A stretch of 29,741 nucleotides of DNA from a virus. Positions 1-29,741 of this stretch are shown here, piece by piece. A program made the position numbers and the translations under genes. The stretch spans positions 1 to 29,741 of IMG/VR virus record IMGVR_UViG_3300033154_000337, one strand, 5' to 3'. The notes under the pieces were generated by a model that searched no databases, was not told the DNA's origin, and was given only the letters and a program-made list of their open reading frames with translations. Every line of letters starts with the position of its first letter. Position 1 is the stretch's first letter.

Positions 1-423
1 CATACCTCGTCGCGGGTACGCACGTGACTCTTTCCATTGCCCCACCATCCGATGAACGTAATCCCAGCTTTCATCGTCAACGTGCAGGAACTCTTCGTAC
101 CCAGGTAGCGAACCATCACCTCTGATCCTCGTGTAGAGAGGCATGAGGCTGTCCCCGGCTTGGAGGTACTGTGCCTCGTTGTACTTGCCGTCCCGAAGCA
201 TGAAGAGGTGATCCGGAGTACAGACTACGTCGCGACCGTTGTCAAGCGTCACACGGAGTACGCGTGCCACCTCTCGCGTCTTGCGAGCCGACGTTGCCTT
301 CCCCACGCTGACACGCCCATGTCGAATCGTGTAGACGTAGAACGGTCCGTCACGCTGCGATAGCTCCTTCAGTGTTGGAGACGAACCATCAAGTAGTCGT
401 ACCCGTGTGTCCCCAACAAAACA
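1..423 (-). other. Intein N-terminal part in terminase (Hint domain, probable start of an endonuclease)
   Basis: In-frame self-splicing protein element. Codon 646 of the terminase (421-423) is the splice-donor Cys. The next residues, CFVGDTRVRLLDG, match intein block A. About 65 residues on, VVCTPDHLFML carries the TxxH of block B, followed by LQAGDSL. After the splicing half, the sequence ESWDYVHRMVGQW resembles the entry into an HNH homing endonuclease, but the catalytic part, the C-terminal blocks F and G and the +1 residue lie outside the window. The upstream extein ends SKDV, the third acidic motif of the terminase nuclease. The intein call is confident; the endonuclease class is inferred. 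Confidence 0.88.
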
Positions 424-2358
424 CACGTCCTTACTCTTACCAGGCTCATGGTCGACCTTGCGCTTCTCGACATCGTGACGAAGCGCTATGACCTCGTCGA
501 TGAACGGCGGGTACGCGTACATGTTGAGCGCGTTGTATGTCATGGTGTCGCGCAGCATCATGTACGGGCGGTCGTCCCGGTCCACTGACAGAATACCTGC
601 ACCCCTGAAGCCACCGATGTCCGCGAGCGGGTCTTTCCGGTTCGCCTGCCGGCGGGAGTCACGAGGTACCTGCGCGGCCTTCTGCAGAATCTGCGCCGCC
701 ATCGCGCTTTCCCACCCGTCGAACGTCACCTTGATGAGAGGGATACCGAAGTTGCGCAAGTTGAGGATGAAGGCGACAATCTTCGTCAAGTCGATCTGCG
801 TACCAAACGTCGGCACGATACGCAACATGAAGTCCATCCATATCTTCGGACGGAACTCCTCGACCACCATACCTGTGATCGGGTCGTGCTTCGTGTACGT
901 GTAGTAGTCAAAGCGGTGCCCCATCGCCATGCCCGCCGAGTCGCCGGTGAGCCCGAGGTCAACATGAATGACACGCGGCTCCGCGGCCCGCAGCTTCATG
1001 CGGTATGCACTCTTGTCGATGTAGACGAGCGCGGTCCAGTTGATGAGCTGCAAGAGGTCAGCCGCAGGATCGTTGAGCGGCAGCGTCGCCTGCTCAACGG
1101 AGAAAGGATGACGGCGAGTCTTGTCGATGCACGCGTAGACGCTTTCAGGACGATGGATCAGCGGCGACTCGCCGAAGGTCGGAATGCCGGCGACGTCGCG
1201 CAGCGCGCCCTCAATATCGCGATGGAAGTCGCTGTAGAAGTCCATCGGCACCTCGACAACAGGCTGATTCTCTGCCGGCTCCAAGGTCTCGATTAGCTTG
1301 CCACTCTTGAGGTCATGGCGGTCGAGCAGCTTACTGCTACGGTACCGGTTGCCCACCGCCACGCGGAAGCTCTTTGGTGAGTAGTTGTCGCGCCCCTTCG
1401 TGTCCCACAGCGAGTAGTCGCTGACGTGAAGCTCAGGGCTGCCCTTCATCGAGCGCAGGTGTTCCTCAAGGAAGCTCGACTGCGTGCGCCGCGAGCTGAC
1501 AAGGCATGCAAGCCCAGGACACCAGCCATGCTGCGCGAAGCGGCTCTTGATGCGGCGGCTGGTGTGGTTGTAGAGCTGGTATGCCTGATCTCGCTCCTTC
1601 GCGTCCTCACCCTTCGGCAGGTTGCGGAGCTTGCGCATGAAGTTCATCTCGTCGATGAGCACGGAGAACAGGTTAGAACCCAGCGCGTGAATCTCGGTCG
1701 ACCCCTCCTGCACGAAGAGGTTCGACTGCGGCCACTCAATGCGCGTGTCCTTCGTCTTCTTGCGCGGGAAGCTTTCCTTGAAGTAGGGTGACGCGTCGAA
1801 GAACCTCCGCATCTGGATGAAGTCGATGCTCGCCGCGTTGCGCAGCGTGACGTTGAAGCAGCCGAAGGCGATCTCAGTACCGCTCGCGAGTCCGTAGTAT
1901 ACCTGCGGCTCCCGAAGGCACGACAGCATGTACAGCTTGTAGGCAGTCGCGACAAGCGCGGAGTAGGTCTTCCCCGCGCCGATGGCACCCGTCAGCACCC
2001 ACTCGGCGACAGGCGAGCCGTACCCGCAGACGTAGATGATGTCCGTCTTCCACGCGGGGTAGAGCGTTCTGCCGACGTGCCCAAAGTAGTAGTCGTCTTC
2101 GAGGAACTGCTTGATATCCACGGGCCGGACGCGGTAGTCCAGCTCCCATAGAGCGTCAAGCGTAGCGGAGTTGCCTTTATCCCGAAGCTCGATCAGGACG
2201 TCTACGAGAACGCCCTGCTCTTCGGAGCTGAGGTGCTTGACGTTCTCGAACCACGAACGGACGGTGCGCTTGTCCTGGTTGTCCGCGGCTTCGACGATGC
2301 GGTCAAGAAGTCGGCTCAGATCCTCACGCAGCTTCGGCGTCGACCTCTCGATCGTCAT
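1..2358 (-). CDS. terL: Terminase large subunit interrupted by an intein (3' part beyond window)
   Basis: DNA-packaging motor ATPase-nuclease, which pumps DNA into the prohead and cuts the concatemer. The first 645 codons are extein. Walker A is GAIGAGKT at residues 124-131, and Walker B is VLIDEMN at about 233-239 with D236 and E237. A C-terminal RNase H-like nuclease has acidic motifs at D467 (VIHVDLG), D547 (VTFDGWES) and D644 (KVDHEPGKSKDV). Directly after V645 the frame enters an intein at Cys646, so the nuclease domain is completed only beyond the left edge. The start is ATG at 2358, since an in-frame TGA lies three codons upstream. It overlaps the preceding gene by 35 bp and has GGAGG sequences nearby. 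The frame is fully open through all 786 codons in the window. The family call is secure from motif order; the missing extein end cannot be judged. Confidence 0.93.
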   Translation of the reverse strand, partial: MTIERSTPKLREDLSRLLDRIVEAADNQDKRTVRSWFENVKHLSSEEQGVLVDVLIELRDKGNSATLDALWELDYRVRPVDIKQFLEDDYYFGHVGRTLYPAWKTDIIYVCGYGSPVAEWVLTGAIGAGKTYSALVATAYKLYMLSCLREPQVYYGLASGTEIAFGCFNVTLRNAASIDFIQMRRFFDASPYFKESFPRKKTKDTRIEWPQSNLFVQEGSTEIHALGSNLFSVLIDEMNFMRKLRNLPKGEDAKERDQAYQLYNHTSRRIKSRFAQHGWCPGLACLVSSRRTQSSFLEEHLRSMKGSPELHVSDYSLWDTKGRDNYSPKSFRVAVGNRYRSSKLLDRHDLKSGKLIETLEPAENQPVVEVPMDFYSDFHRDIEGALRDVAGIPTFGESPLIHRPESVYACIDKTRRHPFSVEQATLPLNDPAADLLQLINWTALVYIDKSAYRMKLRAAEPRVIHVDLGLTGDSAGMAMGHRFDYYTYTKHDPITGMVVEEFRPKIWMDFMLRIVPTFGTQIDLTKIVAFILNLRNFGIPLIKVTFDGWESAMAAQILQKAAQVPRDSRRQANRKDPLADIGGFRGAGILSVDRDDRPYMMLRDTMTYNALNMYAYPPFIDEVIALRHDVEKRKVDHEPGKSKDVCFVGDTRVRLLDGSSPTLKELSQRDGPFYVYTIRHGRVSVGKATSARKTREVARVLRVTLDNGRDVVCTPDHLFMLRDGKYNEAQYLQAGDSLMPLYTRIRGDGSLPGYEEFLHVDDESWDYVHRMVGQWKESRAYPRRGM

Positions 2359-2959
2359 CCTCCATCAGCCTCCGTAGAACCTCTGCACGGACCTCCTGCT
2401 CGTCCGTGTGCGCCGGCTCGGGCAGCTTACCACGTTCCGCGAGCCCAAGTATCGCCTGCATCGTCGCCTGTATGGTGCGCCGCGCCGTGACGGAGATGTC
2501 CTCCCCGGGAAGCGCTTCGCCCTCGGCGGGCGAATGGAAGATGGTGTTGAAGGTCTGCTGCAGGTTCCCGCTGAAGCCGTGCTTCGTGATCGCTGCCGGC
2601 GACATGAGCCGTTCGAGGAAGTCGACATCGTCGCGCTCGAAGTTGTGGAGCGTCTCGACGTGGCGCCGCAGCTCCTGCGGGTTTTCCCGCAGCGACGCAA
2701 GATGATCCGGGTCCGTCATGTACTCAAGGCCCAGGTCAAGCGCCTTGTACAAGCGCATGAGCCTGTTCATCTTGTGGTTCCCAAGCACCCCCATGAACAA
2801 CTGCGTGCGCTCCCGCTGGTTCGCACGATCCTGTACGTCGCGGCGGACCCTACGAGGAAGCGGCCGACCATCCACCAGCGCGGCAGTCAGGTCTTCCAGT
2901 GTGCGAAGCGACTGCGACACGGGGTGCGGTTGTCTCACGGGCGGCTCTGCAGCAGACAT
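2324..2959 (-). CDS. Unknown helical protein upstream of TerL; possible small terminase subunit
   Basis: A 211-residue protein that I do not recognise by motif. It looks largely alpha-helical and charged, with a polar N-terminus and a strongly acidic C-terminal tail (MEDDDREVDAEAA). There are no membrane segments, signal peptide or cysteines. Its position directly upstream of and overlapping the terminase large-subunit gene by 35 bp is the usual place for a small terminase subunit, and its length fits that class. No helix-turn-helix is convincing, however, so the role is an inference from position only. It starts at ATG 2959, within the last 25 bp of the upstream regulator gene, with GGGGAG about ten bases before. 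A scaffold or head-assembly factor is an alternative. Confidence 0.75.
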   Translation of the reverse strand: MSAAEPPVRQPHPVSQSLRTLEDLTAALVDGRPLPRRVRRDVQDRANQRERTQLFMGVLGNHKMNRLMRLYKALDLGLEYMTDPDHLASLRENPQELRRHVETLHNFERDDVDFLERLMSPAAITKHGFSGNLQQTFNTIFHSPAEGEALPGEDISVTARRTIQATMQAILGLAERGKLPEPAHTDEQEVRAEVLRRLMEDDDREVDAEAA

Positions 2960-3306
2960 TCCAAGTCAACTCCCCTAAGTCGTTTCTCCATACGATAGTA
3001 TATCCGCCTGACGTCGTCTGTCACCATTCCATAGTGCCGCGCGATGTCATAAATCACACGAGCTTTTGATCCCTTCGTGGTGCGATAGAGCTGCAGGTAG
3101 ATGCTCACGTTCCGCACCGAATCCTCGATCTCCTCCCGAGTCGGAACCTTGATCGTCATGCCGGCGAACAGCTCAAGGAACTTCGACAGCGCCTCTCGGC
3201 CGAACACGTCGTACAGCTCGGGTAGGTGCGTATCGTCAGCCCGATCGACGAGCAACACCGTCACTATGTCGAGGTACCGCTTATGGTAAAGGCCGATGCT
3301 CTTCAT
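2935..3306 (-). CDS. Mor-like helix-turn-helix transcription regulator (putative)
   Basis: A 123-residue basic protein. Residues 28-60 (LPELYDVFGREALSKFLELF, then TIKVPTREEIE) resemble the dimerisation region of the Mor/C family of phage middle and late gene activators. There an 'lpel...G.ea...L...fgG..i.vP' pattern precedes a helix-turn-helix. Residues 78-110 (KGSKARVIYDIARHYG, then VRRIYYRMEKRL) could form that helix-turn-helix. Its ATG overlaps the stop of the sigma-like gene (ATGA), so both regulators are probably made together just before the packaging genes. A late-gene transcription role is inferred from this placement. Family assignment is tentative; a generic HTH protein is the fallback. 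Confidence 0.7.
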   Translation of the reverse strand: MKSIGLYHKRYLDIVTVLLVDRADDTHLPELYDVFGREALSKFLELFAGMTIKVPTREEIEDSVRNVSIYLQLYRTTKGSKARVIYDIARHYGMVTDDVRRIYYRMEKRLRGVDLECLLQSRP

Positions 3307-4040
3307 TCCTCAGGCGCCTCGAACGCGAGTAGCATCTTGAGGTCGTCACCCTTCCCAAACACCTCAATCGTCCCCCGAAGCTTGTAGAGCATGGTGCGTA
3401 GGCGCAACGTCACGTGCTCGACGAAGAACCCGTCGAAAGGCACCCCCAAGCTGTGGATCGTCTGCGGGTCTGGCTCGTCGTCATCCCACAGACAACGCAC
3501 CACGTAACAGATTGCCTCAGGCCGATCCTGAAAACGGTCCCCTTCGACGACGAGCTTCATGAGGTGCCCCGGTAGCTCGTGAATGAACGCGATCGTTTCC
3601 GCGCTCGCAAGGCGGGTCGCCGTCGTCCCGCGCCATCCCTTCTCCCCGAGAAAGCTCGTCGCCGGCTTGAGGTACTTGTCCCTGAGCGTCGCGTAAACCG
3701 AAGTCTGGCATATGCGGATGACGTAACGGGCGTACCGGGAAGGATGACCGTCGGGGAGGCGACCACGAGAGGCAGCATCCCAGACGCTCACGAGAGCACG
3801 CTGCACCGCGTCTTCACGTTGCTCATGCGTCAGGTTCGGAAAGGTCAGCTGCAGCCACTTCACCACACCGCGACGGGCGTAACCGAGGTAGGTGTTCGGT
3901 CCTGCGAGCCCGGCGACGTAGAACCGGTAGAGGTGGTACGACACGTGGTTGCAATACGAGATACCCCGATCGTCGACCTCGACCGAGTCAAGCGCTACGT
4001 CGCCAAGGAAGGGACTCGTAGAGGGCGTGCTGGTCGTCAC
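3303..4040 (-). CDS. Sigma factor-like protein (putative late sigma)
   Basis: A 245-residue protein whose layout resembles a divergent group 4 sigma factor. Residues 57-122 contain a region 2-like stretch: ARRGVVKWLQL, then THEQREDAVQRALVSVWDA, then SRYARYVIRICQTSVYATLRD. This fits the usual 'ed..Q.afl.vw' helix followed by a helix that packs on DNA. The last third could carry a region 4-like part (IHSLGVPF, then LRLRTMLYKLRG), but its helix-turn-helix is weak. The start is GTG at 4040, overlapping the preceding gene by 53 bp, with only a weak Shine-Dalgarno, so the N-terminus is uncertain. It is coupled by ATGA to the Mor-like gene. The function is inferred; a sigma-independent DNA-binding protein is possible. 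Confidence 0.7.
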   Translation of the reverse strand: MTTSTPSTSPFLGDVALDSVEVDDRGISYCNHVSYHLYRFYVAGLAGPNTYLGYARRGVVKWLQLTFPNLTHEQREDAVQRALVSVWDAASRGRLPDGHPSRYARYVIRICQTSVYATLRDKYLKPATSFLGEKGWRGTTATRLASAETIAFIHELPGHLMKLVVEGDRFQDRPEAICYVVRCLWDDDEPDPQTIHSLGVPFDGFFVEHVTLRLRTMLYKLRGTIEVFGKGDDLKMLLAFEAPEE

Positions 4041-4749
4041 GAGTGATCCACATCTTCCCCGTGTCGGGATTGTCTCCGTACTCGCCGGCCCCGGGAGGAA
4101 GCCAGGAAGGCTCTACCATGATGCGCTTGAGCGCGTAGTCGACGTCGTCCTGAATGGCGCGAAGGCTCGCGTTCCTGAACTCAAGGTCGAGAAGCTCGTC
4201 ATACGTGCGCGGCCCGACGATGAGAGCGGCGTAGATGAACCACTCCATCGTGCCCTTGACGTACGTGTAGACCTCCGACGCATCCCAGTTGATGGTGCCC
4301 GTCTTCCATTCGAGCATGTCGAGCGGGTACTTCCCTCCCGACAATCCGCTCTCGCGCGCCCACTGCATCACGAAGGTCGCGCGGTCCTCCGTTGCCTTCG
4401 GGAGACGCCGGAACGGCAGGAGACCTCGGGCGCTCTTACGCTTCTTCTTAGGAGGCACAGGAGCAGACGATGGTGTTACAACCGCCTCCGTGCGCCGCAT
4501 TGAGAGCAACGCCGCCTGAGCGAAACCCTCGCGAAACAACCCCTTCGAGTACATCGCCACACAGAGCGCAGCCACGACGACGCTGCTGTCGTCGTCAAGC
4601 GCCTTGAGCCCGTCGTAAAAGATGATCCCAGCGTCTGCCGAAATCGCGTGCTCCTGCACAGCCACAGCAAGCGCAGCACGCGCTACGTCTGGCATCGAGC
4701 CCAAACGGTAGACGGCCTTCGGGATTGTCAGGTCGGTAGCGTCCATCAT
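3988..4749 (-). CDS. Hypothetical protein, 253 aa
   Basis: I do not recognise this protein. It has an alanine/valine-rich helical N-terminal third, then a proline-rich basic linker around residues 90-110 (PVPPKKKRKSARG), then a mixed domain with several tryptophans and a tyrosine-rich stretch (TYVKGTMEWFIYAALIVGPRTYDELL). It ends in a polar tail. The PKKKRK-like basic patch suggests nucleic-acid contact or a flexible tether, but that is inference. Two adjacent ATG codons (4749 and 4746) both overlap the upstream stop; the second has the better spacing from an AGGA, so the true length may be 252. It lies between a nuclease-like gene and the sigma-like gene. Confidence 0.72.
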   Translation of the reverse strand: MMDATDLTIPKAVYRLGSMPDVARAALAVAVQEHAISADAGIIFYDGLKALDDDSSVVVAALCVAMYSKGLFREGFAQAALLSMRRTEAVVTPSSAPVPPKKKRKSARGLLPFRRLPKATEDRATFVMQWARESGLSGGKYPLDMLEWKTGTINWDASEVYTYVKGTMEWFIYAALIVGPRTYDELLDLEFRNASLRAIQDDVDYALKRIMVEPSWLPPGAGEYGDNPDTGKMWITRDDQHALYESLPWRRSA

Positions 4750-5348
4750 TTCCTCGCCTTCGCCTTCGCCTTCGTCTTCGCCTTCCTCGCCTTCGCTGCC
4801 TTCTTCTGCGCGTTACGCCCCTTCGCATGCGCCTCGACCGCAACTGCATTGATCGGCAACGCGAAGGCGTCAAGCCATGTGCGCCCGCTCGGAAAGTCCG
4901 ACAGGTCAACCGGCATGAGCGAGAACTCCTCAACACGCCAATAGCTCAACCGCCGGCCGCGATGCGCGGGATCAGGAACGACCTCGTGCGTCATGAGGTC
5001 GATACGGCAGTGAAGCGGCCACGGGATCTTCTCGATCTTTCGGCGGCGCTCCGTGCGACCCCCCTGCGTCGTCATCTGGATGAGCCATACCCCCGTCGCG
5101 CTACCGTTCATGGTGCAGTGCCGAAACATCGCCCGAGGTCGCGCGAACGGCGCGAAGGACGCCGGTATGAGGCTCTGGAAGTCGATGGCGCCGAACAGAT
5201 CGTGCGCGAAGGAAAAGGTCAGCCCTGCAGCCGCCCGCCGGTAGCGATGCACGTGCTCCAAACCGAGGAAGTAGAGCCACTTCTCACAGAACAGCTCAGC
5301 GGCCTTGTCCTTCTTTCCCCTCGACGCCTTCTTCTGTTTCTGCGCCAC
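4746..5348 (-). CDS. PD-(D/E)XK-like nuclease with Lys/Ala-rich tail (candidate Holliday junction resolvase)
   Basis: A 200-residue protein. The order is N-terminal helix, then HDLFGAIDFQSL with D50 and D56, then VWLIQMTTQGG with Q91 and T93-T94, then R99 and RRRKIEKI with K104. This resembles phage PD-(D/E)XK nucleases in which the usual ExK strand reads QxT, followed by an 'R..K' helix. Substrate and activity are not shown. A junction- or branch-cleaving role is inferred from its location among recombination genes. The last 20 residues are almost only K, A, R and T, like a histone H1-type tail, and probably bind DNA non-specifically. The start is GTG at 5348, with GGGAG 11 bases upstream; it overlaps its upstream neighbour by 53 bp and couples to the next gene by ATGA. 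Confidence 0.75.
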   Translation of the reverse strand: MAQKQKKASRGKKDKAAELFCEKWLYFLGLEHVHRYRRAAAGLTFSFAHDLFGAIDFQSLIPASFAPFARPRAMFRHCTMNGSATGVWLIQMTTQGGRTERRRKIEKIPWPLHCRIDLMTHEVVPDPAHRGRRLSYWRVEEFSLMPVDLSDFPSGRTWLDAFALPINAVAVEAHAKGRNAQKKAAKARKAKTKAKAKARK

Positions 5349-5529
5349 TGACCGGTGTTCTCCCGTCTGAACGGTAGAGGTAGCGTTCGTGGACGATGAG
5401 AGTGCGTCCGTCCTGGTCCTCTACCTCAACGAGTCCTTCATCTGTCGTTCGTCGATACTTCACAGACCGGCGCTCTGTCCGGCACGACTCGATCATCCGA
5501 AACCGCAGCTTCTCACCAGCTCGGAACAT
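5296..5529 (-). CDS. Small basic hypothetical protein, 77 aa
   Basis: A small protein that I do not recognise. Residues 1-50 (FRAGEKLRFR, then VKYRRTTDEGLVEVEDQDGRT) alternate charged and hydrophobic residues in a way that suggests a small beta-barrel, SH3-like fold. The C-terminus is acidic and glycine-rich. I prefer ATG 5529 over an in-frame start at 5565. The former gives a 17-bp overlap with the end of the SbcC-like gene and begins just before the structured part, while the longer version only re-reads SbcC sequence. Its 3' end overlaps the nuclease gene by 53 bp. Function unknown. Confidence 0.6.
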   Translation of the reverse strand: MFRAGEKLRFRMIESCRTERRSVKYRRTTDEGLVEVEDQDGRTLIVHERYLYRSDGRTPVSGAETEEGVEGKEGQGR

Positions 5530-7603
5530 CGCGTAGCCCCGCCACGCCATCGCTCTTCTCGACAAACAGCACCGAGTCGAACCCCACCGCGTTCCTCACG
5601 GAGAGGTCGTGCGTCGTCACGTAGACGCACATACCGCTGTCCGCGCGCTTCCGCAGCATGTCCAGAAACTGCCGACTACCTGCCGGGCTCAGACCGTCCG
5701 TGATCTCGTCGCACACGAGCAGGTTGCACGAGAGACCACTGAGAGACTGCAGGAGGTCAGCGAGCGCGAGGTACACCGCGAGGTCGATGCGCCGTTGCTC
5801 ACCACCGCTCGACATCTCGTACGACCCGCCGTCTGTGCGCAGAGCAGCACGGAGGCGCGAGCCCTTCCCGCGTTTCTCCTGATACAGCTCGACACCGATG
5901 GCGCCGCCTGACAACTCCTCCATGTACTCGGAGATGCGCGCATTCGTGTAGGTGATGAGCCCCGACACAGCAGACGCGCGCAGCTGCGGAACCGACGAGC
6001 GCCAGAACTCATAGTACCGCAGCCCATCCTCCGCGTCAGTGAGCGCCTTCTCAGCCGCGGGAACGGTACCATCCCTCAGCTCAGCTATAAGCGCGTCGTT
6101 CGCCTCCATCGTTGCCTTCAACGATGTGCGCTTCTCCTCATGGGCGCGAACCGACTCGCGAAGCTGGTCCTTCTTGAGCTGTAGCTGCGTGAGCTGCCCT
6201 TCCGACTGCGTCGTGATCGCGCGCAGCTGCGCGTCGAACTGAGCGTTGTCCTTCTCACGCTGGTTGACAGATGCTCGCACGAGGTCAAAGGCAATCTCGC
6301 GCTTGCGTTGCAGGTCGCGCACGATGGTCCGGTTCGCTTCAAGCTTGTGATCCGCATCCGCACAGCCGAGCTGCAGCTCTTCGACGATTTCGACAACGTC
6401 GCGACGTGCGCTTTCAAAGCCCTGCTGGCGCCGGTCACAGCGCTTCGACTCTGTGATGTGCTCCAGCGAAGCGTCCTGCTTCTGTGTCGCGATGTCGGAG
6501 ACGCACCTCTCTACATGATCCCCCGTAATGGGCTGCAGACACGTCGGGCACATACCCGATAGGTGACGCAGGCTGTCGACCTGCACGTCGAGCTTTCTCT
6601 GCGTCGTCTCGAACTGCGTCCACAACGCCTGCGTCTCTGCACTGAACTGCGCGATGGTCACGTCCATGCTCTGCAGCTTGTTGCGCGCCTTGTCAAAGCG
6701 CTCCCGCGCGGTCCTCCCCATCCCTGTCAACGCGTCGATGTCGTCAGACGCTACAGCGAGCGCAGCATCAGCATCCGCAAGCGTCTTATCGTATCTCGCG
6801 CGCGCCGCCTCACGCGTGCGCGCCGTGCTCTTCTGCTGCTTCTCAATGTCCGCGCTCGCGTTCTTCAGTCGCGCCTCTATGCGCTTGATCTCGATGTCGA
6901 CGTTGCCGATGCTGCTCTCAACCGCAGCAATACTGCCTTCCATTCTAAGCTGTTCGATCGCGTCGGCTACTTGATGGCGCTGACCTTCAAGCGCACCGAG
7001 ATGTGACCGCAGCGTCCCGACTGTCGTGCGCTTGTCGATGACTTCGCTCTCGCCGTCACGATAGCGCTGCCGTGCCCGCTCCTGCGCGAGGTCGTAAAGA
7101 TCGACCCCGGAGACGCGGCATAGCATCTCCTGCTTCTCTCGCTCGGGAAGAGCGAGGAAGCGATGCGGCATGCCCTGCCCTACCATCACAGCATGCCGCA
7201 ACGCCGACTCACCCACCGGCAAGAGCCGGTCTATCAGCTGTTGCGTCTCCTTCGTCGTGTGCGGAGTCACGTTCGTGCCATCCGTCTCGACCTCGACGCA
7301 GTTCCCCTTCTGCCCGTGCCCCCGGTAGCGCGTGATGACGACCGGGCCTGAGCCGTTCTCGATCTCGATGCTCACGCTGCAGTCCGAACCGGCGGCCCTG
7401 TTGATAACGTCGTCCGCGAGCCCACGCGTCGTGCCGAACATCGCCCACATGATAGCGTCGAAGATGGCCGACTTGCCCACCCCGTTCGCGTCGCCATTCA
7501 TGTCGAGGTTCCGGCCAGTGACGAGGTGCAACCCCGGCGCAAAGTCGATGTTGACCTCCCCGAGGCTGAGGAAGTTGCGGATGTTCACGCGCGTGAAGTT
7601 CAT
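5513..7603 (-). CDS. sbcC: SbcC/Rad50-like recombination ATPase (T4 gp46 analogue)
   Basis: A 696-residue SMC-type ATPase that works with the SbcD/Mre11-like nuclease encoded upstream to process double-strand breaks and resect ends. Walker A is GDANGVGKS at residues 37-45. Two long coiled-coil stretches (about 175-345 and 365-520) flank a zinc hook, CPTC, at C352 and C355. The ABC signature YEMSSGGEQRRIDLA comes near the end, followed by Walker B LLVCDEITDGL and the H-loop VTTHD. The start is ATG 7603, which overlaps the stop of the dNMP kinase (ATGA) and is followed directly by the typical MNFTRVNIRNFLSL. T4 gp46 has the same architecture at a similar length. Confidence 0.95.
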   Translation of the reverse strand: MNFTRVNIRNFLSLGEVNIDFAPGLHLVTGRNLDMNGDANGVGKSAIFDAIMWAMFGTTRGLADDVINRAAGSDCSVSIEIENGSGPVVITRYRGHGQKGNCVEVETDGTNVTPHTTKETQQLIDRLLPVGESALRHAVMVGQGMPHRFLALPEREKQEMLCRVSGVDLYDLAQERARQRYRDGESEVIDKRTTVGTLRSHLGALEGQRHQVADAIEQLRMEGSIAAVESSIGNVDIEIKRIEARLKNASADIEKQQKSTARTREAARARYDKTLADADAALAVASDDIDALTGMGRTARERFDKARNKLQSMDVTIAQFSAETQALWTQFETTQRKLDVQVDSLRHLSGMCPTCLQPITGDHVERCVSDIATQKQDASLEHITESKRCDRRQQGFESARRDVVEIVEELQLGCADADHKLEANRTIVRDLQRKREIAFDLVRASVNQREKDNAQFDAQLRAITTQSEGQLTQLQLKKDQLRESVRAHEEKRTSLKATMEANDALIAELRDGTVPAAEKALTDAEDGLRYYEFWRSSVPQLRASAVSGLITYTNARISEYMEELSGGAIGVELYQEKRGKGSRLRAALRTDGGSYEMSSGGEQRRIDLAVYLALADLLQSLSGLSCNLLVCDEITDGLSPAGSRQFLDMLRKRADSGMCVYVTTHDLSVRNAVGFDSVLFVEKSDGVAGLRDVPSW

Positions 7604-8196
7604 TCGACGATTTCCTTGCTCCAGAGCCAGCGACCGCGCAGCTCCATCTCCCAAAGGTGGCGCGCTTTGGCTTCAAGCTCCGGTAGCGTGCCGACGTTCT
7701 CGATGTCGTAGTCCCAAGCGTAGCTCACGAGGTGCTTGTCCGACTTGTGTGCTATCTGGTTCGGACGCCTCACGCGGAGGAGCACACCACCACCCGCACG
7801 CACAGAGCCCGCCTCGTTCGGGAACCGCACATCCGGAATGATGAGCAGCTCAGCCTCGTACTGCGCCGCGATGGCGTAGACGCCGTCCACCCACGTCAAC
7901 GGGTAGATTTCGCGGACCTTGTTCCCGAGCGCTATCCAGAGGTCGACCGGCGAGAGACCGATGATCGGTAGCGCCTTCGCGCGCACCTCCTCAAACAGCC
8001 CGCCGCGTTCGTACACCTCCCCGCGCTGCAGCCCGTAATGCTGGAAGACCGTGTGAGCCGTCTCCTTCAGGAGCCACGCGAGCGAGATGACCTGCGTCTT
8101 GATCCCGTCCTGCTGCGCACACAACGCAAGCTCGCGAGCAACGCTGTCCTTCCCGACGCGGCTGCTGTGGCCGATGCCTATCAGCTTCAGGCTCAT
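7600..8196 (-). CDS. Deoxynucleoside monophosphate kinase (T4 gp1-like)
   Basis: A 198-residue P-loop kinase expected to phosphorylate dNMPs to dNDPs for phage DNA synthesis. The P-loop is GHSSRVGKDSVA at residues 9-20. The family hallmark IIPDVRFPNEA, with D122, R124, N127 and E128, matches phage dNMP kinases. The length is close to that family. The start ATG 8196 overlaps the upstream stop (ATGA), and the hydrophobic strand LKLIGIGHS follows at once, so the longer upstream reading is excluded. It lies between two SbcC/SbcD genes' small neighbours and gp46. Which dNMPs it accepts (for example a modified base) cannot be read from the sequence. Confidence 0.9.
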   Translation of the reverse strand: MSLKLIGIGHSSRVGKDSVARELALCAQQDGIKTQVISLAWLLKETAHTVFQHYGLQRGEVYERGGLFEEVRAKALPIIGLSPVDLWIALGNKVREIYPLTWVDGVYAIAAQYEAELLIIPDVRFPNEAGSVRAGGGVLLRVRRPNQIAHKSDKHLVSYAWDYDIENVGTLPELEAKARHLWEMELRGRWLWSKEIVE

Positions 8197-8426
8197 AGCA
8201 GACCCTCGTACTTGTCCCGCATGTTGACGACCGCCTCGCGCTGCGCAGGCGTGAACGGGATGCATCTGTCGAGGTTGGAGTCGATAAAGTCCGCCTCCCA
8301 GTCCGTCACGTCGAGGTTCGCTCCGTCAAGCTCCTGAATGAACTCAAGGCGCTCCACGTCGTAACGGTCCATATCGCGGTGCTTCGTAGGTGTGCCCTGC
8401 GTCCCGAGCGCGTTGATATCGACCAC
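8193..8426 (-). CDS. Small acidic protein with N-terminal MVDINALG peptide, 77 aa
   Basis: A 77-residue protein starting at GTG 8426, five bases after a strong GGAGGGG (8432-8438). The C-terminal half (VTDWEADFIDSN, then TPAQREAVVNMRDKYEG) resembles a small helical domain common in phage proteins, with a WEA.Fi.s motif followed by 'Q...v..i..ky'. The first ten residues are nearly the same as those of the single-strand binding protein starting at 17201, but the two proteins share nothing else. This supports the GTG start: the peptide is conserved while its codons differ. It is two bases downstream of the preceding gene and couples to the dNMP kinase by ATGA. Role unknown; a replisome-associated accessory factor is a guess. 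Confidence 0.8.
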   Translation of the reverse strand: MVDINALGTQGTPTKHRDMDRYDVERLEFIQELDGANLDVTDWEADFIDSNLDRCIPFTPAQREAVVNMRDKYEGLL

Positions 8427-8428
8427 GC

Positions 8429-8716
8429 CTACCCCTCCACCCTGAAGCCCTCGGGCGGCTCGTACAGCGGCACCCGCGGCAGCTCCTCTTCCTTGTACTC
8501 CAAGTCTATGAAGTAGACTTCGGCACAAGGCTCATCCAGCGTAATCGTCATCGGCTGCACCTCGCATAGCTCCTTAGCCGACAGCATCGGGAGCGAAAGC
8601 CGAAGCTGAAATACGGACGGGAACCGGAAGTAGCGACGCGGGAACGTGACCGGCCACAACACCGCCCCGAAGATGAGCAGCGACGCGATCAGACAGATGC
8701 CGGAGAGAAGAGTCAT
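8429..8716 (-). CDS. Small membrane protein, 95 aa
   Basis: A single N-terminal hydrophobic segment (residues 2-23, LLSGICLIASLLIFGAVLWP) is followed by a basic patch (RRYFRF) and a polar domain rich in Glu and Pro. The layout is that of an inner-membrane protein with a cytoplasmic C-terminal tail; alternatively the segment is an uncleaved signal. I do not recognise a family. The start ATG 8716 overlaps the upstream stop (ATGA). It is one of three small unknown genes between the SbcD-like and dNMP kinase genes, so it belongs to the same coupled operon despite lacking an obvious link to DNA metabolism. Confidence 0.75.
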   Translation of the reverse strand: MTLLSGICLIASLLIFGAVLWPVTFPRRYFRFPSVFQLRLSLPMLSAKELCEVQPMTITLDEPCAEVYFIDLEYKEEELPRVPLYEPPEGFRVEG

Positions 8717-9036
8717 CTTGAGACCGTAATAACCTTGCGCTTGTCGTTGTACTCACCGATGTCGAGAAGGCGACAGACCAGCTCGGCTTCCTTGAACACG
8801 AGCGTCTTGTCACGCTGCGCCCCGCGAAGGCGCACGATACACTTGCCCGGGATCAGCCCTTTTCCCTGCCGACGCTGCCGCCATTTGAACACCTTGACGG
8901 AGAACGTAACGAAACGCGAAGCGTCCGACGGCGAGCTTGAGGAAGTCTGAATCTGCCGACCGTGCGCACACATACCGTCGTAGTCGTGGTAACCGTCCTT
9001 CGGTTTGAACTTCTTCCGTAACCCGCATACCTTCAT
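8713..9036 (-). CDS. Basic hypothetical protein, 107 aa
   Basis: A 107-residue Lys/Arg-rich protein that I do not recognise. The first 33 residues (KVCGLRKKFKPKDGYHDYDGMCAHG) hold two Cys and two His, spaced too loosely for a clear zinc finger. A serine run (SSSSPSDAS) links to a C-terminal half with alternating hydrophobic and basic residues (FVTFSVKVFKWRQRRQGKG, then KCIVRLRG), which suggests a small beta-rich nucleic-acid-binding domain. The start ATG 9036 overlaps the stop of the SbcD-like gene (ATGA), and its own stop overlaps the next start in the same way. Function unknown. Confidence 0.7.
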   Translation of the reverse strand: MKVCGLRKKFKPKDGYHDYDGMCAHGRQIQTSSSSPSDASRFVTFSVKVFKWRQRRQGKGLIPGKCIVRLRGAQRDKTLVFKEAELVCRLLDIGEYNDKRKVITVSR

Positions 9037-10037
9037 AGCCCGAATACCTCCTGCCCAACCTTGCACAAGCGGCTCAAGTCGAACCCCTGCACATCCTTCA
9101 CAGCCTCGTCAATCGCCTCCTGAGCGCTCGACGTTAGCTTGATGTCCATCTCCTCAAGCCGTCGCGCGACGACCGTGTCTGACGGGCTCACGCGGCACCA
9201 CATGAGCTTCTCGCGGTACTCCTCGACCACGGGTATGAGGTGCCTCGGGCACGTTATCCGCACCTTCGTCTCCGGGTGCAGCTTCTCCAGCCGCGTGCGC
9301 AGCTCGTTCTCGCTGTCGGTCTCGATCCGCGCGAGCTGGAACGTGTGTGCGTTAGGGATCTGCGCGAGCTGCCCGTCTTCCCACAAGGCAAAACCACGCG
9401 CGATGTTCGACCGAGCGTCAGAGAAGTTCATGAAGAGCGGAGACCCGACGCAGTAGAGCGGCGGGCGGTACTGCGGGGTGTGGTAGTGCCCGTTCAGGAT
9501 CGTGACACCCGGATGGACCTCCGCCCACTCCTCGACCGTGATGCCAGCCTCTGAAGAACATGTCGGCGTCAACCGCGGGCCGACCCACTCAATGTGCCCG
9601 ACGGCGAGGTCGAGAGAGCCGAGAGTCGGGAGCGCCTTGCGCACCTCGTCGGCGTCCTTCTCGTAGGGTAGCACCCCAAGGCGCAGCGTCCCGATCACCA
9701 CCCGTTGCGGACGCAGAACCACGCGCGTCCGCGTCGTCTCGAACACGGAGATCGCAGACAGGTCAGGCCCGCCGACGTCATGGTTCCCGAGCAGCACGAT
9801 GTGCTTCGCGTCCGGCTTCATGACCGATTCGATACGCCGCATCAGCTCGTGCGCGAAGACCAGCTCGCGAGCGCCGATGATCCCGAACGTGTTGAAGGTG
9901 TCCCCAAGGTTGACGATGACGTCGGGACGCCGGTCGCGTATCTCTCCGATGAGCGCGTCGACCGTCTTCTGCAGGTATTCCATGTAGTCGGCGTGCTGGA
10001 AGTTGATGTGCAGGTCGCCGTACGCAAGAAGCTTCAT
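9033..10037 (-). CDS. sbcD: SbcD/Mre11-like nuclease (T4 gp47 analogue)
   Basis: A 334-residue calcineurin-like metallophosphoesterase, the nuclease partner of the SbcC-like ATPase. All metal-binding motifs are present: GDLHIN (D8, H10), NLGDTF (D46), LGNHD (N85, H86), GHIEW (H148) and NGHYHT (H184, H186). The C-terminal 120 residues form a capping or partner-binding region. The length is close to T4 gp47. The start ATG 10037 overlaps the upstream stop (ATGA) and leads straight into MKLLAYGDLH, the expected beginning of the fold. Three small genes and the dNMP kinase separate it from its partner gene, a looser arrangement than the adjacent 46/47 pair of T4. Confidence 0.95.
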   Translation of the reverse strand: MKLLAYGDLHINFQHADYMEYLQKTVDALIGEIRDRRPDVIVNLGDTFNTFGIIGARELVFAHELMRRIESVMKPDAKHIVLLGNHDVGGPDLSAISVFETTRTRVVLRPQRVVIGTLRLGVLPYEKDADEVRKALPTLGSLDLAVGHIEWVGPRLTPTCSSEAGITVEEWAEVHPGVTILNGHYHTPQYRPPLYCVGSPLFMNFSDARSNIARGFALWEDGQLAQIPNAHTFQLARIETDSENELRTRLEKLHPETKVRITCPRHLIPVVEEYREKLMWCRVSPSDTVVARRLEEMDIKLTSSAQEAIDEAVKDVQGFDLSRLCKVGQEVFGL

Positions 10038-11074
10038 GTCAGGTACCGCAAGGGTTCGATAGTGGAGCCCCAATGCTCCGTGGCCTTCGCCGCTTCCATG
10101 ATGTGGAAGTGCTGCAGCATCTTCATGACGTCGGACGCTGGCGCCGTGACGACAGCCGACGTCGTTGACTCCTCAGATGTGTAATCGGCCAAAAGGCCCT
10201 TCTCCCGCACCGAAAACTCCTCGCGGCGGAGGTCGATCAGGTTGACATTGCGTTGCATGACACCCGAACCGCGACACGCATCCGCAAGGCGTTCGTAGTG
10301 CCGACGGTTGCGCACGTCAAAGCTGGCGAGCAGCTCGCACACCTCGATGACACGTCCGAACAGCCCGCTCCATTCCCCGTCGTGTGTTGGCAAGGTCATC
10401 ACGTCGACACCCTCCGCGCGGAGGATCGCGTCGAGAATCGCCATCACCCTGTTGACCGTGCGCTCTCCTGCTGCGCCGGGAATGCAATCCACGGCGTCCC
10501 CGGTCGCGATCAGGCGGAGCAGCTGAATGCAGCGTCCCACACCGAACATCTCGTGAAAGTTGTCGTAGGTGACGACGTCGCCCTTCATGGGCCGGCACAC
10601 TGACACCTTCGGCGTGACGAGCTGCAGCATATCCTTGTCATCGCTGACAACGTACACGTCGGCCCCCGTGATCGTCTCCGTCATGACACGGATGACATCG
10701 TCACCCTCACGGTTCGCGAGACGTACCTGCCAGACGCCCATCAAAGGCAGCAGCTGCCAGACCCACTTCTCCTGCTCCATGAACATCTTGCGATGCGACT
10801 CGTACAGCACCCGCTGCTTCGTCGTCTTCCCGCCGTCACGCACCTTGTAACCCGGCAGGATCTTCTGCCGGCGAACGCTGTGGACGCCATCCCACACCAT
10901 GATGACGCGCGTAAAGCCGTGCTTCTGGATGCTGTTGCGCAGCATCATGAAGGTGCCGAGCACGCCGCCCGTATGCACGCCTGCGCTCGTCTTCATCTCC
11001 TGGTACACCGTCGTGTGGAGCGCGCGGTGCAGCATGTAGTTGCCGTCCACGAGCCCCAGCTGCAGACGCGGCAT
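10034..11074 (-). CDS. FEN-like 5'-3' exonuclease / RNase H
   Basis: A 346-residue PIN-type structure-specific 5' nuclease, expected to remove RNA primers and flaps during lagging-strand synthesis. Acidic metal ligands occur in the expected order: LVDGNY (D10), VWDG (D62), REGDDVIRV (E123, D125, D126), VVSDDKDMLQLV (D145, D146, D148) and TGDAVDCIPG (D193, D196). The helix-hairpin-helix after this last motif (GAAGERTVNRVM) departs from the usual GIGxKTA. It starts at ATG 11074, sharing one base with the DinG-like stop (TGATG). The polymerase in this window has 3'-5' but no 5'-3' exonuclease domain, so this separate gene supplies that activity. Confidence 0.93.
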   Translation of the reverse strand: MPRLQLGLVDGNYMLHRALHTTVYQEMKTSAGVHTGGVLGTFMMLRNSIQKHGFTRVIMVWDGVHSVRRQKILPGYKVRDGGKTTKQRVLYESHRKMFMEQEKWVWQLLPLMGVWQVRLANREGDDVIRVMTETITGADVYVVSDDKDMLQLVTPKVSVCRPMKGDVVTYDNFHEMFGVGRCIQLLRLIATGDAVDCIPGAAGERTVNRVMAILDAILRAEGVDVMTLPTHDGEWSGLFGRVIEVCELLASFDVRNRRHYERLADACRGSGVMQRNVNLIDLRREEFSVREKGLLADYTSEESTTSAVVTAPASDVMKMLQHFHIMEAAKATEHWGSTIEPLRYLT

Positions 11075-13113
11075 CACTTCTCCCTGTGATACTTCAAGAA
11101 CGGGCCAACCTCGCCGACGTTGCGCGTCCGGCGGCACGGAGGAAGCGACCGCATGATGAGACCACCGTAAGGCTTGTCAAAGAGACGCCGGTCGAGCACG
11201 ACGACGACGCCATAATCCCGCTGTGAGCGGATCAGCCGTCCGAAGCCCTGCTTGAAGATCATCGTCGCCCGCGGGATAAAGTCCGTCATGAAGCTGTTAG
11301 GCCGGATCTCCTTCAACGCGTCCATAACCGGTTCCGACGGGCTCGGGAAGGGAAGCTTGTCGATGACAAGAGCAGTAAGGCTCTCCCCCTGCACGTCCAC
11401 TCCCGTCCACATCGACATCGTCCCGAGCAGGCTCGTCGTCAGCTCGTCGCGGAACTGTCTGACCATCTTCGTCCGCGGCGCGTCCCCCTGATAGAGCACC
11501 TTCCGGCCGTTGCTGTCCTTCACGGTCTCGCGCATCGCGTCGAGATTCCGATAGCTCGTGAAGAGACCAAGCACGCGCCCGTCTGCCGCCTCGATCAGCT
11601 CGTTGACGTGCCACGCGACCTCATCGCAGAAGCCCTTGTCTCTCGGAGTGTTCTCCATCTCCGGGCAGACGAACAACGCTTGACGCGAGAAGTCAAACGG
11701 CGAGTCAAGCTCAAGCGTCTTGCCACCCTCGTACCCGATCTCCCGCTCGATGAAGTCGAAGTTACCGCCAGTGCTCAGCGTTGCGCTCGTGATGACGACG
11801 CTCTGCGGCGTGTCAGGAAACCCTTTGTGTAGAGACTCTGCGGACACGCTCCTGAAGAGAAACTGCCGAAGATGCGCAGAGACGTCGACCGGCTTCGCGC
11901 ACAACCTCGTACCCTTCCCGCGTCCGTGCTTCTCCTCCAACCAGTAGACGACATTCGGATCACCTACAAGGTGGTAAGCGTCCGACAGGCGCATGACGAG
12001 GTTCCCCGCCATCGATATGACGCTGTTGTAGAGCGCCTTCATCTTCTCGCCGCCTGCGGCACGCGAGAGCTTGAGAAGGAAGACCTTCGCCGCCTCAATC
12101 GCGTTGGCGAGGGGCTCAGGATCGAACAGACCCTTACGACGCATGCGGATGCCGTCGTAGTAGATGCGTTCGGGGTCCGTACGTAGCTTGTCAAACACCT
12201 GAAAGAGCTTCCGGTGTTCGGCGTCGACCTCCTGCGCTACACGAAAAAAGACTTGTCCCCGGTCCCTGTCGTCCTTGCTATCGCTGTCGGCGAGCCGATC
12301 ACCTTCTTCCTCCAGAAGGTTGACGATGTGGCGCGGCGCGTAGTCCGTGACCTGCCACCCGAGGAAGGACCGCGCGATGTTAGGAATTTCGTGCGCCTCG
12401 TCACATATGAGGTACTGCAGGTCCGGGAAGATGCAATGCCTACCCGTCGCGTGCAACAGAGCCACATGTGCGAAGAGAAGGTGGTAGTTCGTGACGACGA
12501 TGTTCGCTTCATTCGCCGTCGCGCGGGCACGCAGGAAGTAGCACGTGAATCCATCACAGCTATCGCCAGCACACTCCTCCGTGTCCCCGCACACGTGCAT
12601 CCACACATCGCCGTCGGGATTGAAGTCCAGCTCGCTTTTGTCTCCCGTCACCGTCTTCTTGGCCCATGCCTGAATGTCGGTGAGCTGCTTTCGCTTCCAC
12701 GTGGGGAGATTGACGGACCTTGACTCGACCTTGGCAGAGAACTTCCCGAGCCGGCGTGTGCAGAGGTAGTTGCCCTTCCCCTTGAGCAGCGCAAAGGTGA
12801 AGTACGCGTCGTCGGCGAGAAGCCCCTGCAAGAAGGGGAGGTCTTTCGACGCGAGCTGTTCCTGTAGGGCGATGTTCGCCGTCGCGACGATGACCTGCAC
12901 CTTCGCTGCCAGTGCCTTCTGTACCGCAGGCACGAGGTATGCGAAGCTCTTCCCCGTGCCGCACGGGGCTTCGACGATCAGATGCTCCTTCGCACCGAAA
13001 GCGGCCTCGACGGCGTTCGCCATGTCGGTCTGCATCGACCGGGGCTCATAACCCTCGAACTGCGCAGCGAGCAACCCATCGTCACCAAAGACCAGGTCCG
13101 TGAACTCGCTCAA
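11074..13113 (-). CDS. dinG: DinG/XPD-type superfamily 2 helicase with Fe-S cysteines
   Basis: A 679-residue 5'-3' DNA helicase of the XPD/DinG type. Motif order: a Q-motif-like GYEPRSMQTDMA at about 21-32, Walker A EAPCGTGKS at 48-56, and an insertion with five cysteines (C118, C175, C181, C186, C191) fitting an iron-sulfur cluster domain. These are followed by VVTNYHLL, the DEAH box CDEAHE at 237-242, SATL, and motif VI QGFGRLIRSQRD. The start appears to be TTG at 13113, with AAGGTG six bases upstream; later ATGs would cut off the Q-motif. It would resolve R-loops, G4 or replication-fork structures. The TTG start suggests a low translation level. Confidence 0.93.
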   Translation of the reverse strand: MSEFTDLVFGDDGLLAAQFEGYEPRSMQTDMANAVEAAFGAKEHLIVEAPCGTGKSFAYLVPAVQKALAAKVQVIVATANIALQEQLASKDLPFLQGLLADDAYFTFALLKGKGNYLCTRRLGKFSAKVESRSVNLPTWKRKQLTDIQAWAKKTVTGDKSELDFNPDGDVWMHVCGDTEECAGDSCDGFTCYFLRARATANEANIVVTNYHLLFAHVALLHATGRHCIFPDLQYLICDEAHEIPNIARSFLGWQVTDYAPRHIVNLLEEEGDRLADSDSKDDRDRGQVFFRVAQEVDAEHRKLFQVFDKLRTDPERIYYDGIRMRRKGLFDPEPLANAIEAAKVFLLKLSRAAGGEKMKALYNSVISMAGNLVMRLSDAYHLVGDPNVVYWLEEKHGRGKGTRLCAKPVDVSAHLRQFLFRSVSAESLHKGFPDTPQSVVITSATLSTGGNFDFIEREIGYEGGKTLELDSPFDFSRQALFVCPEMENTPRDKGFCDEVAWHVNELIEAADGRVLGLFTSYRNLDAMRETVKDSNGRKVLYQGDAPRTKMVRQFRDELTTSLLGTMSMWTGVDVQGESLTALVIDKLPFPSPSEPVMDALKEIRPNSFMTDFIPRATMIFKQGFGRLIRSQRDYGVVVVLDRRLFDKPYGGLIMRSLPPCRRTRNVGEVGPFLKYHREK

Positions 13114-13114
13114 T

Positions 13115-13441
13115 TTACACCTTACGCTTGCACTTTCTGATTCCGGACACGATGGGTGCGTACAGCGCCGGCTTCAGCTCTTTACCGGTCTTCCCCGTGC
13201 GCGGAACGCTCACGAGCATCCGGTCCCGAGTTGAGCGTGAGCTGTCATACCGGCACAAGTAGTTTGCCACGCGAATACGCTTGTGATCGCATCTGCGGTC
13301 AAGCGGCGCGCCCTTCGGCAGTAGCAACAGCACCGTCCCCGTCTTACGAGCAGCGTAGCCTCCGGCCTGACTGGTCCAAAAGACGAGGTCGCCGACCTTG
13401 AAATCATCCAACGAGGACTTCCGTACGCCCTTGCCGCCCAT
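13115..13441 (-). CDS. Small SH3-like basic protein, 108 aa
   Basis: A 108-residue protein rich in Lys and Arg. Residues 11-40 (DDFKVGDLVFWTSQAGGYAA, then KTGTVLLLLPKG) look like an SH3-like or KOW-like small barrel with 'vGDlV.w...kG.V' strands. The second half (RDRMLVSVPRTGK, then YAPIVSGIRK) resembles small phage proteins of unknown function with the same barrel. Start choice: ATG 13441 has AAGGA with six-base spacing, while ATG 13447 has none in range. It ends one base before the DinG-like TTG start. Role unknown; nucleic-acid binding is an inference from charge and fold. Confidence 0.75.
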   Translation of the reverse strand: MGGKGVRKSSLDDFKVGDLVFWTSQAGGYAARKTGTVLLLLPKGAPLDRRCDHKRIRVANYLCRYDSSRSTRDRMLVSVPRTGKTGKELKPALYAPIVSGIRKCKRKV

Positions 13442-13468
13442 CCTCATTCCTTCCCATGCAGACCGATA

Positions 13469-13506
13469 CCCTTCGCAACGCCCACCTAAGTAGACGATGC
13501 GAAGGG
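13469..13506. repeat. 9-bp inverted repeat between DUF932-type gene and SH3-like gene
   Basis: Perfect arms CCCTTCGCA (13469-13477) and TGCGAAGGG (13498-13506) are separated by 20 bases, in the 87-bp gap downstream of the DUF932-type gene. On the transcribed strand no T-run follows, so it is not a standard intrinsic terminator. It could be a Rho-independent-like pause, an mRNA-processing hairpin or an operator for the downstream genes. Only the repeat itself is seen. Confidence 0.6.
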
Positions 13507-13528
13507 CACAGTATCAAGAGCTTTACGA

Positions 13529-14263
13529 TCAGTTGAGGTTGAGAATCAGATCCCGCGCCTCGCCGAGCAGCTGAAGCTGCCGACCCGGCTTGTAGCACTT
13601 GCCGATCTCGGTGACGGCGTTGTACAGCCCCCAACCGTTGCGCTCTTCCGTCCACACCTCGTGACGGGGCTCCCGCCACTCCTTCAGGATGCTGCCGACG
13701 CGCGACCAGCCCGCGGACGTATCCTCGCCGAGTCCGACGACGAAGCGGTTGAGCTTCGGCTCGTCGATCTCGACCGCGCGCAGCTGGTTCGTGACGATCG
13801 CGAGGTTGTTAGCCCGCATCGCCCACGTGTTGACCGCCAGCTGAGCCATCTCGTTGATGTTGACGCCCGACGTGTGCTTGCGCTTGATGACGTACTCTCC
13901 AGCGACGACGCCGTTGTCGCAGACGAACACGCGCCCGCCGACCACGACGATGTGAGCGTGAAGGCAGCGGTTCGAGTGCCGGATGCCGAAGGCCGGCGCG
14001 AGCCCACCGGGTATGTCCTGAAACGACTGCGGCGCCTTCATGATGAACACACCGAACAGGTCTTCGTCGTTCGGGCCGGCGACTCCGAAGCGCTCCTCCT
14101 CGACCTTCAGGCCGAAGCCTTCGAGGCTCCGCGAGAGGGCGTCGACCCACTCGCCATGCTGCGTACCCTTCCACCGATCCGAGACCTTCTCCGGCCTGAT
14201 GACCGGGATCTCCCGAAGCTCTTCACGAGTCACAGCCTTCGCACCACAGTGAAGCATGAGCAT
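13529..14263 (-). CDS. DUF932-type phage/plasmid protein
   Basis: A 244-residue protein resembling the DUF932 family found in phages and plasmids, whose biochemical role is not established. Supporting features are AFGIRHSNRCLHAHIVVVGGRVFVCDN at about 91-117 (the 'g.r.S.d...a......g..vfvCsN' block), the KRKHT block at about 127-131, helical middle segments, and NGWGLYNAVTE near the C-terminus, which matches the usual 't.w.lynavte' signature. ATG 14263 has an excellent GGAGG seven bases upstream. It sits alone between the two longest gaps in the operon, both with inverted repeats, suggesting separate control or later insertion. The family call is moderately strong; the function is unknown. Confidence 0.85.
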   Translation of the reverse strand: MLMLHCGAKAVTREELREIPVIRPEKVSDRWKGTQHGEWVDALSRSLEGFGLKVEEERFGVAGPNDEDLFGVFIMKAPQSFQDIPGGLAPAFGIRHSNRCLHAHIVVVGGRVFVCDNGVVAGEYVIKRKHTSGVNINEMAQLAVNTWAMRANNLAIVTNQLRAVEIDEPKLNRFVVGLGEDTSAGWSRVGSILKEWREPRHEVWTEERNGWGLYNAVTEIGKCYKPGRQLQLLGEARDLILNLN

Positions 14264-14280
14264 GTTGCGCCCTCCATGTT

Positions 14281-14338
14281 GAGTTTTGCTCTACACGAAG
14301 CTTACAACATACATGCGATGTGAGCAACAAGAAAACTC
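14281..14338. repeat. Interrupted inverted repeat in the leader of the DUF932-type gene
   Basis: The arm GAGTTTTGCTC (14281-14291) is complementary to GAGC (14322-14325) plus AAAACTC (14332-14338), with a six-base bulge. It encloses about 30 bases that themselves hold a small ACAT-CGC-ATGT hairpin. It lies in the 95-bp gap between the RecA stop and the DUF932 start, just upstream of its GGAGG. It could be an operator, or an mRNA leader structure that controls the gene. Confidence 0.55.
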
Positions 14339-14358
14339 TCGAAATTGTACGCGGTACG

Positions 14359-15621
14359 CTACTCCTTCTTACGAGCCGACTTACGCGTACGCCTCTTGTC
14401 CAGAGCGGCGGTCTTTCTCGCTGCCCGCTTCGCCGGTGGCGGAACGGGCTCAGGCTCGGGCTCTGCCTCTATCTTCGGGGCTTCCTTGCGGTACTTCTCA
14501 AGCGGTCTGACGAAGCCGCTGTCGTCGTACGCACGGTCGGGCGGGAGCGGCCAGTGGTGAGCCGCCATAGCCTGCCAATACGTCACGATGTCGGGGTTCT
14601 CCCGAGCGAGCTTGAGGAGTTTATCCTCCCCCTGAGCACGCACCGGGTTGATGATGAGGTTCCCGTTGCCGCCTACCTCCCCCGTCGCCGACGCTGTCGC
14701 GTACCAGCTGCCGGAACTGGTGATGGCCGGCGTGCCCTTCAGAAAGCCGAACAACGTCGCGGCTTCGTCGTAGCCCAGCGCTCCATGAAGCACGAGGTCT
14801 ATCTCGCGCATCGCCGGGGCGATCTTGTTCTTCTTCGACGTGACGCGCGTAACGATGCCGATAATCTCTTCGCGCTCGTCCTTGAGCCAGCCGATGCGCT
14901 TCATCTCAAGCCGTACGCTCGCGTGGAACTTGATGCCACCCCCACCCGGCGTCGTCTTCGGTGTTGCCCTGCGGCTCGCACCGGGCATAGTTGCAGCCTT
15001 GATGTCGACGAAGCTCTGATTGACGAAGCAAATGTGCGTCCGGCACTTGTGCAGCTCCAGCGTCAAGTCCCGCATCGCCTCCCGGATCACGCGAGCGGCC
15101 TTGCTTATGCCGTCGCCGTAGCTGTCGCCTTCCTTCTCTGCTTCCGTAGGAGCGGAACCGATGGTGTCCCACACGATGAGAACCGGGAGGCCCTTGAGGT
15201 CGGCATCGTCGCCGATCGCGGCGAGCGTCTCACGTATGACCTCGAAGCCCTTCTCCAGCGTCGGAGGCCCGTAGATCATCATGCGGTCGAGGTCGACGCC
15301 GAGCCGCTCCGCGCGGTACTTGTCGATGGCGGATTCGCTCTCCAACCACACGACGACGCCACCAAGGCGCTGCATCTGCGCCACGTAAAGAAGAAGGAGG
15401 GTCGTCTTCCCCTCGCTCTCTTTGAGAGAGTAGACCTCCGAGCACCTCCCGATGGGGAGGCCCCCACCGGTGAGGTAGTCGAGAATGGTGATGCCGGACG
15501 GAAGCCAACCCCACACGTCCCCGACTCCGAAGTCGGAGGCGACCGTGGGGAGTCCCGCCCCCACGATCTTACGCTTGATGAGGTACTTCGCCGTCCTCAT
15601 CACGACGTCGCGGATAGCCAT
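14359..15621 (-). CDS. recA: RecA/UvsX-like recombinase with atypical Walker A
   Basis: A 420-residue strand-exchange ATPase that loads on the single-strand binding protein-coated DNA encoded just upstream. The core is recognisable: GITILDYLTGGGLPIGRC, a P-loop region SLKESEGKTT at 65-74, VVVWLESESAIDKYRAERLGVD, Walker B PVLIVWDTIGSAP, HICFVNQ, and an L2-like loop ending GGGGIKFHASVRLEMKRI. The first glycine of Walker A is Leu66, where RecA has Gly. The C-terminal 50 residues are Pro/Glu then Lys/Arg-rich (TRKSARKKE), a possible regulatory tail. ATG 15621 shares a base with the upstream stop (TGATG). The SSB-RecA-mediator clustering matches T4 gp32-UvsX-UvsY function. Confidence 0.92.
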   Translation of the reverse strand: MAIRDVVMRTAKYLIKRKIVGAGLPTVASDFGVGDVWGWLPSGITILDYLTGGGLPIGRCSEVYSLKESEGKTTLLLLYVAQMQRLGGVVVWLESESAIDKYRAERLGVDLDRMMIYGPPTLEKGFEVIRETLAAIGDDADLKGLPVLIVWDTIGSAPTEAEKEGDSYGDGISKAARVIREAMRDLTLELHKCRTHICFVNQSFVDIKAATMPGASRRATPKTTPGGGGIKFHASVRLEMKRIGWLKDEREEIIGIVTRVTSKKNKIAPAMREIDLVLHGALGYDEAATLFGFLKGTPAITSSGSWYATASATGEVGGNGNLIINPVRAQGEDKLLKLARENPDIVTYWQAMAAHHWPLPPDRAYDDSGFVRPLEKYRKEAPKIEAEPEPEPVPPPAKRAARKTAALDKRRTRKSARKKE

Positions 15622-17201
15622 CAGCTCTCCTGCGACATCTCGCACGGAGTCGCGTACGAGCACGTCTCACACAGGTGAAGGCTCTCGCCGTTCTGCATCG
15701 ATCCGTAGACGCGGTAGCACACCGGCTTGCCGGCGTTCGGCGCGTTGCCACCGATGACCGGGGGCGTGTTGCCAGCCCACACCTCGCTGAGCAGCTTCTG
15801 CTGACACGCGTCAACCTGCTCCGCGGGGATCACGACCACCTCCTCCGTGGCCTCAGGAGGAGGCGCAGCCTTCTTGCGCGTACTGCGCTTTTTGCGAGAC
15901 GCCTTCTTTGCGGCCGGGGCCTTCGACGCCGGAGGCGGAGCCGGGGGCGGCGACACCGGGGGCGGCGCTCCGACCACAGGAGGGGCGGACGGAGCGGGCG
16001 CCGGAACCGGTGCGGGTGCGGGCGGAGCCGACTGAGCGGGCGGCACCGGGGGCGGCGTGTTGCCGAAGAATGGCATCGACGACGGCGGCGCGTTCGGGTT
16101 CGCAGCAGCTGCCTGCGGGGGCGGCGGTGCGTTCGGGTTCGCAGCAGCTGCCGGAGCGGCCGGCGGAGGTGGCGGGATCGGCGGGGGAGCGTTCGGGTTC
16201 ACAGCAGCCGGGGCCGGGGCCGGGGCCGGCGGAGCAGGCGGAGGTACGGGTGCCGGGTCCGGAGATGCGGCCGGCGGAGTCGTCGGGGGCACGTAGCCCG
16301 CCGGAACCGTCGACCCGACAGCCATCGACATCGGCAGGGTCGCAGCCGCAGCGGCCGGAACCATCGCACCCGCGACCGGGGCTCCGACACCGCTTCCGGC
16401 GAGGTACTCCGCGCCGAACTTCGCCCGCACCTGAGCGGCGGCGTCGTCGTACTCCTTCGTGTTCTCAGGCGGCGGAAAGACATCGTCGTCGAGATCGTAC
16501 ATCGACGAGATGATCTCGACGCGGCGGGCCTCGTTTTCGGCGAACACGTTACGCGTGATACGACCACCGGGACCACCAGCGGTGACGTCCTTCATGAGCA
16601 TGCCGACGCTGTACTTCGTGTCGAGCCGCTCGCCGTGATCGCGCTTGACCCACACCGGAGTCGCAGCGTGCATGGCAGTGATGAGGCTGTCCTCACCGAG
16701 ACCCATCACGAGGGTCATAATCTCGTTGTAGATGCTCGTGGGAAAGTCCGCGATCTGCGCAAGGTGCTCGCGCTGCGCCTTGTCCTCGTACGGCGTGAAC
16801 GCCTGGATCATGTTACCGGATTCGTCGTACTTCTCGCGGCCCATGAGCAGGATGTTCATGTGCGCCCGCTTGTTCAGCGAAACGGACTTGCGCACGTCCC
16901 TGCTGAGCTTCTGGACCTCCTCAACGGCGATCTCGATAGGATCCTTTTCCCCCATGTTCCACGTCTTCAGCCCGATGACGGGGTTCGTCTTCCACGCCTT
17001 CGGGAACCACCACTTGAAGACGACCTTGCCGAAGAACCCGTTCGCCTTCACCGACCACGGCGGCAGGATGTAGAAGTAGACCTTCGTCGACTTCGGCACC
17101 TTGAAGAACCGCTTGTCTGGCTGGCTGTCCGCGTCAAGTTGCGCCTTCGCGGCGCGAATGCCCTCAACCGTCTGCACACCAAGTGCATTGATGTCGACCA
17201 C
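15621..17201 (-). CDS. gp32-like single-strand DNA-binding protein with Pro-rich linker and C-terminal Cys motif
   Basis: A 526-residue protein. Residues about 28-240 resemble T4 gp32-type binding proteins: KRFFKVPKSTKVYFYILPPW, FFGKVVFKWWFPKAWK, then KDPIEIAVEEV followed by basic and aromatic segments. Residues 260-430 are an Ala/Pro-rich linker with NPNAPP repeats. Residues 427-446 are a Lys/Arg patch (AKKASRKKRSTRKK). The end carries C495, C511, C514 and C520, a probable zinc or metal site. The start is GTG 17201, overlapping the preceding TAG by one base, with GGAGGAG (17210-17216) eight bases upstream. The first residues MVDINALGVQ recur in the protein at 8193-8426. It should coat ssDNA and recruit the recombinase; the linker and Cys domain are not part of classical gp32. 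Confidence 0.82.
   Translation of the reverse strand: MVDINALGVQTVEGIRAAKAQLDADSQPDKRFFKVPKSTKVYFYILPPWSVKANGFFGKVVFKWWFPKAWKTNPVIGLKTWNMGEKDPIEIAVEEVQKLSRDVRKSVSLNKRAHMNILLMGREKYDESGNMIQAFTPYEDKAQREHLAQIADFPTSIYNEIMTLVMGLGEDSLITAMHAATPVWVKRDHGERLDTKYSVGMLMKDVTAGGPGGRITRNVFAENEARRVEIISSMYDLDDDVFPPPENTKEYDDAAAQVRAKFGAEYLAGSGVGAPVAGAMVPAAAAATLPMSMAVGSTVPAGYVPPTTPPAASPDPAPVPPPAPPAPAPAPAAVNPNAPPPIPPPPPAAPAAAANPNAPPPPQAAAANPNAPPSSMPFFGNTPPPVPPAQSAPPAPAPVPAPAPSAPPVVGAPPPVSPPPAPPPASKAPAAKKASRKKRSTRKKAAPPPEATEEVVVIPAEQVDACQQKLLSEVWAGNTPPVIGGNAPNAGKPVCYRVYGSMQNGESLHLCETCSYATPCEMSQES
16090..16208. repeat. Direct repeats encoding NPNAPP units in the SSB linker
   Basis: A 24-bp unit is repeated perfectly at 16090-16113 and 16129-16152, and imperfectly at 16189-16208. 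On the coding (minus) strand the units encode alanine runs followed by NPNAP. They lie within the GC-extreme Pro/Ala linker of the single-strand binding protein. Such repeats are prone to slippage, so linker length may vary between relatives. Confidence 0.8.
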
Positions 17202-17707
17202 TACGCCATCTCCTCCTCTATGCGCCGCTCCTGCCTGTAGTTGTTGCTGAGCTGTTCGAGCAGCCGACAACGTACAGTCATGAGTTCGTGCAGTTCACCT
17301 AATTTCGACGCGTAGTGCGTCAGCCGGACGTGCCAGCGCTTGTGCTGCACGTACGGTCCGTGTGTCTTGACCTGCTCGTCAATGGAACGGTCAGACGGCA
17401 CCTTACCCGTCACGTTGAGAACCTTCTTCTCGCCGACGTAGAAGACCGCAGCCGTCTCGTCAAGGATGTCCTTCTGCTGGTTCGTGCGGTGGCGGAACGT
17501 ACGCGCGTAGAAGGCCGTAATCGCCGCGACCCCGGGAGCATCCCACATCGCAGGCCCAAGCTGTTCGAGCTTGAACTTGGACTCCAGAATGTCGATGACC
17601 GCGTTGAGGTTCCGCGCTCCTTCCTCGTCGAGTAGCGGAACCTCCGAGCCGTCAAGGGTCTCACACAACTCCACGAACAGCCTCCGCCATATGGTCAGGT
17701 CAGCCAC
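17201..17707 (-). CDS. UvsY-like recombination mediator (putative)
   Basis: A 168-residue, highly charged helical protein directly upstream of the SSB and RecA genes. Its middle (HRTNQQKDILDETAAVFYVGEKKVLNVTGK, then PSDRSIDEQVK) and its last helices (VQHKRWHVRLTHYASKLGELHELMTVRCRLLEQL) recall the layout of T4 UvsY: an N-terminal helix, a Lys-rich segment with 'yy.G', an acidic linker, then an 'l..w...l......i..R' helix. The order mediator-SSB-recombinase supports the call, but identity is too low to be sure by eye. Start choice: GTG 17707, five bases after GGAGG, rather than GTG 17713. It overlaps the SDR stop by eight bases. Confidence 0.68.
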   Translation of the reverse strand: MADLTIWRRLFVELCETLDGSEVPLLDEEGARNLNAVIDILESKFKLEQLGPAMWDAPGVAAITAFYARTFRHRTNQQKDILDETAAVFYVGEKKVLNVTGKVPSDRSIDEQVKTHGPYVQHKRWHVRLTHYASKLGELHELMTVRCRLLEQLSNNYRQERRIEEEMA

Positions 17708-18347
17708 CAACACCTCCCCCCAGTGTGAGGACGGTCCCGCTCATGAAGGCGGGCGCGTCCTCAATCATGTAGACAACCACGTTCGCCATGTCTGACGGCG
17801 CGTCAGGCCGATTGTGTGGCGAGCAGTGCGGACACGTCCGCGCGATTCCGAACAGGCGCACGGGTACCGACTCCCCCTCGACAAGGTCAAGCGAAAGCGT
17901 CTTCAGCACCGAGCGTAGCGCCGCCTTCGATGCGTTGTAGGTGTAGGCGTGCGGCGTGTTGCCCGCCCCGAGCACGAACACCGCTGACGCGTTGTCAACA
18001 CGGTGCTTGTCGACGTTGTCGCAGAAGCGCTGCAGGAGCAGGAACGGCACAACGAAGTTGATGCTCATGCCCTGGTTGATGATCGTCGGCGTATGATCCG
18101 CCATCTCTCCGGTGAAGTGCCTCGACGACAGGATGACGAGCGTGTCAGGGAAACCGTCGAAGGCCGCGAACGCGCGCGAGAAGACCGCCTCCGCGACGTC
18201 GTCGCCCGCAAGCGCAAAGTCGACCGCGTAGTCCGGCCCGTGAAGCCCAACACCGAAGACCCTATGTCCGCGCTGCCTGAGCACCTCCGCGACGTAACCG
18301 CCACGCTCACTCGCTGCGCCGCAGAGAACGATCCGCTTGCCGTCCAT
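17700..18347 (-). CDS. Short-chain dehydrogenase/reductase-like protein
   Basis: A 215-residue Rossmann-fold protein of the SDR superfamily, which normally performs NAD(P)H-dependent redox reactions on carbonyls or alcohols. Seen: a glycine-rich nucleotide loop (CGAASERGGYVAEVLRQRGHRVFGV), an N97-containing helix, YNASKAA with Tyr137 and Lys141, and a C-terminal SGTVLTLGGG. The catalytic serine expected about 10-13 residues before Tyr is not apparent; that stretch reads VFVLGAGNTP. ATG 18347 is preceded by GGAGG with six-base spacing. It lies between the polymerase and the UvsY-like gene, with 53 bp to the polymerase stop. A role in modified-nucleotide synthesis, or a non-catalytic NAD sensor, is speculation. 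Confidence 0.85.
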   Translation of the reverse strand: MDGKRIVLCGAASERGGYVAEVLRQRGHRVFGVGLHGPDYAVDFALAGDDVAEAVFSRAFAAFDGFPDTLVILSSRHFTGEMADHTPTIINQGMSINFVVPFLLLQRFCDNVDKHRVDNASAVFVLGAGNTPHAYTYNASKAALRSVLKTLSLDLVEGESVPVRLFGIARTCPHCSPHNRPDAPSDMANVVVYMIEDAPAFMSGTVLTLGGGVGG

Positions 18348-18400
18348 GCCAACCTCCATCTATCTAATCGGCCCCAAGCGTGATTTCCCGCACTACGTCG

Positions 18401-21400
18401 TCAGATTTTCACGATAGAGCCGCTGCCGTCCACTAACCGCTTCTTCTCAATCGTGCAGTAAACTCGATCACGCTTGACCCGGACCGTGCGCACGAGCTTC
18501 CCCGGCTCGTGCGCATGTTCCTTCTCCCCGATGACCTTGAGCCCACGCCACTCGTCACACACGAGGTCAAGCTTCCCCGGCGAGCCAGTGAGGTTGAGGT
18601 GTTCCTTATCGAACACGTACGTCTCCCGGTCCTCCCAGAGGAAGCTCGCTTCGACCATCGTGCCCCAAGTCGTCCCGAGGTCAAACTCCGCTTCGGGCCG
18701 GCACATGACCCAATCCCACAACTCGTAGGGGGCAAGCGCCATCTGATAGTAGATCAGCTCCATGAGGTCAAAGGTGCAGTCGAGCGTATCCCAATACTGC
18801 GCGTCGTGAATGGTAAGCCACGGAATGCCGTTCGGGATCCCCAGCGCCTTCGCCGTCTTCCAGCACCTTCCGATCGCCGACAGCGTCATGTCGCTCGCGG
18901 CCGACTGAATCGGGGTGTTGACCGCACGCCGCTTTGCGCCCGCGACCTCATACTGCTTCTTGCTCTGCGCCGTCGGGATGTAACGAAGCCGATTGAAGAG
19001 AGTGTCGATGTAGCCGTTCTCCTCAGCGAACGCGTGGTAGCGGTCGATGAGCAGCTTGACCTCGGGAATCTGATCGAAGAACACCTTAACCAGTGCTTCT
19101 GCTTCTTCCTTCGCTATCTGCAGCTTCGTCGCGAGCGCGTTGACACCCTGACCGTAGAGGATGCCGAAGGTGATGCTCTTCGTCGGCGTGCGCTGCGCCT
19201 TCGTGACCTCCTCATAGGCGCAGCGGTACACGCGCGACGCCATGACCTTGTGGATGTCGAGACCCTTGTCAATCGCAACAGCTATGTCTCGCGCGACAGC
19301 GAGCATAACCATAACCCTCACCTCGATTTGTGAGTTGCCACTGACGAGCCCGTTCCCAAGCACATAGTTGTGTGTACCCTCAACGGTAATCTGATAAACC
19401 GGTGCCACACCGACAGGTTTGATCGACCTGACGCGATGGTTCCCGCTCCCACGCTTACGCGCAGCGCTACGTCGTTCCGGCGTGTAGCACGACTTAGAGC
19501 AAAACTTCTTACGCGCGGACGGCGCGGCATGGAAGGTCACACCGCACGTCGGGCACACCGCCTCCACCTTCTTCGTCTTTCCGAAGTTCGGATTCCCGGA
19601 ACCTGTGTAGGACCGACGCTTCGCCTGCCCCGCCACAAGCTTGCGAGATCGTTCCTTGCGCTCCTCATCGGATGCTTCGGTCCACCAACGCTTACCGCCC
19701 TGCCCTCTGTTCTCCACCCGAGAAATGACACGTAGGTTCTCGCGCGTGTTATTGTCGATGTCCCCATCTATGTGATCGACTTCAAGCTCACGTCTGTGTC
19801 GCCCTTCGCGAGAACTCGGAAAGAGGAAGTCCGCAAGGGCGTGGTGCTGGTAAGCGTAATCACGGTTGCTCCGCATATACCACGTCGGATAGTGCCCCGA
19901 GAGCCCTGAACGTACGTGCGCAAGCCGGTCACCCGGACGTAGCTCCGAGGTCTTTGCCATCGACCCGTCGAACCGCATCCACTTGTGGTCTTCCGTACAC
20001 CGGACGACGCTTCCGTCTTCCAACATCATCTCAACGATGGGAAGCGTCCCCACCAAAGCACCCCGAGTCGTACGTTGGAACTCGACCGTGCGACCGTCGG
20101 GAGACGAGAGCACAGGAGGCAGCTTCTCTACGACCTCCTCGATGGGCATCACACCATCCGCGGTAACGACCGGCGTACCAGCTACGAGACAGTAGTCTGC
20201 GCCGAGCAGGAGGCCACCGCGACCACACCACCGAGAGATGTAGATCCTCGTGACGTCCGTCTCTTTGTCAGCCTTACGCTTCGGCCAGTTCTGCCCGTTC
20301 GGGTTCGCGCTGGACAGCCGGCCGCTCACCGTGCCGTGCATCTTCAGCTCGGAGTGCAGGCAATAGGCGAGGGGCTGGTCCGCGAAGGGGCGGTAGATGG
20401 GAAGCATGCGGCTGCGCACGTCCGCGGGGTTCTTGTCGTCGACCGGGTAGTCGGCCGTGAGCTTCGGTACGCCGCGCACGTACGTGCTGTTCGTCTTCGT
20501 CAGCGACGCGAGCTGGTTCGTCAGGGCAAACAGCTCAGACGCAGAGGAGTACACCGTAGCGTTGTGCGTGTGCATCTGAATGGCCGCGCGCTGGTCGTTC
20601 TTCCCCTCGACCTCCGCCAGCGCCTCCCGCGCCATTCTCGCCATACGTGCAAAAGCCGACGTGAAGATGGCCCGATTGTGCTCGGACCGCTTCGGTGTGT
20701 CGCCCCTCTCGCGGGTCTCCAAGTCGTTGAAGAAGTGCTTGTGATCCATGATGCCGAGCCCATGCAGCACGAGAGCATCATACGCCTTGTCACTACTCGG
20801 GTTCCACCAGCGGGTATGCTTCGTCTCGCCCGTCTTCTTGTCGGTCTCCACCTCGTGGTACCACGTCGAGGCGTCGTAAAGCGTCCGCGGCTTCTTGCGC
20901 TTGTTACCGGACTCCTTCAGCTCGTAGTTGTACTCCTCAGCCCGCATGTTGTGCTGCTTGCTGCTGTGCTCAATCCAGTTGAGCACGTGCGGATTCGCAT
21001 TGAGCTTCTGCCGTACGGTAGTGATACGCTCGGGGAAGCGCTCGTTCAGCTTGCCCCACTCGACGGGATCGTAGAGCATGCCGTGGTACATCATGTCTAC
21101 GATAGCCTGCCATGACTCATGCTGGCCGAAGTAGAGCCTGTAGTAGTCGTCGTAGCGCTCCTCGTCGCGAAGCTGCTCAACCTGCTCTTTGTAGACCAGC
21201 CGCGTCACGTCCGTGTCGCCGCAGTTCGCTACAACGCCAACATGCGTTACGAAGTTACCAGCCTCCGGAACTGTCAGGCAGAAGCGTACACCCCATCCAC
21301 GCGCCGCAAGTACATCCGGGTGTGCCGGTTCAACGCGCTCTAACAGCTCGTAGAACAACGGGCCTGCCTCTGGAGAAATAACCTCGCTTCCGACTATCGT

Positions 21401-23599
21401 CAACGGGCTCTTGTACGCCATCGACGGATGCACAAACGGAGCTATTACTTTGTGAAACTCTTGAAAAGCGCCACCGCGAATTCTGACGAACCCCTGCCTC
21501 TCGTTGTACGCGACCTCCGAACCGAACAACCGCTGAAGCCAGGAGACAAGTAGCTGCGCTTCTTCGTCAGGCAGCTTCGCATAGATTCTGGAAGCGTCTC
21601 GGTTCTTCACGAGTGTGCCGTCGTCCTGATACCACACCGCAAGCCCGAGAACACCAAGTAGGGATAGGACGTTGCCCGTGATCTTCGTCTTGCAGTGACC
21701 GTGATCCTCCCGCTTGCGTTTTGGGAACAATCGCAAGAGGGACGCGAGGTACCGAGAGTAGGGAAGAGCGTAGCGAACAAATTTGTCGGGTGCTTGTATG
21801 TGCTTAGGAGAGAACGGGGCAAACACCGCCGCCTTCCACTCCGCATAACCAACGCAGCTGCTACGCTGACCGAAGCGCAGCCCAACAGACTTACCGTTAC
21901 GGCCCCCCAGTCCGCCATCCCCGAGAACCGTACCGAGAAAGACCGACATCTGATCCGAAGAGAACGTGTTCTCGTCTGTGAGAATGGAATCAACGCCAGC
22001 TTGCAACTCATCCACACGAACACGACCACGGTCCGTGTATATCTCGTGTTCTGGTGTAAACAGCGGGCCGGACCCGTCCGGCGTCGTCGAGGTGACAAGC
22101 CTGTACCACTCGCGTTGACGAACGTCAGCACGATGCCACCCCGTCACGGTCGCATCTACCACACAACCATCCACAACAGCCTTCACGGTCCCGTCATAGC
22201 GATCTTGCACGAGAGCACGAATCTGCCTCCACGAGCCGTCTCCGAGCTGTACAAGACTGTTACCACTAAGGCATCCGTAGCGCGTCTCTATGTCGCGTGG
22301 TGCGTCCTCGAACGTCTTCCCGGGGTTCGTGAGACGCCAGGCCCGCATCTCCACCTTGTGGTTCGGCGCGCCAAGGTAGCGCCGACCGATCGCCGGCAGG
22401 TTCCGCATGACGTCCTGACCCATCGTCAGCCAGTGATCCGCGAGCAACGTGTCGCCGACGACCTTGTAGTCTTTGATGCCCAGCTTGCAGCGGAGGAACT
22501 TGTAGTCGAACTCGTAGTTGTGGCCGACGACCGGCACCGCATGCAGCAGCCGAGAGAAGACCGCGATGAACTTGCGGAGCATGAAGGGCGTGTTGAAGAC
22601 GCTATCGACGTGGTTCACGAGGATGAGCACACCCTCGTGGTCCTCGCGCGACACCTGCACCGTGAAAATGCGTGTGCGCGGGTGGAAGGGGCTCATCCAG
22701 ATGTACTTCTCGCCCAGCTCCTCTGAACCCTCGACGTCGACCGCGATGAAGTCGCACGTGCCGGAACGGTGCATCTCGATGGTCTCATCAGCGTAGCGTT
22801 CGAGAGCGTCGAAATCGTTGATGACGCTGTACTTCTTCTCGACGCTCGCAAGCTTGCCGATCGTCGTTGCAGAGAGGAGATCAGAACGGAAGAGGCTGTG
22901 CGTCTTCGTGCCCTTTCCCTCACGCAGGACGTAGCTCGGGTGAAAGACCGGGACGACCGTCGTCTTATCCTCAAGGAACGGGCGGTAGCCGTGCTCTTGC
23001 GCGCCGTCCATCTGCAGCTGCGCAACCGTCCCGTCTGCGGCCTTGAAGCGGTAGCGCCAGAATCCGTCCAGCGCATCCGGCGCGTTGTCGCCCGCCCATT
23101 TGTGGTAGTCGAGGTAGCGCAGCGACCGGGGGAGGCGCTGGTAGAAGTCGCCGAGACGGTAGACGTTGCCCCGCTCCGCGGTGATCTTCTTCAGGCCCGT
23201 GAAGGCTTCGAGAGCCGCGTTGCCGGCGAGTATGATGACCGGAGGGGAGTGCTTTTCTATGAGTCGCAGCGTGTGCGGAAGGCAGGCGCTCGTCTCCTCA
23301 GGTGTCGGCTTGCGGAACTTCGTCGCCATGCCGTCCTTGTGCGGCATACACCACGTCGCGTTCGCGAAGATGCAGTCGTTGATGTCGATCTTCGCTTCGA
23401 CAAGCGTTTCGCGCAGCATCCCTCCCGCGTCGCCGACGAAGGGGATACCGCGCTGCACCTCCGTCGGTCCGGGCGCCTCCCCAAGCACGAGGTAACGCGG
23501 CTCATGCTCCGGCGCGTGCATCTTCGGTAGAACGGGAGCACATCCCTGCGCCGCGTTCAGCGGGCACTTCTCGCACAACGGACTCAGCTGCACGCGCAT
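18401..23599 (-). CDS. polA: Family A DNA polymerase with UDG-like domain, 3'-5' exonuclease and two inteins
   Basis: A 1732-residue precursor; splicing out residues 443-792 and 1137-1422 leaves about 1096. The N-terminus (1-240) resembles family 4 uracil-DNA glycosylase, with C9, C12, C84 and C106 as possible Fe-S ligands, GEAPGPTEVQRGIPFVGDAGG, and VFHPSYVLR. The exonuclease has D288/E290, N361/D365 and Y441..D795 after splicing. Polymerase motif A is GADY-SQIEVRV (D1135), motif B is KSITFGILYG (K1474, F1478, Y1482), and motif C is IHDA (D1599), where the usual Glu is Ala. Polymerases of this layout are known in SPO1-like phages. It is the replicative polymerase, with the 5' nuclease encoded separately. 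It overlaps the upstream gene by 16 bp; ATG 23599 is used, though GTG 23593 has better Shine-Dalgarno spacing. Confidence 0.95.
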   Translation of the reverse strand: MRVQLSPLCEKCPLNAAQGCAPVLPKMHAPEHEPRYLVLGEAPGPTEVQRGIPFVGDAGGMLRETLVEAKIDINDCIFANATWCMPHKDGMATKFRKPTPEETSACLPHTLRLIEKHSPPVIILAGNAALEAFTGLKKITAERGNVYRLGDFYQRLPRSLRYLDYHKWAGDNAPDALDGFWRYRFKAADGTVAQLQMDGAQEHGYRPFLEDKTTVVPVFHPSYVLREGKGTKTHSLFRSDLLSATTIGKLASVEKKYSVINDFDALERYADETIEMHRSGTCDFIAVDVEGSEELGEKYIWMSPFHPRTRIFTVQVSREDHEGVLILVNHVDSVFNTPFMLRKFIAVFSRLLHAVPVVGHNYEFDYKFLRCKLGIKDYKVVGDTLLADHWLTMGQDVMRNLPAIGRRYLGAPNHKVEMRAWRLTNPGKTFEDAPRDIETRYGCLSGNSLVQLGDGSWRQIRALVQDRYDGTVKAVVDGCVVDATVTGWHRADVRQREWYRLVTSTTPDGSGPLFTPEHEIYTDRGRVRVDELQAGVDSILTDENTFSSDQMSVFLGTVLGDGGLGGRNGKSVGLRFGQRSSCVGYAEWKAAVFAPFSPKHIQAPDKFVRYALPYSRYLASLLRLFPKRKREDHGHCKTKITGNVLSLLGVLGLAVWYQDDGTLVKNRDASRIYAKLPDEEAQLLVSWLQRLFGSEVAYNERQGFVRIRGGAFQEFHKVIAPFVHPSMAYKSPLTIVGSEVISPEAGPLFYELLERVEPAHPDVLAARGWGVRFCLTVPEAGNFVTHVGVVANCGDTDVTRLVYKEQVEQLRDEERYDDYYRLYFGQHESWQAIVDMMYHGMLYDPVEWGKLNERFPERITTVRQKLNANPHVLNWIEHSSKQHNMRAEEYNYELKESGNKRKKPRTLYDASTWYHEVETDKKTGETKHTRWWNPSSDKAYDALVLHGLGIMDHKHFFNDLETRERGDTPKRSEHNRAIFTSAFARMARMAREALAEVEGKNDQRAAIQMHTHNATVYSSASELFALTNQLASLTKTNSTYVRGVPKLTADYPVDDKNPADVRSRMLPIYRPFADQPLAYCLHSELKMHGTVSGRLSSANPNGQNWPKRKADKETDVTRIYISRWCGRGGLLLGADYCLVAGTPVVTADGVMPIEEVVEKLPPVLSSPDGRTVEFQRTTRGALVGTLPIVEMMLEDGSVVRCTEDHKWMRFDGSMAKTSELRPGDRLAHVRSGLSGHYPTWYMRSNRDYAYQHHALADFLFPSSREGRHRRELEVDHIDGDIDNNTRENLRVISRVENRGQGGKRWWTEASDEERKERSRKLVAGQAKRRSYTGSGNPNFGKTKKVEAVCPTCGVTFHAAPSARKKFCSKSCYTPERRSAARKRGSGNHRVRSIKPVGVAPVYQITVEGTHNYVLGNGLVSGNSQIEVRVMVMLAVARDIAVAIDKGLDIHKVMASRVYRCAYEEVTKAQRTPTKSITFGILYGQGVNALATKLQIAKEEAEALVKVFFDQIPEVKLLIDRYHAFAEENGYIDTLFNRLRYIPTAQSKKQYEVAGAKRRAVNTPIQSAASDMTLSAIGRCWKTAKALGIPNGIPWLTIHDAQYWDTLDCTFDLMELIYYQMALAPYELWDWVMCRPEAEFDLGTTWGTMVEASFLWEDRETYVFDKEHLNLTGSPGKLDLVCDEWRGLKVIGEKEHAHEPGKLVRTVRVKRDRVYCTIEKKRLVDGSGSIVKI
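19334..20191 (-). other. Intein 2 in polymerase motif A (HNH-type, 286 aa)
   Basis: In-frame intein with splice-donor Cys1137 (CLVAGTPVVTADG), block B VVRCTEDHKWMRF with a TxxH, and a C-terminal end YQITVEGTHNYVLGNGLVSGN, followed by Ser1423 as the +1 nucleophile. The endonuclease region has an HNH signature VDHIDGDIDNNTRENL around residues 1274-1289, and a four-cysteine finger (C1349, C1352, C1367, C1371) beyond it. It is inserted in GADY|SQIEVRV, two residues after catalytic D1135. The penultimate residue is Gly rather than His. Removing it restores an uninterrupted family A motif. Confidence 0.95.
21224..22273 (-). other. Intein 1 in polymerase exonuclease motif III (LAGLIDADG-type, 350 aa)
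   Basis: In-frame intein with splice-donor Cys443 (CLSGNSLVQLGDG), block B GPLFTPEHEIYTD with a TxxH, two dodecapeptide motifs of the LAGLIDADG class (FLGTVLGDGGLGG at about 554-566 and LAVWYQDDGTL at about 653-663), and an end VRFCLTVPEAGNFVTHVGVVAN followed by Cys793. It is inserted in ETRYG|CGDTDV, the YxxxD motif of the 3'-5' exonuclease, two residues before D795. The residue before the terminal Asn is Ala instead of the usual His. Confidence 0.95.
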
Positions 23600-24159
23600 C
23601 CCCTCTTCAATGGTGCATTCGGGTAGATGCGCCGCGCCTCATCGTGCAGCCTACGCAGCTGGTACCGTGCGCTTCCGTCTCCACAACCGAGGGACTGCGC
23701 GACGAGTGTCGGCGTGATCCGCTGACCCGTGTGTGCGCAGGTACGAAGGAGGGCAGTAAAGGATTCGCTGAACCCAACGAGCTGCTGCAGGTAGTCGACC
23801 TCGTCGGAGATCACCGCAACCGTCACGGGATCCCATTCCGACGGTGCCAGCAGCGAATTGAAGAAGTCGTCGTCCATATGCACAGACTTACGCACGACCC
23901 TCCGGCCGATCCAGCTCCGCATGACGTTGATGCACGTGCGCCTGACGATCGCAGTGCTGATGTTCCGCCAGTCGCTGCTACCGATCGGGAACGGTCTTGT
24001 CGCCTCCTCGACAGGAATAAGCGACGTGTAGAGCACGTCGTCTGTATCAATGAAGCTCGGGCAGCTAAACTTCCGACGCGCCGTATCCACGAGACCCCGC
24101 AAGTTCTTCGCGAGAGCCTCCAACCGTTCGCGCATGTCGTCCACACCGTCCCCCGTCAT
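23584..24159 (-). CDS. Sigma-like or HTH protein between primase and polymerase
   Basis: A 191-residue protein with the general layout of a small sigma factor. An N-terminal helical part has IDTDDVLYTSLI and RNISTAIVRRTCINVMRSWIGRRVVRK (region 2-like: a helix, then a basic helix). A linker follows (MDDDFFNSLLAPSEWDP). The C-terminal part has ITPTLVAQSLGCGDGSARYQLRRLHDEARR, which fits a region 4 helix-turn-helix that reads a promoter. The match is one of pattern, not of strong identity. Four cysteines, including a terminal CACS, are unexplained. ATG 24159 overlaps the primase stop (ATGA), and its end overlaps the polymerase start by 16 bp. It could instead be a replication accessory factor. 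Confidence 0.7.
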   Translation of the reverse strand: MTGDGVDDMRERLEALAKNLRGLVDTARRKFSCPSFIDTDDVLYTSLIPVEEATRPFPIGSSDWRNISTAIVRRTCINVMRSWIGRRVVRKSVHMDDDFFNSLLAPSEWDPVTVAVISDEVDYLQQLVGFSESFTALLRTCAHTGQRITPTLVAQSLGCGDGSARYQLRRLHDEARRIYPNAPLKRGCACS

Positions 24160-25124
24160 AGACGTGCGAGGCGAAGACGAAGAAGGCCAGTCCGAGTAAG
24201 CGGCTGCGCCTCATTGATCCGTCTTCGCATCACGTCTCGCCCTATGTCGTCCGGGTCGTCCTTGTACGCCATCGCCACATAACCAACGTCCAACCCAAAC
24301 CCCAGTGCCCGTGTCGCTACGCTGACAACGGTCTTCGTGGGGACATCGCCGTCCAGTGCGATGATTATACGATGAAAGCCTCGATTCCGTAGCCTCAAAA
24401 GCTGGTAGTCCGATATGAACTTTCCGTACATACAAACCGCGTCAGGCCCAGTAGTTATAGCGCTGAAGCCGCCTTCGGTTATGACGACAGTCGTGCCGAC
24501 CGCGCGCGCGACCTCGATGAAACCAACGTGAAACCGACGCTTCGACCCAGGCGGGTTGCGGTACTTCACCTTCGACTCTACCCCGTCCGTCCGACGGGTC
24601 TGCCAAAACTCACACTGACCTTCCTCATCGAAGCTTGGGATGACAAGGATGTGATCCTGTCCAGAGCTGACCGTGCCCTGCCCCAAGCGGTACCGAACGA
24701 TGTCCTCGTCGGACACGTTACGCTCGTGATGGAGGTAGTCGTACACGCACCCGCCGTAACGCACCGGCTCATAGAAGTCGGGGAGGTCGTTCGTCGGCAC
24801 AGAAGTGTCGACCGGCGCGTCGAGAGCCGTCAGACGCTCACGCAGCTCCGCCGTCGGTACCGGCGTGACCTCGTCTTCGGCTCCCTCGTAGTCGAGCCCG
24901 AGCAACCTGAACAGATGCTCCATACCGCCCGACAGGCCGCTCTTGTAGCAGATAAACTTGCCACGGTCAGGGTTGACGTAGAGATGCCCGCCCGTGTCAT
25001 CCTTGCCCGGGTTGTGGAAGTGCTGACGGAAGGGGCTATTGAAGCGCCACTCGTCGCCGGGAGCTTGCATAGGCGCGCCGAGCTTACCGCGCAGCCGATG
25101 CACGATCTTGTCAACGCCGCCCAC
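24156..25124 (-). CDS. dnaG: TOPRIM DNA primase (DnaG-like) with degenerate zinc region
   Basis: A 322-residue primase that should make RNA primers with the adjacent DnaB-like helicase. The TOPRIM core is clear: VVITEGGFSAITTGPDAVCMYGKF with E217, then IIIALDGD with D258 and D260. The N-terminus NSPFRQHF, then GGHLYVNPDRGKFICYKSGLSGGMEHLFRLLG has the spacing of a CHC2 zinc ribbon, but only C59 remains of the expected ligands. GTG 25124 follows GGAGG with an eight-base spacer, overlaps the helicase stop by 14 bp, and places the ribbon-like part near the N-terminus as expected. It is coupled by ATGA to the sigma-like gene downstream. Confidence 0.88.
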   Translation of the reverse strand: MGGVDKIVHRLRGKLGAPMQAPGDEWRFNSPFRQHFHNPGKDDTGGHLYVNPDRGKFICYKSGLSGGMEHLFRLLGLDYEGAEDEVTPVPTAELRERLTALDAPVDTSVPTNDLPDFYEPVRYGGCVYDYLHHERNVSDEDIVRYRLGQGTVSSGQDHILVIPSFDEEGQCEFWQTRRTDGVESKVKYRNPPGSKRRFHVGFIEVARAVGTTVVITEGGFSAITTGPDAVCMYGKFISDYQLLRLRNRGFHRIIIALDGDVPTKTVVSVATRALGFGLDVGYVAMAYKDDPDDIGRDVMRRRINEAQPLTRTGLLRLRLARL

Positions 25125-26574
25125 GCCAGCCCCCTCCCCGGTCCCTCGGACTGCGGACCTCGTCGTCAGCGTGATCGGCGACGTGCTTCTTGAAGACCTC
25201 GATCTCCTCCGGCCCCAACTCTCGGATGTACGCGAGAGCACCGTTGTGCCCACAGAGGATTGTCTTGTTGGACGCACCGCGTCGGTTCTTGCCCAGGAAG
25301 AGCTTGACGACACCAAGCTTCGCGTCCACGTGCGACTGTCCCATCAGCACGAAGATGTCCGCGTGCGCACCCTTCAAGAAGGAATCCGCAACGCCACGCA
25401 GGTCGACGACGCTCTCGTACGCCCACTCACGATTGATCTGCGTCGCCGTCGCAACGGCACAGCCGAACTTGTCGCCGATGTTGATGAGTCGGCTGTAGAC
25501 GGCCCCTGCACCGCGGTACGTGTCGTCACCGCGCTTGCCGCCTATGTCATTCAGGAGGTCCGCGTAGTCGACGATCAGCAACCCGATGTCTACGTCCTTC
25601 TGCAATGTCAGGCTACTGACGTACCACTCCAACTCATTCGTTCCGATTGACGCAGAAGAGAAGTAGCGTATGAAGAGCGGCGCAACGTCGTCGAGCACCG
25701 ATTGTATCCGAGGTTTGTACGCGTCCGTACCCATGACAAGATCGTCACGTGTGACGCCCGCGAGCAGCGCCGAGTACATGACCGCGACGTCCGGCTCCTT
25801 CAGCTCAAGCGTCACGTGAACGACAGCACGCGGGCGGCGGCCGTTGCTCTTGCTCTGGTTGCCAAAGGTGAACATCGCCGACTTGCCGAGATTCACGAGT
25901 AGCGTTGATTTGCCGAGCCCGGCCCGGCCTCCGACAACCGCTAACTCCCCAGCACCGATGCCACCCTTGATCTCGCGGTCGAGCTGCGCCAGACCGAAGG
26001 GCACTTTACGTGCGGGGTCATATACGCCTGACGTGCGAATGTATGCCGTCAGGTCGGGCGCGACGTCCTCGTAGGTGATACCCGCCTCGCGAGCCACACC
26101 GACCTGCAGCGCCCTCTCGACGACCTCCCGGTACTGCGTGTAGTCGCCTTCTTCCTTCTTCTCGATCAGCCGGATGCCCTCGTGGATCGCATGCTTCAAC
26201 GCCTGCTCCTGCGCGAAGGCAACCATCCGCTCTCGAATATACTGAGCATCGTTGAGTGACAGATCGCAGAGGTTGATTATCAGCTGGTGTAGTTCAGCGC
26301 GTAGCGTAGCCGCCTTGTCAGCTTCACCACCGTACTTCCGCGCGTGCTCACTACACGAAGCCTCCAGGGCATCGATGTTCGGCGTATGCTGAAAGCGCTC
26401 GAAGTGTCGCTTCAGTAAATCAGCAATTGTGCTGAGGTTGACATGCGTGAAGTAGCTGGGATTGAAGACATCCCCGTACAGCTTCAGGAAATCCGGATCT
26501 CGCAGTGCCATCGCGACTGCGGAGAACTGAAAAGTAGTACCAAAATCGTAATTTGCGGCTGTCTCCTCGATCAC
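25111..26574 (-). CDS. dnaB: Replicative DNA helicase, DnaB/gp41-like
   Basis: A 487-residue hexameric RecA-fold helicase. The N-terminal half is helical (a DnaB-like N-domain and linker). Walker A is GGRAGLGKST at 215-224, strand RAVVHVTLE follows, Walker B is IGLLIVDYADLLND, and a sensor stretch CAVATATQINREWAYE continues with RGVADSFLKGAHADIFVLM and FLGKNRRG, which match DnaB motifs H3-H4. The start is taken as GTG 26574, eleven bases after the SF2 helicase stop; a longer reading would only repeat sequence of that gene. The 14-bp overlap with the primase suggests coupled production of the primosome. No intein is present, unlike in many DnaB genes. Confidence 0.92.
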   Translation of the reverse strand: MIEETAANYDFGTTFQFSAVAMALRDPDFLKLYGDVFNPSYFTHVNLSTIADLLKRHFERFQHTPNIDALEASCSEHARKYGGEADKAATLRAELHQLIINLCDLSLNDAQYIRERMVAFAQEQALKHAIHEGIRLIEKKEEGDYTQYREVVERALQVGVAREAGITYEDVAPDLTAYIRTSGVYDPARKVPFGLAQLDREIKGGIGAGELAVVGGRAGLGKSTLLVNLGKSAMFTFGNQSKSNGRRPRAVVHVTLELKEPDVAVMYSALLAGVTRDDLVMGTDAYKPRIQSVLDDVAPLFIRYFSSASIGTNELEWYVSSLTLQKDVDIGLLIVDYADLLNDIGGKRGDDTYRGAGAVYSRLINIGDKFGCAVATATQINREWAYESVVDLRGVADSFLKGAHADIFVLMGQSHVDAKLGVVKLFLGKNRRGASNKTILCGHNGALAYIRELGPEEIEVFKKHVADHADDEVRSPRDRGGGWRGRR

Positions 26575-26585
26575 GGGTGCGCCGC

Positions 26586-28460
26586 CTACCCTTTGCGATG
26601 CTCGATGAATTGTGCCAGCGAAGCCTGCACGCCCGCGGTCGCAACCTGCGACAGCCAGTAGGACTGTCTGTGCGCTTCCTGAAACCAAGCACCGAGCGCC
26701 TTGACGCCCAGCTGCTGAACCACTGCCTTACCGTCCTCGCCCTCGTCAAGCGCCGCGGTAAGCTCCACCTCGGGGTGAGCCATCGCACCGTTCTGCAACG
26801 GCAAGCTCATCCCGACCTTCACACTCACGCTCGTGAGCTGCACGTCAGCCCTCCTGAGGTACCTCGGAAGCACGTCTCGAAACCGAAGGAGGCATTCTGC
26901 AGGAGCGACCCGACCATCAGCTACCCGATGACCCTCGTCTCGCGCAACCGACTCCCGCTCCTCCGAATGCTTGGAGAGGAACTTGTGGACCGTATCCTGA
27001 GGATCCCAAACACGTACCGCCGTCTTCCCCGGGTACAGCCGCAGCACGCGCCCGATGCGCTGACGAACACGCTTACCCCGCTTGTAGCCTGCCGCCGTGA
27101 TGAGATCGGTCAGGAAGGGTATGTTCTGCACCTCGTCGAAGATCCGGGAGCCGATGAGAACTGCGACCGCGCCCTCCTCAAATAGCTCCCGTACCCGCAC
27201 CTCCGCCTCCGGATGCTTGTCCGCCTCAATGCGGACGAAACGACTCTCCGTGTGCCGAACGAGGTCAATGTAGGGTATCCACCGCTGCCCCCTCTTGACG
27301 CCGGGAGCGGTGTACTTGACCGGCCCAAAAGCGTCGAGCAGCTCGCGAGGAACGAAGAGCGCCCCGGACCCGTACGCACACACCGACAGGATGCCGTTCG
27401 CGAGCAGCATGTACTGCAGCGCCCGACCGTGATCGAGATGGTCGATGGTGACAAGGGGGCGTGCTCCAGCGTCCGCGAGGTTCGTCGCCAAGGTGACGAT
27501 GCGCTCGTTGCGCTCCATGTTGCGGACGATGCCTTCCTTGTAGACCGTAGCCCAGTTCCAGCTCCGAACGTAGTTGTCCTCTCCGCCGGCCGGGAACCGA
27601 ATGAACGAGCACGGCGTGAGATAGCCCATCTCCGTGAGCTTGCTCACCGAGAGCTTCACCAGCGTGCGGCCAGCGAGGCCCCGCACCACCATGTCTTCAG
27701 GATCGTAGGGACCGCTGCCGGCGTTGAACGGTGTGCCGCTGAGCGCAATGCGGCGCGCAGCCCGGCAGTAGAGGATCACCTCCCGCCAAGCGTCTGCCGT
27801 CGCGTACCGGTGGACCTCGTCAACGAAGAGCAGCTCAATGTCTTCAAGCAGCTCCGTCACGATGCTGCGACCGCGCTTGAGCCCGTTCATAAGCCCCTGG
27901 ACGGTCGCGATGACAATCTGCCGATCGGAGTCCGAGTAGCCCTCACCGTAGCGCCCGACAAGCTCACGACCGAAGACCCATGAGAACCGCCGGTACATGT
28001 CGCGAAGCGCCGCCGTGTCCGGGCACAGGAAGAGCGTGCGCGGCGTGCCCAGGGCTCTCGTGAGCGCCTTAGACACGAGGGTTTTCCCACCACCGGTAGC
28101 GATCTCCACGACGCCCCTGCCGCCGACTATGCAAGCCTTGACCGCCTCGACCTGGTAGGGGCGAAGCGTGAGGTCAGAGCCGAGCAGGTCCGGCTTCCAG
28201 CCGTTGACCGCGGGCCACTCGGGGAAGTCCGTGCGGACCACCTCAACGCCGTCGGCGACGAGCTTCGGCTCCACCCAATCCGTCAGACCCGTGAGAAATT
28301 GTCCGCCCTTGAGGAAGTTGTAGAACCGCGGCTCATCCCCTCCGGCGCGAAACCGCGGGTTGGGCACCTGCCCCATGTGCTTGTGGATGGCGAAGCTCGC
28401 GTCTGCACCTGAAGCGAAGAACCCCGTCCATACCGGTCCATAGCGTAGCTCTACGCGCAT
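26586..28460 (-). CDS. SF2 helicase, UvsW-like
   Basis: A 624-residue SF2 DNA helicase/translocase. Motifs: TLRPYQVEAV at about 98-107, ATGGGKT at 121-127 (Walker A), FLCPDTAAL, ATVQGL, VDEVHR (DEVH box, 213-218), SGTPFN at 241-246, and VRQRIGRVLRLYPGK (motif VI). The N-terminal 90 residues resemble the substrate-binding domain of T4 UvsW, which drives branch migration and origin R-loop unwinding. The C-terminal 110 residues are an extra domain that I do not recognise. ATG 28460 has AGGA with a five-base spacer. It is the first enzyme gene of the operon, eleven bases ahead of the replicative helicase. Confidence 0.9.
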   Translation of the reverse strand: MRVELRYGPVWTGFFASGADASFAIHKHMGQVPNPRFRAGGDEPRFYNFLKGGQFLTGLTDWVEPKLVADGVEVVRTDFPEWPAVNGWKPDLLGSDLTLRPYQVEAVKACIVGGRGVVEIATGGGKTLVSKALTRALGTPRTLFLCPDTAALRDMYRRFSWVFGRELVGRYGEGYSDSDRQIVIATVQGLMNGLKRGRSIVTELLEDIELLFVDEVHRYATADAWREVILYCRAARRIALSGTPFNAGSGPYDPEDMVVRGLAGRTLVKLSVSKLTEMGYLTPCSFIRFPAGGEDNYVRSWNWATVYKEGIVRNMERNERIVTLATNLADAGARPLVTIDHLDHGRALQYMLLANGILSVCAYGSGALFVPRELLDAFGPVKYTAPGVKRGQRWIPYIDLVRHTESRFVRIEADKHPEAEVRVRELFEEGAVAVLIGSRIFDEVQNIPFLTDLITAAGYKRGKRVRQRIGRVLRLYPGKTAVRVWDPQDTVHKFLSKHSEERESVARDEGHRVADGRVAPAECLLRFRDVLPRYLRRADVQLTSVSVKVGMSLPLQNGAMAHPEVELTAALDEGEDGKAVVQQLGVKALGAWFQEAHRQSYWLSQVATAGVQASLAQFIEHRKG

Positions 28461-28467
28461 GCCGATC

Positions 28468-28833
28468 CTACCGCTGCCGAAGGGCGTCCTTCAGCGTCTG
28501 GAGCGCCTCGCGGACGCCCTTCCGTCCGATATCGTTCGACGCCTCAAGCGCGGTCTGCAGCGGGCCGAGCAGCTTCTCGGGCTTCCGCTCGATCAGCGCG
28601 GTGTGAATGCTCAGCCCAAGGTGCATCGCGTGCCGCATGCAGTCGCTGCGGGTCGCCGGGGCCGCGATCTCCATCAGCCGGTTGCCTACGAAGCTCCTGA
28701 GCTTCACCTCCGCCAGCCGCTCGATCATATGCCCCGTGATGCGCACCTTCACCGGCACCCCAGGGCCTTCAGGCTCCCGTTGCTTAGCTCCCGCACCTTC
28801 ACGCCTGCCGCCCCATCCCGTGTCACTTGTCAT
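28468..28833 (-). CDS. Small DNA-binding protein, ribbon-helix-helix-like
   Basis: A 121-residue protein with an N-terminal GWGGRREGAGAK motif, the 'WGG.R.GAG' segment frequent in phage and plasmid DNA-binding proteins. VPVKVRITGHMIERLAEV and RSDCMRHAMHLGLSIHTALIE follow, which look like the strand-helix-helix of a ribbon-helix-helix repressor. The C-terminal third is helical. ATG 28833 sits nine bases after GAGGAGG; GTG 28851 is possible but adds only basic residues that overlap the Shine-Dalgarno. As the second gene after the main promoter, it could autoregulate the operon, though this is inferred. Confidence 0.72.
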   Translation of the reverse strand: MTSDTGWGGRREGAGAKQREPEGPGVPVKVRITGHMIERLAEVKLRSFVGNRLMEIAAPATRSDCMRHAMHLGLSIHTALIERKPEKLLGPLQTALEASNDIGRKGVREALQTLKDALRQR

Positions 28834-29137
28834 GTGTTTGAACCTCCTCACCTACAGGATACGATGAGAAGGACACAAAATCAACCTCTTCACTATCAAG
28901 AAAACTCCCAGACCTCATACTCTCAACAATGAAGACTACAAACCTGAAGACGAAGCCACCTGAACGACCCGCGAGACGGACCTGGTAGCTCGTGAGCGTC
29001 TCGTCACGGACCCGACAGCAGGCGTCGCAATGGCAGTAGGGGCGGGAGAACAGACCGTACGCTGGGTCGTCCCCAGCCGTGGCGGGGAACGCCAGAAGCC
29101 ATAACCCAAGCAGGATGAGAGTGATCCAGTATCGCAC
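28823..29137 (-). CDS. Small secreted or membrane protein with Cys cluster, 104 aa
   Basis: The likely first gene of the operon. GTG 29137 follows GAGG with a seven-base spacer, and the protein begins MRYWITLILLGLWLLAFPATAG, a good signal peptide with cleavage after ATA or TAG. A cysteine cluster then follows (YCHCDACCRVRDE). A second hydrophobic stretch (GGFVFRFVVFIV) near residue 70 could be a membrane anchor. The 'YChC..CC' pattern recalls the start of 3D-domain cell-wall proteins, but the catalytic aspartates of that domain are absent. It overlaps the next gene by 11 bp. Function unknown. Confidence 0.6.
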   Translation of the reverse strand: MRYWITLILLGLWLLAFPATAGDDPAYGLFSRPYCHCDACCRVRDETLTSYQVRLAGRSGGFVFRFVVFIVESMRSGSFLDSEEVDFVSFSSYPVGEEVQTHDK

Positions 29138-29163
29138 GCTTTCGCCTCGCCACAACCGAGCCG

Positions 29164-29192
29164 AGTATACTCGTCGCCCTACCCCTCGTCTA
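29164..29192 (-). promoter_or_regulatory. Candidate sigma70-like promoter for the minus-strand operon
   Basis: On the minus strand, -35 TAGACG (29187-29192, four of six consensus bases) and -10 TATACT (29164-29169, five of six) are separated by 17 bases. The -10 lies in a perfect 12-bp palindrome CGAGTATACTCG (29162-29173) that could also be an operator. Transcription would begin near 29155-29157, shortly before the first gene. No other promoter of this quality was found facing the operon. Confidence 0.5.
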
Positions 29193-29741
29193 CCCGCTCT
29201 CGAATGCTGGGCTGGACGGGCTTCCGGGGCTCCTGACGCGGGATCATGTCGGAACACGGGGCTGGAATCCGCCTCGGGAGTCTGAGCGGGGTACGCTTGT
29301 GCGGATGGTAGCCTCGCGGTGTCGTCACATCTGTCTGATCGGCCAGAGAGCCAAATGCCCGCAGTCGAAAATAATTTTTTCCTCCGCCGAGTTTTTGGCA
29401 CGCCGCTCGCTAACAGCTTAAGCTTACTCAACTTGTACAAAAAGGTACATCCCGTATTGGTTTTCCATCTTGATGTTCTTCTTACTGTTCTGAACGAAGA
29501 GAAGAAGCTTCTTACGCGCGAGGAAAAATCCGACCGCCGCGCTAAGGAAATCTCCCAAGTGTGTAAGTTGAGTTTCCGTCAGGAGTTGCGGAGATTATCC
29601 GTCAGGTTGAGTAGGATTCACCCCACGTCGAAGGCGGAAGAGGGCAACCCGGCGCTCAGTTTATTGACATCGTTTTTCTGTACCAGTGAAAACCGGCCTC
29701 GTAACCCCGGATATTGATGGGCCATATTCGGGTGTCAGAGA
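29193..29741. other. Right-end intergenic region, AT-richer from about 29360, with hairpin-forming repeats
   Basis: No gene can be supported here. The stretch from about 29360 is visibly richer in A and T than the rest. It holds TGTAC-N6-GTACA (29434-29449), an imperfect 14-position stem-loop (29476-29506), a 12-bp palindrome AAGAAGCTTCTT (29502-29513), and a nine-bp stem-loop (29706-29732). The two stem-loops contain G-T pairs that hold only in plus-strand RNA. A plus-strand open frame covers 29319-29717 without a good ribosome-binding site. The likely meaning is a control region between divergent or successive transcription units, or an origin; it may continue beyond the window. Confidence 0.5.

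What the first reader, a model, noticed from the sequence alone, without database searches (positions are those of the whole stretch)
1..423. Terminase large subunit split by an intein at nuclease motif III
Seen: the extein ends KVDHEPGKSKDV, and the next codons begin a clear intein (CFVGDTRVRLLDG, with a block B TPDH). Known: terminase inteins exist, but this one falls two residues after the third acidic residue of the RNase H-like nuclease, so the packaging nuclease should be inactive until splicing. Inference: splicing could time DNA cutting and late packaging. The homing-endonuclease part lies beyond the window.
Basis: partly seen in the sequence, partly recalled or inferred. Interest (0 to 1): 0.75.

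Follow-up and report, generated by a model that had tools for sequence, protein, structure and literature searches.

The report
Intein inside phage terminase nuclease site
An uncultured phage carries a complete self-splicing protein insert (an intein) in the middle of the DNA-cutting active site of its DNA-packaging enzyme; this is a new example of a known kind of selfish element, but the survey done here shows that this active site is a repeated target, hit at two points four residues apart and sometimes by inteins encoded as two separate genes.

Summary
Two IMG/VR contigs (L002, L003) match the window exactly and run past its left end. They give the whole terminase large subunit (TerL) gene: 1128 codons, N-extein 1-645, intein 646-1031 (386 aa), C-extein from Cys1032. 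The joined exteins read KSKDV-CDAVAG, aligned without gap to intein-free relatives. The intein follows the residue after Asp644, the inferred third metal-binding acid (G20c D429), and separates it from a second conserved Asp.

Most likely it is a selfish HNH intein that splices out to restore the nuclease. Lack of nuclease activity before splicing is a reasonable inference; timing of packaging is speculation.

It is not unprecedented: cyanophage Mic1 has a published nuclease-domain intein at the same point. New here: motif III is a recurrent target with two insertion points four codons apart (A, this window; B, G^SKD, 24 distinct uninterrupted examples), plus naturally split versions. The window's intein is closer to two site-B inteins (42%) than to other site-A ones (26-31%), although an 86%-identical TerL (L004) carries a different intein (31%) at B. 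The intein therefore seems to have moved between phages and between neighbouring sites.

The parts
424..2358 (-). TerL N-extein, residues 1-645 (ATPase domain and most of the RNase H-like nuclease)
   Evidence: tblastn to annotated large terminases, best E 2e-71; AF2 model of intein-free relative L017 matches terminase crystal structures D6E, HK97, T4 gp17, Sf6 at E about 1e-10 to 1e-9
1..423 (-). N-terminal 141 residues of the intein (of 386); the rest lies beyond the window, whole intein = L003:7936-9093
   Evidence: TIGR01445 starts exactly at the first intein residue, Cys646; continuation in L002/L003
208..219 (-). Intein block B, TPDH (intein residues 69-72)
   Evidence: read from sequence; shared by related inteins
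424..435 (-). Nuclease motif III, S642-K643-D644-V645, directly before the intein
   Evidence: SKD invariant in 37 intein-free relatives; equivalent to G20c D429 by alignment
712..729 (-). Nuclease motif II, VTFDGW (D547)
   Evidence: invariant Asp; coordinates
940..966 (-). Nuclease motif I, HVDLGLTGD (D467, D473)
   Evidence: invariant Asps; coordinates
1966..1989 (-). Walker A, GAIGAGKT (residues 124-131)
   Evidence: sequence; conserved; coordinates
1648..1665 (-). Walker B, SVLIDE (residues 232-237)
   Evidence: sequence; DE invariant; coordinates

Best explanation
The gene encodes a phage TerL precursor interrupted at nuclease motif III by a complete, contiguous class-1-type intein with an HNH homing-endonuclease region. 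The intein is predicted to excise itself (Cys1, TxxH in block B, terminal His-Asn, +1 Cys) and to join ...KSKDV to CDAVAG..., restoring motif III; before that the nuclease is probably inactive. It persists as a selfish element: its endonuclease is predicted to cut the conserved motif III DNA of intein-free TerL genes in co-infecting phages and the intein to be copied in. Shown: gene structure, both junctions, the empty-site match, recurrence at the same motif in other phages. Inferred: splicing, endonuclease activity, loss of nuclease function in the precursor.
For: Both junctions and the whole intein are recovered from exactly matching contigs and recognised by curated intein models. Joined exteins align without gap to intein-free TerLs at an invariant motif. 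AF2 precursor model matches both large terminases (E 8e-12) and solved inteins such as Npu DnaB (E 5e-6). Selfish mobility: third-position GC 0.61 in the intein against 0.82 in the N-extein; the 86%-identical TerL of L004 has an intein only 31% identical, 4 codons away; the inteins of L114 and L106 are more like the window's (42%) than their TerLs are (37-38%); 73 of 79 readable close relatives are empty at this motif.
Against: No splicing or cleavage was measured. The HNH region is weak by profile: no Pfam HNH_3 match in P0001 at E <= 0.1, only a PHROG HNH family at E 0.0023, though the HH...N...H residues read by eye are shared with L114 and L106; the endonuclease may be degenerate. No intein-free allele of nearly identical sequence was found for this phage.
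Confidence: 0.92

Rival explanations
1. Regulatory intein: splicing is conditional and times TerL nuclease activity, so that concatemer cutting starts only late in infection.
For: The site splits the active-site motif, so any splicing delay would delay nuclease activity; the same idea was proposed for Mic1 (PMC7156551). In the AF2 precursor, residues 640-644 around motif III fall below pLDDT 50, a weak hint of a disturbed site.
Against: Most close relatives do without an intein here; inteins of different lineages sit at two nearby points; tested phage TerL inteins spliced readily (PMC5050341). No sensor or condition is suggested by the sequence.
Confidence: 0.08
2. Dead insert: the intein no longer splices and TerL of this phage is broken.
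For: HNH profile match is weak.
Against: One continuous 1128-codon frame with all splicing residues intact, same sequence in two further records.
Confidence: 0.03
3. Assembly artefact: intein DNA from another gene joined to TerL.
For: Window ends inside the intein; composition differs.
Against: Two other IMG/VR records run through both junctions in frame and agree base for base; the C-extein continues the same TerL, the joined exteins being 86% identical to L004 over 735 aa.
Confidence: 0.01

Closest known systems
Nuclease-domain intein of Microcystis phage Mic1 TerL (MN013189; PMC7156551)
   Same: Inserted at the equivalent point: Mic1 QDHL^CDALRY, window SKDV^CDAVAG, both with +1 Cys
   Different: Mic1 intein is 146 aa without endonuclease, divergent, and in a different TerL family that also has an ATPase-domain intein
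Mycobacteriophage TerL inteins a-g (PMC5050341)
   Same: Inteins in phage large terminases at functional motifs; tested ones splice and two have endonuclease activity
   Different: All seven sites lie in the ATPase domain, none in the nuclease
TerL inteins of uncultivated phages L114 and L106 (IMG/VR)
   Same: HNH inteins in related TerLs at motif III; 42% identical over the full length
   Different: Inserted four codons earlier, G^SKD (site B)
Bacillus phage SP-15 TerL intein (KT624200)
   Same: Best match to the window intein in the collection of annotated phage records, 30% identity over all 386 residues
   Different: Inserted just before Walker A, with the TerL gene further split
Natural split TerL inteins AceL-TerL and GOS-TerL (PMC11766414)
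   Same: Inteins known from metagenomes and named for TerL genes
   Different: Split, with short N-fragments of 25 and 37 aa and +1 Cys; insertion point in TerL not determined here; the window's intein is contiguous

Membership tests
Class 1 intein | N-terminal Cys/Ser nucleophile at a junction recognised by an N-terminal model | tested here: met
   Cys646; TIGR01445 above cut-off starting at 646
Class 1 intein | Block B TxxH | tested here: met
   TPDH, intein residues 69-72
Class 1 intein | C-terminal block ending His-Asn, +1 Cys/Ser/Thr | tested here: met
   GVFVHN^C; TIGR01443 above cut-off, ends at the +1 residue
Class 1 intein | Hint splicing fold | tested here: met
   AF2 precursor matches solved inteins by Foldseek, E 5e-6 and weaker
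Class 1 intein | Removal restores an intact host protein | tested here: met
   Joined exteins match intein-free TerLs without gap at the junction
Class 1 intein | Protein splicing activity | not testable with these tools
   needs expression
HNH intein homing endonuclease | HNH motif | tested here: inconclusive
   Residues HH..N..H present by alignment; PHROG 7545 E 0.0023; no Pfam HNH_3 match, whereas relative L004 scores 40 bits
HNH intein homing endonuclease | Cleavage of the empty site | not testable with these tools
   needs assay
Phage large terminase (TerL) | Walker A/B ATPase plus RNase H-like nuclease with three acidic motifs | tested here: met
   Motifs at window 1966-1989, 1648-1665, 940-966, 712-729, 424-435; fold match of L017 model to solved terminases; phage records annotated as TerL E 2e-71
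Conditional (regulatory) intein | Splicing depends on a signal | not testable with these tools
   no sequence evidence for it

The most novel reading that the evidence does not exclude
TerL nuclease motif III is a homing hot spot in which related HNH inteins have moved between two insertion points 12 bp apart on either side of the catalytic Asp, and in some phages the intein has become split, so that the packaging nuclease is made from two genes and exists only after trans-splicing. The window's intein would be a case of such a site shift (closest relatives at site B, itself at site A).
Probability: 0.55. Interest if true: 0.6.

Novelty: new member of a known kind. Interest (0 to 1): 0.45.

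Why it matters
It extends phage TerL inteins, best known from the ATPase domain, to the nuclease active site as a repeated target in uncultured phages. Two adjacent insertion points in closely related hosts give a natural test of how a homing endonuclease and its intein change site. The split forms imply that some phages make their packaging nuclease by joining two proteins, and they are candidate new split inteins for protein engineering.

Tried and rejected
Sequence search of the PDB with the TerL N-extein and with a 37-sequence profile found no terminase; fold comparison was needed. A scan of one genome per species for 84,980 bacterial and archaeal species with one site-B junction pattern gave four hits, none of them a motif III intein. 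Annotated phage records: inteins related to the window's were found in TerL (ATPase site), DNA polymerase, ribonucleotide reductase and dCTP deaminase genes, but among the records examined only Mic1 had one at motif III. L116/L121 (IDHLSSEGVHNSKDV) looked like junction hits but have no intein. L156-L158 junction hits belong to another, non-TerL protein. The place of insertion of AceL-TerL and GOS-TerL could not be settled from held papers. The paper on fractured genes with split inteins (10.1093/nar/gkp095) is not held. Frequency of occupation could not be taken from the junction-pattern scans, which select for it, so a scan using only ATPase-domain patterns was made.

Full report
What is there. 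The window is a fragment of a virus record. Its first 2358 bases, read on the minus strand, are one open frame: a TerL N-extein of 645 residues (424-2358) and 141 residues of an intein (1-423). Two other IMG/VR records, L003 (47.9 kb contig) and L002 (27 kb contig), match the window exactly where the loci held overlap it (8,358 bases each) and extend it 6 kb leftwards; they are identical to each other over 14,358 bases. The full gene has 1128 codons (P0001). The intein is residues 646-1031, 386 aa, ending GVFVHN; the next residue is Cys, followed by DAVAGVVYSLSTL. Curated models of intein N- and C-termini pass their cut-offs and stop at exactly these residues, and PF14890 scores 58 bits.

Is it a terminase, and is this motif III? 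The extein matches annotated large terminases (E 2e-71 to Maribacter phage Colly_1). The AF2 model of an intein-free relative (L017; pLDDT 82) finds crystal structures of the D6E, HK97, T4 and Sf6 large terminases at E about 1e-10 to 1e-9 and, more weakly, the G20c nuclease (target TM 0.66, E 4e-3). In 37 intein-free relatives the acidic residues of motifs I and II and the string SKD..D are invariant. Some relatives read FDDVCDAVAG or SDDVADAVA at this place, which lines the Asp of SKD up with the second Asp of the H427-D428-D429 motif of G20c, where D429 binds metal A and is indispensable (PMC5389553). So D644 is very likely the third metal ligand (inference from alignment), and the intein begins two residues later, within the first turn of the helix that starts at this Asp in the L017 model (helix 655-669). 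A second invariant Asp (position +2 of the C-extein) lies on the other side of the intein. The precursor model shows both a terminase fold and an intein fold: Foldseek finds HK97 TerL (E 8e-12) and Npu DnaB intein (E 5e-6).

The same site in other phages. Junction-pattern scans of IMG/VR and reading of the hits give two insertion points. Site A, SKDx^[C/S]DA: window, L097, L100, L155, L159 (359-403 aa, HNH type), L098 (DDM^CDALAG, a different terminase; its intein looks LAGLIDADG-like by eye, not tested), and cyanophage Mic1 (QDHL^CDALRY). Site B, G^SKD, four codons earlier: 24 distinct uninterrupted examples of 138-365 aa, with or without an HNH region. At site B there are also split forms. 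In L112, L127 (= L129, L145), L131, L133 and L142 the TerL gene ends after about 90-100 intein residues, and a second short gene holds about 35-40 intein residues and the C-extein; L120 shows the same at a contig end. In L133 and L142 an HNH-like frame, by eye with AP2-like repeats, lies between the halves; others keep apparent remnants. L101, L113 and L117 show only the C-half. Other TerL active-site places are also hit: just before or within Walker A (L030, L033, SP-15, L136, L154) and next to nuclease motif II (L038, L097).

Occupation. A scan with ATPase-domain patterns only gave the 80 nearest TerL relatives; 79 reach motif III. 73 are empty there, four have an intein at site B, and two, both copies of the window's phage, at site A. 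So motif III is occupied in about 6% of distinct close relatives.

History. L004's TerL is 86% identical to the window's (735 aa), but its intein is at site B and only 31% identical: the two were most likely acquired separately. Conversely the inteins of L114 and L106 (site B) are 42% identical to the window's over full length, more than their exteins (37-38%) and more than other site-A inteins (26-31%). In a tree of splicing domains the window groups with L114 (94/85), and a single clade of HNH site-A inteins is rejected (AU p = 0.011; the sites were assigned before the tree was built, but the test followed a look at the first tree and some branches are long). Third-position GC is 0.61 in the intein and 0.82 in the N-extein. 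The simplest account is horizontal movement with an occasional shift of 12 bp between two points in the same conserved motif.

Mechanism. Shown: gene structure, junctions, restored motif, recurrence. Established for such families: class 1 splicing through Cys1, Asn cyclisation and a +1 Cys; homing by endonuclease cleavage of the empty allele. Inferred: that this intein splices, that its endonuclease is active (its HNH region is weak by profile), and that the precursor nuclease is inactive. The timing idea has no support beyond the position.

Known or new. TerL inteins are common in mycobacteriophages but all in the ATPase domain (PMC5050341); Mic1 already has a published nuclease-domain intein at the equivalent site and the same regulatory proposal (PMC7156551); crAss-like Delta-group TerLs typically carry an intein (PMC7886860). 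The window's intein is therefore a new member of a known kind. The two-point hot spot and the split motif III forms were not found in the papers held, but many relevant papers are not held, so their novelty is not established.

Noticed in passing
window 18401-23599 (-): Fused uracil-DNA-glycosylase-like domain, 3'-5' exonuclease and family A DNA polymerase with two further inteins: 21224-22273 (LAGLIDADG type, junction RYG^CGDTD, at what looks like exonuclease motif III YxxxD) and 19334-20191 (HNH type, GADY^SQIEVRV, polymerase motif A, right after the catalytic Asp-Tyr). All three inteins seen in this phage thus interrupt metal-binding carboxylate motifs.
   Followed up: partly
L112:3439-6042, L127, L131, L133, L142: TerL encoded as two genes with split intein halves at nuclease motif III, with HNH-like frames or remnants between them in several cases.
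   Followed up: partly
L033:6894-9659: Portal protein gene next to an intein-bearing TerL carries its own 378-aa HNH intein (WNPV^C...HN^SIDADLFW).
   Followed up: no
L011:1027-5187 (LR756508, 484 kb uncultured phage): Frame resembling a portal protein with what appear to be three inteins in one gene.
   Followed up: no
L097:2091-5885: TerL with two inteins in the nuclease domain, one after motif II and one at motif III.
   Followed up: partly
L164 (Streptococcus phage vB_SagM-GXN1) 234-5888: Unannotated frame in an isolated phage that looks like a glycosylase-polymerase A fusion with an HNH intein ending in His-Gln (VVHQ^S) instead of His-Asn, similar in layout to the window's polymerase.
   Followed up: no
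window 5513-28460 (-): Replication and recombination block: SbcC/SbcD-like pair, exonuclease, DNA helicases, UvsX-like recombinase, primase, DnaB-like helicase.
   Followed up: partly
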